From Halosimplex aquaticum (GTDB lineage: Archaea; Halobacteriota; Halobacteria; Halobacteriales; Haloarculaceae), in contig NZ_CP118158.1 of assembly GCF_028747785.1 (NCBI RefSeq), forward strand, positions 2,976,001 to 3,040,000: a stretch of 64,000 nt of DNA, written 5' to 3'. Below, one piece after another: positions 1-64,000 of this stretch. Position 1 is the first letter of the stretch, and the number at the start of each line of letters is the position of its first letter. Under the pieces are notes generated by a model that was given only the letters and a program-made list of their open reading frames with translations, had not been told where the DNA came from and did no database searches. Both the position numbers and the translations under genes were made by a program.

Positions 1-37
1 AGTAACGTTCTTTGGATGCGCTCGGGTAGATGGGCGC

Positions 38-2032
38 ATGACGAACGAGAGTGGGGACCGGCCCGGTGCGCGCGTCCTCTATGTCGACGGCGCCGCGGAG
101 CGGGCGACGCCGGTCGTCGACGCGCTCCGGGAGGCCGGGTTCACCGCCGAGCGCGCCCCGAGCGCGGAGGCAGCGCGCGACGCGCTCGCGACGGACCCGC
201 CGGCGTGCGTGGTCAGCGAGCAGGATCTGCCCGACGGATCGGGACTGCAACTGCTCGGCGAGGTGCGCGAGCAGTGGGAGGCGCTGCCCTTTCTCATCTT
301 CACCGCCGTCGGCGACGAACACCTGGCGAGCGCCGCCATCTCGGCGGGCGTGACCGACTACGTGCCCCGGGACCCGCCCGAGAAACAGCGGGGGGCGCTC
401 GTCGACGCCGTCGAGGCGGCGCTGGCCGACGCCGACCGCCGCTTCGCCGACGTGACCGAGGCGCTCAAGGACCGGTCGATGGACGAGGCGCCGGTCGGCA
501 TCACCATCGCCGACGGGAACCGACGGGACACGCCGCTCATCTACGTCAACGAGGCCTTCGAGGAACTCACCGGCTACGACGAGGCGCAGGTGCTGGGCCG
601 CAACTGTAACCTCCTCCAGGGGCCCGACTCCGCCGACGAGTCGGTCGCCGAGATGGCGGAGGCCATCGACGCCGGCGAACCTGTCAGGGTCGAACTGCGC
701 AACTACACTCGCGACGGCGAGGAGTTCTGGAACCGGGTCGACATCGCACCGGTCGAGAACGACGCCGGCGAGGTGACCCACTACGTCGGGTTCCAGACGG
801 ACGTGACCGAGCGCGTCGAGGCCGAGCGCGAGGCCAGGCGCCAGGCCGAGAAAGCCAGGGCCGAACGCGAGACGGTCGAGGCGCTGCTCGACAGGCTGGA
901 CGGGCTGGTGACCGACGTGACCAGCGGCCTGCTCGGCGCGGAGACGCGCGCGGCGGCGGAAGCGGCGGTGACCGAGCGCCTGGTCGCGACCGACGAGTAC
1001 GCGGTGGCGTGGATCGGCGAGGCCGAACCCGGCACGGACACCATCACGCCGGACACGTGGGCCGGCGACGCGGAGCCGCCGGCGCTCGAACTGGCGGCCG
1101 ACGCCGAGGACCCCGTCGCTCGCGCCGTGCGGACGGGCGAGCGGCAGTTCGTCGGCGCCGACGGCGTTCCCGAGGTGTACGCCGACAAGCTCCCCGACGG
1201 CGCGGGCGGACTGGCGGCGCTCCCGCTCCGGTACGGCGACGTGAGTTACGGCGTCCTCGCGGTCGTGCTCCGGGCGGACGCGTCGCTCTCGGAGCCCGAG
1301 GAGCGGGTCCTGTCGGCGGTCGCCCAGTCGACGGCCATGGCGCTGCACGACCTGACCTCCCAGCGGCTGCTCGGCTCGGACGACGTGACCGAACTGACGT
1401 TCTCGCTGTCGGGCGCGGACCCGTTTTTCGTCGATCTCTCGGCGGAACTCGACGCCGAGTTCGTCCACGCGGGAACGGTCACGCGCGAGGAGGGGCCGAC
1501 GACGCTCTTCTTCGAGACGGACGCCGACCCCGACGCCGTGGTCGAGGCGGCCGCGTCCCGCGAGGACGTCCTCGGGTGCACGGCCGTGACCAGCGGTGAC
1601 GGCCGCTCGGTCGTCGAGTTCACCGTCGCGGAGTCGCCCCTCGTCCAGTTGCTACTCGACCGCGGCGGCCGCATCGCGGCGGCGTCGGCCTCCGACGGGG
1701 CGGGCGAACTGACCGTCGAGAGCCCGCCCGAGGCCCAGCCGCGACAGGTCGTCGAGGCCGTCGAGGACGGCGTGGCCGGCGCCGACCTGACGGCGTACCG
1801 CGAACACGAGCGGCCGGCCGGCACCCGCACGGACGTCAGGGCGCGCATCGACGACCGGCTGACCGACCGCCAGTCGACGGCGCTCCGGACGGCCATCGTC
1901 GGCGGGTTCTTCGAGTGGCCGCGCGAGACCAACGGCGAGGATCTGGCCGCCTCGATGGACATCGGCCGCTCGACCTTCCACCAGCACCTCCGCGCCGTCC
2001 AGCGGAAGGTCTTCGAGGAACTGTACGGATAG
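38..2032 (+). CDS. bat: Bat-like regulator: receiver - LOV/PAS - GAF - BAT - HTH_10
   Basis: Cytoplasmic DNA-binding sensor of the bacterio-opsin activator family, 664 aa. A receiver-like domain spans about 12-130. Glu61 (SEQDLP) stands where the phospho-acceptor Asp is expected, so phosphorylation is unlikely. A PAS domain at about 145-260 carries the LOV signature GRNCNLLQG with photo-adduct Cys190 and the flavin-contacting Asn222, Asn232 and Gln253. A GAF domain (about 285-430), a BAT-associated domain and a C-terminal HTH_10 helix-turn-helix (about 607-664) follow. In Halobacterium, Bat activates bop and carotenoid genes under low oxygen or light. Here the same-strand neighbours are lycopene cyclase and the carotene-cleaving enzyme, which fits that regulon. 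Blue-light sensing is inferred from the residues. Only 37 nt lie upstream in the window. Confidence 0.93.
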   Translation: MTNESGDRPGARVLYVDGAAERATPVVDALREAGFTAERAPSAEAARDALATDPPACVVSEQDLPDGSGLQLLGEVREQWEALPFLIFTAVGDEHLASAAISAGVTDYVPRDPPEKQRGALVDAVEAALADADRRFADVTEALKDRSMDEAPVGITIADGNRRDTPLIYVNEAFEELTGYDEAQVLGRNCNLLQGPDSADESVAEMAEAIDAGEPVRVELRNYTRDGEEFWNRVDIAPVENDAGEVTHYVGFQTDVTERVEAEREARRQAEKARAERETVEALLDRLDGLVTDVTSGLLGAETRAAAEAAVTERLVATDEYAVAWIGEAEPGTDTITPDTWAGDAEPPALELAADAEDPVARAVRTGERQFVGADGVPEVYADKLPDGAGGLAALPLRYGDVSYGVLAVVLRADASLSEPEERVLSAVAQSTAMALHDLTSQRLLGSDDVTELTFSLSGADPFFVDLSAELDAEFVHAGTVTREEGPTTLFFETDADPDAVVEAAASREDVLGCTAVTSGDGRSVVEFTVAESPLVQLLLDRGGRIAAASASDGAGELTVESPPEAQPRQVVEAVEDGVAGADLTAYREHERPAGTRTDVRARIDDRLTDRQSTALRTAIVGGFFEWPRETNGEDLAASMDIGRSTFHQHLRAVQRKVFEELYG

Positions 2033-2133
2033 GCCCTCCTTACTGCCGACCACGCGCGGCGATCAGTCGCTATCACCCGCGAGAACTGGGCCGAACGATT
2101 CACGGCGGCGCTGTCCCACGCTTCGGGCATCGA

Positions 2134-2859
2134 ATGGCGCCGTCGCTGACCTACGTCCAGTTCCACGCCGTCTACGTGCTGCCCGCGCTCGCGGTGCTGG
2201 CGGCGACGGTCCACTACCGCCGGGACAGCGTCGACTGGCGGGTCAGCGGCGGGGGACTCGCGCTCGTCACCGCGCTGGCGGTGACGTACACGATGCCCTG
2301 GGACCGCCTGCTCATCGAAGCGGGCGTCTGGACCTACGGCGCCGACGCCGTCACGGGCAGGCTGTGGGGCGTCCCATACGAGGAGGTCCTGTTTTTCGTC
2401 CTCCAGCCCGCGCTGACGACGCTGTGGACCGTCCACGTCGCCGGCCCGGTCGTCGACGGCGTCGCACACAGCCGTCGGGACCGGATCGCCGGCGCCGCGG
2501 CCGGGTTCGCCGTCGGGCTCGTCGGTGCGGCGCTGCTCACCGGGCGAAGAACGTTCTATCTGGGCGCAATCCTCGCGTGGGCCGGTCCGGTGCTGGCGCT
2601 CCAGTGGGCCGTCGGCTGGCGGTATCTCTGGCGCCGTCGCGGTCGCGTCGCCGTCGCCGTCCTCGTCCCCTCGGCGTACCTCTGGATCGCAGACCGCCTC
2701 GCGATCGAGGCGGGCGTCTGGGCTATCTCCGAGACGTACACGACGGGACTGGCCGTCGCCGGACTGCCCGTCGAGGAGATGCTGTTTTTCGTCGTGACGA
2801 ACTGCTTCGTCGTCCAGGGGGTCGTCCTCTTCCGCTGGGTGGTCCACCGATGGCGCTAA
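2134..2859 (+). CDS. crtY: lycopene beta-cyclase (archaeal CrtY type)
   Basis: Integral membrane enzyme of 241 aa that cyclises lycopene ends to give beta-carotene, the precursor of retinal. It consists of two copies of the lycopene-cyclase domain. The motif PWDRLLIEAGVW followed by VPYEEVLFF (residues 55-88) recurs in the second half as DRLAIEAGVW and LPVEEMLFF, as expected for the fused CrtYc/CrtYd-like archaeal enzyme. Six to seven hydrophobic segments are visible. The frame is open further upstream, but the ATG at 2134 gives the usual family length. It overlaps the start of the next gene by 10 nt, so the two are probably translationally coupled. Bat, 101 nt upstream, is the likely regulator. 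Confidence 0.92.
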   Translation: MAPSLTYVQFHAVYVLPALAVLAATVHYRRDSVDWRVSGGGLALVTALAVTYTMPWDRLLIEAGVWTYGADAVTGRLWGVPYEEVLFFVLQPALTTLWTVHVAGPVVDGVAHSRRDRIAGAAAGFAVGLVGAALLTGRRTFYLGAILAWAGPVLALQWAVGWRYLWRRRGRVAVAVLVPSAYLWIADRLAIEAGVWAISETYTTGLAVAGLPVEEMLFFVVTNCFVVQGVVLFRWVVHRWR

Positions 2860-3932
2860 CTCGCGAGGTGAGCGGAAGCGAGGGGGTCCCGGCGACCGCC
2901 CGCGGTCCGCTCCGGATACTGGTCTGTTGGCTCCCCTGGCTCCCGGTCGCCGCCGCGACGCTCGCGTTCGCGCTCGGCCTGTCGGTCCCCCGTGAGTGGC
3001 GCTACGTCCCGCTGGTCGTCAGCGTCGCCGCCTTCGGACTCCCCCACGGCGCCGTCGACTGGGCGGCGCTGCCGCGGGCGGCGGTCGGCGGGGCCGACCT
3101 CTACAGGCCGTGGCGGCGCGGACGCCACGCGCGCCTCGACCGCCGGTGGCTGGCGGTCGTCGGCCTCGTCTACCTGGTCTTCGGCGGGGCCTACGCCGTC
3201 GGCTGGTTCCTCGCGCCGGCCGCAGCGGCCGTCGCGTTCCTCGCGCTGACGTGGTTTCACTGGGGGCAGGGCGAACTCCACCCGCTTCGCGAGGTGCTGG
3301 GCGCCGACCACCTCGACGCCCGCTGGCGGCGCGGGCTGACGGTCGCCGTCCGCGGCGCGCTCCCGATGGGCGTCCCGCTGCTCGCCTTCCCCGGCCGCTA
3401 CCGGACGGTCCTCGACTCGTTCGTCGCGCCGTTCGGCGGGACGGTGCCGGCCTGGCCGTTCGGCGCCGACGGCCGCCTCGCACTCGGTGGCGCCCTCGCC
3501 GCGCTGACGGTCGGGACGCTCGCCGCAGGATATCGCGCCGCCGGCGACCGTCGGGGGTGGGCGCTCGACGCCGGCGAGACCGCACTGCTGTGGGCGTACT
3601 TCCTCGCGGTGCCGCCGGTGTTCGCGGTCGGGCTGTACTTCTGTTGCTGGCACGCTCCGCGTCACGTCGCACGCGTCCTCGTGCTGGACGGCCGAGCGCG
3701 CGACGCGCTCTCGCGAGGACACCTCGCCGGCCCGCTCGCCCGGTTCGCCCGCGAGGCGGCCGTTCCGACGCTGATCGCCCTCGTCGGCTGTGGCGCCCTC
3801 TGGCGGCTGGCGCCGGCGCCCGAAACCACGCTGGAAGGCGCCGCCGCCGTCTATCTCGTCGCGATCGCGGTGTTGACGCTCCCGCACGTCGTCGTCGTGA
3901 CGTGGCTGGACCGGTTCGCGGGCTACTGGTAG
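2850..3932 (+). CDS. blh: Brp/Blh beta-carotene 15,15'-dioxygenase (retinal synthesis)
   Basis: Multi-pass membrane enzyme of 360 aa that cleaves beta-carotene into two retinal molecules. The His motifs typical of the Brp/Blh family are present: GLPHGAVDW (His66), WFHWGQGE (His137) and CCWHAPRH (His268, His272), which should bind the catalytic iron. About nine hydrophobic helices are visible. The ATG at 2850 lies inside the end of crtY (10-nt overlap) and gives the normal length. Together with crtY it forms a two-step lycopene-to-retinal operon behind bat. The retinal would serve an opsin that is not in this window. Confidence 0.93.
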   Translation: MALTREVSGSEGVPATARGPLRILVCWLPWLPVAAATLAFALGLSVPREWRYVPLVVSVAAFGLPHGAVDWAALPRAAVGGADLYRPWRRGRHARLDRRWLAVVGLVYLVFGGAYAVGWFLAPAAAAVAFLALTWFHWGQGELHPLREVLGADHLDARWRRGLTVAVRGALPMGVPLLAFPGRYRTVLDSFVAPFGGTVPAWPFGADGRLALGGALAALTVGTLAAGYRAAGDRRGWALDAGETALLWAYFLAVPPVFAVGLYFCCWHAPRHVARVLVLDGRARDALSRGHLAGPLARFAREAAVPTLIALVGCGALWRLAPAPETTLEGAAAVYLVAIAVLTLPHVVVVTWLDRFAGYW

Positions 3933-4074
3933 CGCCCGCTCGACGCGACGGGGCGGTCGGGGACTGGCGACCGCCGCGTGGAGTCGGTTCGTCCGCGAGT
4001 CCGACCGATCTGCCGGCGTTTCGGACGGCCGAACTGAAAACGGTTAACTGCCTACGTCGACAAACCCGGATCAA

Positions 4075-4776
4075 ATGGCCGAGGACGTCAAACCGACTCG
4101 CAAGGAGCTCATGCAGATCGAGGAGCGCATCGAGCTCTCCGAGCGCGGGCACGACACGCTGGAGCAGAAACGCGACGGCCTCATCATGGAGTTCATGGAC
4201 ATTCTGGACGAGGCCCAGGACGTCCGGTCGGACCTCGACGAGAAGTACCAGGAGGCCCAGAATGCGATCAACATGGCGCGCGCACTGGACGGCGACGTGG
4301 CCGTCCGCGGCGCCGCCGCCGCGCTCAAGGAACACCCGGAGATCACGACCGAGTCCAAGAGCGTCATGGGCGTCTACATCCCCCAGATCGACGCCACGAA
4401 GGTCTCCAAGAACCTCGACGAGCGCGGCTACGGCGTCCTCGGGACCAGCGCCCGCATCGACGAGGCCGCCTCAGCCTACGAGGAGCTGCTCGACCAGATC
4501 ATCCTCGCCGCAGAGGTCGAGACGGCGATGAAGAAGATGCTCGACGAGATCGAGACGACCAAACGCCGCGTCAACGCCCTGGAGTTCAAGCTCCTCCCCG
4601 AACTCCGCGCCAGCGAGGAGTACATCGAGCAGAAACTCGAAGAGCAGGAGCGCGAGGAGATCTTCCGCATGAAGAAGATCAAAGACAAGAAGGAGCGCGA
4701 GGAGGCCGAGGAGCGGGAGGAGGCCGAGGCGGAAGACGCCGAAGAGGACGCCGAGACCGTCGCGGCCGACGACTGA
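4075..4776 (+). CDS. atpD: A-type ATP synthase subunit D (central stalk)
   Basis: Subunit D forms the rotating central shaft of the archaeal A1A0 ATP synthase. The 233-aa product begins with the conserved segment [15 protein letters not shown], contains long amphipathic helices for the antiparallel coiled coil, and has the C-terminal motif KRRVNALEF followed by a very charged Lys/Glu tail. A weak TATA-like GTTAAC is centred about 28 nt before the ATG. The other atp genes are not adjacent. It follows blh and precedes an unrelated gene, so at this locus subunit D is separated from the rest of the operon. Confidence 0.95.
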
Positions 4777-4870
4777 CGCTCGCCCCGTTGCGTTCTGCGA
4801 TTTCGCCCTCTTCTTCGCGTTCGTTCTCACCCGCCGGCAGCGTTTAGTCGCAAGCGGCACCACCGACGGT

Positions 4871-5263
4871 ATGGACTGTCCCGACTGCGGCGCACCGACG
4901 CTCGCGTTCTCGGTCCCGTCGGAGTACCGCGAGTACCTGCCCGCCGACGCTGCCGGCGCCGAGGTGTGCACCGGCTGTCTCGCGCTCCGACCCGTCGACG
5001 ACCCGCCCGAGGATATCCCCGATTTCATGGCTATCAGCGACGCGATCCCCTCGAATCGAGACGCTGCCCTCCCGCTGGTCCTCCTCGTCGGGCTGATCCC
5101 GTCGCTGGCGACGAACCGCTCGGAGATCTCCGCGCTCCTGGAGCGCGTCGAGCGCGCTGGGACCGACCCGCTCCTCGCGCTCGACCGCCTCGCCGCCGAC
5201 CCGGACGTCGACCCCGAGGCGGACCTGCGGACCCGTCGCCGCCAGCTCGAACAGCTGCTGTGA
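4871..5263 (+). CDS. conserved haloarchaeal zinc-finger-like protein (DUF6276-like)
   Basis: Small 130-aa protein with CPDC (residues 3-6) and CTGC (34-37), which probably form one zinc site at the N-terminus. An acidic region and a C-terminal helical part ending in a Leu-rich tail follow. A TTTAG box is centred 27 nt upstream of the ATG, which suggests a leaderless transcript and supports this start. It resembles the haloarchaea-only family DUF6276. No biochemical role is known to me, and the neighbouring genes do not suggest one. Confidence 0.7.
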   Translation: MDCPDCGAPTLAFSVPSEYREYLPADAAGAEVCTGCLALRPVDDPPEDIPDFMAISDAIPSNRDAALPLVLLVGLIPSLATNRSEISALLERVERAGTDPLLALDRLAADPDVDPEADLRTRRRQLEQLL

Positions 5264-5659
5264 CCCCGCGCTGTCCGGCGAATCGACCCCGAACGTGTTC
5301 CCGTCTCGCCCCGTTCCCTACTCTGTTAGGTACACCGCATTTACACCCGGGGGTGCTAGAAACGATTGCGGCATCGATGCCAGGTGCCGCCGCGACGACA
5401 CTTAGGACCCGTCGTCGTCTCCCCCCCAATCCCCCCCTAACCACCAGCACCCAATTCGCGTCGCCGGTGGTGGCCCGACGGAGGCACTCTCCCCCCGCCT
5501 CCCGGGTACGCCGGCGACACTCTCTCTCCCCCCTTTCGTAACCGACGGGTAGCCGCGATCGCTTCCGACGTCGCCGCGAACGTAGCAGCGACCAGCCGGC
5601 CGGCTGTCTGGCGGGTGAAAACGAGAAACGCGCAGCGACGAGAAGACAGTCGATTCAGA
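5264..5659. other. 396-bp intergenic region between convergent genes, with C-runs
   Basis: No gene is seen here. The region lies between the 3' ends of two convergent genes and probably holds their terminators. It contains several plus-strand C-runs (6-7 C) between about 5420 and 5535, alternating with T and A, which could act as pyrimidine-rich termination signals for the upstream plus-strand gene. A perfect 12-bp palindrome GGCATCGATGCC lies at 5370-5381. Confidence 0.5.
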
Positions 5660-6904
5660 TCAGACGCCGGTGGAGTACCGGAGGATGCCGGCGATGCCGC
5701 CGAACGCCGAGAGGAGCTGCTCGCCCTTCTCGAAGTCCGTCGAGACGAAGTACGTCTCGGTGCCGCGCTGGTCGGCGATGGTCATGAGGTAGTCGATGGC
5801 GTCCTCTCGTTCGCCCTCCATCGGCTCGCCGCAGCGGTCGCACTGTCGCTCGTCGTCGAGCCCGTCGCTCTGGCCGAGCAGTTCCCGCTCGGTGTGGCCG
5901 TTGGGGCAGTCGTAGATGGCGACGTCCTGGCGGAGGTCCTCGCTGAGCAGCAGCGTCTCGACGGCGCCCATGTTGAGGTTCTCGCGGGTGGGGCCGAACC
6001 CGTAGGTCGCGAGGTCGCCGTCGTGGAGCTCGTCGAAGAACTGCTCCATGTACTTCTTGTCCTGGAGCATCTCGTGCTCGTCGAGGACGTCCTGGGCGGC
6101 GTCGACGAGGTCGTACAGCCCCGACTCGTCCGTGTAGGAGACGTCGAACTTGCCCAGCACCATGTCGCCGAGCTCGTGGTGGAGGTAGTCGCCGTCGAGG
6201 AACTCGTCTTTCGTCGGCGAGGGGCCGCCGACGAGGATGCCGTCCATGTCGTGGCGCTCGTCGACGAACAGGTCGTTGGCCATCCCCGCGACCTCCTGGT
6301 AGAAGTTGTCGATGGCTTCCAGGCGCAGGCGGGCGAATCGCTGTGCGGACTGGCCACCTTTGCGCTGCTTGCCCGGGACGAGCGACGACGCGGACTTGAC
6401 GGGCTCGACGCGCTTGCCGCGGAGCCAGCCGACGTTCGCCTCGCGGCGGTCGAGGACGATGAGGCCGAACAGGCCCTTGTCGGCGAGCATCTCCTCCAGC
6501 GGTTCGGTGAGGAAGTCCGAGTCGCAGTGATACCGGAACGACTCGATGGGCTGGGGCGGGCTCTCCAGGGTCCGCGTGACCATCTCCGAGCGGCCGCCGC
6601 CGGTGTCGATGGCGCCGGAGAAGACGACCATGCCGTTGTCAGGCGGGTAGGTGTCGTAGTAGCGCAGTCGGTCCTTGATAGAGGTGAGCGCGTCCTGGAC
6701 GGCGGTACGGGTGTCCTTGGACTTGATGTTCGACGCCTCGCTGTGCTCCTGGGTGACGTGGGCGACGACGCTGCTGATCTGGCGGTCCTCGGGGATGTAG
6801 ATGGAGACCAGTTGCGTCCCCGATCCGCTGTACCCCTTGAGTTCCTCGATGACCTTGCGGAACTCGTATTTCTGTTTGTCCGACTGTCCTTCTTGCTCGC
6901 TCAT
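5660..6904 (-). CDS. prf1: peptide chain release factor aRF1
   Basis: Recognises all three stop codons and triggers release of the finished protein from the ribosome. The 414-aa product shows the hallmark motifs in order: NIKS (59-62) and YHCDSDF (125-131) for stop-codon reading, and GGQ (183-185) for peptidyl-tRNA hydrolysis. The C-terminal domain keeps a CxxC...CxxC mini-domain (CPNGH, CDRCG). Length and order match eRF1/aRF1. A minus-strand box ACTTACTTAG near 6933 is about 29 nt before the ATG, consistent with a leaderless or almost leaderless mRNA. Confidence 0.97.
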   Translation of the reverse strand: MSEQEGQSDKQKYEFRKVIEELKGYSGSGTQLVSIYIPEDRQISSVVAHVTQEHSEASNIKSKDTRTAVQDALTSIKDRLRYYDTYPPDNGMVVFSGAIDTGGGRSEMVTRTLESPPQPIESFRYHCDSDFLTEPLEEMLADKGLFGLIVLDRREANVGWLRGKRVEPVKSASSLVPGKQRKGGQSAQRFARLRLEAIDNFYQEVAGMANDLFVDERHDMDGILVGGPSPTKDEFLDGDYLHHELGDMVLGKFDVSYTDESGLYDLVDAAQDVLDEHEMLQDKKYMEQFFDELHDGDLATYGFGPTRENLNMGAVETLLLSEDLRQDVAIYDCPNGHTERELLGQSDGLDDERQCDRCGEPMEGEREDAIDYLMTIADQRGTETYFVSTDFEKGEQLLSAFGGIAGILRYSTGV

Positions 6905-6928
6905 TGTGTCTCGTTCGGGCTGTCGGGG

Positions 6929-6938
6929 CTAAGTAAGT
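6929..6938 (-). promoter_or_regulatory. TATA-like box of prf1
   Basis: CTTACTTAG-like AT-rich block in an otherwise GC-rich spacer, about 28 nt upstream of the prf1 ATG on the minus strand. The position fits archaeal box A with transcription starting at or just before the start codon. Confidence 0.5.
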
Positions 6939-7163
6939 GTTGACCTGTCGGGACGCGCGACCGCGCGCGCGTCGAACGGGGGGCAATTCGTCGACGCACC
7001 GGCCGTCCGAGCGGCCGCCGAACTGACCGGTCGGAGCAGTCGAACGGCCCGTCGGCTGTGACGAACGGGACGATTGGACGGACGAACGGGTTCGACGGTC
7101 TTCACCGTCGACTCCGGCCATCTCCGCGGGCGGCCGTCTGACGCGCGTCAGCACGGACGGCGG

Positions 7164-7169
7164 GTTTAT
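7164..7169 (+). promoter_or_regulatory. TATA-like box of the MinD-family gene
   Basis: GTTTATG at the end of a GC-rich stretch, centred about 30 nt before the ATG at 7197. It predicts a transcript with only a few leader nucleotides. Confidence 0.5.
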
Positions 7170-7196
7170 GTGTGACCCGTCACTTGGACGTACACA

Positions 7197-8000
7197 ATGG
7201 CGGGCTACGTGTGTACCGTTGCCGGCGGTAAAGGAGGGGTCGGCAAGACCACGACGGCGGTCAACGTCGCGGCGGCCATGGAACAGGACGGGTACGACGT
7301 CGTCGTCGTCGACGCGGACCTGGGGATGGCGAACCTCGGCGCGATGCTGGGCGTCGAACCGGAGACGAGCATCCACCAGATCCTCGCGGGCGGACGCGCG
7401 GTCAGCGAGGCCCTGACCGACGTGCAGGGCGGGATCACCATCGTCCCCGGCGAGCAGAGCCTGGAGGCGTTCGCCGACGCCGACCCCGCGAAACTGAGCA
7501 AGGTCATCAAGACGCTGCGTAACGCCTACGACGTAGTCCTCATCGACACGGGCGCCGGGCTGAGCCACGAGACGACCGTCCCGCTGGGACTGGCAGACGG
7601 CGTCGTCCTCATCACGACGCCCGACGACGTGGCCGTCGGCGACGCCATCAAGACCGCCGAACTCGCCGACCGCGTCGACGGCGAGGTCATCGGCACCGTC
7701 CTCAACCGGACGACGACCGAGACGGACGTGGAGGCCATCGCCGACCGCTTCGACTCGAAGCTGTTCGCGGTCGTCCCCGACGACATCGAGGCGACCGCCG
7801 AGGAACCGCTCGTCCTCAACGCGCCCGACAGCGCGGCCGCCGAGGCCTACCGCCAGCTGACCGAGCGGCTGATCGGCGTCTTCTTCGAGGGCGTCGAGAT
7901 CGACGAGGTCGAGACCGCCGTCGAACCCGGGTGGTTCGTCGACGGCGAGGAGGAGGAAGACGACGACGACTCCGGCGGCCGGTTCGGACTGTTCGGCTGA
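7197..8000 (+). CDS. MinD/ParA-family P-loop ATPase
   Basis: Deviant Walker-A ATPase of 267 aa with GGKGGVGKTTT (10-20), the switch I/A' motif VVVVDADLGMANLG and the DTGAGL switch II region. Such proteins position or partition cellular components. Haloarchaeal MinD homologues (MinD2/MinD4) act in cell shape, motility-machine and chemosensory-array placement. The C-terminus carries a highly acidic tail (EEEEDDDD) and ends in GGRFGLFG. It has no MinE or MinC neighbour. The next gene is AIM24-like. The exact MinD subtype cannot be told from this sequence alone. Confidence 0.9.
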   Translation: MAGYVCTVAGGKGGVGKTTTAVNVAAAMEQDGYDVVVVDADLGMANLGAMLGVEPETSIHQILAGGRAVSEALTDVQGGITIVPGEQSLEAFADADPAKLSKVIKTLRNAYDVVLIDTGAGLSHETTVPLGLADGVVLITTPDDVAVGDAIKTAELADRVDGEVIGTVLNRTTTETDVEAIADRFDSKLFAVVPDDIEATAEEPLVLNAPDSAAAEAYRQLTERLIGVFFEGVEIDEVETAVEPGWFVDGEEEEDDDDSGGRFGLFG

Positions 8001-8015
8001 CCGACGGATCGGGCA

Positions 8016-8021
8016 TTTATT
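8016..8021 (+). promoter_or_regulatory. TATA-like box of the AIM24 gene
   Basis: TTTATT within GGGCATTTATTTGACG, centred at 8018. A start 26-27 nt downstream falls near 8045, just before the hairpin at 8047-8066, so this gene would have a short structured 5' leader. Confidence 0.5.
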
Positions 8022-8046
8022 TGACGCGGGCAGTCGAACTCCGCGT

Positions 8047-8066
8047 AGAGCCGCGCACGCGGCTCT
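8047..8066 (+). promoter_or_regulatory. perfect 9-bp hairpin in the 5' leader of the AIM24 gene
   Basis: AGAGCCGCG-CA-CGCGGCTCT is a perfect inverted repeat ending 10 nt before the ATG at 8077. By box-A geometry it would sit at the very 5' end of the mRNA. It could stabilise the message or control translation. It is not a classical terminator because no T-run follows. Confidence 0.55.
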
Positions 8067-8076
8067 GGATTGGTCC

Positions 8077-8745
8077 ATGGAACTCGACGAATTCGTCAGC
8101 GCGAACGCCCCCGACGAGGGCGGCGAGCGCTTCGAACTGGAGAACAGCAAGCTACTCGACATCGACGTGGACGGCACCGTCCTCACCAAGGCCGGCGCGA
8201 TGGTCGCCTACACGGGCGATCTCTCCTTCACCGGCAAGTCCTCCGCCGAGGGCGGGCTCACCGGCTTCATCAAGGAGAAGGCGACCAGCGAGGGGACGCC
8301 CGTGATGGAGGTCGAAGGGCAGGGCCACGTCTACGTGGCCGACCGCGAGAAGAAGATCCAGCTCCTCCGGCTGGGCGACGAGGAGTCCATCTCGGTCAAC
8401 GGCGAGGACGTCCTCGCCTTCGAGGGCGGCGTCGACTACGAGATCGGGACGATCGGGAGCATCGGCGGCGCGTCCGCCGCGGGGCTCACGAACGTCTTCC
8501 TCTCGGGACCGGGAACGGTCGCGATCACGACCCACGGCGACCCGCTGGTGCTCGAACCGCCGGTGCGGACGGACCCCGACGCGACCGTCGCGTGGAGCAG
8601 CAACCTCTCGCCGAGCATCAACACCGACCGGAGCCTCAGCGACGCGATCGGGCAGTCCTCCGGCGAGACCTACCAGCTCGACTTCTCGGGGACAGAGGGG
8701 TTCGTCGTCGTCCAGCCCTACGAGGAAGGCCCCGGTCGGCAGTGA
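8077..8745 (+). CDS. AIM24-family protein (TIGR00266-like)
   Basis: A 222-aa beta-rich protein of the AIM24/DUF124 family. The family fold is a double-psi-like beta-sandwich; the mitochondrial member is needed for inner-membrane organisation, but the prokaryotic role is unknown. Recognisable features are the early segment LLDIDVDGTVLTKAGAMVAY, repeated Gly-rich turns, and the FLSGPGTVAITTHG region. It follows the MinD-family gene by 76 nt and has its own promoter and hairpin leader, so a shared function is only a guess. Confidence 0.85.
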   Translation: MELDEFVSANAPDEGGERFELENSKLLDIDVDGTVLTKAGAMVAYTGDLSFTGKSSAEGGLTGFIKEKATSEGTPVMEVEGQGHVYVADREKKIQLLRLGDEESISVNGEDVLAFEGGVDYEIGTIGSIGGASAAGLTNVFLSGPGTVAITTHGDPLVLEPPVRTDPDATVAWSSNLSPSINTDRSLSDAIGQSSGETYQLDFSGTEGFVVVQPYEEGPGRQ

Positions 8746-8835
8746 CGATCGGCCCGTAGCGGGTCGCACGACCTCGCGCCCGTCGCCGTCTACGACCGAT
8801 GCGCGTCGGCGGCCGTCCCGCGCACATTCGTCATT

Positions 8836-8842
8836 CATATAT
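8836..8842 (+). promoter_or_regulatory. TATA box of argS
   Basis: CATATAT centred 27 nt before the argS ATG, so transcription should begin at the start codon. The GGGAGGT immediately before the ATG has no spacing and is unlikely to work as a Shine-Dalgarno site. Confidence 0.6.
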
Positions 8843-8865
8843 CCGCCGCTCGAAAACCGGGAGGT

Positions 8866-10629
8866 ATGTATCTCTCCCTGCGCGCGGAGGTCGAGGACGC
8901 CCTCGCGGCGGCGCTGACCGCCCTCGACCTGCCGACCGCGGACCTGGGCATCGAGCGCCCGCCGGACGACGTCGACGCCGCCGTCGCCTCCAGCGTCGCC
9001 TTCCGGCTGGCGAACGAGGTTGGCGCCCCGCCGCCGAAGGTGGCCGCCGACGTGGCGGCCGAGATCGACCCCGCGAGCTACGACTACCTGGCGCGCGTCG
9101 ACACGCAGGGCCCCTACCTGAACTTCTACCCGACCGACCGGTACCTCGCCGAGACCGTCGAGCGCGGCCAGTCCGACGAGTACGGCCGCCTGCCCGACCG
9201 CGACACCTCGGTCGTCGTCGAACACACCAGCGCGAACCCGACGGGACCGGTCCACGTCGGCCGCGCACGTAACCCGATCGTCGGCGACGCCGTCGCTCGC
9301 CTGCTCGATTTCGCCGGCTACGACGTCGACACCCACTACTACGTCAACGACGCCGGCCGCCAGGTCGCCGTGTTCACCTGGGCCTACGAGACCTTCGACG
9401 AGGAGGATCTCCCCGAGCCGGAGCGCGAGAAGGCCGACTACGAACTCGTCCGCTACTACCGCAAGGGCAACGAGTTCCTCGAAGACGGCGACCCCCAGGA
9501 GGTCGAGGAGGCCGAGGCCGAGATCGAGGCGATCATGCAGGGCCTCGAAGATGACGACGAGGAGGTCTACGAGCGCGTCGAGCGCGTCGTCGACACCGTC
9601 CTCTCGGGGATGACCGAGACGCTCGACCGCCTGCCCGCCGCGTTCGACGAGTTCGTCAAGGAGAGCCGGTTCATGCGCGACGGCTCGACCGACGACGTGG
9701 TCGAGCGCCTCAAGGCCCTCGACGAGGCCGTCTACGAGGAGGACGCCTGGCAGCTCGACCTCTCGGCGTTCGGCCTGGAGAAGAACCTCGTCTTCCTGCG
9801 CTCGGACGGGACGACGCTGTACACGACCCGCGACATCGCCCACCACGAGTGGAAGTTCGACAACTACGACCGCGCGGTCACCGTCATCGGCGAGGACCAC
9901 CAGCTCACCTTCGAGCAGCTCGACCGGACGCTCGAACTGCTGGACCACGACACCGACCAGCTCGACCAGGTGTTCTACTCCTGGGTGAACCTCCCCGGCG
10001 GCGAGGGGATGAGCACCCGCGAGGGGACCGGCATCGACCTGGACGACCTGCTCGACGAGGCCATCGACCGCGCCCGCGCGGAGGTCGAAGACCGCCTCGA
10101 CGACCGCATCCGCGACGACGACCTCGACGAGGCGGACATCGAGCGCATCGCGGAGCAGGTCGGCACCGGCGCCGTCCGCTACGACATCGTCTCGAAGCAG
10201 CCGACCAAGGCCATCACCTTCGAGTTCGAGCGCGCCCTGGACTTCGAGGCGCAGTCGGCCCCCTACGTCCAGTACGTCCACGCGCGCGCCTGCGGGATCC
10301 TCGACGAGGCCGACGGCGAGGGGCTCGAACCGGCCGACTCGGTCGACGCCGACCTGCTCGACACGGACGCCGAGCGCGACCTCCTCCGGACCATCGCGCG
10401 CTTCCCGGCCGTCGTCGAGGAGGCCGCCGAGGAACTGGAACCCCACCGCGTCGCGACGTACACTCGCACCTTCGCCGAGCAGTTCAACGCCTTCTACCGC
10501 GAGTGCCCGGTCCTCTCGGCCGACGACGAGGCGACCCGGCGCGCCCGCCTCGCGCTGGTCGCCGCCGCTCGCGAGACGGTCGGCAACGCCCTGCACCTGC
10601 TCGGCGTCGCCGCTCCCGACTCGATGTAG
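8866..10629 (+). CDS. argS: arginyl-tRNA synthetase
   Basis: Class I synthetase of 587 aa that charges tRNA-Arg. It has an N-terminal Add-1 domain, the HIGH-type motif as PVHVGRARN (His130-Arg133), and the archaeal KMSKS-equivalent loop MSTREGTG at 382-389. That loop shows the usual archaeal divergence; Glu replaces the Lys or Arg often found after Arg385. The all-alpha DALR anticodon-binding domain ends in [15 protein letters not shown]. An acidic insertion lies around 180-240. Length is normal for archaeal ArgS. Confidence 0.96.
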
Positions 10630-10680
10630 CCCGGCGGCCTCGGCGCGGATCCGTCGTCGGCGTTCCCGGTTCGACCGCGC

Positions 10681-10803
10681 TCAGAGGCTGCCGAGGGCGA
10701 TCAGGACCCCGGCGAGCGTGGCGAGCGCGAGCACGAGAAAGACGAAGACCCACCAGCCCGGGACCGGCTCGTCGCCGGCGTCGTCGGTGTCGCCCGCGCT
10801 CAT
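10681..10803 (-). CDS. small single-pass membrane protein (40 aa)
   Basis: Short gene MSAGDTDDAGDEPVPGWW... with an acidic soluble N-terminus and one hydrophobic helix (about residues 19-38). This hydrophilic-head plus single-TM pattern is common among haloarchaeal micro-proteins. The frame stays open upstream to a longer arginine-rich stretch, but only the 40-aa part has haloarchaeal composition, so I chose the ATG at 10803. No function is recognisable. Confidence 0.55.
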   Translation of the reverse strand: MSAGDTDDAGDEPVPGWWVFVFLVLALATLAGVLIALGSL

Positions 10804-11141
10804 CTGTCGACCTCCGACGCGCCGCCGGTCCGGGTCGCGTTCGCCGTGGGCTCTGCCATCGGGAGTAATTGGCGGCGAACGGACTAATATGTGGTGCCGG
10901 CCTCGCCGCGGATCGCGCCAGTCGGCCCGGCTGCCGCGATCACAGCCGCCAGCCCGGTTCTCGCTCTCGCCGTCGCCTGCGCTGTCGGTCACGCTCTCGC
11001 GGTCGTCGTGTCCGGCGGAGATATATAGCAGTACGTACCGGTAGGAAGGTTTATGGAGCGAACTTAGTCACCGTCTTCACTGCTGACCGGGTATCCACGG
11101 ACGACCGACGCGGGGTCACGCCCCCGCGTCCAGACCTCACC
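10804..11141. other. 338-bp intergenic region with AT-rich islands
   Basis: No gene is supported. It lies between two divergently read genes. It contains ACTAATATGTGG near 10885, GAGATATATAGCAGTACGTAC around 11019-11036 and AGGTTTATGG near 11047. The last two are candidate TATA elements for the coiled-coil gene, and would imply a leader of roughly 65-90 nt, longer than for most genes here. Confidence 0.45.
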
Positions 11142-12269
11142 ATGACCGATACCACGCACGACGCCGGCGCGACCGAGGAGACGAGCGAGACGGACTCGGG
11201 GGCCGACGCGGCCGTCGAGGCGGCGGACGCCGACGCGGCGGACGGCCCGTCGATCGACGGCCTGGCGCTCGACGAGGCGGTCGAACGCGTCGTCGCCCAC
11301 GACCGCGAGCGCGACCCGGAGACGGTCCGGGCGTCGCTGGAGTACGTGGCCGCCGACGGCGTCGTCAGCGGGGAGGCCGTCGCGGAGGCGCTGAAGGAGA
11401 CGTCGAAACTCGTCGCCACCGCGGAGACGCGGACCGAACTCGCCCGGATCGCGCTCGAAGACGCCCGCGAGGCCGCCGAGCCCGTGGCCGACCTCCCGAC
11501 GGTCGCCGCGCGACTCGACCGCTTCGAGGCCGAGGTGTCCGCCGTCGAGGAGCGAACGGCGGATCTCGGCGAGGTCGTCCAGTCCGTCGTCGACGACAGC
11601 GAGGACCCGGAAGCCCGGTTCGCCGTCGCGGACGGCATCCGCCGACTGGAGGCCCGGTCGCGGGCCGTCCAGCGGACCGCCGACGAACTCCAGTTCGACC
11701 TCGAAGAATTCGAACGCTGGCTCGACGGCCACGAGGCGCGCGTCGGTGACCTCGGCGACGACGTCGACGCCCTCGCATCGTCGCTCGACGCCCTCGCGGC
11801 GGCCGTCGACGACCTGGCCGCCGCGACCGAGGGCGACGGTGGCGACGCGACGGCCGAAGCGGCGACCGGCGACGGTGCGGACGGCGACGCGGACGACGAC
11901 GCCGGCGTCGCCGCCGTCTGGTTCGACGCCACGCTGCGCGTTCAGGTGACCGGGCTCACGATCGACGACCTGCGGGCGGAACTCGCCGATCTGCGGACCT
12001 GGGCGGACCGCTCCCAGGCCGAGGCGAGCGACGCCGGGTCCGGCGACGACCTGGCGTCCCTCGAAGCGCGCCTCGACGACCTCGACAGCCGACGGGGGGC
12101 GCTCGACGAGCGTCTCGACGCTCTGGCCGAACCCGCCTGGCGCGAGCGGTTCGGCGACCGCCTGGACGCGTTCGAGCGGGAGGTCGACGCGTTCGCGCCG
12201 CCGATCGAGTGGGGCGCGGTGGAGCGAGCGCTCGAAGACAGCCGGTCGGGCCTCGACGGCGACGAGTAG
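11142..12269 (+). CDS. acidic coiled-coil protein, conserved in haloarchaea
   Basis: A 375-aa, very acidic protein without signal peptide or membrane span. After a disordered Asp/Thr-rich N-terminus (1-45) it is almost entirely helical. Heptad-like segments include DRFEAEVSAVEERTADLGEV and several 'DDVDALASSLDALAAAVDDLA' type repeats, interrupted by an Asp/Gly/Ala linker near residues 230-255. Similar sequences are sometimes labelled 'halo transducer protein', but I see no receptor tip motif and no membrane segment, so that label is not supported. It may be a structural or scaffold protein. It converges with phoU. Confidence 0.6.
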   Translation: MTDTTHDAGATEETSETDSGADAAVEAADADAADGPSIDGLALDEAVERVVAHDRERDPETVRASLEYVAADGVVSGEAVAEALKETSKLVATAETRTELARIALEDAREAAEPVADLPTVAARLDRFEAEVSAVEERTADLGEVVQSVVDDSEDPEARFAVADGIRRLEARSRAVQRTADELQFDLEEFERWLDGHEARVGDLGDDVDALASSLDALAAAVDDLAAATEGDGGDATAEAATGDGADGDADDDAGVAAVWFDATLRVQVTGLTIDDLRAELADLRTWADRSQAEASDAGSGDDLASLEARLDDLDSRRGALDERLDALAEPAWRERFGDRLDAFEREVDAFAPPIEWGAVERALEDSRSGLDGDE

Positions 12270-12341
12270 CGAGAACAGTCGCGTCGGCCGAGCGCGCCGG
12301 CACCGACGCCGGCGCGCTCGACCCGCGTTCGATTTTCACCG

Positions 12342-13013
12342 TCAGTAGAGCAACTGCGGGTCGTTTTCGAGCATGTACAGCGTCCGAGCGGCGACGTTGA
12401 CTGCGTGGTCGCCGACGCGTTCGAGGTCGCGGATCGTCAGCAGGATCCGCGAGACGTCGTCGAGGACGCGCTCGACCGCCCAAGAGTCGTCGCCGGCCTC
12501 CCGTTCGAGGAGGTCGCGGACGACCCGCTCGCTCGCGCGCTGACACAGCGCGTCGAGGTCGTCGTCGCGGGCGGCCACGGCGTGGCACGCCGCGGCGTCC
12601 TCGGTCTCGTACGCGGTCAGCGCCGCTTCGAGCTGGTCGGAGGCATCGGCGCCGATGGCCTGCACGTCGACCTCGTGAGCGTGGTGTTCGGTCGACAGGG
12701 AGTACCGCGCGAGGTTGGTCGCGAGGTCGCCGACGCGTTCGAGGTCGGTGAGGATCTTGAACGAGGCGGCGATAAAGCGCAGGTCCGAAGCGACGGGCTG
12801 CTGGAGCGCCAGCAGGTCGACGCAGTCGCCCTCCAGGGTGAGATAGCGGTCGTTGATCCCGTCGTCGGCGTCGATCACGTCGCGGGCGATCGTCTCGTCG
12901 CCGCTCTCCAGAGCGGTCAGTCCGTCTTCGAGCTGGGCGATCACGTCCGCGCCGAGATCGAGCACGTCGGCGCGGAGGTCTTCGAGCGCCGTCTGGTACT
13001 CGTCTCGCGCCAC
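12342..13013 (-). CDS. phoU: PhoU phosphate-uptake regulator
   Basis: A 223-aa helical protein with the two three-helix repeats of PhoU. Each repeat carries the metal-binding signature: ILTDLERVGDLATN and IRDLERVGDHAVN. PhoU restrains the Pst transporter when phosphate is plentiful. It is the last gene of the minus-strand order pstC-pstA-pstB-phoU, starting 4 nt after pstB ends. Length is normal. Confidence 0.95.
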   Translation of the reverse strand: MARDEYQTALEDLRADVLDLGADVIAQLEDGLTALESGDETIARDVIDADDGINDRYLTLEGDCVDLLALQQPVASDLRFIAASFKILTDLERVGDLATNLARYSLSTEHHAHEVDVQAIGADASDQLEAALTAYETEDAAACHAVAARDDDLDALCQRASERVVRDLLEREAGDDSWAVERVLDDVSRILLTIRDLERVGDHAVNVAARTLYMLENDPQLLY

Positions 13014-13017
13014 GGGA

Positions 13018-13950
13018 TCACCCGAACTTGCCGCTGACGTAGTCTTCGACGCGCTGGCTCTCGGGGTTCTCGAAGATCTTCTCGGTGTCGTCGTACTCGA
13101 CGAGTTCGCCGCCGGTGAGGAACACGGCGGTCTGGTCGGAGATGCGCGCGGCCTGCTGCATGTTGTGCGTCACGACGACGACCGTGTAGTCCTCGGCGAG
13201 CTCCTCGACGAGGTCCTCGATCTTCGAAGTGGCGACCGGGTCGAGTGCGCTGGCCGGCTCGTCCATCAGGATCACGTCGGGGTCGACCGCGAGACAGCGG
13301 GCGATACAGAGCCGCTGTTGCTGGCCGCCCGAGAGGCCAAGCGCGTTGTCGTCGAGGCGGTCGTTCACCTCGTCCCACAGCGCGGCCTGCTTGAGCGAGC
13401 GCTCGACGAGTTCCCGTTCGGCCTCGCTGTCGTCGCGGCCGGTCAGTCTGGCCAGCAGGCTCTTGTCGATGTCGCCGTGCTTGCGCGGGCCGTAGGAGAC
13501 GTTCTCCCGGATGGACTTGGGGAACGGGTTGGGCGCCTGGAACACCATGCCGACGCGCTTGCGGAGTTCGACGAGGTCGGTCCCCGAACCGTAGATCTCC
13601 TCGCCGTCGAGTTCGACCGACCCCGCGACCCGAGCGCTCTTGATCCGGTCGTTCATGCGGTTGAGCGAGCGCAGGAACGTGGACTTCCCACAGCCCGACG
13701 GGCCGATGAGCGCGGTGACGCTCTCGCTGGGGATGTCCATCGAGACGCCCTTCAGCGCGTGGTCGTCGCCGTAGTAGACGTCCAGGTCCTCGACGGCGAG
13801 CTTCGGTTCCCCCTGGAAGGAGAACTGCGTCCACTCCTCGCGGACGCGCTCGTCGGTCTCGCCGGCGGTCGTCGGTCCGTCGGCGGTGGTCCCGCCGGTG
13901 GTCGTCCGATCGCTCTCTGCCGTCGCCGTGTCGCCGAAGCTCTCACTCAT
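13018..13950 (-). CDS. pstB: phosphate ABC transporter ATP-binding protein PstB
   Basis: ATPase that drives phosphate import, 310 aa. Walker A is GPSGCGKST, the Q-loop follows as [11 protein letters not shown] (the PstB-specific form), the signature is [13 protein letters not shown], Walker B is [13 protein letters not shown], and the switch His lies in VVTHNMQQA. The first 45 residues are a Thr/Gly/Asp-rich disordered extension. Its start codon overlaps the end of pstA by 8 nt. Confidence 0.97.
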
Positions 13951-16612
13951 AGTTGATCTTGGCTCTGAAGTAGCTGCGCGCGGTGATGCCGACGGCGTAG
14001 AACGTCAGCACGACCGTCAGCAGGACGAACGCGGTCGCCCATCCCATCGACGGGGAGCCGCTGACGCCGGCGGCGATGACCGCCCACACCTGCGTGGGCA
14101 GCGACGCCGACGCCGACAGTAGCTCCGGATTCGTCACGAACGGCGGATGGCCGACGAACTGGAACCCCTGCAAGACGTGGACGGACTCGGTCGCGTTGAG
14201 CGTCGAGCCGAGCACGAGGATCAGCGGCGCCGTCTCGCCCGCGACGCGGCCCACGCCGAGGATGGTGCCGGTGATGACGCCGGGCATCGACGCTGGCAGG
14301 ACGACGCTGCGGATCGTCTGCCACTGGGTCGCCCCGAGCGCTGCGCTGGCGTCGCGGTACTCGTCGGGCACCGCGAGGATCGCCTCTCGGCTCGTGATGA
14401 GCACCAGCGGCAGGAGCATGAACCCGAGGACGAGCATCCCGGCCGCGAGCGAGGTGTCCCCGCCCAGTCGCGGGACGAGGAAGGCCGCCCCGAACAGGCC
14501 GAACACGACGCTGGGCGTGCTCCACAGCGCGTTGGTCGCCACCTCGACGACGGCGGTGAACGCGCCCTGCTCGGCGTACTCGGTGAGGAACACCGCGGCG
14601 CCGACGCCCAGCGGCACCGCGAACAGGGTCGCGCCGACGACGAGCCAGACGGTCCCGACGACCGCCGGCATGATCCCGCCGGGCTCGGCGCCCAGCGGGA
14701 TGTACGCCTGCATCGTCATCGGCCACGAGAGCGTGCCCGCGGTCGAAATAGTGACGCCCAGCGCGGTGAACGACGAGCCGACGAGCTGGACGTGCAGGCC
14801 GGCGATCGCCGCGAATCCGGTCGCGCCGACCAGTCCGAGCGTGCCGGCCTCGCCGAGCAACCGGCGGGGGAGCGACTCGTCGACCGACTGTCGAGCGAGG
14901 CCGACGAGGAGTGCGAACGCCGCGCTGGCGGCCGCACCGGCGAGCGCGACGCCCGGGACGATCGCGGCCGGTCCGACCGACGGGACGGCGCCGCTCGCGG
15001 TCTGTAGGACGACCGTCGCGACAAGCAGTCCCAGCCCGCCGAAGACGCCCGTGACGGCCAGCGGCGCGCGCTCGGTGGCGCCCCCGTCGCCGAGCGCGAG
15101 GGCGGCCAGCGGCGCGACGGACAGCGCGAACGCGCCGGCGGCGCCGGCGGCGACCAGCGCGAGGCCGAGCGTCCCCGCCAGCGGGAGGCCGAGCGGCGTC
15201 GGCCCGACGAGGACGAACAGTCCGGCGAGGGCGAGCAGGGCGCCGACAGCCGCCGGGACGGCCCGGCGGAGCCGTTCGTCGACAGCCGTCGCGGTACCGA
15301 CGTCGCGCAGCGAGCCGTAGCGCCGGTAGAAGATCGTCGACAGCACCGCACCGACCCCGGCGAGCAGTAGCGACCCGACCGCCGGTTCGGCCGTGACCGC
15401 GACCGCCGTGTCGAGCACCTTCGGCTGTCGGTTGACCTGGACGGTGTAGGTGAACGGGTAGCGCAGCGCGCTCCCGGTGGCGAGTGCGCCGGCCAGGACC
15501 GCCGCGGCCGCCCCGACGAGCGCGAGCGGGAGCGTCCGAACGAGGTGGCGAGCCCCGGGGTGCCAGTCGGTGCCGCCCGCGGGCGTGCGCGCGAAGGACA
15601 CCGCGAAGACGAGGGCCGGTGTCAGGAGGACCAGCGCCGAGAGCGCACCGATCGTGAACCCGTGGAGCGCGTAGCCAACGCCCTTGATCGTGACGAAGGC
15701 GACGATGGCGACCATCACGCAGATCAGCAGCGCGGCGGTGAGGTCGATGACGAGGAAGGCGCCGTACTGTCGGCCGCGGGCGCCGAAGCCGGCGCGGCAC
15801 TTCGCGGCCGCCCACGAGGAGAGGATGGCGCCGAGGACGACGAACAGGGGGACGACCGCCCCGCCGGTGAACCCGCCGTCGATGGACGTGGGGTCCCACT
15901 GCCAGCCGACGCCGATCAGTGCGGCGGTGATCACGGCGCCGAGCGCCCCGACGATCAGCGCCGGCGGGAGCGTCGATCCGATGTCCTCCCGGGGGAAGAT
16001 CGTGACCGCGCCCAGCCCGATCGCCGCCGCGAGCGCGACGACGATCCAGGCCGGGGAGCCGAAGCCGACGAGCGACCCGCCGACCGCGCCGCCGAACAGC
16101 GCGCCCACGACGGCGAACGACAGGCCCGCCAGCAGGCCCGCCGAGGCGTCGGGCGACGTGTCGACCGCGCCGGTCCGCGAGGCGAACCCCGCGGCGAGGA
16201 CGCCGGCGGCCTCGACGAGCATGATCACGCCCAGCAGCGTCGCCAGGCGGACGTCGACCGCGAACGCGACCACGGCGAGCGCGGCCGTCGCGACGAGGAC
16301 CCCGAGCGCGATGCCCCGGACCCGGTCGGAGGTGACCGGGACGACGTTGGCCCACGAGGCGACGCCGACCGCGCCGATCCCGCCGACCGCGACGGCGAGC
16401 AGGACGAGCAGCGACCGGCCGAGCGCCGCGCCGCTCGCGTCGAGGGCGACGAGGTCGACCAGCGAGAGCAGCCCCAGCGCGAAGCTCACCACGCCGAGGG
16501 CGATCACGCCGTCGAGCCCGCGGTCGTAGGCGTTCGACTCGGCGTTGACGAGCGAGGCGCGTCGGCCGGTGTCGGCGGGCGAGCGCCGCGCCGACTCGGT
16601 GGCGTCGCTCAT
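13943..16612 (-). CDS. pstA: phosphate ABC transporter permease PstA with very large N-terminal membrane region
   Basis: Only about the last 270-320 residues of this 889-aa protein correspond to a normal PstA. The permease core begins near residue 645 ([14 protein letters not shown]) and the EAA loop that docks PstB is [16 protein letters not shown] at about 757-772. The preceding ~560-600 residues are almost continuous hydrophobic, Ala/Gly/Val-rich segments (roughly 14-16 predicted helices) of unknown role. The frame is open throughout with no sign of a frameshift. It overlaps pstC by 4 nt (ATGA) and pstB by 8 nt. Confidence 0.93.
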
Positions 16613-17721
16613 CGTTCACCCCGCAGCTTGCGTTTCATCCGGCGCTCGACGGCCTGAGAGACGACGCTCATGCCGGCGACGATGACGAACAGGAGGACGC
16701 CGGCGGCGAACAGCACGTCGAGCGTGCTCTCGGAGGCGCTGCCGTACTGGGTGGCGATGAGGCTCGTCAGCGTCACGCTCGCGTCGAACACGTCGTACAG
16801 CGGGTTCGCGAGGCCGGTACCGGAGGCCATGATCGCCGCCACGGCCATGGTCTCGCCGATCGCGCGCCCGAGCCCGAGGATCACGGCCGCCGAGACGCCG
16901 GAGAACGACGCCGGGATCGAGATGCTCTTCATCGTCTGCCAGCGGGTGGCGCCCAGCGCCGTCGACCCGTCGCGCATCGACCCCGGCACCGACGAGATGG
17001 CGTCCTCCGCCACGGAGACGACCGTCGGCAGCGCCATGATCCCGACGACGATGCCGGCGATGAGGTAGCTCGCGCCGTCGTCGAGGAACGAGTTCTGGAC
17101 GAAGCCGTTGAGCACCTGGAACCCGATGAACCCGTAGACGATCGAGGGGATCCCCGCGAGCACCTCGACGCCCGGTTTGACCACCGATCGCAGCCCGTCG
17201 CTCGCGACCTCGGCGATGAACAGCGCGCCGAACAGGCCGAGCGGGCCAGCGACCGAGCCCGCGATGACCGTCACGATGACCGTCGCCCAGATCGCCGGGA
17301 TCAGCGAGTACGCGTCGGCCGCCGGGTTCCAGTACTCGTCGCTCGTCGGGAGGACGGCGTCGAGTCCGAAGAACCACTGCACCCGTCCGTCTTGGACCGG
17401 GATGATAAACAGTCCGCGGCCGTGTTCGAGAAACGCCGGCGCCGCGCTCACGAAGAGGAAGTACGTGATGAACGCGACCGTGAGCACCGTCGAGACGGTC
17501 GCGACGAATCCGAGCGCACGCGCGACGACCGCCTGCGCGACCAGCCATCCGACGGCGGTCGAGACGAGGAAGGCGGCGAGCAGCGGTGCGACGAGCCCCG
17601 GTCTGAACAGGAACGCGACCACCGTCGCCGCGAGGGTGCACCCCATGACCCCCATGACCACGTAACTCCCGTCGTCGCCCGGCGAGAATCTGTTTCGGTT
17701 CGTTTCGATGTCTTGTTGCAT
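16609..17721 (-). CDS. pstC: phosphate ABC transporter permease PstC
   Basis: A 370-aa inner-membrane permease with about eight hydrophobic helices. It carries the coupling loop TALGATRWQTMKSISIP (EAA motif) and the PstC-typical GIPSIVYGFIGFQVL segment. A minus-strand TTTATC box near 17745 is correctly spaced for a start at or near the ATG, so pstC may also be transcribed independently of pstS. It overlaps pstA by 4 nt. Confidence 0.95.
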   Translation of the reverse strand: MQQDIETNRNRFSPGDDGSYVVMGVMGCTLAATVVAFLFRPGLVAPLLAAFLVSTAVGWLVAQAVVARALGFVATVSTVLTVAFITYFLFVSAAPAFLEHGRGLFIIPVQDGRVQWFFGLDAVLPTSDEYWNPAADAYSLIPAIWATVIVTVIAGSVAGPLGLFGALFIAEVASDGLRSVVKPGVEVLAGIPSIVYGFIGFQVLNGFVQNSFLDDGASYLIAGIVVGIMALPTVVSVAEDAISSVPGSMRDGSTALGATRWQTMKSISIPASFSGVSAAVILGLGRAIGETMAVAAIMASGTGLANPLYDVFDASVTLTSLIATQYGSASESTLDVLFAAGVLLFVIVAGMSVVSQAVERRMKRKLRGER

Positions 17722-17740
17722 GGAATCTCTATCGAGTACT

Positions 17741-17748
17741 GATAAACA
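17741..17748 (-). promoter_or_regulatory. possible internal promoter for pstCAB-phoU
   Basis: GATAAACA (minus TGTTTATC) in the 65-nt gap between pstC and pstS, about 25 nt upstream of the pstC ATG. It could give separate expression of the membrane/ATPase genes and the abundant binding protein. Confidence 0.4.
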
Positions 17749-17786
17749 GTCGGAAAGTGCGAGACTGCCACCTCACTGCGGCCGAC

Positions 17787-18950
17787 TTAGACCTGGTCGG
17801 GGAGCTTGTCCATCTGGGCCTTCTGGCGCCGCTTCCCGAGCGTGAAGTAGTCGTTCGGCGCCACGAAGGTGTCCTGCCCGAAGTCGTGGAGGATCATGTT
17901 GATGAACGCCGCCTCCTTCATCGAGGTGTCCTTCCACGTGTACATGTGCAGGTCACGCGAGAGGGGGTACTCCTTCGAGTCCAGGCCGTTCTGGTCGTCC
18001 TGGTAGCTGTAGGTCGTCCCCTCCCACTCCAGGGAGATTGGCGTGACGCCGTCGGTGTCGAGGAAGGCGAGCGCGAGGTAGCTGATGGCGTTGTCGGCCT
18101 GCTTGACCGCCTGGGCGAGGCGCTGGTTCTGGCCGTAGCGGTTGGCGACCTGGGTGTTCTCCTTGGGGTTGCCGTAGACGTTGCTGACGAACGCGGTTCG
18201 CGTCCCCGAGCCCTTGACGCGGCCGAGCACCTGGATCTCCTTGTCCGGACCGCCCAGCTCCGACCAGTTGGTGATCTTCCCCTTGTAGAGGTCTTTGAGC
18301 TGCTGGCCGGTGATCTTCGTGACGCCGGCGTCGGCGATCTCGCTGGAGACGACGATCGGCTGGCCGTCGACGCCGACGACGTGGTCGACGAAGTTCTCGT
18401 AGGAGTCCCGGTCGGGGAGCTCGTCCTCGACGTTCCCCGAGGAGTTACCGATGTCGTGCTGGCCGTTCATGACCTTCTCGACGCCGGTGCCGGAGTGCGA
18501 CAGGGCGACGGTGACCGTGAACGGCGCGTCGCCGCCGTCGCCGGCCTCGAAGCCGTAGAGGCTCCCCCAGTAGTCGGCGAGGTTCTCCTTCGTGTCGATG
18601 TCGTACTCGCCGTGGGGCCAGTACTCCGTGTCGCTCGGGGGTCGGTTGGCGTTCCAGTAGGAGGCCCCGGTGTTCGCGATCGGGTAGACCGTCGAGGAAC
18701 CGCCAGCCTCGAGCGGACCGGAGTTCGCCATCCCGCTGTCGGTCGCCGTCTGCTCAGGCGTCGGCGTCGGCGTCGAGTCCGAGGAGCCGTCGCCGTTGGA
18801 GTTCGAGCCGCCGTCGCTGGACTCCGGCGTGTCCGTGTTGTCGCCGCCGGTACATCCAGCCAGTCCCGCCGCTCCGATCGCACCGGACGTGAGCAAGAAC
18901 TTTCGCCGCGTTACCCCGTCTGCCGGACGCTCCGAATCGTGCGTCATCAC
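17787..18950 (-). CDS. pstS: phosphate-binding lipoprotein PstS
   Basis: Extracellular phosphate receptor for PstCAB, 387 aa. The N-terminus has a Tat signal (TRRKFLLTSGA, twin Arg at 15-16) and a lipobox LAGC with Cys33, so it is a Tat-exported lipid-anchored protein. A Thr/Ser/Asp/Gly linker with TPTPTPEQT follows. The phosphate-binding fold contains SSTVYPIANTGA, SGTGVEKVMNG and GRVKGSGTRTAF, the loops that hold phosphate in this family. It is the first gene of the pst cluster. Confidence 0.95.
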   Translation of the reverse strand: MMTHDSERPADGVTRRKFLLTSGAIGAAGLAGCTGGDNTDTPESSDGGSNSNGDGSSDSTPTPTPEQTATDSGMANSGPLEAGGSSTVYPIANTGASYWNANRPPSDTEYWPHGEYDIDTKENLADYWGSLYGFEAGDGGDAPFTVTVALSHSGTGVEKVMNGQHDIGNSSGNVEDELPDRDSYENFVDHVVGVDGQPIVVSSEIADAGVTKITGQQLKDLYKGKITNWSELGGPDKEIQVLGRVKGSGTRTAFVSNVYGNPKENTQVANRYGQNQRLAQAVKQADNAISYLALAFLDTDGVTPISLEWEGTTYSYQDDQNGLDSKEYPLSRDLHMYTWKDTSMKEAAFINMILHDFGQDTFVAPNDYFTLGKRRQKAQMDKLPDQV

Positions 18951-18978
18951 CTGAACGGAGATGGGAGCTAACTAAACG

Positions 18979-18990
18979 GGTTTATAATAG
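18979..18990 (-). promoter_or_regulatory. strong TATA box of pstS
   Basis: Minus-strand CTATTATAAACCC, one of the best TATA boxes in the window, centred near 18985. Transcription should start about 8 nt before the pstS ATG. A phosphate-responsive operator could lie between it and 19020, but I do not recognise one. Confidence 0.65.
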
Positions 18991-19107
18991 GTGTATTGGC
19001 GGATACGCCCCCGGCCGATCCCGTACTGTCGGCTTTCCCTGTGAACGATCCTCACTGGGCGCTCGGTATCGCTATATAGACCTACTGTCGTGGACGGTGG
19101 CCGTCGG

Positions 19108-20106
19108 TCAGCGCTCGTCGACCAGCGGGAACGCGGCAAGCCGGGCGGCGGCGACGGAGGTCAGCCCGCGCGCCGTCGGCGAGTCGGCGACGCGACGGGC
19201 GTGGGCCGACTCCAGTCCCGTGTCGTCGGCGACGGAGACCAGTCGGACCGTCGTCCCCTCCGGCGTCACGTCGGCGAGGAGGTACGACTGCGGGAACGAG
19301 CAGGTCGTCGGCACCGTCACCTCGCGGACGCCGCCGGAGACGCCCGTCGTCGGGATGTGGTAGTGGCCGGCGAGCACGAGTTCGACGTCGCCGTCGGCGA
19401 CCGTCTCGACGAACGGCTCCGGGTCGGCCATCGCGGGGATGTCGGCGAACTCCGGTTCGACGGCTTCGCGGTGGGCGTCCAGTTGCTCGGTGATCGCGGG
19501 GAGGTTGTGGTGGACGAGGACGACCGGCGTCTCGGCGGTCTCCAGTTCGTCGGCCAGCCACTCGCGCTGGCGCGCTTCGACGTGGCCCTCGTGGGAGTCG
19601 AACAGGCGCTCGGCCGTCCCGGCGCTGTTCAGGCCGAACACGTCGAGTCCGCCCACACGCGTGCGGAAGGACAGCCCGTCCGGCCCGCGCGAGACCGGGT
19701 CGTCGGGCGTGTAGCGCTCGGTGAACCGCCCGAGTCCGGGCGTCTCGTGTTCGTCGCGCTCCTTGGGCACGTCGTGGTTGCCGGGGACGGCGAGGAACGG
19801 CACGTCGAGGTCGGCGAGCGCCTCGTCGACGGCCTCGTAGTTCCAGGGCTCGCCGTCCTTGGTGAGGTCGCCCGGCGACAGCACCGCGTCGACGTCCCGG
19901 GTTTCGATGTCCGCGAGGGCGGCCTCGAAGTGGTCGAGCGTCTCTTCGAACAGCTTCGAGGTGCCCTCGGCCCTCGTCGAGACGTGCGGGTCGGCGACGA
20001 GGGCGATCCGGGTGTGCTCCCCGGCCGGCCGGTCGAGGCGCGCGAAGACCGACCCGGGCGCGTCGTCGCGGCCCGTCACACCGTCGTCCGAGCTCGCGGG
20101 GCTCAT
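19108..20106 (-). CDS. calcineurin-like metallophosphoesterase
   Basis: Cytoplasmic metallophosphoesterase of 332 aa with all the dimetal motifs: LVADPHVS (DxH), LSPGDLTKDG (GDxxxD-like), VPGNHDVP (GNHD), VLVHHNLP and LAGHYHIP (GHxH). The substrate is unknown; relatives hydrolyse cyclic nucleotides or phosphodiesters. The start at 20106 is coupled to the upstream gene by an ATGA overlap. It lies beside the pst cluster on the same strand but has a separate upstream promoter region. Confidence 0.88.
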   Translation of the reverse strand: MSPASSDDGVTGRDDAPGSVFARLDRPAGEHTRIALVADPHVSTRAEGTSKLFEETLDHFEAALADIETRDVDAVLSPGDLTKDGEPWNYEAVDEALADLDVPFLAVPGNHDVPKERDEHETPGLGRFTERYTPDDPVSRGPDGLSFRTRVGGLDVFGLNSAGTAERLFDSHEGHVEARQREWLADELETAETPVVLVHHNLPAITEQLDAHREAVEPEFADIPAMADPEPFVETVADGDVELVLAGHYHIPTTGVSGGVREVTVPTTCSFPQSYLLADVTPEGTTVRLVSVADDTGLESAHARRVADSPTARGLTSVAAARLAAFPLVDER

Positions 20107-20585
20107 TGCGCCTCCGGCAGGAAGTCCGCGGGGTGGTCGTGGCGGAACGTCGCGAGGTGGGTCCCGTCCAGCAGTTCGACGTGCGAGTAGAGGCGTCCGC
20201 GGTCGCGGGCGGCGCCGGCGAGGTCGCTGGCTTCCGGGCGGCTCAGATCGAGCGCGCCGACGAGCAACACGGCGACCCGCTCGTCGGGGTCTTCCACGCG
20301 CGTCAGGAGGAAGAGATCGTCCCCGACCCGCTGGCGGAACGCCGCCGAGCGCTCGAACTCGGCGCCGTCGACGGCGGCCGGGAGCGACTCGGCGACGCCG
20401 TCGGGCGCGACGTACACCAGCCCGAAGCGGTCGGTCTCGCCGCTGTCCGGCGCGACCGGCGCGAGGTGGCCCGCGCGGACGGTCACGACCTCCCAGTCGT
20501 CCGCCCGGAGGGCCTCGGCCATCTCGTTGGCTTCCCGCAACGTGCGACTCCACGCCGACGGGTCGTCGTCGGTCTCGGCGGCCAT
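20103..20585 (-). CDS. conserved haloarchaeal protein of unknown function
   Basis: A 160-aa soluble acidic protein starting MAAETDDDPSAWSRTLREANEMAEAL. It contains an amphipathic helix followed by alternating beta strands (DWEVVTVRAGHLAP, FGLVYVAPDG, LLTRVEDPDERVAVLLVGAL). No catalytic motif is obvious. Translational coupling (ATGA) to the metallophosphoesterase gene suggests the two act together. Haloarchaea have many such DUF proteins and I do not recognise a function. Confidence 0.65.
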   Translation of the reverse strand: MAAETDDDPSAWSRTLREANEMAEALRADDWEVVTVRAGHLAPVAPDSGETDRFGLVYVAPDGVAESLPAAVDGAEFERSAAFRQRVGDDLFLLTRVEDPDERVAVLLVGALDLSRPEASDLAGAARDRGRLYSHVELLDGTHLATFRHDHPADFLPEAQ

Positions 20586-20651
20586 ATGTGACCCTCCGTC
20601 TACCGCTACATGTCAGTTCCGGATGCCAACTTCTGACTCGGTATTTCCACT

Positions 20652-20660
20652 ATATACCAA
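20652..20660 (-). promoter_or_regulatory. TATA-like element for the phosphoesterase pair
   Basis: Minus-strand GGTATATAGTGG in the AT-rich divergent spacer, about 70 nt before the first ATG at 20585. It would give a leader of about 45 nt, so a closer, weaker box could be used instead. Confidence 0.4.
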
Positions 20661-20700
20661 AAATTGGCTCCTATAACTATCCATAAACCGTTTCATAACC

Positions 20701-20705
20701 TATAT
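20701..20705 (+). promoter_or_regulatory. TATA box of the dpp-type operon
   Basis: CCTATATCTG centred near 20703, 28-29 nt before the ATG at 20732, giving a nearly leaderless mRNA. The spacer 20640-20710 is unusually AT-rich and serves both divergent operons. Confidence 0.55.
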
Positions 20706-20731
20706 CTGCGTTCCATCGAACGGTTCCACCG

Positions 20732-22600
20732 ATGCCAGAGAAACAGACCCGACGACGCTTCCTCACTGCCGCGGGAGCCGGCGCGGCCACCGTGCTCGCC
20801 GGCTGCACCGGCGACGACACCTCGACGCCGGGCGACGGAAGCGACGGCGGTGACGCGACCGAGGGGAGCGGCGGTGAGACGCTCCAGCTGATGGCGACCG
20901 GGTCGATCCAGACGCTCGATCCGATCAACGCGAAGGGTTCGGGTGCGGGCTACAACCAGTACAACAAGTCGCTGATGGAGTTCCCGAACGGGCAGTACCC
21001 GCCCGAGCCGGCCATCGCGAAGGGCTACGAGATGTCCGACGACGGCCTGACCTACACCTTCACGCTGCGGGAGGGCGTGAAGTTCCACGACGGGTCCGAG
21101 CTGACGGCCCACGACGTGGTCTACTCCTACCGGCGCCTCGCCGAGTCGGACAACTCCCGCAACCGGGACGACATCATCGGCGACACGCTGACGCTCGTCC
21201 ACGAGAAAGACGCGAGTCGCAACACGCCGGGCGACGAGGAGACGCTCAGCGACGTGGTGCCGGAGTCCCTCGGCGTGAAAGCCGTCGACGACTACACCTT
21301 CGAGATGAAGTTGCAGTCGCCGTTCCAGTACACCCTCTTCCAGATCGCCGGCGGCGCGTTCGCGATCATCCCCGAGGGTTCGGTCGGCGACATCGAGGGG
21401 TACGACGGCGACTACAGCTACAACGAGTTCTTCAGCACCGAGGGCGAGGGCCCCGCGTTCGCCGGGGCCGGCCCCTTCCAGGTCGACTCCTGGACCAAGG
21501 GGACCAGCCTCAAACTGTCCGCCTTCGAGGACTACTACGGCGAGGCCCCCAAGATCGACGGGATCACCTACACCGTCGTCTCGGACGGGAACACGCGGCT
21601 CAGCCGCTTCCGCAACGGCAACGCGGACATCCTCGAATCGATCCCGACCTCCTCGTTCAACCCGGACAACGTCTCGATCGACACCCGCGAGGGCAACCGC
21701 GAGATCGGGACCTACGAGTTCGAGAACGGCGGCACCGTCAACTACGGCGAGATCCCGTCGCTGCGGACCGAGTACATCGTCTTCAACACCAAGGAGGTCC
21801 CGCTGGCGGTCCGGCGGGCCTTCGCCTACGCGATGAACCAGCACGACATCGCCGAGAACGTCTACAAGGGCATGGGCAAGCCCGGCTACCACATCACGCC
21901 GCCGGCGCCGTACCCCACCTTCGAGGACGGCCAGTCCGGCGAGGAGTCCTACGACGCCCACGCCGAGAACGGCGCCCACTCGACCACGGAGTTCGGCGCT
22001 GACGGCTACCCCTACGGCTACAACGAGACCCTCCTCGACGAGGCCCGCGCGGTCATGGAGGAGGCCGGCTACGGCGAGAACAACCGCTTCTCGGTCACGG
22101 CGACGACCATCTCGGGCAACGACGGCTACCGGCAGATGTTCACCCAACTCCAGCCGAAGCTCCGCTCGGCGTACATCGACATGGAGATCACCGAGGCCGA
22201 GTTCGGGACGATCATCAGCCAGGCCATCTCCGGCGACATGCAGGTGTTCGGGCTCGGCGACGGCATGGAGTACCCCGGCCCGCAGAACTTCCTGCGGTTC
22301 CTCTACGGCGACAGCCCGAGCTCGCAGTTCACCCGCTGGGGCGCCGAGGGCAGCAACTACACCGAGAAGTACCGCCAGACGGCCATGGACGCGTGGAAGA
22401 AGAACTACGCCGCCGAGGGGACGACCCAGGCCGACCACAACAAGGCGTTCCAGACCGTCGAGGAGATGAACTGGGCGTCCGTGCAGGAACTCCCCTTCTT
22501 CCATCCGAATAGCCAGCGCTTTTGGCACGACGGGGTGAACGTCGAGATGTACGGCGTGATGGAGAACCAGACGTTCGACGACGTCACGCTAGACCGGTAA
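20732..22600 (+). CDS. ABC transporter substrate-binding lipoprotein (SBP_bac_5, peptide/nickel type)
   Basis: A 622-aa extracellular solute receptor of the dipeptide/oligopeptide/nickel class. It has a Tat signal with RRRF (7-10) and lipobox LAGC (Cys25), then a Gly/Ser/Asp/Thr linker. Family motifs include YEMSDDGLTYTFTLREGVKFHDGSELTAHDVVYSY and VRRAFAYAMNQHDIAENVYKG, here read as separate short segments. It is first in a co-directional cluster with two permeases, two ATPases and a phosphatase-like gene. The ligand cannot be deduced. Confidence 0.92.
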   Translation: MPEKQTRRRFLTAAGAGAATVLAGCTGDDTSTPGDGSDGGDATEGSGGETLQLMATGSIQTLDPINAKGSGAGYNQYNKSLMEFPNGQYPPEPAIAKGYEMSDDGLTYTFTLREGVKFHDGSELTAHDVVYSYRRLAESDNSRNRDDIIGDTLTLVHEKDASRNTPGDEETLSDVVPESLGVKAVDDYTFEMKLQSPFQYTLFQIAGGAFAIIPEGSVGDIEGYDGDYSYNEFFSTEGEGPAFAGAGPFQVDSWTKGTSLKLSAFEDYYGEAPKIDGITYTVVSDGNTRLSRFRNGNADILESIPTSSFNPDNVSIDTREGNREIGTYEFENGGTVNYGEIPSLRTEYIVFNTKEVPLAVRRAFAYAMNQHDIAENVYKGMGKPGYHITPPAPYPTFEDGQSGEESYDAHAENGAHSTTEFGADGYPYGYNETLLDEARAVMEEAGYGENNRFSVTATTISGNDGYRQMFTQLQPKLRSAYIDMEITEAEFGTIISQAISGDMQVFGLGDGMEYPGPQNFLRFLYGDSPSSQFTRWGAEGSNYTEKYRQTAMDAWKKNYAAEGTTQADHNKAFQTVEEMNWASVQELPFFHPNSQRFWHDGVNVEMYGVMENQTFDDVTLDR

Positions 22601-22747
22601 CGACGCAGTCCCGGCGCCGTCGGTCGGTCGCGGGCGGTCGACCGTCGGCTCGATCCCCATCTGATCACGATGTACGCGAACGACTGCACGCGGGTTCGAC
22701 CCTGCGGGTGTGGCCACCGTGGCGAGCGGCAGCGACCGTCGGCAAAC

Positions 22748-22754
22748 GGAGGGG
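22748..22754 (+). promoter_or_regulatory. Shine-Dalgarno deciding the GTG start of the first permease
   Basis: GGAGGGG lies 7 nt before the GTG at 22762. It supports that GTG over the long upstream extension of the same frame, whose composition is arginine-rich and not membrane-like. Confidence 0.6.
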
Positions 22755-22761
22755 TCCGTCC

Positions 22762-23781
22762 GTGAGTCGACTGAAGTACCTCGGGAAGCGGCTCCTCCTC
22801 TCGATACCGGTGGTCTGGCTCGGCACGTCGCTGACGTGGTTCGTCATCTACATGGGTCCCATCGACCCGGCGGCGCGGCTGCTCAGCGAAGGCCAGATGC
22901 GAAACACCGACGCCTACACCGCCGCACAGGAACGGCTCGGGCTCAACCAGCCGCCGCTGGAACACTACGTCGACTACCTGATCAACCTCTACACGTTCGA
23001 CCTGGGCCCGACGTTCCTGCTCTATCAGGGGTCCAGCGTCAACGCGCTCATCCTCGACTTCCTCCCGAGGACCCTGTGGCTGGGCTTCTGGTCGGTGCTC
23101 ATCGCGGTGCTGATCGGCGTGCCCCTGGGCTTTTTCGCCGGCCTGCGCTCGAACACCGTCTCCGACTACTTCGCCTCGTTCGGCGGGATCGTCTGGCGGG
23201 CGATGCCGAACTTCTGGCTGGCGATCATGCTGCTGGCGCTGCTGGGCGGTGCCCAGGCCGTCCTCGGCGTGAGCTGGGAGCAACTCCTCGTTCCCATCGA
23301 CGCGATATCGGGGAGTCCGGACCTCTCACGGCTCCACACGGTCGATGGCTTCCTCGCGGCGACCAAGAAGGTCCTGCCCGCCGCCCTCGTTTTGGGGTCG
23401 GCCTCGATGGGCAACGAGATGCGGATCGGGCGGACGGCCGTGCTGGAAGTGCGAAACGAGGACTTCGTCGACATGGCGAAGGCCAAGGGCGTCTCGGACC
23501 GGGCGCTCGTCTGGAAGCACATCTTCCGCAACGCGCTGGTGCCGCTTGTACCGATCATCACGAGCGAGGCGTTCCTGCTCATCGGCGGGTCGGTGCTCGT
23601 CGAGACCGTCTTCAGCATCCACGGCATCGGCTGGCTGTTCTTCCAGGCCGCCATCCAGGGCGACCTGCCGCTCGTCGGCACGCTCATGTACATCTTCATC
23701 CTCATGATCGTCGGTATCAACCTGCTGCAAGACCTGCTGTACACGGTGATCGATCCGCGCGTCGCGCTGGAGGGGGCCTGA
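22762..23781 (+). CDS. ABC transporter permease, DppB type
   Basis: A 339-aa permease with six hydrophobic helices. The N-terminus (GTG start, SRLKYLGKRLLLSIPVVWLG) is typical of DppB/OppB. The coupling loop is EDFVDMAKAKGVSDRALVWKH, followed by FRNALVPLVPIITSEAFLLIGGSVLVE. It ends one nucleotide before the start of the second permease, so the two form one operon unit. Confidence 0.93.
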   Translation: MSRLKYLGKRLLLSIPVVWLGTSLTWFVIYMGPIDPAARLLSEGQMRNTDAYTAAQERLGLNQPPLEHYVDYLINLYTFDLGPTFLLYQGSSVNALILDFLPRTLWLGFWSVLIAVLIGVPLGFFAGLRSNTVSDYFASFGGIVWRAMPNFWLAIMLLALLGGAQAVLGVSWEQLLVPIDAISGSPDLSRLHTVDGFLAATKKVLPAALVLGSASMGNEMRIGRTAVLEVRNEDFVDMAKAKGVSDRALVWKHIFRNALVPLVPIITSEAFLLIGGSVLVETVFSIHGIGWLFFQAAIQGDLPLVGTLMYIFILMIVGINLLQDLLYTVIDPRVALEGA

Positions 23782-23782
23782 G

Positions 23783-25246
23783 ATGGCCGGCGCACACGAC
23801 GCCGACGCCGGCGCGCGCGAATCGACGGTCCTCCCGACCGGCTCGCCGCTGGCCGTCTGGGTCGCCGCGGGCGCCGTGTTGTTCGCCCTGGAGGCGGGCG
23901 CGCTCGCCGCCTTCGTCGCCGGCATTCTCGCGGACTTCCTGTCGACGGGGGCGTCGCTCGCCGGCGTCGCCTCCGCGGCGGCCCCGGTCGTCGACGCGCT
24001 GGAGGTCGCCCGGTCGGCCGCCGAGTCGGTCCCGACGCTGCTCTCGCGGGAGACCGTCCCCAACGACGGCTACTGGAACGGCCAGCGCTACGTCGGCACG
24101 TTCCTCGGGCTGGAACCCGCCTTCGCGTGGGCGCTCCGCGTGATATTAGTCTACGCGTACGCGTTCGCGTGGGCGGGGTGGGCGATGCTCGGATACCGCC
24201 TCTATCGCCGGGAGATCCGCGACATCGAGTGGACGCCGCGCGACGACATGGCCGACCGCTTCCGCTCGCACACGTGGGGCCTGACCGGGCTCACCATCGT
24301 CTTCATGTTCGTCGTGATGGCCGTGTTCGCCCCCGCGCTCGGACCGACGACCGTCGACGAGAACATGCGAAACACGTACTCCACGGAGTTCAGTTACTGG
24401 AACTCCGACACGGGGACGGTCGAGACGACGCTCGTCGGGGAGGCAAACCTCGACACGCAGTCGACGGGCACCCAGTCGCGAGTCATGCCCTTCAGCTACG
24501 ACCAGTACGGCCGCTATCACCCGTTCGGGACGCTCCCGACCGGCCGTGACCTGTTCACGTTCATCGCCGCCGGGTCGCGTATCTCGCTGATCATCGGCGT
24601 GCTCTCGGTCGGGCTGAGCGTCCTGCTCGCGGGGTCGCTCGCGCTGACCGCGGCCTACTACAAGGGCCGGGTCGACCTCGGGCTGGTGCTCGTCTCCGAC
24701 GCGGTGATGGCGATGCCGCAACTGCTCTTGCTCATCATGCTCACGAAAGTGCTGGCGGACACCTGGGTCGGCGGGATATACAGCGGCGCGTTCGTCCTCG
24801 CGCTGATACTGGCGGGGACCGGCTGGACCTACATGTGGCGGTCGGTGCGCGGGCCCGCCCTCCAGGTAGCCGAACGCCAGTGGGTCGACGCCGCGCGGAG
24901 CTTCGGCCAGAAACCCCACGTCATCATGCGCAGACACATGCTCCCGTACATCACCGGCTACCTGCTCATCTACGGATCGATGACCCTCGGCGGCGCGATC
25001 ATCGCCATCGCCGGACTGTCCTTCCTCGGGCTGGGCGTCTCGCCGCCGACCCCCGAGTGGGGGCGGGCGATCAACCTCGGCCAGGACTACGTGACCACGG
25101 GCTCGTGGCACATCTCGCTCATCCCGGGACTGCTGATCACCGTCGTCGTCACCGGGTTCAACGCGCTGGGCGACGGCATCCGCGACGCCATCGACCCGCA
25201 GTCCGACGCGGAGGGCGGCGCGGCCGGGCGGGGTGGTGGCGCGTGA
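23783..25246 (+). CDS. ABC transporter permease, DppC type with long N-terminal extension
   Basis: A 487-aa partner permease. The C-terminal half holds the permease domain with coupling loop RQWVDAARSFGQKPHVIMRRH and the DppC-typical FLGLGVSPPTPEWGRAINLG. The first ~200 residues add three extra hydrophobic helices and a soluble, Thr/Asn-rich segment, which makes it longer than bacterial DppC (about 300 aa). The 3' end overlaps the next start (GTGA). Confidence 0.92.
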   Translation: MAGAHDADAGARESTVLPTGSPLAVWVAAGAVLFALEAGALAAFVAGILADFLSTGASLAGVASAAAPVVDALEVARSAAESVPTLLSRETVPNDGYWNGQRYVGTFLGLEPAFAWALRVILVYAYAFAWAGWAMLGYRLYRREIRDIEWTPRDDMADRFRSHTWGLTGLTIVFMFVVMAVFAPALGPTTVDENMRNTYSTEFSYWNSDTGTVETTLVGEANLDTQSTGTQSRVMPFSYDQYGRYHPFGTLPTGRDLFTFIAAGSRISLIIGVLSVGLSVLLAGSLALTAAYYKGRVDLGLVLVSDAVMAMPQLLLLIMLTKVLADTWVGGIYSGAFVLALILAGTGWTYMWRSVRGPALQVAERQWVDAARSFGQKPHVIMRRHMLPYITGYLLIYGSMTLGGAIIAIAGLSFLGLGVSPPTPEWGRAINLGQDYVTTGSWHISLIPGLLITVVVTGFNALGDGIRDAIDPQSDAEGGAAGRGGGA

Positions 25247-26310
25247 GTCGCCCCGAGACCGAACCGCTCCTGGCCGTCGAGGACCTCCGGACGGTGTTCC
25301 ACACCGAGCGCGAGGAGATCCACGCCGTCGACGGCGTCTCCTTCGAGGTCGACGCGGGCGAGACCGTCGGCCTCGTCGGCGAGTCCGGGTCGGGCAAGTC
25401 CGTCACCGCCCGGTCTATCCTCGGGCTGATCGACGACCCCGGGGCCATCGAGGAGGGGTCGATCCGCTTCCGCGGCGAGGACCTCACCGACGACAACTGG
25501 GAGGCCCACCGCGGCGACGTCGCCATCGTCTTCCAGGACCCCGGAAGCGCCCTGAACCCCGTCTACACCGTCGGCAACCAGATCCGCGAGGCGCTGCGGA
25601 TCCACCAGGACCTGCGCGGGCGCGAGGCCCGCGAGCGCGCCATCGAACTGCTGGAGGACGTGGGCATCCCCGACGCCGCCAGCCGGGTCGACGAGTACCC
25701 ACACCAGCTCTCCGGCGGGATGCAACAGCGCGCCGTCATCGCGATGGCGCTGGCCTGCGACCCCGATCTGTTGGTCTGCGACGAGCCGACCACCGCCCTG
25801 GACGTGACCATCCAGGCGCAGATCCTCGACCTGCTGGACGACCTCCAGCGCGAGGAGGACCTGGCCATCCTGCTCATCACACACGACATGGGCGTCATCG
25901 AGGACGCCGCCGACCGCGTGAACGTCGTCTACGCCGGCGAGGTGGTCGAGCGCGCGCCGACCGAGGCGCTGTTCGACGACCCGAAACACCCCTACACGCG
26001 GGCGCTGCTGCGGTCGATCCCCGGGCGGACGCCGCCCGACGAGCAGTTGCCGACCATCGAGGGTGAGGTGCCGACGCCGACCGGCCCGGCGACCGACTGC
26101 CGGTTCGCGCCCCGGTGTCCCGACGCGTTCGGCGCCTGCCGGGAGGTCCACCCGGAGCACGAACCCGTCGGCGACCCGGCCGTCGACCGGACGGCCGCGT
26201 GCCTGCTCCACGACGACCGCTACCCGGGCGAGAGCGACCTCGACGGCGGCCGTGATGCCGACGGAACGGGCGACGGCGCCGTCAGCCCGGACGGAGGTGA
26301 GTCGCTGTGA
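25243..26310 (+). CDS. oligopeptide-type ABC ATPase, DppD class
   Basis: A 355-aa ATPase. Walker A is GESGSGKS, the Q-loop follows as FQDPGSALNPVYTVG, the signature is LSGGMQQRAVIAMAL, Walker B is LLVCDEPTTALD, and the switch His lies in LLITHDMGV. The C-terminal oligopeptide-transporter extension contains CRFAPRCPDAFGAC...C, a set of cysteines that in relatives can hold an Fe-S cluster. The GTG at 25243 overlaps the upstream stop and gives the usual length. Confidence 0.93.
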   Translation: MSRPETEPLLAVEDLRTVFHTEREEIHAVDGVSFEVDAGETVGLVGESGSGKSVTARSILGLIDDPGAIEEGSIRFRGEDLTDDNWEAHRGDVAIVFQDPGSALNPVYTVGNQIREALRIHQDLRGREARERAIELLEDVGIPDAASRVDEYPHQLSGGMQQRAVIAMALACDPDLLVCDEPTTALDVTIQAQILDLLDDLQREEDLAILLITHDMGVIEDAADRVNVVYAGEVVERAPTEALFDDPKHPYTRALLRSIPGRTPPDEQLPTIEGEVPTPTGPATDCRFAPRCPDAFGACREVHPEHEPVGDPAVDRTAACLLHDDRYPGESDLDGGRDADGTGDGAVSPDGGESL

Positions 26311-27902
26311 CACCCGATCCGGCGACCGGCCAGACAGCCGGTCACGCCGACGAGGGCGAGGCCCGCGGCGAACCCCTGCTGTCCGTGCGCGACCTGCGGA
26401 CCTACTACGACGAGCGCTCGATCTTCTCGCGGTCGCCGCCGGTCAAGGCGGTCGACGGCGTCTCCTTCGACGTCTTCGAGGGTGAGACGATCGGCCTCGT
26501 CGGCGAGTCCGGCTGCGGCAAGACGACGCTCGGGCGGACGCTCCTCGGGCTGGAAGAACCGACGAGCGGCACCATCACCGCCGAGGGGACGGACGTGACC
26601 GACCTGTCGGGCGCGGAGGCCCGCGAGTGGCAACAGCGGGTCGGCATGGTGTTCCAGGACCCACAGGAGAGCCTCAACGACCGCCAGACGGTCGGCCAGA
26701 TCGTCCGCGAACCGCTCGAAGCGCACGACTGGCCGACCCTGTCCGTCGCGGTCACGGGCGTCGACGAGGCGTCCGTCTCGGGGAGCGGCCCCGTCGAGGA
26801 CCGGACGGCCGGCGACTCGGTGCCCGACCCCGAGAGCGCCGACATCACGGTCGACGTCGCCGAGGGCGGCCACGACGTGACCGTCCGCGAGCGACTCCCG
26901 CTCGACCGGTCGGACGTGACCGTCTCGGTCGACGACGCCGGGCGGCCGACCGTTTCGGTGACCGTCGAGAAGTCGGTCGCCGAACTACGCCGGGACCGCG
27001 CCGAGGCCCTGATCACGCGGGTCGGCCTGAACGAGGAGCACGTCCGCCGGTACCCCCACCAGTTCTCCGGGGGCCAGCGCCAGCGCGTCGGCATCGCCCG
27101 GGCGCTCGCGCTCGAACCGGACTTCCTCGTCCTCGACGAGCCCGTGAGCGCGCTGGACGTGAGCGTCCAGGCGCGGATCATCAACCTCCTCGAAGAGCTG
27201 CAGGCCGAGTTCGGCCTCACCTACCTGTTCATCGCCCACGACCTGAGTGTCGTCCGGCACATCGCCGACCGCGTCGCGGTGATGTACCTCGGCAACGTCG
27301 TCGAGATCGGGCCGACCGAGTCGGTGTTCGGCGATCCCGCTCACCCCTACACGCTCTCGCTGCTGTCGGCGATCCCCGGGAGCGGGTCGCCGTGGGACGG
27401 CGAGCGGGTGACACTGCGCGGAACGCCGCCCAGCCCGCGGGACCCGCCCGACGGCTGCTCGTTCGCGACGCGCTGTCCGGCGAAGATCCGCTCCGAGGAG
27501 TTCGACCTGCCCGAGGCGACCTGGCGGGCGCTCGACGAACTCAGAGTGGTGTTCCGGACGCGCGCCCGCGGCGACGACTCGGCGCTCGACCGCGCGAAGG
27601 GCGCACTCGGGCTGGACGTGGACGCCGACGCCGTCGACGAGGCGGTGGACGAACTGCTCGGCGACCACTCGCTCCCGTCGGAGGCCGAACGGGTCGTCGA
27701 CGAGGCGGCCGCCCTGGCGAAAGGCGGCGACGACCGCGAGGCGGCCGACAGGCTCCGCGAGGCGTTCGGATCCCGCTGCGACCGGGAGGCGCCCGACGCC
27801 GTCGCAGTCGGCGACGCGGAGAGCCGCTGTTTCCGCGGCGAGTCCGACTACCGCGGCGTGAGCGAGACCATCGCCGCGCGCCAGCGCGAGGGCGAGCGAT
27901 GA
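26307..27902 (+). CDS. oligopeptide-type ABC ATPase, DppF class with ~80-aa insertion
   Basis: A 531-aa ATPase with Walker [10 protein letters not shown] (67-75), Q-loop FQDPQ (116-120), signature FSGGQRQR (253-260), Walker B VLDEP and switch His311. Between REPLEAH (about 140) and the helix [17 protein letters not shown] (about 224) lies an extra stretch of about 80 residues. It looks acidic and beta-rich ([19 protein letters not shown]) and is absent from ordinary DppF. The C-terminus is also long: the cysteine region is split by a ~90-residue acidic helical insert. GTG start, GTGA overlap with the previous gene. Confidence 0.9.
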
Positions 27903-28687
27903 CGGACCCCCAGGAGCGGGCGGCCGTCGCCGAGCGGGCGGCCCGCGCCGGCGCGTCGGTCGCCGAATCGCTGTTCCGCAGCGACGTGGCCGTCGAGACG
28001 AAGGAAAACGAGACGGACTACGTCACCCGCGCCGACCGGGAGGCCCAGGAGGAGACGCTCGCGGTGATCAGCGAGCACTACCCCGACGAACCGGTCGTCG
28101 CCGAGGAGGACGACGCGGCGAAGGCGGTCCCCGAGACGGGTCCCGCGTGGATCGTCGACCCGATCGACGGGAGTCACAACTTCGTCCGCGGCGGGCGGAC
28201 GTGGGCGACCAGCGTCTGCACCGTCGCCGACGGCGAACCCGTGGCCGCGGCGACGGTCTGTCCCGCGGTCGGTGACGCCGTCGTCGCCGCCGACGGCCGC
28301 GTCGAGCGCAACGGCGAACCGGTCACCGTCAGCGACCGGACCGAGCCCGAGCGGTGCATGGTCGCACCGACCGTCTGGTGGCCCCACGACCGCCGGGACG
28401 AGTTCGCCGCCGCCGCCCGGGCCGCCGTCACCCGGTTCGGCGACCTCCGGCGCCCGGGGTCGGTCCAGACCGCGCTCGCCCGCCTCGCCGCCGGCGAACT
28501 CGACGGCGTGTTCACCAACGTCGACGCACACCCCTGGGACACGGTGGGAGGCGTCCACCTCGTCCGGCGAGCGGGCGGCCGCGTGACCGATCTCGACGGC
28601 GAGCGCTGGCGTCACGACTCGGTCGGACTGGTGGCGTCGAACGGCGGCGTCCACGACGCCGTGCTCGCCGCCGCGAACGACATCTGA
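27899..28687 (+). CDS. inositol-monophosphatase-family phosphatase
   Basis: A 262-aa Mg/Li-type sugar phosphatase of the IMPase/FBPase superfamily. It carries the metal-binding motifs VAEEDD, WIVDPIDGSHNF (DPIDG) and, near the C-terminus, DAHPWDTVGGVHLVRRAGG (WD...G). Substrate could be myo-inositol-1-phosphate, fructose-1,6-bisphosphate or a related sugar phosphate. The start is coupled (ATGA) to the transporter ATPase gene, so it is probably expressed with the transporter. Confidence 0.9.
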   Translation: MTDPQERAAVAERAARAGASVAESLFRSDVAVETKENETDYVTRADREAQEETLAVISEHYPDEPVVAEEDDAAKAVPETGPAWIVDPIDGSHNFVRGGRTWATSVCTVADGEPVAAATVCPAVGDAVVAADGRVERNGEPVTVSDRTEPERCMVAPTVWWPHDRRDEFAAAARAAVTRFGDLRRPGSVQTALARLAAGELDGVFTNVDAHPWDTVGGVHLVRRAGGRVTDLDGERWRHDSVGLVASNGGVHDAVLAAANDI

Positions 28688-28838
28688 CCAGCGGCGTCCG
28701 CTGTAACGCAGTTTTCTTCCTCACGGACCGGCCACCGTGAGACGCGTCGTCGCCGCGGTCGTCGCGGCGCACCCATCCTGTCCGTCTACGGACCGGTCAG
28801 TAGCGCTATAGAGTGATATATCGCTCCGGGGAACACTC

Positions 28839-28845
28839 ATATAAA
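28839..28845 (+). promoter_or_regulatory. TATA box of the phosphoesterase-ppk operon
   Basis: ATATAAA centred at 28842. Box-A spacing predicts a transcript start at about 28868, which coincides with the ATG at 28867. A second AT-rich run, GTGATATATCG, lies at 28813-28823. Confidence 0.55.
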
Positions 28846-28866
28846 CCACCTATACCGTGGATCGGG

Positions 28867-29604
28867 ATGCTCCGGCCATGTCACGGACGGACGCAGGGGT
28901 GTGCCGCGGTGACGAGTGAGGAACTGCTCGGAGGCGACGGCGACGACCACAGGCGGATCGACGCCGACCGGTGGGAGGACATCTACGTCGTCGGCGACGT
29001 CCACGGGTGTCTGCCGGCGCTGCAACGGCTGGTCGAGCGCATCGGACCGGACGAGGAGACGCTGCTGGTCGTCGTCGGCGACCTCGTCCGGAAGGGGCCC
29101 GACAGCCGCGGCGTCGTCGAGTTCGTCCGCGAGCGCGACACCGTGATCAGCGTCCGCGGCAACAACGAGGACAAGCTGATCCGGGGGGACAAACACCTCC
29201 CGGAACTCTCCGAGGCGGACATGGCGTACGTCGAGTCGCTCCCCCACGCCATCTCGTGGGAGGACAACCTCGTGGTCCACGGCGGCATCGACCCGCGCAA
29301 GGCGCTGGCGGACCACGATTCGGCGGAACTGCTGACGATGCGCTCGCTCGCCCCCGGAGGGAGCTACGACCGACCCTACTGGTTCGAGGAGTACGACGGG
29401 CGTCCGCGGGTGTTCTTCGGCCACACCGTGCTCGCCGAGCCCTTCGAGTCGCCGAGCGCGGTCGGGCTCGACACCGGCTGCGTCTACGGTGGCGCGCTGA
29501 CCGCCTACCACGTCGACACCGGCGAGTTCGTCACCGTCGAGCCGACGGAGACCTACCAGGAGCGCAGCGCCGACAGCATCGTCACACCGCGCGCGAGCGG
29601 CTGA
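28867..29604 (+). CDS. PP1-like metallophosphoesterase
   Basis: A 245-aa phosphoesterase with the phosphoprotein-phosphatase motif series: IYVVGDVHGC (GDxHG), VVGDLVRKGPDS (GDxVxxGxxS), SVRGNNE (GNxE) and VVHGGIDP (HGG). It resembles bacterial ApaH/PrpE-like and PP1-like enzymes, so it may act on phosphoproteins or dinucleotide polyphosphates. I chose the ATG at 28867 because a TATA box is placed for a leaderless start. The GTG at 28909 is the alternative. It is 5 nt upstream of ppk, suggesting a shared mRNA. Confidence 0.85.
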   Translation: MLRPCHGRTQGCAAVTSEELLGGDGDDHRRIDADRWEDIYVVGDVHGCLPALQRLVERIGPDEETLLVVVGDLVRKGPDSRGVVEFVRERDTVISVRGNNEDKLIRGDKHLPELSEADMAYVESLPHAISWEDNLVVHGGIDPRKALADHDSAELLTMRSLAPGGSYDRPYWFEEYDGRPRVFFGHTVLAEPFESPSAVGLDTGCVYGGALTAYHVDTGEFVTVEPTETYQERSADSIVTPRASG

Positions 29605-29609
29605 TACAC

Positions 29610-32444
29610 ATGACGGGAGGTAGCCGCGACGACGACGGCGGAGGCGCAACTGACGGCGGGGACGGCGACCGCGGGGTCGCAGGCGACGGCGCGGCAGAGG
29701 CCGGGACGGTGTCGATCCTGGACGCCGGGCCGGCCTCCGTCTCGATGCTGGGGGCCGACGGCGGGACGGACGAGGCCGCCGGCGACGAGGTCGGCGGTCG
29801 TGCGGGGGAGTTCGACCGCTCGTCGTCCGAGTTCTACCTGAACCGCGAGCTGAGCGAACTGGCCTACCAGCGCCGCGTGCTCCACGAGGCGCTGGACGAA
29901 CGCAACCCGCTGCTCGAACGGGTCCGCTTCCTGTCGATTTTCACCCGCAACATGGACGAGTTCTTCATGAAGCGGGTGGGCGGCCTCAAACAGCAGATGG
30001 AGGCGGGGATCACCGACCGGACGGTCGACGGCCACACGCCCCGCGAGCAGTGGGGGGCCGTCCTCGACGCGGCGCGGCCGATGTTCGCGCGCCAGACCGA
30101 CTGTTACGAGTCGGTGATCCGGCCGGCGCTCGCCGAGGCGGGCGTCCACGTCGTCGACTACGACGACCTCTCGCCCGACGAGCGCGCGTCGATGCGCGAG
30201 TACTTCGAGCGGTCGGTGCTCCCGACGCTCACGCCGCTCGCGTTCGACCCGGCCCACCCGTTCCCGTTCATCTCGAACCTGAGCCTGTCGCTGGCGGTGC
30301 TGACCCGCGAGGACGACGAGGAGTCGCCGACGTTCACGCGGGTGAAGATCCCGCAGAACCTGCCGCGGCTGGTCGAGATCGCGGCGGGCGAGCGCTACGT
30401 CCTCATCGAGGAGGTCGTCAGGGCGAACCTCGATCTCCTCTTCCCGAACGCCGAGGTGGTCGAGGCGTCGCTGTTCCGGCTGACGCGCAACGCCGAGGTC
30501 CGCCGCGACGAGGAGGTCGCCGAGGACCTCATCGACATGATCGAGGAGGTGCTCGAACAGCGCCGGTTCGCGACGGCGGTCCGCCTGGAGGTCGAAGCCG
30601 GCACGTCCGAACGCGTCCGCCAGACGCTCGTCGAGCAGCTCGACCTGGACGAGCGGGAGGTGTTCGAGCGCCCCGGGCCGATGGACTACCGGGAGTTCGA
30701 CACCCTGCTCGACCTCGACCGGCCGGAGCTGAAACTCCCCGAGTGGACGCCCCAGCCCCACCCCCGCCTCCAGCGCCAGCGGACGCCGCTGAACGACGCC
30801 AGCGACGACGGAGGCGACATCTTCGCGCGCATCCGCGAGGACGACATCCTGCTGCACCACCCGTATCACTCCTTCACCGACACGGTCCAGCGGTTCATCG
30901 CCGAGGCGGCGACCGACCCCGACGTGCTCGCGATCAAGGCCGCCATCTACCGGACGGCGAGCGACTCGCAGGTGATCCAGTCGCTCATCGACGCCGCCGA
31001 CAACGGCAAACAGGTCGCCGTGATGGTCGAGCTGAAGGCCCGCTTCGACGAACAGAACAACCTGGAGTGGGTCCGGCGGCTGGAGGAGAACGGCATCCAC
31101 GTCGCCTACGGCACCATCGGCCTGAAGACCCACACCAAGACCGCGCTCGTGGTCCGCCAGGAGGACGACGGCGTCGAGCTGTACTCCCACGTCGCCACCG
31201 GCAACTACCACTCCGAGACGGCGAAGGGGTACGTCGACCTCGGCCTGCTGACGGCCGACCGCGACATCGGCCAGGACCTGGTGAAGGTGTTCAACTTCTT
31301 CACCGGTCCGTCGCTGGACGAGGAGTTCCGGAAGCTCCTCATCGCCCCCGTGACGATGCGCGACCGCTTGACCCGATACGTCCGGCGGGAGGCCGAACAC
31401 GCCCGCGCCGGCCGGTCGGCCCGCATCGTCGCGAAGGTCAACGCCCTCGAAGACCCCGAGATCGTCGCGGAGCTCTACGAGGCGGCGATGGCCGGCGTGG
31501 ACGTCGACCTCGTCGTCCGGGACATCTGCCGGCTCCGCCCGGGTATCGAGGGCGTCAGCGAGAACGTGAACGTCTACAGCGTCGTCGGCCGATTCCTCGA
31601 ACACTCGCGGATCTACTACTTCGAGAACGGCGCCCGCGACCCCGACCTGCGGGCCGACGACTCGCCGCTCGGCGAGCCCGAGTACTACATCGGGTCGGCG
31701 GACTTGATGACCCGCAACCTCGACAGCCGCGTCGAGGCCGTCGCGCCCGTCGAGGACACCGCTATCCGCGAGCAGTTGCGGTTCGTCCTCGACCTGCTGC
31801 TCCGGGACAACCGGAAGTGCTGGGAGATGAACGCCGACGGGAGCTACGAGCAGCGCCAGCCCGGCCCCGGGGAAGCGGTGATCAGCACCCAGGAGGTCCT
31901 GATGGAGCGGGCCCGCCGCGCCGCCGCCGACGACGACGTCGACTGCGGTATCCCGGCCGGCGACGCCACCGAGAGCGACCTGCTGGTCGAACCGGCGGAC
32001 TCCGGTCGCGGCGAGTTCAGTCCGGGTCGGGAAGCGATCGATCAGGGTCGCGGGGAACCGGGTCCCGGGGAACCGAATCGCGGGGGACCGAGCCGAGACA
32101 GGAACGATGTCGGTAGCGGCCGCGCCGACCGGGATGCTGACAGTGACGCGACCGGGCCGGGTGCCGATAGCAGCGCGTCGAACGCGGAACCGGACAGCGA
32201 AGCGTCGGATGCCGGAACTGACGACCGCACGTCCGCCGCCGTCGAGTCCGTGGTCGCGACTGCGGGCGGCGACTCCGCGGTCGCGGAGAACGGCGACCTG
32301 CCGGGGCCGCTGCGGGACAACCCCGACGCCTGGTACCGGCCCGACAGCGACCACTACGACTTCGCCGTCAGGACGCCGGACGGGACCGTCTACCGCGAGA
32401 CCGCCGAGGGGGCCGCCGCCGTCGTCGAGCGGTTCGAGGAGTGA
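29610..32444 (+). CDS. ppk: polyphosphate kinase 1 with long disordered ends
   Basis: Makes inorganic polyphosphate from ATP reversibly. The 944-aa product contains a full PPK1 (about 70-770): FYLNRELSELAYQRRVL, then the N-domain, and two phospholipase-D-like catalytic domains. Both active histidines are present: His527 (SHVATGN, the auto-phosphorylated residue) and His665 (LEHSRIYYF). The ends are unusual: a 65-residue acidic N-terminus and, after about 780, a ~120-residue Gly/Asp/Ser/Arg linker leading to a short conserved-looking tail (AWYRPDSDHYDFAVRTPDG). It starts 5 nt after the phosphoesterase gene. With pst and phoU it suggests phosphate uptake plus storage. Confidence 0.95.
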   Translation: MTGGSRDDDGGGATDGGDGDRGVAGDGAAEAGTVSILDAGPASVSMLGADGGTDEAAGDEVGGRAGEFDRSSSEFYLNRELSELAYQRRVLHEALDERNPLLERVRFLSIFTRNMDEFFMKRVGGLKQQMEAGITDRTVDGHTPREQWGAVLDAARPMFARQTDCYESVIRPALAEAGVHVVDYDDLSPDERASMREYFERSVLPTLTPLAFDPAHPFPFISNLSLSLAVLTREDDEESPTFTRVKIPQNLPRLVEIAAGERYVLIEEVVRANLDLLFPNAEVVEASLFRLTRNAEVRRDEEVAEDLIDMIEEVLEQRRFATAVRLEVEAGTSERVRQTLVEQLDLDEREVFERPGPMDYREFDTLLDLDRPELKLPEWTPQPHPRLQRQRTPLNDASDDGGDIFARIREDDILLHHPYHSFTDTVQRFIAEAATDPDVLAIKAAIYRTASDSQVIQSLIDAADNGKQVAVMVELKARFDEQNNLEWVRRLEENGIHVAYGTIGLKTHTKTALVVRQEDDGVELYSHVATGNYHSETAKGYVDLGLLTADRDIGQDLVKVFNFFTGPSLDEEFRKLLIAPVTMRDRLTRYVRREAEHARAGRSARIVAKVNALEDPEIVAELYEAAMAGVDVDLVVRDICRLRPGIEGVSENVNVYSVVGRFLEHSRIYYFENGARDPDLRADDSPLGEPEYYIGSADLMTRNLDSRVEAVAPVEDTAIREQLRFVLDLLLRDNRKCWEMNADGSYEQRQPGPGEAVISTQEVLMERARRAAADDDVDCGIPAGDATESDLLVEPADSGRGEFSPGREAIDQGRGEPGPGEPNRGGPSRDRNDVGSGRADRDADSDATGPGADSSASNAEPDSEASDAGTDDRTSAAVESVVATAGGDSAVAENGDLPGPLRDNPDAWYRPDSDHYDFAVRTPDGTVYRETAEGAAAVVERFEE
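32046..32090 (+). repeat. three 15-bp tandem repeats inside ppk
   Basis: GGTCGCGGGGAACCG, GGTCCCGGGGAACCG and AATCGCGGGGGACCG stand head to tail and in frame. They encode the pentapeptides GRGEP, GPGEP and NRGGP in the disordered linker (residues 813-827). They mark the linker as a region that expands by slippage. Confidence 0.8.
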
Positions 32445-32592
32445 GTCGCCAGCGGGCAGCGGTGTCTCGCTCCCCCGTCCGCCGTCACGCGTTCTCCGCC
32501 GCGCGGCGGCTATATAGACTACTGTGAAATAAAGTATCAATCGAAGGAAATTATTAGACGATGGCGGGTGACACTCCGCGTGACGTCCACCA

Positions 32593-33099
32593 ATGGCCAC
32601 AGCAACTCCCGGCCGTCGTTCGGTAGTACTGTTCGTCCGCTCGCTGTCGCCGACCGAGACGCCCGCGGCCGGCCACGTCGCGCGGGTCCGCGACCTGGAA
32701 GACACCGGGCGGGTCGCGGACGCGTCAGTCGCAGTCTGGGGACGGGAGATCGAACTCTCCGCGCGGGCGCGCCGGACCCGCGCCGGGCAGTGCGTCCTCG
32801 ACCGGATCGCGGACTTCCGCGCGTGGGCGGACGAGCGCGGGGTCTCGATGTCGCCGTTTTTCGACGCTCGCGAGCGCTCCTCGGCGATGACCGGCGAGGA
32901 GTTCGCCGCCCTCCGACTGCCGGTGTGCTGTCTCGCCGAGTACGACGGCGACGAACTGGTCCACGTCGCCCCGTACAGCACCGGCGACGCGATCTGCACC
33001 GTCGCCGACCGCCTCGACCGGCTGGACCGCCTCGACCGCGGCGACGGCGAGGGCGGTTCCGACCGCATCGAAGCGGTGCAGGCGCTCCGCGGCGACTGA
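32593..33099 (+). CDS. conserved haloarchaeal protein of unknown function
   Basis: A 168-aa soluble protein. Recognisable blocks are SVVLFVRSLSPTET, VAVWGREIELSAR, FRAWADERGVSMSPFF and LPVCCLAEYDGDELVHVAPY. It looks like a member of a family that recurs in many copies in haloarchaea. No catalytic residues are evident and I do not know the function. A TTATTAG box centred near 32553 fits a start about 13 nt before the ATG. It stands alone between ppk and a PRC-barrel-like gene. Confidence 0.65.
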   Translation: MATATPGRRSVVLFVRSLSPTETPAAGHVARVRDLEDTGRVADASVAVWGREIELSARARRTRAGQCVLDRIADFRAWADERGVSMSPFFDARERSSAMTGEEFAALRLPVCCLAEYDGDELVHVAPYSTGDAICTVADRLDRLDRLDRGDGEGGSDRIEAVQALRGD

Positions 33100-33202
33100 C
33101 ACGGGCGACGACCGCGACGGCCGATACCGCCCGAAGGGACCCGCTACCGGTGGGCAACCACTTCGACAGAACCCCTACGGCGCGCCGACCCCTGGGAACG
33201 GT

Positions 33203-33439
33203 ATGGCCGAGTACTCCGAGGAACAGGTCGGCAAGCGCGTCGTCTCCCAGGAGGGCGAGGAGATCGGCGAGGTGACCGCCATCGACGACGGGTCGATGGT
33301 CGTCCGCGTCACGGTCGGGAACAACAACGACGTCGTCGACCACATGGGCTGGGACACGCGGACGAACCAGGAGACCCACACGCTGAACGACCGCTACGTC
33401 TCGAACATCCGGGAGAACGCCGTCCGGCTGCGGGTGTAG
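33203..33439 (+). CDS. PRC-barrel-like small protein
   Basis: A 78-aa protein with the pattern VGKRVVSQEGEEIGEVTAID, typical of the first strands of a PRC-barrel, followed by VVRVTVGNNNDVVDHMGW and a Thr/Asn-rich end. PRC-barrel proteins act as small RNA- or protein-binding adaptors. In haloarchaea they are abundant and mostly uncharacterised. No operon partner. Confidence 0.65.
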   Translation: MAEYSEEQVGKRVVSQEGEEIGEVTAIDDGSMVVRVTVGNNNDVVDHMGWDTRTNQETHTLNDRYVSNIRENAVRLRV

Positions 33440-33519
33440 TCGAACGACGAGACGAGAACGACTGTCTCGCCCGCGGCGCGGAGGAAAGATGTTTACGAGC
33501 GCCTCTCCTGTCCCCGTCA

Positions 33520-34503
33520 ATGAGCGAATCGGACGGTCCGAAACAGGTAGACGACCCGGACTACCACAGCGAGAACCACACGGCCGCCCAGACCTGCGGG
33601 TGGACGGCCAACTCGCTCCGGGGAGAGGGCAAGTGCTACAAGTACGCCTTCTACGGGATCGAGTCCCACCGCTGCATCCAGATGACGCCGGTCGTCAAAT
33701 GCAACGAGCGCTGCGTCTTCTGCTGGCGCGACCACGCGGGCCACGCCTACGAACTCGGCGACGTCGAGTGGGACGACCCCGCCGCCGTCGCGGACGCCTC
33801 GCTGGAACTCCAGAAGAAGCTCCTCTCGGGGTTCGGCGGCAACGATCAGGTCCCCCGCGAGCGCTTCGAGGAGGCGATGGAACCCCGTCACGTCGCCATC
33901 TCGCTGGACGGCGAGCCCTCTCTCTACCCGTACCTCCCCGAACTCATCGAGGAGTTCCGCGACCGCGACATCACCACGTTCCTCGTCTCGAACGGGACGA
34001 AACCCGAGGTCCTGGCCGAGTGCGACCCGACGCAGCTGTACGTCAGCGTCGACGCGCCGGACCGCTGGACGTTCGATAATACTGTGAAGGCCGTCGAGGA
34101 CGACGCCTGGGAGCGGCTGATCGACACGCTGGACGTGCTCGCCGAGAAGGACGAGACCCGAACGGTCCTGCGGACGACGCTCGTCAAGGGCAACAACATG
34201 CACCACCCCGAGTGGTACGCCTCGATGTTCCAGCGGGCCGACCCCGACTTCGTCGAACTGAAGGCGTACATGCACGTCGGCCACTCGCGCGGCCGGCTCG
34301 ACCGCGATTCGATGCCCGAACACGAGGAGGTCCGCGCCTTCACCGAGAACGTCATGGAGCACATGCCCGAACACGACTACCTGAACGACGTGCCCGTCTC
34401 GCACGTCACCCTGCTCTCGAAGACCGAGGACACCTGGGTGCCGAAACTGCGGAAGGACAGCGAGTTCTGGGAGCGGGACCCCTACGCCGAAGCTGGCGAC
34501 TGA
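33520..34503 (+). CDS. taw1: 4-demethylwyosine synthase (Taw1/TYW1), radical SAM
   Basis: Makes 4-demethylwyosine in tRNA-Phe at position 37 from 1-methylguanosine and pyruvate. The 327-aa product has the radical-SAM cysteines C61-x3-C65-x2-C68 (KCNERCVFC). It also has Cys26, Cys39 and Cys52, which match the second Fe-S cluster of characterised archaeal Taw1. SLDGEPSLYPYLPELI is the SAM-binding region. A TTTACG box centred about 26 nt upstream fits a leaderless mRNA and supports this ATG. Confidence 0.95.
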   Translation: MSESDGPKQVDDPDYHSENHTAAQTCGWTANSLRGEGKCYKYAFYGIESHRCIQMTPVVKCNERCVFCWRDHAGHAYELGDVEWDDPAAVADASLELQKKLLSGFGGNDQVPRERFEEAMEPRHVAISLDGEPSLYPYLPELIEEFRDRDITTFLVSNGTKPEVLAECDPTQLYVSVDAPDRWTFDNTVKAVEDDAWERLIDTLDVLAEKDETRTVLRTTLVKGNNMHHPEWYASMFQRADPDFVELKAYMHVGHSRGRLDRDSMPEHEEVRAFTENVMEHMPEHDYLNDVPVSHVTLLSKTEDTWVPKLRKDSEFWERDPYAEAGD

Positions 34504-34616
34504 CCGGATCCCGGCCGTTCGCGTCTCTTCACTGCGTTTCTGGTTATCACTCCTCGTAACCGGGGGGATACCTTGATGCTACCCGTCACGAGTGTCTCCG
34601 TACCCGGTGTTACATA

Positions 34617-34913
34617 ATGTCAGGCATATTTGCGGCGCTCGAACCGGCCAAGGTCGCCCTGGCCGTGATCGCCGTGTTAGGCATCGCCCCGGTCGTGATC
34701 CAGTACCGCGACCGCTCGAAGTGGTTCGCGGTCGGCTACGGACTGCTGGTCGCGGCGACGCTTTTCACGAACCTCGAAAGTCTGTTCCTCGGGGGACTGT
34801 TGAACCTCGCGGAACACGCCATCGGACTGATGGGCGCGGGGATCGCGTTCCTCGTGGCGGCGCTCGTCCATCGTCGCCGACTGCGCGAGGAGGGGGTTCT
34901 CGACGATGGTTGA
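34617..34913 (+). CDS. small 3-TM membrane protein, partner of the chemoreceptor
   Basis: A 98-aa membrane protein with three hydrophobic helices (about 12-30, 36-58, 63-85) and a short charged C-terminus. Its end overlaps the start of the chemoreceptor gene by 8 nt. The spacing of its helices and a shared pattern (basic loop, aromatic W/F at the start of TM2, NLxE/LLEW near its end) resemble the N-terminal 3-TM region of that receptor. I infer that it is a sensor subunit or an anchor for the receptor. Confidence 0.7.
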
Positions 34914-36489
34914 ACTCACCGTCGTCTTCGACCTGGTCGCGACGGGCGCGTTCGCCGGCGCGGTGGTCCTCGGAATACGGAACTGGCGGGAGACGGACCT
35001 GGAACGCGCGTTCTGGGTGAACTTCACGTTCGGCGCGGCGCTCGGATTCCTGTGGACGGGGACCGTCCTGCTGGAGTGGCTCGGCGTGAGTCCCGTGTTG
35101 ATGGACGCGCTGAGCAACACGCTCCTCGGGACGACCATCGGCGTCTACGCGGTGGGTTCGACGGGGACCATGGCCGTCGTGGACGACATGAAAGCGGCGA
35201 AGGCCAAGGCCGATCAGGCGCGAGCGGAGGCCGTCGAGCTACAGGAGGACGCCGAGGACGCCCGGCTCGAAGCCGAGCGGGCCAGCGAGGAGGCCGAACG
35301 CGAGCGCGAGCAGGCCGAGCGCCTCAGCGAGACGCTCCGGCGGAAGGCGACCGAGTTCGGCGACGTGATGGCGGCGGCGGCCGAGGGCGACCTGACCCGA
35401 CGGATGGATCCCGACAGCGACAGCGAGGCGATGACGGAGATCGCCGAGTCGTTCAACGCGATGATGGCCGACCTGGAGGGAACGCTCGTGGAGATCCGGT
35501 CGTTCGCCGACGAGGTGCGGACGGCCAGCGGGGAAGTCACCGCCGGCGCGAGCGAGAGCCAGTCCGCCAGCGAGCAGGTCGCCGAGTCGATGCAGACGGT
35601 CTCGGCGGACACCGACGAACAGAACGAACGCCTCCAGTCGGTCTCGACCGAGATGGGGACGCTCTCGGGGGCCGTCGAGGAGGTCGCCGCCTCGGCCGAC
35701 GAGTTGGCCCACGCGACCGAGGAGTCCGTCGAGGTCGGCGAGCGGGGACGCGAGTCGGCCAACGAGGCGCTCGACGAACTGGACGCAGTCGAGGCCAAAG
35801 CCGACGAGGCGGTCGAGGAGGTCGACTCGCTGGCCGCGGAGATGGACGAGATCGGCGAGGTCGTCGACATGATCGCAGAGATCGCCGAGCAGACGAACAT
35901 GCTGGCGCTCAACGCGTCGATCGAGGCGGCGCGGGCCGGCGAGGCCGGGGAGGGCTTCGCCGTCGTCGCCGACGAGATCAAGGGGCTGGCCAGCGAGGCC
36001 GCCGAGGCCACGGACGAGGTCGAACAGCTCATCACCGACATCCAGGACTCGACCGACGAGACGGTCGTCAACATCCGCGAGATGGGCGACCGCGTCGACG
36101 CCGGCACCGCGACGACCGGCGAAGCGCTGGACGCGCTCGACGAGATGGCCGACACGATCCGGACGGCCCACGACAGCATCCGGGAGATCAGCGAGGCGAC
36201 CGACGACCAGGCGGCCTCCACGGAGGAAGTCGCGAGTATGGTCGACGAGATATCCGAGATGGCGGGCCGGATCGACTCGGAGTCCGACCAGGTCTCCGCG
36301 GCCGCCGAGGAACAGACCGCCTCGCTCACGCAGGCGACCGAGAACGCCCACTCGATGTCCGACCGCGCGGACGACCTGCGGGACCTGCTCGACGAGTTCG
36401 TCGTCGGCGACGGGGCCGTCGCAGACGGCGCATCGCCGCGTGCGGCGACAGACGGCGGCCCGTCCTCCGGCGACGGACCGACGGCCTGA
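34906..36489 (+). CDS. methyl-accepting chemotaxis transducer with 3-TM input domain
   Basis: A 527-aa haloarchaeal transducer. Three N-terminal helices (about 7-24, 36-58, 66-88) leave no sizeable extracellular ligand domain, so the signal is probably sensed in the membrane or through the neighbouring 3-TM protein. A long helix, a HAMP-like region (about 140-195) and the methyl-accepting coiled coil follow. The hairpin tip [20 protein letters not shown], which binds CheA/CheW, lies near 323-345. The C-terminus is an acidic/Ser-Gly tail. The stimulus is unknown. Confidence 0.92.
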
Positions 36490-36650
36490 GCCCCCGCCTG
36501 TCAGCGCGACCGAACCGGTCCGAACCTGCGGACGCCCGGGTCCGCCGCGACGATGCCGACGCCGTTTTCACTGACCGTTCCGAACACTCTCACAGACAAC
36601 GTCTCGAAACGCACCTGCCGTTCCACTTCTGAGACGCGTTCCGAATTCGG

Positions 36651-36660
36651 TATACTTATC
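36651..36660 (+). promoter_or_regulatory. TATA box of ribK
   Basis: GGTATACTTATCGG; box centred about 28 nt before the ATG at 36685, so the ribK-ribB mRNA is probably leaderless. Confidence 0.6.
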
Positions 36661-36684
36661 GGCCGGTAGGGACTATTCACTGGT

Positions 36685-37392
36685 ATGGCAGGTATCACGG
36701 CGTCGTCGGTCGGGCACGCCGAGCTGGCGACGCTGAAGGCGTTAGCGTTGCAGGGCGGGCTCGACGGCGACCAGAAAGTGTCGTGCTCGGCGCTGGCCGA
36801 CCGGCTCGACGCGTCGACGCAGACGGCCTCGCGGCGGCTCCAGCGGCTGGAAGAGGCCGACCTCATCGAGCGGGAGATCGTCAGCGACGGGCAGTGGGTG
36901 ACGGTGACCGACGCCGGCCAGCGCGCGCTCCAGCGGGAGTACGCCGACTACCGACGGATATTCGAGCGCGACGCGAGCGTCGAACTCCACGGCTCGATCA
37001 CCAGCGGGATGGGCGAGGGTCGCCACTACATCTCGCTGCCGGGCTACATGCGCCAGTTCGAGGAGACGCTCGGCTACGAGCCGTTCCTGGGGACGCTCAA
37101 CGTCGAGCTCTCCGAGGAGAGCGTCCGCGAGCGCGGGCACCTCTCCTCGTTCGAGCCCATCACCATCGAAGGCTGGGAAGACGACGAGCGGACGTACGGG
37201 CCGGCGTACTGCTACCCGGCGACCGTCGAGAACAGCGACGGCGAGGCGTTCGCGGACGCGCACGTCATCACGCCTGAGCGAACCCACCACGGCGACGACC
37301 AGCTCGAAGTGATCGCACCGGTGAAGCTCCGCGAGGAACTCGGCCTGGACGACGGCGCCCCCCTCACCATCGATGTCACCGAACAGCGATAG
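36685..37392 (+). CDS. ribK: CTP-dependent riboflavin kinase with N-terminal winged helix
   Basis: Archaeal enzyme that phosphorylates riboflavin to FMN using CTP. The 235-aa product has an N-terminal winged HTH (about 15-90: [31 protein letters not shown]) and a C-terminal RibK barrel. The barrel includes [19 protein letters not shown] and [12 protein letters not shown], the nucleotide- and flavin-binding loops. The HTH suggests that it also acts as a transcription regulator of flavin genes, as proposed for fused RibK proteins. It overlaps or abuts ribB. Confidence 0.94.
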
Positions 37393-37393
37393 C

Positions 37394-38062
37394 ATGACCG
37401 GCGACGCATCGACTGCTGCGGCGAGCGTCGAGCGCGCGCTCGACGCCCTCCGCCGCGGCGAACCGATCCTCGTCCACGACGCCGCCGACCGCGAGGGGGA
37501 GACCGACCTCGTCTATCCGGCCGGGGCCGTCACGCCCGACGCCGTCGCGCGGATGCGCAACGACGCCGGCGGCCTCGTCTGCGTCGCGCTCGGCGATGCG
37601 GTCGCCGCGGCCTTCGAGTTACCCTACCTCCAGGACGTGCTCGACCACCCGGCCGCCGCCGACCACGAACTGGGGTACGACGACCGCTCGTCGTTCTCGC
37701 TGACGGTCAACCACCGCGACACGTACACGGGGATCACCGACGAGGACCGCGCGCTGACGATCACCGAACTCGCCGCCGCAGCGGCCGACCCGCAGGGCAC
37801 CGACTTCGCGAGCGAGTTCCGCGCCCCGGGCCACGTCCACGTCCTCCGCGCCGCACCTGGCTTGCTGGCCGACCGTGAAGGCCACACGGAACTCGCCGTC
37901 GCGCTCGGGGAGGCCGCCGACCTCCCGCCGGCGATGGTCGTCTGCGAGATGCTCGACGACGACACCGGCGGCGCCCTCTCGCCCGCGGCCGCCCGGAGCT
38001 ACGCCGACCGCGAGGGGCTCGTCTACGTCGAAGGCAGCGCCGTCATCGACCGCCTCGGATAG
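37394..38062 (+). CDS. ribB: 3,4-dihydroxy-2-butanone-4-phosphate synthase
   Basis: Converts ribulose-5-phosphate into the four-carbon unit of riboflavin. The 222-aa product has the acidic metal/substrate motif DAADREGETDL and the catalytic region FSLTVNHRDTYTGITDEDRALT, plus FRAPGHVHVLRAAPGLLADREGHTE. I prefer the ATG at 37394, just after the ribK stop. An in-frame ATG at 37373 inside ribK would add seven residues. Together with ribK it makes a riboflavin/FMN operon. Confidence 0.94.
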   Translation: MTGDASTAAASVERALDALRRGEPILVHDAADREGETDLVYPAGAVTPDAVARMRNDAGGLVCVALGDAVAAAFELPYLQDVLDHPAAADHELGYDDRSSFSLTVNHRDTYTGITDEDRALTITELAAAAADPQGTDFASEFRAPGHVHVLRAAPGLLADREGHTELAVALGEAADLPPAMVVCEMLDDDTGGALSPAAARSYADREGLVYVEGSAVIDRLG

Positions 38063-38132
38063 CCGCGCCCGACCCGCCTTCTCCGACAGCGACTCCGCGG
38101 CACTGAAGGGCACACGTCCCCCAGCACGGACG

Positions 38133-38591
38133 ATGAGAGACGTTTCACGCCGGTCGTTCGTCCGCGCGAGCGGTCTCGCGGTCGTCGGCGCACTCGCCGG
38201 CTGTTCGAGCGGTGCGTCCGGCGATCAACCGAGCGAGACGCCCGCGGGTGACGTCGTCGTCGGTCCCGGCGGCTCGTACGCCTACGACCCCGAGGAGTAC
38301 ACCGTCTCCGTCGGCGAGACGGTCACGTGGTCGTTCGCCAGTCCGGCCCACAACGTCTCCTGCGTCCCCGAGGACAACCGACAGGTGTCACTGCCCGACG
38401 GCGCCGAACCGTTCGCCAGCTACGAAGACGGTAATCCCGGAGAAACGGTGCCGCAAGGCGAAACCTACGAGCACACGTTCGAGACGGCCGGCGAGTACAC
38501 GTACGTCTGCATTCCGCACGCCCGGCAGGGGATGGTCGGGACAGTCAGAGTAGAACGAGGAGGGACGAACGGCGCGAGCGAGGACGGATAG
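38133..38591 (+). CDS. halocyanin-like blue copper lipoprotein
   Basis: Membrane-anchored electron carrier, 152 aa. It has a Tat signal (SRRSFVRAS) and lipobox LAGC with Cys24, then a plastocyanin fold. The four type-1 copper ligands are visible: His73 (PAHNVS), Cys126, His129 and Met134 (CIPHARQGM). It resembles halocyanin, a mobile or tethered donor in haloarchaeal respiratory chains. It is the last ordinary gene before the lower-GC accessory stretch. Confidence 0.93.
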   Translation: MRDVSRRSFVRASGLAVVGALAGCSSGASGDQPSETPAGDVVVGPGGSYAYDPEEYTVSVGETVTWSFASPAHNVSCVPEDNRQVSLPDGAEPFASYEDGNPGETVPQGETYEHTFETAGEYTYVCIPHARQGMVGTVRVERGGTNGASEDG

Positions 38592-38825
38592 AGCAGCGCG
38601 GCCACGTCTCGAAGGCTCGGCCGAAGAACCACCGGCTCCCTGGAGTCTCTCGGCTGATCCGTCTCGGGAGCGATGCAGGTTCCGTTCTCCGTCTACCGCT
38701 TTCGACACGGACGGCTGTAACTCGAAGTGTTATTGGTATCCGTCACATTGACGAAACTGACTGATGGATTATATCCGAAGACACGGCTTGAAATTCGTCT
38801 AGCTGTCGTTGGAACGTGATACCGG

Positions 38826-38840
38826 CTCCGTTTCACGGAG
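38826..38840. repeat. small perfect hairpin
   Basis: CTCCGT-TTC-ACGGAG, a 6-bp stem with a 3-nt loop, inside the gene-poor stretch. One of several closely spaced hairpins. Confidence 0.6.
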
Positions 38841-38859
38841 AGAAACGCGTGGTTCCGTC

Positions 38860-38874
38860 CGTTCGCTCCGAACG
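38860..38874. repeat. small perfect hairpin
   Basis: CGTTCG-CTC-CGAACG, a 6-bp stem with a 3-nt loop, 20 nt after the previous hairpin. Confidence 0.6.
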
Positions 38875-39157
38875 CTGCCTCCCCATGCGTCGGATCTCTC
38901 TCCCGGTCCAGTAGACGAACGGCGAAACCGTCAGATGGGGTGCCTCCCGCACGACGGGGTAGCGGATGCAGACAGCACTCAACGGCGCGCCGGGGGCTTG
39001 ATCCCCGTTCGTTGCGCGTCCGATCTCCCACTGTGAGTCATGGCAATGGGTACTGGCCGCTTGAGCCTGTCCGCGTTTACACGAGCCCGAATTTGGCTGT
39101 TAAATCTACCGGTATTCTCCGCATGTCTCTGGAGAGGCTTGCTCAGGTGGCGAGGGT

Positions 39158-39190
39158 CCCCCTCCGAGTTTCACTGCTCGCCAGTGGGGG
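39158..39190. repeat. nested hairpin
   Basis: An inner stem CACTG-CTCGC-CAGTG (39172-39186) is enclosed by a C-run at 39158-39162 and a G-run ending at 39190. The arrangement could fold as a two-part stem on either strand. Confidence 0.5.
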
Positions 39191-39470
39191 CTCTCTCGCA
39201 GTCTACCCGCACCGTGAACGGCCCGGTCGGACGCGTCAGTAGCCCTTGTCTGCGTTGGTAGCTGAAACCCGAAGTAGGATATCGCTTCTGTGAGCCGGTT
39301 GCTGGTGCCCCAATCCACAGGGGATCGAACGGCATTCTGCCCAGGCACGCGATCACCTCTGGGCTTTCGGCGGAGGCTATACCAGTTCGGCGGAAGCTCT
39401 ACCGTTCGGCATCGACAGACAGATCCTAACTGGCTTCCGCCCATAGTTTCACATGTGGGCTCGGTCGTTC

Positions 39471-39490
39471 GAAACGGGACACCCTGTTTC
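39471..39490. repeat. imperfect hairpin
   Basis: GAAACGGG-ACAC-CCTGTTTC, 7 of 8 pairs match. It is just downstream of a second imperfect stem CCCATA/TGTGGG near 39440-39460. Confidence 0.5.
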
Positions 39491-40365
39491 AGTTTGGAAA
39501 ACGATCCACCGCCCTGGTACCCCTCATCCGCCCCCTCTGAACTCGCGAATTCTGGCCGCAGCAGGCCATTGAACCGTATAATCCGCGGAACTAACGTCCG
39601 GCTCTCGAGGGCCCTCTGACATCTCTCTGCACAGTCCGTTCGGATATTACAGTCGTATGGGCGTAATGCTCATGTGTCCTATCTCCCTCTCGGCTCTCCA
39701 GCCGCTCGTTGTCCGCCTGTGTCTCTGATAGGCGTAGAGAGAACGCATACACTCCATTCGAGCCAAAACGCCGGGCCTCTGTACAAGCGAACAGAAGTAC
39801 CGCCAATACCGGTCGAGGCAGGCCGCAAGTGCGTCTCTGAGCCGATTCTGGTCGCGTTCGTCCCGATACTAGATGGTTTCGTCTCCGCTGGGTCGAGGTC
39901 TACGATTCTATGCCGACTTCTGGGCGAATCAGGGGAACTCACTGGTCGACATCGGTGTCGAGACGATTCTCGCGCTCTCTTCATATCTAACTCAAATAAA
40001 GAAAGTTTCTATTATTGGAAACTGTCAGTTCCTGCGCGGATATACACGACTGATCTCGTGGTGAGCCGATGGAACGTGGGCAAGCGAGACCGCCTCCGGG
40101 GTTCCGTTCTCAGATCCCCTCGTCAGGCTAGTCGTCTGCACCCGCTACCCTGGGGAGCGCTGCCGGAGCACGTTCGACCAGATCCACGCGCTGGAACTGT
40201 CCGGAAGATCATGACCGGGCACGCGACCACGCGGAGGCCCACGGGCCGAACATCTCCGCGCGCAGTGCCACGTACCCACACGGACTGTCAACACTCTTTA
40301 CAGCAGGGTCGCAACACCCGGCATGGACAGACCGAGCGGTGGCGAGGCTGGCGGACTGACAACGT

Positions 40366-40560
40366 TTGAGCTACCCACCACTATCGCGGTGAGATTCAGC
40401 GTGAACTCCCGTTCTGGCCTCTAGTGAGGCAGGAGAATAGCCTCCGTTCGCGTTCAACGTCCCGCTGTTCAAGCGCACGCTCAAGGGCGCGCCTCCATCG
40501 CCTCCAGTTTGGTTGCGATGGAGATACCGCAAACCGATGTTCTTCGCGGCGTTGTAGTCA
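40366..40560 (-). ncRNA. candidate omegaRNA / sense-overlapping RNA of the tnpB element
   Basis: In TnpB systems the guide RNA scaffold comes from the 3' end of tnpB and the element's right end, with the guide just outside the element. This region covers the tnpB 3' end and a stem CACC-GCGATAGT-GGTG across the stop codon. In Halobacterium, IS1341-type tnpB genes are known to give sense-overlapping transcripts from the same position. If the right end is at 40366, the guide would begin ACGTTGTCAGTCC (minus strand, from 40365 downward). The 5' limit given here is a guess. Confidence 0.45.
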
Positions 40561-41624
40561 GCATGATTCTCGTAGCCGCATTTCAGACATCCGAATCTCT
40601 CGCGGTCGCGGTTCTTGGGGTGTGTGAATCCGCATTGTGAGCACCGCCGACTCGTGTTTTCGGGGGCAACCTGCTCGACTGCTATACCGTATTCTCTAGC
40701 TTTGTATTCGACGTACTCGTACAGGCGGTCGAAAGCCCACTTGTGCCCCCACGACGCCCCTGTCCGTTCGCGGATGCCGGTCAAGTCTTCGAACGCAATC
40801 ACGGAACACCCGTTTTCGCGGGCTTCTGCGACAAGTTCGTTGCTGATGCGGTGCAGCATCGACTTGAACCGTCCTGTCTCTTTCCGACCGACGGACTGGA
40901 TGTTCTCGTGTGCCCAGCGAGTTCCACACTGTTGCAGGTCGCCACGCCGATTCTCGTATTCTCTGCGCCAGTGGTCGAATTCATCGCCCGTCCAGAACGT
41001 GCCCGTCGAAGTGACGGCAAGGTTGTTTACGCCGAGATCAACCCCGAGAACCGCTCCGTTCTCGGATGTTGTCTGTTCCGACGTATCAGACTTCACCTCC
41101 AGTTTACAGTGGACATGAAGTACCCACGTGCCGTCACGGTAGTGTAGTTCCGCACCCGTTGTCTCATAGTCGTCCGAAAATAGGTACTCTGAGTGTGGAG
41201 TCTCACTGTCCTCGTCGGGTAGCACGTAGTCGACTTTGATGCGACCGTCGGTCGTGGCGAGACTCACATACTCGTCGTGGAACGTTGCGGTGCGGTGGTC
41301 GTAGACGACGTGTGGACTGGTGAAGCGTGGTTTCGACGCCTTTTTACCTTGCTTCCAGCGCGTAACGACACTCTTGCAGGCTTCAGTAGCCTTGTCGCGC
41401 GCGGCTTGCACCAGTCCACCGTTGAAGTTGTCCGTGGCTTCTCGTACGTCATCGTAGGTTTCCTCGTCTAGCGTGGTTTTGCTGGTGGTGACGTATTCAC
41501 CTTTGAAGGCGTGGTCTACAACGTATTGTGCAGACCAGAGGAACGTGTCTACGGTGTCTCTGAGGAGTGCGGCATCGTCTCTTTCCACGTCGAGAGCAAC
41601 GGGGACGGTACGCCGCATCTCCAT
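40371..41624 (-). CDS. tnpB: TnpB, RNA-guided endonuclease of IS200/IS605 elements
   Basis: A 417-aa TnpB. The RuvC catalytic triad is intact: Asp196 (GVDLGVNN), Glu279 (IAFEDLTG) and Asp356 ([11 protein letters not shown]). The zinc ribbon cysteines 328/331 (CSQC) and 346/349 (CLKC) are present. N-terminal OrfB-type helices and WED-like strands precede. TnpB cuts DNA guided by an RNA from its own element and helps the element persist. I chose the ATG at 41624 because a minus-strand TTTAACAA box is centred 27 nt upstream. An ATG 51 nt earlier is the alternative. The protein is less acidic and the gene lower in GC than its neighbours, as expected for a transferred element. Confidence 0.95.
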
Positions 41625-41646
41625 ATCTTCTATGTGGTGTGTTTGA

Positions 41647-41655
41647 TTGTTAAAT
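41647..41655 (-). promoter_or_regulatory. TATA-like box of tnpB
   Basis: Minus-strand CATTTAACAA centred at 41651, 27 nt before the ATG at 41624, predicting a leaderless tnpB mRNA and fixing the start choice. Confidence 0.5.
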
Positions 41656-41708
41656 GTAGGGAGTTGGCCTGCCATCGTTGCGAAATTGCAGTTTCAGTTG
41701 TCGACTTT

Positions 41709-41732
41709 ATCCCACGGCCCAAGCCGTGGGAT
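41709..41732 (-). repeat. left-end hairpin of the tnpB element
   Basis: Plus strand ATCCCACGGC-CCAA-GCCGTGGGAT, a perfect 10-bp stem with a 4-nt loop, upstream of tnpB. Subterminal hairpins of this kind are the TnpA recognition sites of IS200/IS605 elements. It could also stop transcription running between tnpB and ilvE. Confidence 0.8.
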
Positions 41733-41746
41733 CTCTCTTTGCGCTA

Positions 41747-41756
41747 TCTATAAATC
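41747..41756 (+). promoter_or_regulatory. TATA box of ilvE
   Basis: TCTATAAATC about 15 nt outside the tnpB left-end hairpin. Transcription should start near 41778, about 10 nt before the ilvE ATG. Confidence 0.6.
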
Positions 41757-41773
41757 GGGGGCGCCCATCACCG

Positions 41774-41779
41774 GGAGGT
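41774..41779 (+). promoter_or_regulatory. Shine-Dalgarno-like site of ilvE
   Basis: GGAGGT, 7 nt before the ATG at 41787. Whether it is inside the mRNA depends on the exact transcript start. Confidence 0.4.
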
Positions 41780-41786
41780 ACGACCC

Positions 41787-42725
41787 ATGACCGAGCGCCC
41801 AGAGATGTTCCAGGGCGTCGACGAACTCTGGATGGACGGCGAGTTCGTCGACTTCGACGACGCACAGATCCACGTCCTCACCCACGGCCTGCACTACGGG
41901 TCGGGCGTCTTCGAGGGCGTTCGCTGCTACGACACCGCCGACGGCCCCGCTATCTTCCGCTGGGAGGAGCACCTCGAACGGTTCTACCAGTCCGGCAAAC
42001 CCTACGATCTGGATATCCCCTTCGAACCCGAGGAACTCACCGAGGCGACCGTCGACCTGATCCGCCGCGAGGACCTGGAATCCTGCTACATCCGCCCCAT
42101 CGCCTTCTACGGCTACAACTCGCTGGGCGTGAGCCCGGGTGACTGCCCGACCCGCGTCGCCATCGGCGCCTGGCCGTGGGGCGCCTACCTCGGCGAGGAC
42201 GCCCTGGAGAACGGCGTCGACGTGATGGTCTCCTCGTGGCGCAAGCACGCTTCCAGCCAGATCCCGACCAACGCCAAGACGACCGGCCTCTACGTCAACT
42301 CCCTGCTCGCCACCGAGGAGGCCAAGGGCAACGGCTACACCGAGGCCATCGTCCTCAACAAGGAGGGCAACGTCGCCGAGGGCCCCGGCGAGAACCTCTT
42401 CCTCGTCCGCGACGGCGAGATCTACACGCCCGGTCTCGCCGAGTCAATCCTCGACGGCATCACGCGCCGTACCGCCATCGAACTTGCCGAGGACATGGGC
42501 TACACCGTCCACGACGAGGCGACCATCTCCCGCGGCGAACTGTACACCGCCGACGAACTGTTCTTCACCGGCACCGCCGCGGAGGTCACGCCCATCCGCA
42601 GCGTCGACGACAACGTCATCGGCGAGGGCACGAAGGGACCGGTCACCGACGAGATCCAGTCGCAGTTCTTCGACCTCGTCGAGGGACGGCTCGACGGCTA
42701 CGACGACTGGTTCACCTACGTCTGA
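41787..42725 (+). CDS. ilvE: branched-chain amino acid aminotransferase
   Basis: PLP-dependent class IV aminotransferase for the last step of Leu/Ile/Val synthesis, 312 aa. It shows HGLHYGSGVFEGVR near 33-46, the PLP lysine Lys164 (NAKTTGLYVNS), and the class IV signature EGPGENLFLVRDGEIYTP, plus FFTGTAAEVTPI. Length is normal. The start lies directly beyond the tnpB element, whose insertion has left the promoter intact. No other branched-chain genes are adjacent. Confidence 0.95.
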   Translation: MTERPEMFQGVDELWMDGEFVDFDDAQIHVLTHGLHYGSGVFEGVRCYDTADGPAIFRWEEHLERFYQSGKPYDLDIPFEPEELTEATVDLIRREDLESCYIRPIAFYGYNSLGVSPGDCPTRVAIGAWPWGAYLGEDALENGVDVMVSSWRKHASSQIPTNAKTTGLYVNSLLATEEAKGNGYTEAIVLNKEGNVAEGPGENLFLVRDGEIYTPGLAESILDGITRRTAIELAEDMGYTVHDEATISRGELYTADELFFTGTAAEVTPIRSVDDNVIGEGTKGPVTDEIQSQFFDLVEGRLDGYDDWFTYV

Positions 42726-42805
42726 CGACTCTCGCGGTCGAATTCGGCAACGCCCCCGTGATGACGTCGCTCGTTCGCCCGTTGCTTGAATTCGCAAGTT
42801 GTCTC

Positions 42806-42838
42806 GTGCGTAACGGCCGCGATTCGGCCGTTACGCAC
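42806..42838. promoter_or_regulatory. perfect 14-bp inverted repeat downstream of ilvE
   Basis: GTGCGTAACGGCCG-CGATT-CGGCCGTTACGCAC. It lies 80 nt after the ilvE stop and could fold as a strong RNA hairpin (terminator) or bind a dimeric regulator. No T-run follows, which is against a simple intrinsic terminator. Confidence 0.6.
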
Positions 42839-42848
42839 GGTCGTTCCA

Positions 42849-42862
42849 CCGTGATATCACGG
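42849..42862. promoter_or_regulatory. 14-bp perfect palindrome
   Basis: CCGTGATATCACGG, 10 nt after the inverted repeat and about 150 nt upstream of the small zinc-ribbon gene. It has the symmetry of an operator. Confidence 0.55.
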
Positions 42863-43011
42863 GACCCCGCGCACAGGCTAAACAGTTAGGGGTAACGGTC
42901 AGGGGTCTTCTCACCTGATATCCGGTAGATGCAACCGACGAGTCAGCCCAGTAGTCACGGCCGGCGCGTACGGATCGCTGATGACGACCCGGCGCCGGGG
43001 GTGACCCGACG

Positions 43012-43266
43012 ATGGCACTGACTGCCCGACTTCGCTCCGTGCTGAGCGACGCGCGCGAGCGAGCGGGTCGCGGCGAGGGCTCCGACGACGCGGCCCGACC
43101 GGACGAACCGGGCGCCACCGACCGCGGCGAGTCGCGGGACGTCCCGGAGACGAACCTCTACGAGTGCGCCACGTGCGACACCGTCTACGTGGCCGAAGAG
43201 AAGTCGACGTGCTCGACCTGCGGGAACGCCGTCGAGGAAGTCTCCGCAACGCTGTCCCGCGAGTAA
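43012..43266 (+). CDS. small zinc-ribbon protein
   Basis: An 84-aa protein: a charged, disordered first half (Arg/Asp/Gly) and a C-terminal zinc ribbon with CATC and CSTC pairs. Such small zinc-finger proteins are frequent in haloarchaea, mostly of unknown role. It converges on the PH-domain pair. The leader is long (over 100 nt) if the AT-rich GCTAAACAG near 42880 is its promoter. Confidence 0.65.
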   Translation: MALTARLRSVLSDARERAGRGEGSDDAARPDEPGATDRGESRDVPETNLYECATCDTVYVAEEKSTCSTCGNAVEEVSATLSRE

Positions 43267-43274
43267 CCACCCGA

Positions 43275-44084
43275 TCAGTTCTCCGGCGGCCAGTCGCTCT
43301 CGTCCCGGTCAGCCCCGCGGCCGTCCCGTTCGTCGGCTCCCCGGTCGTCACTGGCCGTGGCCAACGGGTCCGACGGGACCTCCGCCGCGCCAGCGGAATC
43401 GTCCGCGGCCAGCCGCGCTTCGACCCGCTCCAGCGCTTCCCGGGTCGCCTGGAGTTCGGCGACGAGTTCGTCCAGCTGGTCGGCGCCGGCGACCCGTCGG
43501 TCCGCCGCGGCGCCGTCGCCGCCGGTGCCGTCGCGGGCGCCGCGGCCGCCCCCGAACTCCCGCTGGACTCTGGAGATCTGCTCGCGCACCTCGCGGGCGT
43601 CTTCCACGTCGTCGAACGAGATGTCCGCGCCGGAACTGCCGGCGGTGCTGATCTCGATCGTCCCGAAGCCCAGCTGTTTCCCCCAGAACGACTGTGTGAA
43701 CTCCGTGTTCTGGATCCGGTCGAGGTCGACGCTCTCGATGTTCCTCGAGAGGATCCCCCGCTTGACGTACAGCGAGCGGTTGGTGACCACGTAGTCGGTG
43801 TGCGTGATGGACAGGTACGACGCCGGCGCGGCGAGCAGGACGACGAACCCTATCAGGAACGGGATCAGGACGATCCCCGTGACGACGGTCCCGATCATCC
43901 TGAGCTTCGTCGGCTCGCCGGTCCAGACGATCTCTTCACCAGGTTCCAGCGAGAGCCACTCCGAGACGTCCGAGTCGGCCGCGGCCGCCGCGCGGTCGAC
44001 GACCGACGCGTCGCTCGTCGGCTGTCCCTCGCTGTCCTCACCGTCGCCCGCTCCGTCCGCGCCTCGCGGCCCGTCTCGACTCAT
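43275..44084 (-). CDS. PH-domain (bPH2/YdbT-like) membrane protein, second of pair
   Basis: A 269-aa membrane protein. Order: disordered acidic N-terminus (1-40), the segment WLSLEPGEEIVWTGEPTKLRM, one hydrophobic hairpin (about 63-92), then a bacterial PH domain (ITHTDYVVTNRSLYVKRGILSRNIESVDLDRIQNTEF...GTIEISTAG), and a helical/disordered C-terminus ending WPPEN. The role of these proteins is unknown; they probably form membrane assemblies. Coupled to its paralogue by an ATGA overlap. The frame is open upstream but this ATG is inside the overlap. Confidence 0.85.
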   Translation of the reverse strand: MSRDGPRGADGAGDGEDSEGQPTSDASVVDRAAAAADSDVSEWLSLEPGEEIVWTGEPTKLRMIGTVVTGIVLIPFLIGFVVLLAAPASYLSITHTDYVVTNRSLYVKRGILSRNIESVDLDRIQNTEFTQSFWGKQLGFGTIEISTAGSSGADISFDDVEDAREVREQISRVQREFGGGRGARDGTGGDGAAADRRVAGADQLDELVAELQATREALERVEARLAADDSAGAAEVPSDPLATASDDRGADERDGRGADRDESDWPPEN

Positions 44085-44731
44085 ACGTTCTCCTCCATCC
44101 GCTCGGCGACGGCGCGGAGTCGCCGCGCCTCCGTCAGGAGCGCGTCCATCGCCTCCCCGTCGAGTGCGGCGGTTTCGGCGCTCGGCGCTGGGTCGTCTTC
44201 GCGCGCTTCGCCGGCCGCGCGGACCTGTTCCTGCAGTCGGTCGCGGAACGTCTCGGGGTCGTCGAGGTCGCTGACCGAGAGGTCGGCGCCGCCGCTGCCG
44301 GCGGTGCTGAGCGACACCGTCCCGTAGTCGAAGAAGTTGCCAGTGATATCCTTGTGCAGCGTCGTGTTCTGGACGCGGTCGACGCCGACGCTGGTGACGG
44401 TCTCCGAGAAGATGCCTGTCTTCCGGTAGATCCGGCGGTCGGTCAGCACGTAGTCGGTGTGTTCCACTCTGAGGTAGGCGAGCGTCACCGACCCGACCTG
44501 CGAGAGGGCGACCAGCACGGCGATCCCCCAGACGAGCGCGCTCGAACTCCCCGTGAGGCCGCCGATACCGGGTAGGAAACCCATACTGGCGGCTATCGCG
44601 CCGCCGAACGCCAGCAGCGTGATGACCACGCCGCCGGCGACCGTACCCGCGATGCGCCACACCCGGGGCTGGCCGGTCCAGACGACCTCCTCGCCCGGGT
44701 CGAGCGAGAGCCACTCGTGTTCGGCTGTCAT
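44081..44731 (-). CDS. PH-domain (bPH2/YdbS-like) membrane protein, first of pair
   Basis: A 216-aa paralogue of the next gene. WLSLDPGEEVVWTGQPRVWRI, two hydrophobic helices (about 26-52 and 63-83), and a PH domain with VEHTDYVLTDRRIYRKTGIF and VDRVQNTTLHKDITGNFFDYG. The ATG at 44731 is preferred over an upstream one because a minus-strand TTTTATCC box is centred 27-29 nt before it. Two tandem PH-domain membrane proteins of this kind are commonly found together. Confidence 0.85.
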   Translation of the reverse strand: MTAEHEWLSLDPGEEVVWTGQPRVWRIAGTVAGGVVITLLAFGGAIAASMGFLPGIGGLTGSSSALVWGIAVLVALSQVGSVTLAYLRVEHTDYVLTDRRIYRKTGIFSETVTSVGVDRVQNTTLHKDITGNFFDYGTVSLSTAGSGGADLSVSDLDDPETFRDRLQEQVRAAGEAREDDPAPSAETAALDGEAMDALLTEARRLRAVAERMEENV

Positions 44732-44756
44732 ACCGCGTGGGTGGCACTGTCGGGGG

Positions 44757-44764
44757 GATAAAAC
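44757..44764 (-). promoter_or_regulatory. TATA box of the PH-domain operon
   Basis: Minus-strand TTTTATCC about 29 nt upstream of the ATG at 44731; predicts a leaderless or nearly leaderless transcript. Confidence 0.55.
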
Positions 44765-44809
44765 CACGGGACGGGCGTCGGTGGTGCGATCACGCCGACC
44801 CGGGCCCCC

Positions 44810-46024
44810 TCAGATGTCCCACTGGCCGACCGTGAACGACAGGTCGACCTCCGTCCCGTCGACGGTCACCGTCCCGGAGAGGTCCGTCTGCTTGCCGCGC
44901 AGGTCGCGGAGGCCCTCCCCGTCGAGGGGTTCGCGCGCGACGACCACCGACTGATCGCCCTCTCCCTCGCGGAGGCCGACGTACAGCGAGTCGCCCGGTT
45001 CGAGCGGCTCGTCCAGCGTGACGGTCTCCGTGGTCCCGTTGTGGGTGAACCGGAACTCGGCGTCGGCGGGGACGGCCGGTCCGCCGGTCATCGTCACGTT
45101 GAGCGCGGTGCCGTTGGGGGTCTTCTCGGCGACACCGCGGGGGACGCTGTCGAACCACGACGGCCGCGGGACCGTCTCGACTCCCCACTCGTAGTCGTAG
45201 TCGTAGGTGTCGGCCGCCGATTCGTTCTCGCCGACCTCGCCGACCAGGCGGTGAATGCGGCCGCTGTCGTCGACGAGCATGCGACCTGTGTAGTGGTCGA
45301 GCGTCGACCCGGCACTGCTGGTTCCGGTCATCTGAAGCTCGTGCAGCGTCCGCCCGTCGACGTCGGTCGTCCCGGTCCACTCGTAGTTGCCCGTCGACAG
45401 CCGGACGGCGAGCGCGAAGACGACGGTCCCCGTCGGGTCGCCCCGTCCGGCCGACGCGTTGTGCGTCGCCGACATCTCGTAGGGCGGCCCGAAGTACGTC
45501 CGGTTGGTCACCGCGACGCCGTCGCTGTACCAGGTGACGCCCTCGGCCGTCCGCGCGTAACTCACGCCGTCGGCGTGGTAGTTCACTCGCGTGTCGTTGC
45601 CGTTGCGGTGGTCGAGCCGCCAGCCCGACGAGTTGGCCGCTTCGAGGTGGGCGACCAGCAGGGCGGTCTCGTTGACCCGGCCGTTCGCACCGATCCCCGG
45701 CGGGAGCGACGTCCCGTCGCTCGGCGTCGCGAGCGCCTCGGGCGTGAGCGTCGGCATCGGCGTCTGCGTCGCCGTCGGCCCGGTCGTCGGTTCGGTCGTG
45801 GGCGTCGGCCCGGTCGCTTCGGTCCCGTCCGCCGATCCGTCGCCCGAGTCGGCGGCCTGTCCGTCGGTCGCCGTCGGATTGTCGGTCGGCGCTCCGTCAC
45901 CCGACTGTTCTGTCCGCTCCGTCGCCGTCGCGTCCGGCGTCCCGGTCCCGCCGCCGATGGCCGCACAGCCCGACAGGACCACGAGCGCCGCCACGACCAG
46001 TGTCATCCCCCAGTCACGTCGCAT
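44810..46024 (-). CDS. haloarchaeal lipoprotein of unknown function (DUF7537-like)
   Basis: A 404-aa exported protein. A Sec-type signal (MTLVVAALVVLSGCAAI) contains a lipobox with the anchoring Cys near residue 20. A long Thr/Pro/Asp/Gly linker is followed by a beta-rich domain with repeated Thr/Asn-rich strands (RVNYHADGVSYARTAEGVTWYSDG, DGRTLHELQMTGTSSAGS, read separately). The architecture resembles the haloarchaeal DUF7537 lipoproteins; function is unknown. A minus-strand CTATAC box is 27 nt before the ATG. It is divergent from the NHL-repeat gene. Confidence 0.75.
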   Translation of the reverse strand: MRRDWGMTLVVAALVVLSGCAAIGGGTGTPDATATERTEQSGDGAPTDNPTATDGQAADSGDGSADGTEATGPTPTTEPTTGPTATQTPMPTLTPEALATPSDGTSLPPGIGANGRVNETALLVAHLEAANSSGWRLDHRNGNDTRVNYHADGVSYARTAEGVTWYSDGVAVTNRTYFGPPYEMSATHNASAGRGDPTGTVVFALAVRLSTGNYEWTGTTDVDGRTLHELQMTGTSSAGSTLDHYTGRMLVDDSGRIHRLVGEVGENESAADTYDYDYEWGVETVPRPSWFDSVPRGVAEKTPNGTALNVTMTGGPAVPADAEFRFTHNGTTETVTLDEPLEPGDSLYVGLREGEGDQSVVVAREPLDGEGLRDLRGKQTDLSGTVTVDGTEVDLSFTVGQWDI

Positions 46025-46047
46025 ACACCGACCGGCCGCGCCCGTCC

Positions 46048-46056
46048 GTATAGTCG
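46048..46056 (-). promoter_or_regulatory. TATA-like box of the lipoprotein gene
   Basis: Minus-strand CGACTATAC centred about 27 nt before the ATG at 46024, matching leaderless spacing. Confidence 0.45.
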
Positions 46057-46186
46057 ATTTCGGTTCGCCGCCGGAATCGCGGCCGTCGGAGCGGCGGTCC
46101 GAGCGGTCGATACGGCCGTGCTGACCGGGGTGGGGCCGATCGATCGGGAGAGTAAACGACATGAGCATAGATGTCAATTGGTCTGT

Positions 46187-48331
46187 ATGGGTGGGTTCAC
46201 GTTCCGGAGGTCGTACGGATCGCGGTCGCCAGTCTGCTCGCCGCGCCCGCCGACGCCGCTGACCGAGTGCGACCTGCAGCTGGCGTCGCCGGTCGGCCTC
46301 GCACAGGACCGCCGCGGGAACGTCTGGATCGCCGACGCCGGCCACAACCGACTGCTCGTCGTCGACGACACGCTGGAGCGGCTGCTCGGCCAGGTCGGCA
46401 CGGCCGGCGACGAACCGGGATCGTTCGACCTGCCGCTCCGACTCGCCCATCATCCGACCGCGGCGGCCGTCTACGTCGCCGACACGGGGAACGGGCGCGT
46501 CCAGCGGCTCGACTACGAGTACGACGGCGAGGTGCCGCGGGTCTCCGGTGTCGACGCGTTCGCCGCCACCGGCGAGTTCCATCCGAACGGGGTCGTCGCC
46601 CACGAGTACCGGGACGGCGTCCGGGTCGTCGCGGCCGACGAGTTCTACCGCGAGGGAGACGACCTGCGCGGCCGGCTGGTCGTCTTCGACGAGGACGGGA
46701 CCGAACTGCGCTCGATCCGCTCGATCGGCGCGGAAGACCCGGTCCCGCTGTACTGGCCGCAGGGCCTCGACGTCGACGACGCGGGACGCCTCTACGTCGC
46801 CAACACGGGTTACGGCGTGCTCCACGACGGCCCGACCGGGCCCCCGAAGCTCGCCTCTATCGTCCGCTGCGACCGGTGGGGCGAGCCGGCCCCCTTCGAG
46901 GGGTGCGCCGACGCGGTGCTGGACGACCTGCCGATGCCGCGGGACGTGGCCGTCGTCGGCTCGGGCCGCGACGCGCAGATATTCGTGCCCGACGCGGGGA
47001 CCGGCCGGGTCCACGTCTACACCAGCGTCGGCATCCCCGACGGCGTCGTCCCCGAGAGCGACGAGGACCTGCGGGCCCACGCGGGCCTCGAAGACGGGGT
47101 CGGGATCCCTCGGGACGGCAGACTCGACGAGCCCGGCGACGGCGACCCCGGCGAACAGCGCCGCTTCGAGGGCCCTGTCGGGATCCGCCCGTTCGACGGC
47201 GTCTCCGCCCCGGACAGCGACGCCGACGACCCGACGCTCGCCCTCCTCGTCTCGGAGGCGATGTCCCAGCGGGTCGGCGCGTACGCCGTCGACGTCCACC
47301 GAGAGACCGGCCGTCGCTTCGGGACGGTCGGCGGCGTGCGCGACGACCCCGGCCAGTTCTCGGTCCCGACGGGCTCGGCGGTCGTCGGTGCCGACGGCGG
47401 GCCGCTCTCGGGGAGCGGCCTCGTCGCAGACGGCGCCAACGGCCGCCTCCAGCGGTTCCCGCTCGACGGCACGGTGTCGAGCGGCGACTCCGCTCCTGAC
47501 GACGGCGCGGACGCGCTCGCCCCGGTCGCGCTCCCGGCGACGCGGTTCCCGTTCGGGCTCGCGTTCTGGCCGTCGGTGGGAGGCGGCGGTCGGCTGTTCG
47601 TGACCGACTACACCGCGCGCTACCGCGAGGACGACCGCGGGCAGATCCACGTCTACGCGGTCGACGAGGACGCCAGCGGCGAGCGCGGCGCGGTCGACCT
47701 CTCGCTGGTCCACTCGTTCGGCTCGTGGGGACTGGGCGAGGGCGAGGTCAAGCTCCCGCGCGGCGTGGCCGTCGAGCCGGTCGGCGGCCAGCGAGCCCGC
47801 GTCTACGCGGCGGACTCGGGCAACGGCCGGATCGGCGTCTGGGAGTACGACTGGGTGAGCGACGCGGCCACGCCGCTCGGGGACCGGGGCTGCTTCGGGT
47901 ACATCGAGGGCGGATTCTGGAACCCGTCCGACGTGGCGGTCGGCCGGCGAGGCCTCTACGTCGCCGACGAGAACAACCACCGGGTCCAGCGCTACGACGG
48001 CGACGAGTGGCACGCCGTCGGCGCACCGGGATACGGTTCGGGCCACGAGTTCCTGCTCCCCATCTCCGTCGATACCCACGACGGGTACCTCTTCGTCCTC
48101 GACCTGGTCACCCGGGCCGTCTGCGTCTTCGCGGAGGACGGCGACGCCGACGGCGGCCTGCGGCCGGTCGACTCGATGCGGGCGTTCGGAGGCGACGCGG
48201 CGTCGGGCGACCTGTGGCTCCCCTACCTGCTCTCGGTGGGCGACGTCTCCGACGCGGCGGGCGTCGACGCGGTCGTCCCCGACTCGACGCTCCACGTGGC
48301 GCACCACTACACGTGGTCCAGTGAGGAGTGA
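46187..48331 (+). CDS. NHL-repeat beta-propeller protein
   Basis: A 714-aa protein built from many NHL-type blades: PVGLAQDRRGNVWIADAGHNR, YVADTGNGRVQRLD, LYVANTGYG, VYAADSGNGRIGVWEYD and LYVADENNHRVQRYD. Such propellers bind proteins, RNA or ligands; none of the residues points to an enzyme. No clear Tat or Sec signal is visible, so it is probably cytoplasmic. I chose the ATG at 46187 because the open frame upstream has non-haloarchaeal composition and an AGTAAACG box lies about 33 nt before it. Confidence 0.85.
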   Translation: MGGFTFRRSYGSRSPVCSPRPPTPLTECDLQLASPVGLAQDRRGNVWIADAGHNRLLVVDDTLERLLGQVGTAGDEPGSFDLPLRLAHHPTAAAVYVADTGNGRVQRLDYEYDGEVPRVSGVDAFAATGEFHPNGVVAHEYRDGVRVVAADEFYREGDDLRGRLVVFDEDGTELRSIRSIGAEDPVPLYWPQGLDVDDAGRLYVANTGYGVLHDGPTGPPKLASIVRCDRWGEPAPFEGCADAVLDDLPMPRDVAVVGSGRDAQIFVPDAGTGRVHVYTSVGIPDGVVPESDEDLRAHAGLEDGVGIPRDGRLDEPGDGDPGEQRRFEGPVGIRPFDGVSAPDSDADDPTLALLVSEAMSQRVGAYAVDVHRETGRRFGTVGGVRDDPGQFSVPTGSAVVGADGGPLSGSGLVADGANGRLQRFPLDGTVSSGDSAPDDGADALAPVALPATRFPFGLAFWPSVGGGGRLFVTDYTARYREDDRGQIHVYAVDEDASGERGAVDLSLVHSFGSWGLGEGEVKLPRGVAVEPVGGQRARVYAADSGNGRIGVWEYDWVSDAATPLGDRGCFGYIEGGFWNPSDVAVGRRGLYVADENNHRVQRYDGDEWHAVGAPGYGSGHEFLLPISVDTHDGYLFVLDLVTRAVCVFAEDGDADGGLRPVDSMRAFGGDAASGDLWLPYLLSVGDVSDAAGVDAVVPDSTLHVAHHYTWSSEE

Positions 48332-48397
48332 CCCGGCGAGAGCCGGTCGGCGGTCGTCGCGACGGCGCGAAAAAACGAGTCGGTGTCGGCGACGTGG

Positions 48398-49675
48398 TTA
48401 CGACAGCTGCTCGATATTATCGACGATGGCCTCGGCGTACTCGTCGGTGCCGACCTTCTCGGCGTCCTCGCGCTGGCGCGCGAGGTCGTAGGTCACGGTG
48501 CCGGAGGAGATGGTCTCCTCGACGGCGTCACGCACGAGGTCGGCGGCGTCCTTCCAGCCCATGTAGTCGAACATGAGGCGGCCGGAGAGGATCATCGCGG
48601 TCGGGTTGGCCATGTTCTGGCCGGCGCGCTTGGGCGCGGAGCCGTGGACGGGTTCGGCGAGCACGCGCGCGTCACCGAAGTTGGCGCCGGGCGCGATGCC
48701 GAGGCCGCCGATCTGGGCGCCGGCGGCGTCGGAGAGGTAGTCGCCGTTGAGGTTCGGCATGGCGAGCACGGAGAACTCGTCGGTGCGCAGCTGCATCCAC
48801 TGGAGCATCGCGTCGGCGAGGCGCTCCTCGACCATGACGGCGCCCTCGGGGACGTCGATCTCGTCCTGCTCTTCCCACAGCGAGTCGGGGGCGGCGAAGA
48901 CCTCGTCGTCGGGGTACTCCTCGTCGGCGACCTCCATGCCCCACTCGGAGAACTGCCCCTCGGTGAACTTCATGATGTTCCCCTTGTGGACGAGCGTGAC
49001 CTTGTCGCGGTCGTGCTCGATGGCGTAGTCGATGGCCTTGCGGACGAGGCGCTTGGAGCCCTTCTCGGTGATCGGCTTGATGCCGATGCCGATGGGTCCG
49101 TCGTGCATCGTCTCGTCGAAGCCCATGTCCTCCTCGATGAACTCGCGGACCTGCTCGACTTCCTCGGTACCCTCTTCCCACTCGATGCCCGCGTAGACGT
49201 CTTCCGTGTTCTCACGGAAGGTGACCATGTCCATCTCCTCGGGCGCCTTCATCGGCGACGGGACGCCGTCGAGGTAGTAGGTCGGGCGGACGTTCGCGTA
49301 GAAGTCCAGCGTCTGGCGCAGGGCGACGTTCAGCGAGCGGAAGCCGGCGCCGACGGGCGTCGTCAGCGGGCCCTTGATGGCGACGCGGTGCTCGTCGATG
49401 GCGTTGACCGTGTCGTCGGGCAGGTTCTCGTCGTACTTCTCCCGGCCGGACTCGCCGGCGTAGACGCGCATCCACGAGACGTCCCGGCCCGTGGCGTTCG
49501 CGGCGGCCTCCAGCACTTTCTGGGCGGCAGGTCCGACGTCCTTCCCGATACCGTCCCCGTGGATGATGGGGACGATCGGATTCTCGGGCACATCCAGCTC
49601 GTCGGCCTCCTCGTCGATGACCTCGATCGCCGTTCCGTCAGACGGAACCTCGACCTTGTCGTACTCGTATCCCAT
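48398..49675 (-). CDS. icd: isocitrate dehydrogenase (NADP type)
   Basis: TCA-cycle enzyme, 425 aa. The substrate loop SLNVALRQTLDFYANVRP, the metal/substrate acidic residues in GDYLSDAAGAQIGGLGIAPGAN and the segment TVTYDLAR near the C-terminus are typical of prokaryotic Icd. I chose the ATG at 49675, which is 27 nt from a minus-strand CTTTAGG box; the frame is open further upstream. It is divergent from the histidine kinase gene. Confidence 0.96.
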   Translation of the reverse strand: MGYEYDKVEVPSDGTAIEVIDEEADELDVPENPIVPIIHGDGIGKDVGPAAQKVLEAAANATGRDVSWMRVYAGESGREKYDENLPDDTVNAIDEHRVAIKGPLTTPVGAGFRSLNVALRQTLDFYANVRPTYYLDGVPSPMKAPEEMDMVTFRENTEDVYAGIEWEEGTEEVEQVREFIEEDMGFDETMHDGPIGIGIKPITEKGSKRLVRKAIDYAIEHDRDKVTLVHKGNIMKFTEGQFSEWGMEVADEEYPDDEVFAAPDSLWEEQDEIDVPEGAVMVEERLADAMLQWMQLRTDEFSVLAMPNLNGDYLSDAAGAQIGGLGIAPGANFGDARVLAEPVHGSAPKRAGQNMANPTAMILSGRLMFDYMGWKDAADLVRDAVEETISSGTVTYDLARQREDAEKVGTDEYAEAIVDNIEQLS

Positions 49676-49697
49676 ACGCCGCCCTTCTGCGTTCGGG

Positions 49698-49706
49698 CCT
49701 AAAGGA
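49698..49706 (-). promoter_or_regulatory. TATA-like box of icd
   Basis: Minus-strand CCTTTAGG centred at 49702, exactly 27 nt before the icd ATG; a leaderless start is predicted. Confidence 0.5.
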
Positions 49707-49762
49707 CTGCCGTTTTCCGTGAACGATTTTCCGTTGCTCGGTCGCCCCTGAGACCCGAATCT

Positions 49763-49779
49763 GTTCGGAATCACCGAAC
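49763..49779. promoter_or_regulatory. inverted repeat between icd and the histidine kinase gene
   Basis: GTTCGG-AATCA-CCGAAC, a perfect 6-bp symmetric site with a 5-nt spacer in the middle of the divergent spacer. It is upstream of both promoters and could be an operator. Confidence 0.4.
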
Positions 49780-49879
49780 GAATTTCGACGATGGCCGAGC
49801 GGTGTGTCGACGATCCCCGCAGACGGGAGAACACTTATCAACGAGACTGGAGAACAACGGTGGCGATCAGGGTTTCGTG

Positions 49880-52063
49880 ATGGGGAAGTTCCTCGGGGGG
49901 CCATCGGCAGTGCTGATCGTCGCCGGCGCCCCCGCGCTGGGCGAGTCGGTCGCGAGCGCGATCGAGCGACGGTCGTTCCCTTCGCCGGTCACCAGCGCGG
50001 AGGTCCGCGCAGCGGAGGCGACGGACCACGACCAGACCGTCGATTCGGTCGCCTGTTCGACCTGCGCCGAGGCGCTGGCGAGACTCGAATCGACCGAGGG
50101 AGTCGGGTGCGTCGTCGTCGACGACGCGCTCGCGGACCGGTCGGTCGCCGACTGCGTCGCGTCGATCGTGAACGAGCATCCGGACCTGCCGGTGGTCGTC
50201 TACGCGGCCGACGGCGACGAGGGGCTCGCGAGCGAGACGACGCGGGCGGGCGCGTTCGCGTACGTCCCTCAACCCGCCGACGCGGCGGCGGTCCCCGACC
50301 ACGGGGACCTACTCGACACCGTCGGCGAGGCGCTGGCAGTCCACGACCGGCGCTACCGCGCTGCGGTCCAGAGCGACATGCTCGACGCGATGTTCGACGA
50401 CCTGGGGGTCCCGCTGTACGTCAAAGACGACGAGGCTCGCCACCTGAAGATGGCCGACGTCCACGGCGCGCCCGACCCCGTCGACTCCATCGGGAAGACG
50501 GACTGGGAGCTGTACTCGTGGGACGACGAGTCGAAGGTCGAGGCGCTTGGCGACGACCGGCTGGTCATCGACGAGGGCGAGCCGATCCGCGAGCGCGAGG
50601 AGCGCCACGGGCCGCCGGATGCCGCCCGCTGGCTCAAGACGACGAAGGTCCCCTGGCGCGACGGCGACGAGGTCCGCGGGCTTGTCGGGATCACCCAGGA
50701 CGTCTCCGACGAGAAGCGCACGATCCGCGACCTGCGGGCGCGCAACCGCCGGCTCGACGACTTCGCCACCTTCGTCGCCCGGGACCTGCGCAACCCGCTG
50801 CACGTCGCGATGGCGTACCACGAGTTCGCCCGGGAGGGCGAGGAGGGCGCCGCCGAGACCGTCGCCGACGCGCTCGAACGCATGGAGGAGCAGATCGAGA
50901 GCCTGAGCGAACTCGCCACCTCCGGCGAGACGGCGCCGGCGCCCGTCGGCGGCGTCGAGTTCCCCACCTTCCTCCAGGTGGCGTGGGACGAGGTCGCGAC
51001 CGCGCGGGCGACCCTCGAGATCGAGATGCCGGCGGAGACGCGGCTGTACACGAACCGGCTCCAGCTCAAGCCGCTGTTCGAGCGCCTCTTCGAGAACTCG
51101 GTCGAACACGCCGGCCCGGACGTGACCGTCCGCGTCGGGCTCACCGGCGACGGCTTCTTCGTCGAGGACGACGGCCCCGGGATCCCGGAGGAGGAGCGCG
51201 AGGCGGTGCTCGAAGACGGCTTCACGTCCACGCCGACCGGCGCCGGAACGGGGCTGGCGATCGTCTCCGAGATCGCGGACACGCACGGCTGGGACTTCCG
51301 CATCCGCGAGCCTGGGGACGGCGGGGCCGCCGACGGGGGCGTTCCGGACGAGGGGTCCACAGGCGGAGACGAGGGGACCGCAGACGGGGGCGACGCGGCG
51401 GCGATCGGCGACTCCGCGTCCCCGGGCGTTCGCTTCGAGTTCGGAAACGTGCTGCTGGTCGCCGACCCGGAACCGGCCGGGGAGATCGGTCCGTCCCGCC
51501 CGCTCACGACCGGCACCGACGTCGGTGACGCCCTCAACACGGGCGAGTCCTCCCACGACGCGGCGACCGGTCGCTGGACGCTCAGCGCAGCGGGCGACAA
51601 CCTGATCGGGCAGACGGACGAGTTCCACTTCCGCTGGGCGGCGATCCGCGGCCCCTGTCGCGTCGAGGCGCGCCTGGCCGAGTTCGACCCGCCGGCCGAC
51701 TGGAGCAAGGCCGGCGTCATGATCCGCGACACCGCGACCGAGCGCGCGCCGTTCGGCTACGTCGGCGTCACCGGCAACGGCCGCACGGAAGTGCTCTGGC
51801 GCGCCGAGGGCGGCAGGCCGACGCGCCGGCAACTGCTGGAGAGCGGCGACCGCAGCTTCGAGTGGTTCGCGCTGGAGCGGACCGGCGACCGCGTGACCGC
51901 CTTCCTCTCGGCCGACGGCGAGGAGTGGCACGCCGTCGACCAGCGCCCGGTCGCGCTCGGCGAATCCGTCTGCGTCGGCCTCGCCGCCTGTAGCACCATG
52001 ATCGGCGCCTACTGCGAGGCCGCGTTCGAGGACGTGACCGCCGCCGAACTCCCCGGCGAGTGA
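49880..52063 (+). CDS. hybrid PAS histidine-kinase-like protein lacking the phospho-acceptor His, with C-terminal beta-sandwich
   Basis: A 727-aa cytoplasmic protein. Order: degenerate receiver-like domain (about 9-150), PAS domain (about 165-280), HisKA-like helix, HATPase domain with N-box LFENSVEHA, G1 DDGPGIP and G2 GTGLAIVSEIAD. In the HisKA motif the usual His is replaced: FVARDLRNP, Arg301 instead of His, so classical autophosphorylation is impossible at that site. A disordered linker is followed by a ~180-residue domain (FRWAAIRGPCRVEARLAEF..., DUF1349/laminin-G-like beta-sandwich). A CTTATC box fits the ATG at 49880. It has no response regulator neighbour. Confidence 0.88.
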   Translation: MGKFLGGPSAVLIVAGAPALGESVASAIERRSFPSPVTSAEVRAAEATDHDQTVDSVACSTCAEALARLESTEGVGCVVVDDALADRSVADCVASIVNEHPDLPVVVYAADGDEGLASETTRAGAFAYVPQPADAAAVPDHGDLLDTVGEALAVHDRRYRAAVQSDMLDAMFDDLGVPLYVKDDEARHLKMADVHGAPDPVDSIGKTDWELYSWDDESKVEALGDDRLVIDEGEPIREREERHGPPDAARWLKTTKVPWRDGDEVRGLVGITQDVSDEKRTIRDLRARNRRLDDFATFVARDLRNPLHVAMAYHEFAREGEEGAAETVADALERMEEQIESLSELATSGETAPAPVGGVEFPTFLQVAWDEVATARATLEIEMPAETRLYTNRLQLKPLFERLFENSVEHAGPDVTVRVGLTGDGFFVEDDGPGIPEEEREAVLEDGFTSTPTGAGTGLAIVSEIADTHGWDFRIREPGDGGAADGGVPDEGSTGGDEGTADGGDAAAIGDSASPGVRFEFGNVLLVADPEPAGEIGPSRPLTTGTDVGDALNTGESSHDAATGRWTLSAAGDNLIGQTDEFHFRWAAIRGPCRVEARLAEFDPPADWSKAGVMIRDTATERAPFGYVGVTGNGRTEVLWRAEGGRPTRRQLLESGDRSFEWFALERTGDRVTAFLSADGEEWHAVDQRPVALGESVCVGLAACSTMIGAYCEAAFEDVTAAELPGE

Positions 52064-52131
52064 CCGACGGGGCCGCGGTCCGTCGTCGCCGTGACACCGA
52101 ACTTATGCCGTCGGCGGGGGCACGGAGAGGT

Positions 52132-53046
52132 ATGCAGATCATCGCCCACGGCGGCGCGGGATCGCCCCCCGACGAGCCCGCCGACCGCCAGGCAGTGCTC
52201 GAGGAGGCCCTCGCCTGCGGCGCCGAGACCGAGGACCCGATTGCGGCCGTCTGCGCGGCGATCCGCGTCCTCGAAGTCGACCCGGCGTTCAACGCGGGCG
52301 TCGGCGGCGCCGTCCAGAGCGACGGCGTCGTCCGCACCGACGCGGGGCTGATGACCGCCGACGGCGCGGTCGGCGCCGCGGGCGCGATGCCAGGCGTCTG
52401 CCACGCCGTCGAGGTCGCCCGCGCCGTCATGGAGGAGACCCCGCACGTCATGCTCGCCGGCGAGCGCGCCGTCTCCTTCGCCGACGCGGTCGGCGTCGAG
52501 ACGGGGATCGACCTCTGGGCCGACCGCACGCGCGAGCAGTGGACCGACGCCGACCCGCCCGTCGACGACCCCGCGGCGCACCTCCGGTGGGTCCGCGAGC
52601 GCTTCGCCAGCGACGAGGAGGACCCGGAGCGAGCGACGGCAGCCGACCGGGCGGTGACCGACGCGCGCGACCACGACACCGTCGGCGCGGTCGCGCGAGA
52701 CGGCGACGAGATCGCGGCCGCCACGTCCACGGGCGGCCGCTGGTACGCCCTGTCGGGCCGCGTCGGCGACGTACCGCAGGTCGGTGCCGGCTTCTACGCC
52801 TCCGAGGCCGGCGGCGCGAGTGCGACGGGCGCCGGCGAGGACATCGCCCGGGAGGGACTGGCCCGGCGGGCCGTCGCACTGCTCGAACGGGGGGCCGACG
52901 CCGAGACGGCGGCGTGCATCGCGATCGAGGAGTTCGACGACGCGGCCGACGGGGACGCGGGGATCATCGTCGTCGGTGCCGACGGGACCGTCGGCGAAGC
53001 GTTCAACAGCCCGGCGATGCAGACGGCGTGGGCGAGGACCGAGTAG
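52132..53046 (+). CDS. isoaspartyl peptidase / L-asparaginase (Ntn hydrolase)
   Basis: A 304-aa plant-type asparaginase. The protein is made as one chain and cuts itself before Thr183 (DHDTVGAVARD), which then is the N-terminal nucleophile. The N-terminal HGGAG, the FNAGVGG loop and the GTGAGED-like stretch (ASATGAGEDIAREG) are typical. It degrades isoaspartyl dipeptides and L-asparagine. No operon partner. Confidence 0.93.
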   Translation: MQIIAHGGAGSPPDEPADRQAVLEEALACGAETEDPIAAVCAAIRVLEVDPAFNAGVGGAVQSDGVVRTDAGLMTADGAVGAAGAMPGVCHAVEVARAVMEETPHVMLAGERAVSFADAVGVETGIDLWADRTREQWTDADPPVDDPAAHLRWVRERFASDEEDPERATAADRAVTDARDHDTVGAVARDGDEIAAATSTGGRWYALSGRVGDVPQVGAGFYASEAGGASATGAGEDIAREGLARRAVALLERGADAETAACIAIEEFDDAADGDAGIIVVGADGTVGEAFNSPAMQTAWARTE

Positions 53047-53070
53047 ACGCGACCGTGGGCGGCCGTCCTG

Positions 53071-53463
53071 TTAGAACGATTCGACGGCGAGTCCGTCGAC
53101 GGCCTCGAAGTCTCCGTCGGACGTGACGACGGGTTCGTTGAACTGCAGCCCTGTCGCGGCGACGAGCGCGTCGCCCGGTCCGAGCGTCGGTTTCCGGTCA
53201 CTAGCGAGATGCTGGCCTTCTACCACACCGGCGCGGCGAGCGATGTTTTGGTCGATTTCCACGATCGGTTTGTTCGCGACCAGCGCCTCGAACTTCCGTG
53301 CGTTGCTATTCGCGTTTTCACCGGCGCCGACGGCGACGTAGAGTTCTTGCAAGACGACGGTCGGGACTCGTAGCGGAACGTCCGCAGTTTCGAGTTCGAG
53401 CGCTTTCTCTCTGGCGCCGTCGCCTTCGTCAAGCGCGACGAGAAAGTCCGTGTCGAGAATCAT
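53071..53463 (-). CDS. vapC: VapC-type PIN-domain RNase toxin
   Basis: A 130-aa PIN domain. The acidic active-site residues are in MILDTDFLVAL (Asp4/Asp6), in the LQELYVAV region and in GPGDALVAATG and TSDGDF. These proteins cut tRNA or other RNA when their antitoxin is lost. It is coupled by a 4-nt overlap to the antitoxin gene upstream. Confidence 0.88.
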   Translation of the reverse strand: MILDTDFLVALDEGDGAREKALELETADVPLRVPTVVLQELYVAVGAGENANSNARKFEALVANKPIVEIDQNIARRAGVVEGQHLASDRKPTLGPGDALVAATGLQFNEPVVTSDGDFEAVDGLAVESF

Positions 53464-53714
53464 CCGTCGCCGTCGGTATCGATACCGAGTCGGTCTAGAC
53501 GGTCTTCGCTTTCTTCGGTGCCGGCTCGTTCCGACCGTTCGACAAGCTCTCTGTGGCGGTCGGGGTCGGTCGGCGAGTCTCCGTCGGCGAAGTCGAGGAG
53601 CGTCCACTCGCTCGTGAGCCGATCGATGGCCTCGGAAAACGTCTCGTCCGCCCGCTTGCGGCTCTTGATGCGCTCGTAGACGTCGTCGTCGAGGCGGACC
53701 GTCTTCGTTCCCAT
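53460..53714 (-). CDS. vapB: VapB-type antitoxin
   Basis: An 84-aa protein. The N-terminal TKTVRLDDDVYERIKSRK is a ribbon-helix-helix-like DNA-binding motif of archaeal VapB. The C-terminus is acidic and disordered, suited to wrap the PIN toxin. First gene of the pair. An AT-rich GTATAC palindrome at 53717-53722 just before the start could be its autoregulatory site. Confidence 0.85.
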   Translation of the reverse strand: MGTKTVRLDDDVYERIKSRKRADETFSEAIDRLTSEWTLLDFADGDSPTDPDRHRELVERSERAGTEESEDRLDRLGIDTDGDG

Positions 53715-53762
53715 GTGTATACGTCGTTTACAGATGCGGAAAAGTGTTGTTCCGCCGTCGTC

Positions 53763-54116
53763 TCAGCCACCGGCCTCGGTCTCCAGCCGGATCGCGTACA
53801 GGATAGCGAGCGTCCCGAGCAGCTGGCTCACCTCGGAGACAGCGCCGAGGGCGAGGCCGACCGCCCCCTCCGATCCCGCGACCAGGCCGACCAGAAACGA
53901 TAGCCAGGGGACGACCATGATCAGAACGAACCCCGCGGCGACGAACAGCATCGCCCGGTTGCCGCTGCGGCGGTACCCGCGGTAAGCGATGTAGCTGATG
54001 ACGACGCCGACGAGCGCCGAGAGGAGGTCGACGCCGACGAGCGCGAGTTCAGCGGGGCCGAACAGGTCGCTCTGGAGCGGGGCGAGTGCCGTCGGGAGAG
54101 GGGGGATCGGAGTCAT
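53763..54116 (-). CDS. small membrane protein paired with a winged-helix regulator
   Basis: A 117-aa membrane protein with three hydrophobic helices (about 22-42, 52-76, 83-108). The helix pairs are linked by an RGYRRSG basic loop. Coupled to the HTH gene by an ATGA overlap. Haloarchaeal genomes often hold this pair (HTH regulator plus DUF7521-like membrane protein). The membrane protein may sense the signal for the regulator; that is inference. Confidence 0.75.
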   Translation of the reverse strand: MTPIPPLPTALAPLQSDLFGPAELALVGVDLLSALVGVVISYIAYRGYRRSGNRAMLFVAAGFVLIMVVPWLSFLVGLVAGSEGAVGLALGAVSEVSQLLGTLAILYAIRLETEAGG

Positions 54117-54451
54117 AGCTCGTCGATGAGTCTGGTGAACGCGTCGGCCATGGTGTCGCGGCGGTCGACGGTGAGGTCGAAGCCGTCGTCGGTGACGTCG
54201 ACCGTCACCCGGTCGAGCGTCGCCTCGTAGGTGCCGTGGTGCCCGCCCTCGTCGATTTCGGTCCGCTCGGCGACGAGGTCGTGGGTCTGGAGGTCCTCGA
54301 TCCGGCGGTAGACGGTCGTCTCGGAGACGCCGCAGCGCTCGCTCAGTTCGGCGACGGACATCGGCCCCTCCCTGGTCGCGAGCAGGATGCACCGGACGGT
54401 GTCGTCCGCGAGGAGTTCGGCGACCGATTCGACGTCGTCCTCCGCATTCAC
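54113..54451 (-). CDS. winged-helix transcription regulator (ArsR-like)
   Basis: A 112-aa DNA-binding protein: the winged HTH SVAELSERCGVSETTVYRRIEDLQTHDLV is followed by a beta-rich C-terminus. It starts with GTG at 54451. A minus-strand TTTAAG box is centred 27 nt upstream, so a leaderless start on GTG is predicted. It is likely to regulate itself and the coupled membrane protein. Confidence 0.85.
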   Translation of the reverse strand: MNAEDDVESVAELLADDTVRCILLATREGPMSVAELSERCGVSETTVYRRIEDLQTHDLVAERTEIDEGGHHGTYEATLDRVTVDVTDDGFDLTVDRRDTMADAFTRLIDEL

Positions 54452-54475
54452 TGTCGGTGCGTGCGTGTGTGATCG

Positions 54476-54481
54476 CTTAAA
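54476..54481 (-). promoter_or_regulatory. TATA box of the HTH/membrane pair
   Basis: TTTAAG centred at 54478, 27 nt from the GTG start at 54451. It is flanked by GATC half-sites in GATCGCTTAAATCTGATC, which may be a regulator site. Confidence 0.5.
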
Positions 54482-54574
54482 TCTGATCGGTGCCGCGGGC
54501 TACTCGGCCCGCCCGTGTGGGCCGCTGCGGCGCCTCCGGTCCCGCTCGGCGATGGTCCGTCGGGTCGCCGCCGC

Positions 54575-54913
54575 TCACGCGCCGTTCGCCTCCGTCGACT
54601 GCCGCGGTAACACGACGTTCACGCGGTAGAGCGTCCGCGCGACCACGAGCACGACGGCGGCGGTCAGCGCCAGGTCGAGGACGTCAGACCCGTGACCGGC
54701 GACCGTCAGCCCGCCGACGACGCCGACGGCGACGCCGACTCGGATGACCGCGCTCCCGACCACGTCGCCGACGGCGTCGGGGTCGGCCGCCGACGTGCGG
54801 TCGAACCCGGCGATCAGGAACGTCCAGCCGTGGAACCGCACGAGGTATCCGACGACGACGAGCGCGACGCCGGTCGCGATCGATACCGCGCCGTTCGAGA
54901 GTGCGGGCGTCAT
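54575..54913 (-). CDS. three-to-four-helix membrane protein, unknown
   Basis: A 112-aa membrane protein (SNGAVSIATGVALVVVGYL..., about three helices) with a short basic C-terminus. The usual small DUF membrane family members of haloarchaea look like this. It shares the divergent spacer with map. No function is recognised. I use the ATG at 54913; a longer frame adds nine non-hydrophobic residues. Confidence 0.6.
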   Translation of the reverse strand: MTPALSNGAVSIATGVALVVVGYLVRFHGWTFLIAGFDRTSAADPDAVGDVVGSAVIRVGVAVGVVGGLTVAGHGSDVLDLALTAAVVLVVARTLYRVNVVLPRQSTEANGA

Positions 54914-55016
54914 GTGCGGCGGTACGCACCGATCGGGCAAAAGCCGGCGAGTTCGACCGCAGGCCGTGCGGCTGGCCGAAAATTATTTCAATCAGTTCGG
55001 GCCGGTCCGGTCGTCT

Positions 55017-55090
55017 CCCGCCTGCGCTCCGATCGGTTCCCGGACCAACCCGCCTGCGCTCCGAGCGTTCCCTGACCAACCCGCCTCCGA
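55017..55090. repeat. tandem direct repeat (2.3 copies, ~32 bp)
   Basis: Copies begin CCCGCCTGCGCTCCGA at 55017 and 55049, each ending GACCAA; a third, partial copy starts at 55080. Copy 1 is 32 nt, copy 2 is 31 nt, with a few mismatches. It lies about 60 nt upstream of map. Confidence 0.65.
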
Positions 55091-55151
55091 TCTGCGGCGC
55101 CGTCCTCCGCGACACAGAAACCCTTTGACCGCAGGGCGCAAACCGCCTGCC

Positions 55152-56048
55152 ATGAGCGACGTGGACTTCGAGTCCGAGCAGTACGAGAAGTGTCGGGAGG
55201 CCGGCGAGATCCTCGCGCAGGTGCGCGACGAGGCCGCCGAGCGCGTCGAGGTCGGCGGGAGCCACCTCGAACTCGCCGAGTGGACGGAAGACCGTATCCG
55301 CGAACTCGGCGGCAAGCCCGCCTTCCCCGTCAACATCAGCATCGACGAGGAGGCCGCGCACGCGACTCCCAGCGTCGACGACGAGGAGACCTTCGGCGAG
55401 GAGATGATCAACCTGGACATCGGGGTCCACGTCGACGGCTGGCTCGCCGACACCGCCGTCACCGTCGACCTCTCCGGGAACCCGGAACTCGCCGAGGCGC
55501 CCGCGGAGGCCCTCGACGCCGCCATCGACCTGATAGAACCGGGCGTCGAGACCGGCGAGATCGGCGCCGCCATCGAGGAGGTCATCGACGGCTACGGTTA
55601 CAACCCGGTCGTCAACCTCACCGGCCACGGCCTGGGCCACTGGGAGCAGCACACGACGCCGAACATCCCCAACCGCGAGGTCGCCCAGAGCGTCGAACTC
55701 GAAGCCGGCGACGTCGTCGCCATCGAACCGTTCGCCACCGACGGCGGCGGCAAGGTCCAGGAAGGCAGCGACGAGGAGATATGGGGACTCGAACGGGAGG
55801 GGTCGGTGCGCGACCGCAACGCTCGCCAGGTGCTCGAACAGGTCACCGAGGAGTTCAAGACGCTCCCCTTCGCGACCCGCTGGCTCGACAACTCGCGCGC
55901 CTCGATGGCCCTGCGCCGTCTCGAACGCCAGGACATCGTCCACGGCTACCCCGTCCTCAAGGAGGAGGACGGCTTCCTGGTCAGCCAGAAGGAGCACACG
56001 GTCATCGTGACCGAGGACGGCGCGGAAGTGACGACGCGGAGCCGCTAA
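55152..56048 (+). CDS. map: methionine aminopeptidase, type II
   Basis: Removes the initiator Met from new proteins. The 298-aa product has the five metal ligands: Asp89 and Asp100 (NLDIGVHVDGWLADT), His159 (TGHGLGHWEQ), Glu192 (AIEPF) and Glu281 (KEHTVIV). The large helical insertion of type II enzymes is present after Glu192. Length is normal for archaeal MetAP2. A weak CTTTGA box centred 27 nt upstream fits a leaderless start. Confidence 0.96.
   Translation: MSDVDFESEQYEKCREAGEILAQVRDEAAERVEVGGSHLELAEWTEDRIRELGGKPAFPVNISIDEEAAHATPSVDDEETFGEEMINLDIGVHVDGWLADTAVTVDLSGNPELAEAPAEALDAAIDLIEPGVETGEIGAAIEEVIDGYGYNPVVNLTGHGLGHWEQHTTPNIPNREVAQSVELEAGDVVAIEPFATDGGGKVQEGSDEEIWGLEREGSVRDRNARQVLEQVTEEFKTLPFATRWLDNSRASMALRRLERQDIVHGYPVLKEEDGFLVSQKEHTVIVTEDGAEVTTRSR
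56016..56044 (+). repeat. 29-bp direct repeat, copy 1 (3' end of map)
   Basis: A 29-bp segment covering the last codons of map (GACGGCGCGGAAGTGACG...) is repeated without mismatch at 56165-56193, beyond the gene. Confidence 0.85.
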
Positions 56049-56056
56049 GCCACCGA

Positions 56057-56089
56057 CGGCGTCCGAGCGGAGCGAGGACGCCGCTTTTT
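56057..56089 (+). terminator. intrinsic-like terminator after map
   Basis: CGGCGTCC / GGACGCCG, an 8-bp stem with loop GAGCGGAGCGA, followed by a T-run (56085-56089). Lies 9 nt after the map stop. Confidence 0.7.
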
Positions 56090-56106
56090 GGTCCAGATTT
56101 TTGCCG

Positions 56107-56147
56107 GGTGGGTTCCGAAGCGAACGGAGTGAGCGAGGAATCCCACC
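56107..56147 (+). repeat. second hairpin after map
   Basis: GGTGGGTTCC (56107-56116) pairs with GGAATCCCACC (56137-56147), one bulged base, loop 20 nt containing GAAGCGAACGGAGTGAGCGA. Confidence 0.6.
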
Positions 56148-56164
56148 GGGAAAAAGGTGGGAGC

Positions 56165-56193
56165 GACGGCGCGGAAGTGACGACGCGGAGCCG
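56165..56193 (+). repeat. 29-bp direct repeat, copy 2 (untranslated echo of map 3' end)
   Basis: Identical to 56016-56044. It lies in non-coding DNA, 121 nt after the first copy, between two hairpins, and is followed by a TAG instead of TAA. Confidence 0.85.
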
Positions 56194-56197
56194 ATAG

Positions 56198-56224
56198 CGT
56201 GGTTCGAGCATAGCGAGAACCACG
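56198..56224 (+). repeat. third hairpin after map
   Basis: CGTGGTTC / GAACCACG, 8-bp perfect stem with loop GAGCATAGCGA. The loop follows the same pattern GAGCNNAGCGA as the terminator hairpin at 56057. Confidence 0.65.
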
Positions 56225-56289
56225 TTATTGCGAGCGGGGAACGCAGTGACCCGCGAGTAGCGAGGTCGACCGAAGCGAGCGGTTCGCTC

Positions 56290-56988
56290 TCAGTCGTCTT
56301 TCCACTCCCCTTCCTGGTTGCGCTCGTAGAACTCGCCTTTCGACTCGCGGTCCTGCGGCCAGAGGGCGACGACGACGGCGGCCGCGTAGAAGAGCGCGAC
56401 GGCGCCGACGACGACCGTCCCGGGGACGTTGACGATAGACGCGTTCTCGAAGACGCTGCCCTTGGGCGCGAACACGGTGACGCGCGCGACCCACGAGGCG
56501 AGCAACACCAGGAGCAGCGGTAGATACATCCGCCGGAGTCGTCGCCGATAGGCCTCGAAGAACGAGGTCTTGAGCGCCGGACGGCGGAGGTCTTCCCCGA
56601 GAGCGCGGCGCCAGTCGCCGTGTTCGAACCCGCCGTCGGGGTCGACGGTGGGCGCGAACACGTCTTCTTCGAGCAGCCGGACGCGCGACCGCCACACGTC
56701 GTAGGCGCGGTACCGGCGCGTCTCGATGACGTGGAAGACCGCCACCGTCACCATCCCGATCAGCAGCAGGTAGTGGGGGTTGTCGCTGCTGGAGAAGACG
56801 AACGTCAGCAGCGCGGCCATGATCGTCACCGCCCAGTTGGTCGTGTTGTCGAGGCGGCCGCGCCACGCGGTCGACCGGTCCATCTCGGCCCGGTAGAAGT
56901 GGCCCAACAGCGACGGCATGCTCTCCTCGAACTTCGCGAGCAGGTCGGTCTCGGCGTTTCCGTCGTCCGAATCGGAGCGGTCCGACAT
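56290..56988 (-). CDS. DUF2270 membrane protein
   Basis: A 232-aa protein with the DUF2270 features: LLGHFYRAEMDRSTAWRGRLDNTTNWAV, then two pairs of hydrophobic helices (about 50-88 and 155-205) around a soluble middle with RLLEEDVFAP. The function is unknown; the family is found in haloarchaea and some bacteria. It converges with the map hairpin region and is divergent from uspA. Confidence 0.85.
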   Translation of the reverse strand: MSDRSDSDDGNAETDLLAKFEESMPSLLGHFYRAEMDRSTAWRGRLDNTTNWAVTIMAALLTFVFSSSDNPHYLLLIGMVTVAVFHVIETRRYRAYDVWRSRVRLLEEDVFAPTVDPDGGFEHGDWRRALGEDLRRPALKTSFFEAYRRRLRRMYLPLLLVLLASWVARVTVFAPKGSVFENASIVNVPGTVVVGAVALFYAAAVVVALWPQDRESKGEFYERNQEGEWKDD

Positions 56989-57146
56989 GTGCGTCGGTAC
57001 GGCCGCTGCGGACGTGGGTCTTCCCCGCGCAGGTCAAGGCGCCGCGTCGCAACGCGCCGCGGGAACCGGCCGCCCGCGTCGGACCCGGTTGCGCGACCGG
57101 ATCGGTCGTCGGTGAACTGAAGGGACCCGCGGTACAACCGGTCGCC

Positions 57147-57554
57147 ATGGGAACGATCTTCGTCGCCTACGGCGCCGAGGGCCGGGAATCGGTACTCGAA
57201 TTCGCGGTCGAACGCGCCACCGACGGCGGCCACGGGTTGTACGTCTACCACACGAAGGACATCGCCGACGAGGAGGCCGCGGCGGTCCGCACGGAGATCG
57301 AGTCCGTGCTGGAGCGAGTAGGCGCCGAGGTCCCCGTGGAGATCACCGTCGAGACGGGGAAAGGCGAGTCCGACCAGACGAACGTCTCGGCGCAGAAGCG
57401 ACTGACCGACGCGATCGTCGACGCCGACCGGGAGTTCGTCTACGTCGTCATGGGGGACGTGGAACACTCCGCCGTCGAGAGCTTCGTCCTGCCGAGCATG
57501 ACCGAGGCCGTCTTGGAGACGCGGGAAGTCCCCGTCCTGCTCGTCCCCGTCTGA
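57147..57554 (+). CDS. UspA-like universal stress protein
   Basis: A 135-aa single-domain Usp-like fold: beta-alpha pattern from IFVAYGAEGRESVLEFAVERA to the terminal EVPVLLVPV strand. The usual ATP-binding motif GxxGx9GS/T is not obvious; DVEHSAVESFVLPSMTEAV replaces it, so it may not bind ATP. No neighbour indicates the stress signal. Confidence 0.8.
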   Translation: MGTIFVAYGAEGRESVLEFAVERATDGGHGLYVYHTKDIADEEAAAVRTEIESVLERVGAEVPVEITVETGKGESDQTNVSAQKRLTDAIVDADREFVYVVMGDVEHSAVESFVLPSMTEAVLETREVPVLLVPV

Positions 57555-57569
57555 TCCGCTTTCTCCGGC

Positions 57570-57575
57570 TTTATG
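57570..57575 (+). promoter_or_regulatory. TATA box of the epimerase gene
   Basis: GCTTTATGCC centred 27 nt before the ATG at 57599; leaderless transcript predicted. Confidence 0.55.
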
Positions 57576-57598
57576 CCCACTGAACCCCACGTCGGGGT

Positions 57599-58468
57599 AT
57601 GTCACGCGTACTCGTCACCGGCGGACTCGGAGCCTCGGGCCGCTGGATCGTCGACCGGCTCGCGAGCGACGGCCACGCCGTCACGTGCGTCGACCAGCGC
57701 TTCGCCGAGAGCGAGCGCGGAACCGTCGACGTCCGCGTCGCCGACCTCACCGACCGCGGCGACGTGTTCGATCTGGTCGGCGAGTTCGACCCCGACGCGG
57801 TCGTCCACTGGGGCGCCATCCCCGACCCGCTCGACCACCCCGGCGGCGAGGTCTTCGAGAACAACGTCGTCTCGACGTACAACGTCCTCGAAGCGGCGGG
57901 CCGCGCCGACGCCCGCGTCGTCTGGGCCTCCTCCGAGAGCGCGCTCGGGTTCCCCTTCGCCGCGGAGGCGGCCGCGCCCGACTACCTCCCCGTCGACGAG
58001 GACCACCCGCTCCGCCCGGAGGACCCCTACGGCGTCTCGAAGGAGGCCGGCGAGGCGCTCGCGCGGACGACCGCTCGCCGCCACGGCGTCCCCGTCGTCT
58101 CGATCCGGCCGTCGTGGATCCAGTACCCCGGCGAATACGTCTGTCTCGACAACGACCCGCCGGCAGAGGGCGTCGGGAACTTCTGGAGCTACGTCGACGT
58201 GCGGGACATCGCGTCCATCGCTGCGGCCGCGCTTTCGGCCGACGTGGACGGCCACGAGGCCGTCTTCGCCGTCGCCGACGAGAACTACGCTGACCGCCCG
58301 ACCGCGGAGCTGTTCGAGGAGCGATTCGGCGAGGTCCCCGAACCCTGCGACCTCTCGGGCGACGACGCGGCCATCTCGAACGCGAAGGCCGCGGATCTGC
58401 TTGACTGGGAACCCGTTCACTCGTGGCGCGAGGCCGCCGACGAGGACGTGGACGAACCCGTGATCTGA
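57599..58468 (+). CDS. NAD-dependent epimerase/dehydratase (extended SDR)
   Basis: A 289-aa Rossmann-fold enzyme: NAD-binding VLVTGGLGASGRWIV (GxxGxxG), the Asp after beta-2 (CVDQRF), SSESALGF near the catalytic Ser, and the active-site YGVSK (YxxxK). The substrate is probably a nucleotide sugar or similar but cannot be told. No sugar-metabolism neighbours are present. Confidence 0.9.
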   Translation: MSRVLVTGGLGASGRWIVDRLASDGHAVTCVDQRFAESERGTVDVRVADLTDRGDVFDLVGEFDPDAVVHWGAIPDPLDHPGGEVFENNVVSTYNVLEAAGRADARVVWASSESALGFPFAAEAAAPDYLPVDEDHPLRPEDPYGVSKEAGEALARTTARRHGVPVVSIRPSWIQYPGEYVCLDNDPPAEGVGNFWSYVDVRDIASIAAAALSADVDGHEAVFAVADENYADRPTAELFEERFGEVPEPCDLSGDDAAISNAKAADLLDWEPVHSWREAADEDVDEPVI

Positions 58469-58536
58469 CCGACCGTTCGGCCCCTGGTTCCGTACGACTA
58501 CGTCGTTTACCTACCAGCCTGTAGCCGTATTGATAC

Positions 58537-58546
58537 CAATTATACA
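58537..58546 (+). promoter_or_regulatory. TATA box of the glycerophosphodiesterase gene
   Basis: CAATTATACA centred near 58541. A start near 58568 puts the ATG at 58582 inside the transcript and the upstream in-frame ATG at 58552 outside it. Confidence 0.55.
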
Positions 58547-58581
58547 CTGTCTTGAGACCTCCGTCGGACCGTTCACCTGCG

Positions 58582-59679
58582 ATGTCCGATACCGAGGGGA
58601 ACGACGGGAGTACAGATCATCCGGACACGACAGCGGCGGGTCTTCGGCGGCGAACGTTCGTGAGCGGCGTGGGCGCCTCGGCCGCGGGGCTGGCCGGCGT
58701 GGTCTCGGGCCGCGGCGCGCCCGGCACCGACGAGGGGGACGAACAGGAGGACGACGAACGGGGAGACGACGAGGGGGACGACAGCGACGGCGGTCGCGGC
58801 CGGAAGCAGAAGGGGGAGTTCCCGGATCTCATCGCCCACCGCGGGTTCGCGGGGATGTACCCCGAGAACACCGTCGGTGCGGTGGAACGGGCGGCCCGCG
58901 GGGGGAAGTCGCCGCGCTCTCGGTCCCGGGCGGCCGACAGCGTCGAGATCGACGTCATGCCGACCGGGGACGGCGACGTCGTCGTGTTCCACGACGACCG
59001 CCTCGCCGGCCGCGACGGGGGCGAACGGGGGCTCACCGACGCGGAGGGCCTGGTCTGGGAGACCGACACCGAGACCGTCACCGATGCGGAGGTGCTACAG
59101 AGCGGCGAGACCGTCCCGCTGCTGTCGGCCGTGCTCGACGCGATCCCGCGCCACGTCGGCGTGAACGTCGAACTCAAGAACCCCGGCTCGTCCGACCTCC
59201 GGTTCGCCGCGAACCTCTCGGGGTCGGACCTGGAGACCCAGTCCGAGATCTGGCGGCCGTTCGTGAACGACGTCCTCGACGTCGTCGACGACTACCACAA
59301 CGACTTCCTGTTCTCGTCGTTCTACGAGGCCGCGCTGGCGACGACGCGCGAGGCATCCGAGTACCCCGTGGCGCCGCTGCTGTGGGACTCCGTCGAGGAC
59401 GGACTGGCCATCGCCGAGGAGTACGACGCCGAGGCGATCCACCCGCCGTACAACATGGTCCAGGGGACGCCCTTCTACGCCGACGAGTACTACACGGAGG
59501 GCTCGGAGTGGGCCGACACCGACCTGCTCGCCGAAGCGCACGACGCCGGCCGCGACGTGAACGTCTACACCGTCGGCACCTGGTACCAGGCCGAGCGGCT
59601 GTCGGCCGCCGGCGTCGACGGCCTGATCGCCGACTACCCCGGCCTGCTGCGGTTCGGCGCGGAGCGCGGCGACCGGTAA
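58582..59679 (+). CDS. exported glycerophosphodiester phosphodiesterase
   Basis: A 365-aa secreted GDPD. A Tat signal (LRRRTFVSGVGASAAGLAGV) is followed by an Asp/Glu/Gly-rich low-complexity linker. The catalytic motifs are LIAHRGFAGMYPENT (HRG...PENT), SVEIDVMPTGDG (ExD) and VVFHDDRL (HD). It probably cleaves glycerophosphodiesters from lipid head groups outside the cell, releasing glycerol-3-phosphate. No lipobox is seen, so it is likely to be secreted. Confidence 0.92.
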   Translation: MSDTEGNDGSTDHPDTTAAGLRRRTFVSGVGASAAGLAGVVSGRGAPGTDEGDEQEDDERGDDEGDDSDGGRGRKQKGEFPDLIAHRGFAGMYPENTVGAVERAARGGKSPRSRSRAADSVEIDVMPTGDGDVVVFHDDRLAGRDGGERGLTDAEGLVWETDTETVTDAEVLQSGETVPLLSAVLDAIPRHVGVNVELKNPGSSDLRFAANLSGSDLETQSEIWRPFVNDVLDVVDDYHNDFLFSSFYEAALATTREASEYPVAPLLWDSVEDGLAIAEEYDAEAIHPPYNMVQGTPFYADEYYTEGSEWADTDLLAEAHDAGRDVNVYTVGTWYQAERLSAAGVDGLIADYPGLLRFGAERGDR

Positions 59680-59711
59680 GCACCGACGGTCGAGGGGTCC
59701 CGGCTCCGCTT

Positions 59712-59960
59712 TCAGTCCTCGTCGCTCTCCCCGGCAGGGTCGTGCGCGATGGCGAACAGGAAGCCCGAGAGGAACAGCAGTTCGTTGCCGAGGTACACCC
59801 CGAGGACCGGGTCGACGATGCCGACGACGGACTCGGGGAGCGCGACGCCGAGGACCGCGAGGACCAGCGCGCCCACGGCGGCGATCCCCGCGAAGACGCG
59901 CGTGACCGCACCGCAGACGTAGCCGACGACGAACACCAGGACGGCTTCGAGTAGCCCCAT
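59712..59960 (-). CDS. small membrane protein, unknown
   Basis: An 82-aa protein with three short hydrophobic helices (about 4-20, 24-42, 52-72) and an acidic C-terminus. It is separated by 112 nt from the divergent GNAT gene. No recognised family. Confidence 0.6.
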   Translation of the reverse strand: MGLLEAVLVFVVGYVCGAVTRVFAGIAAVGALVLAVLGVALPESVVGIVDPVLGVYLGNELLFLSGFLFAIAHDPAGESDED

Positions 59961-60072
59961 GTCCCGTTCGGACGCGCGCGGCGGCCAAAGCCGTTCCGCC
60001 GACGGCGGCGGGCCTGCGAGGCGCTCTCACGCCGCGGAAACCGTTTTCCGGCGACGCCCCGAGCGGGCGCAC

Positions 60073-60519
60073 ATGCCGACGCGCGTCCGCGAGGTGACGA
60101 CCGACGAGGGGTGGGACGAGGCCGTCCCGATCATCCGCCAGTTGTGGAGCGACGCCGACGAGGAGTTCGTCCGCGGGTGGCGTGACGAGGAGGATTACCG
60201 GCTGTTCGGGCTGTACGAACGCGACGGCGATGCGACTGACGCCCCGGAACCGGGAACGCTCGTCGCGGTGGCGGGCGTCTCGATCCAGCGGGTGCTCCAC
60301 CACGAGCGCCACCTCTGGGTCCACGACTTCGTCGTCGACGACCCTCGCCGCGGCGAGGGCTTCGGCCGCGAGTTGCTGGAGTGGCTCGGCGAGTGGGCCC
60401 GGGACCGCGACTGCGAGAACCTGGCGCTGGCGTGTCGCGACGGCAACGACGCCGGACGGGCGTTCTACGAGGCGGAGGGGCTGGAGGCGTGGGGACAGGT
60501 GATGGAGCGCGGGCTATAG
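60073..60519 (+). CDS. GNAT acetyltransferase
   Basis: A 148-aa GCN5-related N-acetyltransferase. The acetyl-CoA-binding motif A appears as DFVVDDPRRGEGFGRELLEW (R/Q-x-x-G-x-G/A: RRGEGFG), and the C-terminus has DAGRAFYEAEGLEAWGQVM, the usual last strands. The substrate (amine, peptide or antibiotic) is unknown. It overlaps the convergent small gene by 6 nt. Confidence 0.88.
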   Translation: MPTRVREVTTDEGWDEAVPIIRQLWSDADEEFVRGWRDEEDYRLFGLYERDGDATDAPEPGTLVAVAGVSIQRVLHHERHLWVHDFVVDDPRRGEGFGRELLEWLGEWARDRDCENLALACRDGNDAGRAFYEAEGLEAWGQVMERGL

Positions 60520-60711
60520 GTCGACGCCGGGGGCTGCGTAGGCGATGTAGACGCCGATGGCGCCGCCGACGGCGTAGCCGAGGCTGCCAAGCGCCGCTCG
60601 CTCGGGGGAGTCGCCGGCGACGACGATGCCGAACGCCGTCACGGCGAGCACGCCGGCGACGAACGCCATCGCGGCCGCGCGGAGGGGGGTCGCGTGGAGG
60701 GCGGGTGCCAT
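60514..60711 (-). CDS. small two-helix membrane protein
   Basis: A 65-aa protein with two hydrophobic helices (about 10-32 and 39-60) and almost no soluble part. Convergent with the GNAT gene (6-nt overlap). No family recognised. Confidence 0.55.
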   Translation of the reverse strand: MAPALHATPLRAAAMAFVAGVLAVTAFGIVVAGDSPERAALGSLGYAVGGAIGVYIAYAAPGVDL

Positions 60712-60843
60712 ACCTTCGGCATCTCTCGCCCGGGTGGAAACCTTTTTCTCTCTCGTCTAGCGGCCGGCCGCCGGCGGGCGCCGACCGGCCTGTCGCCACC
60801 TGGCGCCCGCCGGGATTTAGTGCGTCCGCGCCACAGAGGGGGC

Positions 60844-61395
60844 ATGGACCAGGTCTTCGCCCCGTGGCGCATCGAGTGGGTCGAGCGCGAGGGCGGCAAC
60901 GACGACGTCGACGGCTGCGTCTTCTGCGCCTTCGCCGAGGGCGACCGTGATCGCGACCGCGACCGGTGGGTCGTCGCCCGCTCGGAGCGCTCGTTCGTCC
61001 TCATGAACAACTATCCCTACAGTCCCGGCCACGTCATGGTCATCCCGCACGCTCACACCGGCGACTACCGCGATCTCGACGACGAGGCCCTGCTCGACCA
61101 CGCCCGCCTGAAACAGCGCACCTTCGACGCGCTCGACGACGGCCTCGGCCCCGACGCCTACAACGCCGGCCTCAACCTCGGCGGGGGCGCCGCCGGCGGT
61201 TCCATCGACGACCACCTCCACACCCACGTCGTCCCGCGCTGGGAGGGCGACACCAACTTCATGCCCGTCATCTCGGACACGCAGGTCATCGTCGAGGCGG
61301 TCGACGACTCCTACGACCGCCTGCGCGAGGCCTTCGCCGAACAGGACGGCGCAGAGGTGACCGGCGAGGACCGCGCCGTCGTCTTCTCGGAGTGA
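60844..61395 (+). CDS. HIT-family nucleotide hydrolase
   Basis: A 183-aa member of the histidine-triad superfamily. The triad is HLHTHVVPRW, preceded by the N-terminal zinc-like CVFC pair. The FVLMNNYPYSPGHVMVIPHAH segment is typical of Fhit/HinT-like enzymes, which hydrolyse nucleotide phosphoramidates or dinucleotide polyphosphates. A TTTAG box centred 27 nt upstream predicts a leaderless start on the ATG. Confidence 0.92.
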   Translation: MDQVFAPWRIEWVEREGGNDDVDGCVFCAFAEGDRDRDRDRWVVARSERSFVLMNNYPYSPGHVMVIPHAHTGDYRDLDDEALLDHARLKQRTFDALDDGLGPDAYNAGLNLGGGAAGGSIDDHLHTHVVPRWEGDTNFMPVISDTQVIVEAVDDSYDRLREAFAEQDGAEVTGEDRAVVFSE

Positions 61396-61449
61396 GTCTC
61401 CGTCCCGCAGGTCGACACGGCTTTGGCCCGGGACCGTCAACCTCCGACG

Positions 61450-62382
61450 ATGACAGACGACCGGCCGCGGGTGCTCCGCAAGGTGGGCCTGCTCCTGCTG
61501 GCGGTCAACCTCGGCCTCGTCGCGCTCAAGGGCGCCGCGTGGCTCGCCACCGGCAGCCTCGCGGTCGAGTCCGAGGCGGTCAACAGCGCCGCCGACTCGG
61601 TCTACTCGCTGGTGACCGTCGCTGGCCTCTACCTGACGACGCGGCCGCCGGACTTCGAGCACCCCCACGGCCACGAGCGCATCGAGCCGTTCGTCGGCCT
61701 GTTCGTCGCGCTCGGCATCTTCGCCGCCGGCGGCACCGTCCTCTATCAGTCGGCGACGTCGCTCCTCTCCGGCGACGTGTCGGTCTCGCGGGGACCGACC
61801 GCGGTCGCGGTGCTCGCCGTCGCCGCCGTCGTGAAGTACGGGCTCTATCGCTACGTGCTGGCCGCGAGCGACCGGCACAACTCGCCGGCGCTGACCGCGA
61901 CCGCGCTGGACAACCGCAACGACATCCTCACCGCGTCAGCCGCTATCGTCGGCGTCCTCGGCGCCGGCGCCGGCTACCCCATCCTCGACCCGCTGGCCGC
62001 GGTCGTCGTCGCGGTCGGTATCGTCTACACCGGGATCGAGGTCGTCCGCGACAACCTCGGCTACCTCCTCGGCCGCGCGCCGCCCGAGGAACTCCGCCGC
62101 GAGATCATCCGCCGGGCGCTCTCTCACCCGGAGGTAGAGGGCGCCCACGACGTGATCGCCCACTACGTCGGCCCCGAGATCGACGTCTCGCTCCACATCG
62201 AGGTCGAGGGCGACCGCACGCTGTTCGAGGCCCACGACATCGAGTCGGCCGTCGTCGAGTCGATCCGCGACCTCCCCGAGGTCGACGACGTGTTCGTCCA
62301 CGTCGACCCGCGCGAACTCGACGAGTGGAAGGCCGACGAGCAGGTCGACCAGCTCGCCGGCGACCGCTGGCGGTCTCGATAG
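61450..62382 (+). CDS. cation diffusion facilitator (metal efflux) transporter
   Basis: A 310-aa membrane transporter with six helices and a C-terminal cytoplasmic CDF domain. The metal-binding positions of helix II and V are visible in AVNSAADSVYS and ALDNRNDI (D-x3-D). An HxHGHE-like loop EHPHGHERIEP follows helix II. It probably exports Zn, Mn or Co ions in exchange for protons. It is close to the HIT gene but has no metal regulator neighbour. Confidence 0.9.
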   Translation: MTDDRPRVLRKVGLLLLAVNLGLVALKGAAWLATGSLAVESEAVNSAADSVYSLVTVAGLYLTTRPPDFEHPHGHERIEPFVGLFVALGIFAAGGTVLYQSATSLLSGDVSVSRGPTAVAVLAVAAVVKYGLYRYVLAASDRHNSPALTATALDNRNDILTASAAIVGVLGAGAGYPILDPLAAVVVAVGIVYTGIEVVRDNLGYLLGRAPPEELRREIIRRALSHPEVEGAHDVIAHYVGPEIDVSLHIEVEGDRTLFEAHDIESAVVESIRDLPEVDDVFVHVDPRELDEWKADEQVDQLAGDRWRSR

Positions 62383-62441
62383 GAGTCGTCCGCGGGGCGA
62401 CCCACCGCCAGTGACTCCCCTGTCGCAGCCCAACTGCGGAC

Positions 62442-63851
62442 ATGTCGATGGAGACCGGGTTCGAACTGGGGTTCGCCTCGCTCTCGAACGAGGTCGCCGA
62501 CCGGTCGCTCGCGGTCGAGGGGTCGCTGCCGGACTGGCTCGCCGGCGCGCTGGTCCGCAACGGGCCCGCGACGTTCGAGGTGGGCGGCGACCGAGTCGAA
62601 CACTGGTTCGACGGCCTGGCGATGCTCCACCGCTTCGCGTTCGGCGGGCGCGAGGACGCGGTCAGGTACACCAACCGCTCGCTCCGGTCCGACACGTACC
62701 GCGAAGCGATGCGGGACGGTGAGATCGACGGCCAGTTCGCGACCGGTGGCGGCGGCTATCTCCGGCGGATCCGCCGACTGCTGTTCGACGAGCCGACCGA
62801 CAACTGCAACGTCCACGTCGCCCGCGTCGGCGACGCGCTCGTCGCGATGACCGAGGTTCCCCGCTACGTCGGCGTGAACCCGGAGACGCTGGACACGCTC
62901 GGCGAGTTCGCCTTCGCCGACGCGCTCACCGGACACCTCAGTTGCGCGCACGTCCTCCCCGACCCCCACCGCGGGGAGACGGTGGGCCTCCTGACCACGT
63001 TCGGTCGCCCCAGCGAGTACACACTCTACCGGCTCCCCGACGGCTCGCGCTCGCGCGAACGGATCGGCTCGGTCGCGACCGGCGACCCCGCGTACCTCCA
63101 CAGCTTCGGGCTCACCGAGCGATTCGTCGTCCTCACGGAACACCCGTTCGTGACGACTCCCGCGTCGTTCCTGTTGCCCGGTCGGGACACCTTCGTCGAC
63201 CACTACGACTGGAAGCCCGAGCACGGGACGAGATTCCACGTTCTCGACCGCGAGACGGGTGAACGGATCGCGACCGCGACGGCCGACCCGTGGTTCGTCT
63301 TCCACCACGCCAACGCCTTCGAGGCCGACGGCGAACTCGTGGTCGACCTCGTCGCCTACCCGAACGCCGACGTGGTCGACGGGCTCTACCTGTCCGAAGC
63401 CAGCGACTGGTTCGAGCACGGACGGGACGGTCACCTCCGGCGCTTTCGCGTCCAACTGGACGGACAGGCCGTCGGGAGCGAGACGCTGTACGAGGGCTGT
63501 GAACTCCCCCGGATCGCCCGCGGCGACCGCACCAGGGAGTACCGCTACGTCTACGCGCAGGGCGCGGCCGACCGGGACGGCAACCACGTCGCGAAAGTGG
63601 ACGTGACGACCGGCGAGTCACGGCGCTGGGAAGAGCCGGGCGTCTTCGTCGAGGAACCGGTCTTCGTCCGCGCGCCCGACGCCGAGCGACCGAGCGACCG
63701 GGGAGTCGTGCTGGCGACGGCGCTGAACACCGACGAGGGGCGGACCGACCTGCTCGTCCTCGACGGCGAGACGCTGGACGAACGGGCGCGAGCGCCGCTC
63801 CCGCACGCGGTCCCGTTCGGCTTCCACGGTCGGTACTTCCCTGAGTGGTGA
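62442..63851 (+). CDS. carotenoid oxygenase (RPE65/CCD family)
   Basis: A 469-aa carotenoid cleavage oxygenase. The iron-binding His residues can be placed: His170 (SCAHVLPD), His220 (AYLHSFGL), His288/289 (FVFHHANAFE) and His462 (FGFHGRYF). The motif LVRNGPATFEVGG is typical of the family start. It cleaves a carotenoid or apocarotenoid; the exact bond is unknown. It is a second carotene-cleaving gene besides blh near the left edge. Confidence 0.92.
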   Translation: MSMETGFELGFASLSNEVADRSLAVEGSLPDWLAGALVRNGPATFEVGGDRVEHWFDGLAMLHRFAFGGREDAVRYTNRSLRSDTYREAMRDGEIDGQFATGGGGYLRRIRRLLFDEPTDNCNVHVARVGDALVAMTEVPRYVGVNPETLDTLGEFAFADALTGHLSCAHVLPDPHRGETVGLLTTFGRPSEYTLYRLPDGSRSRERIGSVATGDPAYLHSFGLTERFVVLTEHPFVTTPASFLLPGRDTFVDHYDWKPEHGTRFHVLDRETGERIATATADPWFVFHHANAFEADGELVVDLVAYPNADVVDGLYLSEASDWFEHGRDGHLRRFRVQLDGQAVGSETLYEGCELPRIARGDRTREYRYVYAQGAADRDGNHVAKVDVTTGESRRWEEPGVFVEEPVFVRAPDAERPSDRGVVLATALNTDEGRTDLLVLDGETLDERARAPLPHAVPFGFHGRYFPEW

Positions 63852-64000
63852 CGGGGGCAGGCGCTCGCTCGCTCCGACGCGCCGCTCACGACCGGTTCGC
63901 TTCGACCGGATCGCCGAGTCGAAGACCCATCGGTGGCGGGTCGTCTTGCGCACAAGGGACAAACGCGCCCGTCACCTAACGTCTGTACGTTCACATGCCC
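63852..64000. other. end of window, no complete gene
   Basis: A 149-nt stretch after the carotenoid oxygenase stop. An ATG at 63995 may be the start of the next gene on the plus strand, but only six nucleotides remain. I see no other feature. Confidence 0.3.

What the first reader, a model, noticed from the sequence alone, without database searches (positions are those of the whole stretch)
40366..41745. Solo tnpB element with readable ends and a predicted guide RNA
TnpB keeps Asp196, Glu279, Asp356 and all four zinc cysteines, so it should still cut DNA. The left end has a perfect 10-bp hairpin. Just after the stop codon lies TCAA, the type of right-end tetranucleotide used by some IS200/IS605 elements. 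If that is the end, the guide would start ACGTTGTCAGTCC on the minus strand. No TnpA is present, so this is either an active guide-RNA nuclease locus or a domesticated one.
Basis: partly seen in the sequence, partly recalled or inferred. Interest (0 to 1): 0.75.

Follow-up and report, generated by a model that had tools for sequence, protein, structure and literature searches.

The report
TnpB element with two RNA structures
A mobile element that encodes an RNA-guided DNA-cutting enzyme sits just upstream of an amino-acid gene of a salt-loving archaeon, and besides its guide RNA the enzyme's gene appears to carry a second conserved RNA fold in its middle whose role is unknown.

Summary
Confirmed. 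Window 40366-41749 (minus strand) is a solo tnpB element. The subfamily's left-flank motif is TTAT (32 of 36) with right end TCAA; a sister subfamily pairs TCAT (27 of 29) with TTAC. Catalytic residues are intact and the guide-RNA scaffold covaries in relatives. The genome has no Y1 TnpA; 6 of 7 congeners do. It is neither autonomous nor apparently domesticated: a known kind.

Not found in my literature searches: a second RNA-level zone inside the gene, codons 185-217 across the RuvC-I aspartate. Synonymous change is depleted two- to threefold among relatives, it folds unusually well in this copy (z -5.7), and hairpin pairs are kept with wobbles that fit the sense mRNA. A core 18-mer persists to about 41% protein identity; all 30 of 62 copies examined lie in tnpB. 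Selection and structure are supported by computation; function is inference, perhaps cis-control like that reported for AmaTnpB mRNA (PMC10278001).

The parts
40366..41749 (-). whole solo tnpB element
   Evidence: uninterrupted site in L012-L019; ends conserved in relatives
40371..41624 (-). tnpB coding sequence from the likely start M18, 417 aa; the longest ORF begins at 41675
   Evidence: PF07282, PF01385, NF040570 above cut-off; stop upstream in 66 of 69 relatives
41709..41732 (-). left-end hairpin, 10 perfect pairs, loop of 4
   Evidence: sequence; the hairpin recurs in relatives
41750..41754 (-). left-flank motif TTTAT (subfamily core TTAT), the predicted TAM
   Evidence: TTAT in 32 of 36, TTTAT in 11 of 36
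40366..40369 (-). right-end tetranucleotide TCAA
40366..40512 (-). omega-RNA scaffold, overlapping the 3' end of tnpB
   Evidence: model R2 match; 12 of 35 pairs with double changes in 59 sequences; synonymous constraint from about codon 388
40346..40365 (-). predicted guide, 20 nt, ACGTTGTCAGTCCGCCAGCC
   Evidence: follows TCAA; equals the uninterrupted site of L012 at 18 of 20, first 16 identical
41025..41123 (-). internal RNA-level zone, codons 185-217, over the RuvC-I aspartate
   Evidence: synonymous constraint; fold z -5.69; strongest fold excess of the gene
41091..41120 (-). HP1, first hairpin of the zone, codons 186-195
   Evidence: pair counts on 74 rows
41025..41087 (-). P2, compound stem of the zone, codons 197-217
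   Evidence: pair counts on 79 rows; model R1 match E 1e-18, a member of its own training set
41044..41065 (-). HP2, inner 8-pair hairpin with 6-nt loop
   Evidence: pair counts on 101 rows; co-changes on the tree
41787..42725 (+). ilvE, branched-chain amino acid transaminase; a TATAAA 33-38 nt before its ATG spans the left junction
   Evidence: NF005146; sequence

Best explanation
A non-autonomous, IS1341-type solo TnpB element. TnpB binds an omega-RNA made from the 3' end of its own transcript (scaffold 40366-40512 plus flanking guide) and should cut DNA that has TTAT (here TTTAT) next to a match of ACGTTGTCAGTCC..., that is, the uninterrupted site upstream of ilvE. Cutting alleles that lack the element would let repair from an occupied copy keep it (known for other TnpBs, recalled). 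It cannot move by itself: this genome has no Y1 transposase, and the left end has drifted. The tnpB mRNA also carries a second RNA structure across the RuvC-I codons that is under selection in haloarchaea; my best guess is that it controls the mRNA or the TnpB/omega-RNA output in cis. Shown here by computation: ends, flank motif, residues, scaffold covariation, absence of TnpA, synonymous constraint and fold of the internal zone. Inferred: cleavage, retention, and any function of the internal zone.
For: Uninterrupted sites; TTAT/TCAA and TCAT/TTAC pairing of flank and right end; triad and cysteines; covarying scaffold; dN/dS 0.07-0.09; no Y1 in the genome. Internal zone: codon conservation in both subfamilies, dS 0.27 against 0.65 and 0.92 among 11 relatives, fold scan, z -5.69, -4.17 and -3.81 in three copies, P2 pairs 94.4% with 8 pairs changed on both sides (shuffles 4.7, 1/500), AC cells 13 against at least 29 in 300 shuffles, all 30 of 62 exact core motifs examined in tnpB.
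Against: No expression or cleavage data. This copy's left end is 7 edits from consensus and lacks the GAAAAC/GAAACC motif of 33 of 36. This copy's dS to relatives is higher in the internal zone (0.54 against 0.27 among relatives) and in the omega-RNA part (0.35 against 0.23), so RNA-level constraint may be relaxed here. The omega-RNA of this copy alone folds no better than shuffles (z -0.85). HP2 on its own has no more double-changed pairs than shuffles (2; 432/500), and cells with double changes (15) are exceeded by two slid controls (25 and 18). 206.1/209.3 is C.C in 51 of 148 rows. 203.3/211.3 shows no co-change on the tree. The GU count is not above the shuffles (198 against 205). No special pairing of the zone with the own omega-RNA.
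Confidence: 0.78

Rival explanations
1. The internal zone is not an RNA structure with a function. Codon choice there reflects translation (slow codons at the start of RuvC), short-tract gene conversion among copies, or amino-acid constraint that yields pairing by accident.
For: It lies at the start of RuvC; codons 206-209 occur as two haplotypes interspersed among genes of different identity; part of the HP1 pairing follows from the amino acids; the tree tests are small (5 to 10 independent pairs); codons 9-16 and 33-40 are also fairly conserved in subfamily A (0.83, 0.80).
Against: Intermediate haplotypes in which the pairs change separately; 207.1 and 208.3 change together in 8 and 10 independent pairs with none opposed (p 0.008, 0.002); AC cells below all 300 shuffles; synonymous shuffles fold worse there than elsewhere in the gene; halves of the gene agree about as well as neighbouring segments do (r 0.79 against 0.81-0.90).
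Confidence: 0.3
2. A decaying relic: ends and RNA parts drift and TnpB is no longer expressed or active.
For: Left-end drift, higher dS in both RNA-level zones, no TnpA in the genome, no direct evidence of expression.
Against: Open frame with triad and cysteines intact; dN/dS of this copy against relatives 0.07-0.09, like that among relatives; right-end hairpin keeps 8 pairs, two of them wobble.
Confidence: 0.2
3. A domesticated TnpB with a host role, for instance a regulator of ilvE.
For: Position at the ilvE upstream region; no TnpA.
Against: Absent at the same site in eight relatives; catalytic triad intact; close relatives lie at many other places with full ends.
Confidence: 0.04

Closest known systems
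IS1341-type solo tnpB elements of haloarchaea with sotRNAs/omega-RNAs (PMC12558985, PMC8303175, PMC3119063)
   Same: Solo tnpB, terminal hairpins, omega-RNA overlapping the 3' end, few or no tnpA in the genome.
   Different: The omega-RNA matches neither Rfam sotRNA family. I saw no mention of an internal structured zone in the passages and sections I read.
Solo tnpB elements of Sulfolobus islandicus (PMC10640517, passages)
   Same: Solo tnpB with predicted motif TTTAT.
   Different: Here the core is TTAT with TCAA (32 of 36), and a sister subfamily uses TCAT with TTAC (27 of 29).
[quoted passage not shown]
   Same: A stretch inside the tnpB mRNA near a RuvC catalytic codon with a possible role in cis.
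   Different: There 825-875 nt at RuvC-II, found by a cleavage assay and ascribed to pairing with the omega-RNA. Here RuvC-I, found by conservation and fold, and no special pairing with the omega-RNA.
ISDra2 TnpB (8bf8, 8exa)
   Same: Sequence match over residues 109-429, E 4e-9.
   Different: Distant sequence; ISDra2 also carries tnpA (recalled).

Membership tests
TnpB / OMEGA RNA-guided nuclease | TnpB profile with RuvC triad and zinc ribbon | tested here: met
   NF040570 170 bits against cut-off 100, PF07282 79.7 against 26.3; D213, E296, D373, C345/348/363/366
TnpB / OMEGA RNA-guided nuclease | structured omega-RNA at the right end, guide from the flank | tested here: met
   covarying scaffold in relatives, own copy matched by R2, of which it is a member; guide equals the uninterrupted site
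TnpB / OMEGA RNA-guided nuclease | RNA-guided DNA cleavage | not testable with these tools
   no assay
IS1341-type (solo tnpB of the IS200/IS605 kind) | terminal hairpins, fixed left-flank motif, no tnpA in the element, no target duplication | tested here: met
autonomous IS605 element | Y1 tnpA in the element | tested here: not met
   no PF01797 match in the genome; 6 of 7 congeners have one
domesticated or nuclease-dead TnpB (TldR-like, recalled) | lost catalytic residues and retention at one site across species | tested here: not met
   triad intact; site uninterrupted in 8 relatives
Cas12f | NCBIfam Cas12f2 model cut-off | tested here: not met
   117.2 bits against cut-off 450
Rfam sotRNA families RF02656 and RF02657 (names from PMC8303175) | covariance-model match | tested here: not met
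   no match at gathering in the window nor at E up to 5 in 40200-41800, where only speF at 15.9 bits was listed
mRNA cis-control as in AmaTnpB | an mRNA stretch that inhibits cleavage | not testable with these tools
   needs a cleavage assay
mRNA cis-control as in AmaTnpB | special complementarity of the stretch to the omega-RNA (the authors' hypothesis) | tested here: not met
   window at codon 185 has median rank 17 of 34 in 67 genes; the windows from codons 205 and 285 have the strongest means

The most novel reading that the evidence does not exclude
Haloarchaeal tnpB mRNAs carry, besides the omega-RNA, a second selected RNA structure laid across the RuvC-I codons. It acts in cis on mRNA processing, translation or RNP activity, so that self-control by the tnpB mRNA, seen in vitro for one bacterial TnpB, is an old and conserved trait in haloarchaea.
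Probability: 0.48. Interest if true: 0.68.

Novelty: new variant of a known kind. Interest (0 to 1): 0.5.

Why it matters
The element is a clean case of a stranded TnpB with guide, flank motif and empty site all read from sequence, ready for an interference test. The internal zone bears on a question left open in PMC10278001, namely whether control of TnpB by its own mRNA is conserved. The core motif is also present on Halobacterium salinarum plasmids PHS2 and PHS3, an organism for which the papers read here report RNA-seq data, so the idea is testable in a laboratory strain.

Tried and rejected
TATA-box targeting: the insertion splits a TATAAA upstream of ilvE, which suggested that the family seeks TATA boxes. 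Not a rule: strict TTTAT in only 11 of 36 members. Second target of the guide in this genome: with up to 3 mismatches over 18 letters, only the element's own junction and two plasmid places (3 mismatches each, all in the guide part) were found. Shuffling of gene halves at the internal zone: no excess discordance. Overlapping gene in another frame: one antisense frame is open in 156 of 169 genes, the other four in 121 or fewer; not pursued. Pairing of the zone with the own omega-RNA: not special. Literature: eight answered searches; I saw no listing that describes an internal structured zone in haloarchaeal tnpB, but listings are not full readings, the library lacks most subscription papers, and the 2015 sotRNA paper was not held. 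Structure prediction and fold search were not run.

Rows left out of counts. A1: 101 distinct of 148 contiguous rows, of 171 unique genes. A2: 74 distinct of 99 rows, of 116 genes at 57% identity or more. A4: 79 of 131 distinct rows, those at 66% identity or more; 34 of 171 genes were dropped for indels, gaps or N. A3: 59 of the 73 listed. Left ends accepted: 36 of 39 (TCAA kind) and 29 of 35 (TTAC kind). Fold scan: 80 of 159 genes. In one search the printed output was cut, so one of its six control comparisons (206.1 against 213.3) was not seen, and for another (206.1 against 211.3) only the raw list.

Full report
1. The locus. The window lies at C1:2976001-3040000 of a 5.16-Mb genome. A congener contig (G004:C1, 5199031 bases) has the length of NZ_CP058909.1, Halosimplex pelagicum, so the genus is probably Halosimplex (inference). 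The ORF 40371-41675 (-) encodes 434 aa, with PF07282, PF01385 and NF040570 above their cut-offs. M18 or M20 is the likely start, since 66 of 69 genes at 74% identity or more, this one included, have a stop just upstream.

2. Ends and empty site. ilvE (41787-42725; NF005146) is conserved, so its upstream region was compared in relatives. L012 aligns to window 40265-40365 and goes on at 41749 without the element; L013, L015 and L016 also show both sides, L014, L017, L018 and L019 only the right side by BLASTN. A MAFFT alignment of the joined window flanks runs through the junction in all eight. The minus strand reads CCCGATTTAT|AGATAGC...GGGTAGCTCAA|ACGTTGTCAGTCCGCC. The site in L012 reads GATTTATACGTTGTCAGTCCGCC, identical to the guide over 16 nt and 18 of 20; the other congeners match 15-17 of 20, L018 12, L019 9.

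3. Family. At E <= 1e-110, 83 of 146 genomes of the family have a relative. Exact right ends were found in 74 non-duplicate loci: 39 end in TCAA and 35 in TTAC. Left flanks: TTAT 32 of 36 accepted for the first kind (TTAG 2, ATAT 1, TTTT 1); TCAT 27 of 29 for the second (TCAC 1, ATAA 1). The scaffold alignment gives 35 consensus pairs, 12 with changes on both sides, in up to 26 sequences at one pair. Neither Rfam sotRNA family matches here. In S. islandicus, solo tnpB genes were assigned TTTAT (PMC10640517, passages).

4. Mobility. The genome has no Y1 transposase match; 6 of its 7 congeners do. This copy's left-end foot is 7 edits from consensus (median 2 of 38; L133 and L134 also gave 7 and were set aside), and the GAAAAC/GAAACC motif of 33 of 36 is missing. 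It is probably stranded. Strain-specific insertions of such elements were reported in Haloquadratum although all tnpA of one strain were pseudogenes (PMC3119063, passages), so help in trans or another route stays possible.

5. Selection on the protein. NG86 dN/dS of this copy against 11 near relatives is 0.092 (codons 20-180) and 0.073 (218-380); among the relatives 0.089 and 0.079.

6. A second RNA-level zone. Codon identity among sequences with the same amino acid rises in the omega-RNA part (from about codon 388) and also at codons 185-217, in both subfamilies; in subfamily A codons 9-16 and 33-40 are also rather high (0.83, 0.80). Mean dS among 11 relatives is 0.27 in the zone, 0.65 and 0.92 in the flanking parts and 0.23 in the omega-RNA part; for this copy against them it is 0.54, 0.88, 1.16 and 0.35, so constraint may be weaker here. 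Folding of 14-codon windows against synonymous shuffles in 80 of 159 genes gives the lowest means at codons 181 (-1.12), 201 (-0.92), 381 (-0.86, the omega-RNA edge) and 191 (-0.78). The 99-nt RNA of this copy folds at -43.4 kcal/mol, z -5.69 against dinucleotide shuffles; L041 gives -4.17 and L145 -3.81; the omega-RNA of this copy gives only -0.85.

7. Its structure. HP1 (codons 186-195): 84.6% of cells paired on 74 rows (shuffles 81.0%, 0/500; slid 40-45%), five pairs changed on both sides (shuffles 3.1, 18/500). HP2 (codons 204-211): 92.9% on 101 rows (89.0%, 0/500; slid 25-54%); but only two pairs are changed on both sides (432/500 shuffles reach that), and the 15 double-changed cells are exceeded by two slid controls (25, 18). 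The compound stem P2 (codons 197-217): 94.4% on 79 rows (91.1%, 0/500; slid 29-47%), 8 pairs changed on both sides (shuffles 4.7, 1/500; slid 1-4). As the structure came from these sequences, the slid control on paired cells is partly circular. GU cells number 198 and AC cells 13; shuffles give GU 205 on average and AC at least 29. Changes that would be wobble only on the opposite strand are thus avoided, which points to the sense mRNA, while GU itself is not in excess.

8. Trees built without the zone. 207.1 and 208.3 change together in 8 and 10 independent pairs, never in opposite ways (p 0.008, 0.002); they are loop neighbours (G.G or A.A), not a standard pair. 206.1 with 209.3: 7 pairs, p 0.03; 5 pairs, p 0.125. 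205.1 with 210.3: 5 pairs, p 0.125 in both. 203.3 with 211.3: 9 pairs, same way in 1.2 and opposite in 0.5, not supported. None of the control comparisons whose tests were seen reached a median p below 0.5.

9. Its range. GAGAACGGAACGGTTCTC occurs 62 times in 45 of 146 genomes, with no match of the reversed pattern in any row. All 30 places fetched are in frame in tnpB ORFs of 40.7-86.1% identity. Model R1 gave 23 matches at E <= 1e-3 in 8 genus genomes: all 17 fetched lie in loci with tnpB similarity, one of them a fragment; four more fall in tnpB coordinates; two were not checked. Three weaker fetched ones (L307, L314, L315) have no tnpB. The motif is not seen in three TnpBs from the same phylum but other orders at 30-34% identity (L290-L292). 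It is present on H. salinarum plasmids PHS2 and PHS3.

10. Meaning. PMC10278001 (abstract, passages, section 12) reports that 825-875 nt of the AmaTnpB mRNA, next to RuvC-II, inhibits cleavage, and asks whether this is conserved. PMC8303175 (passages, section 19) reports that sotRNAs are processed from longer transcripts and that Northern blots showed sot0042 but not the full-length tnpB transcript. A selected structure at RuvC-I would fit cis-control of the mRNA, but nothing here shows a function.

Noticed in passing
window 40323-40365 continued at 41750-41790: In relatives without the element a small ORF upstream of ilvE ends in ATGA overlapping the ilvE start: 11 of 12 loci examined have it (23-66 aa from the first in-frame ATG), with a shared tail TTYK...LTGRYD in the six congeners. 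The element interrupts it here; the same bases hold the TATAAA, so nucleotide-level conservation is an alternative.
   Followed up: partly
L041-L152 ends: Left-flank motif and right-end tetranucleotide vary together between two tnpB subfamilies: TTAT with TCAA, TCAT with TTAC.
   Followed up: yes
L044, L049, L056 left ends: Palindromic inserts in or beside the left-end hairpin, like the short mobile repeats said to insert in near-terminal palindromes (PMC3119063, passages).
   Followed up: no
G002 C1:50969-51627: In a congener a match of the omega-RNA model (50969-51114) is followed 165 nt later by a Y1 transposase (51280-51627), a possible source of TnpA in trans.
   Followed up: no
L124, L127, L128, L130-L132: A clade at about 70% identity lacks the TAGCTCAA/TAGCTTAC right end at the usual place.
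   Followed up: no
window genome C1:1826876-1831470: Two tnpB homologues of 46-47% identity lie about 2.2 kb apart in opposite orientation.
   Followed up: no
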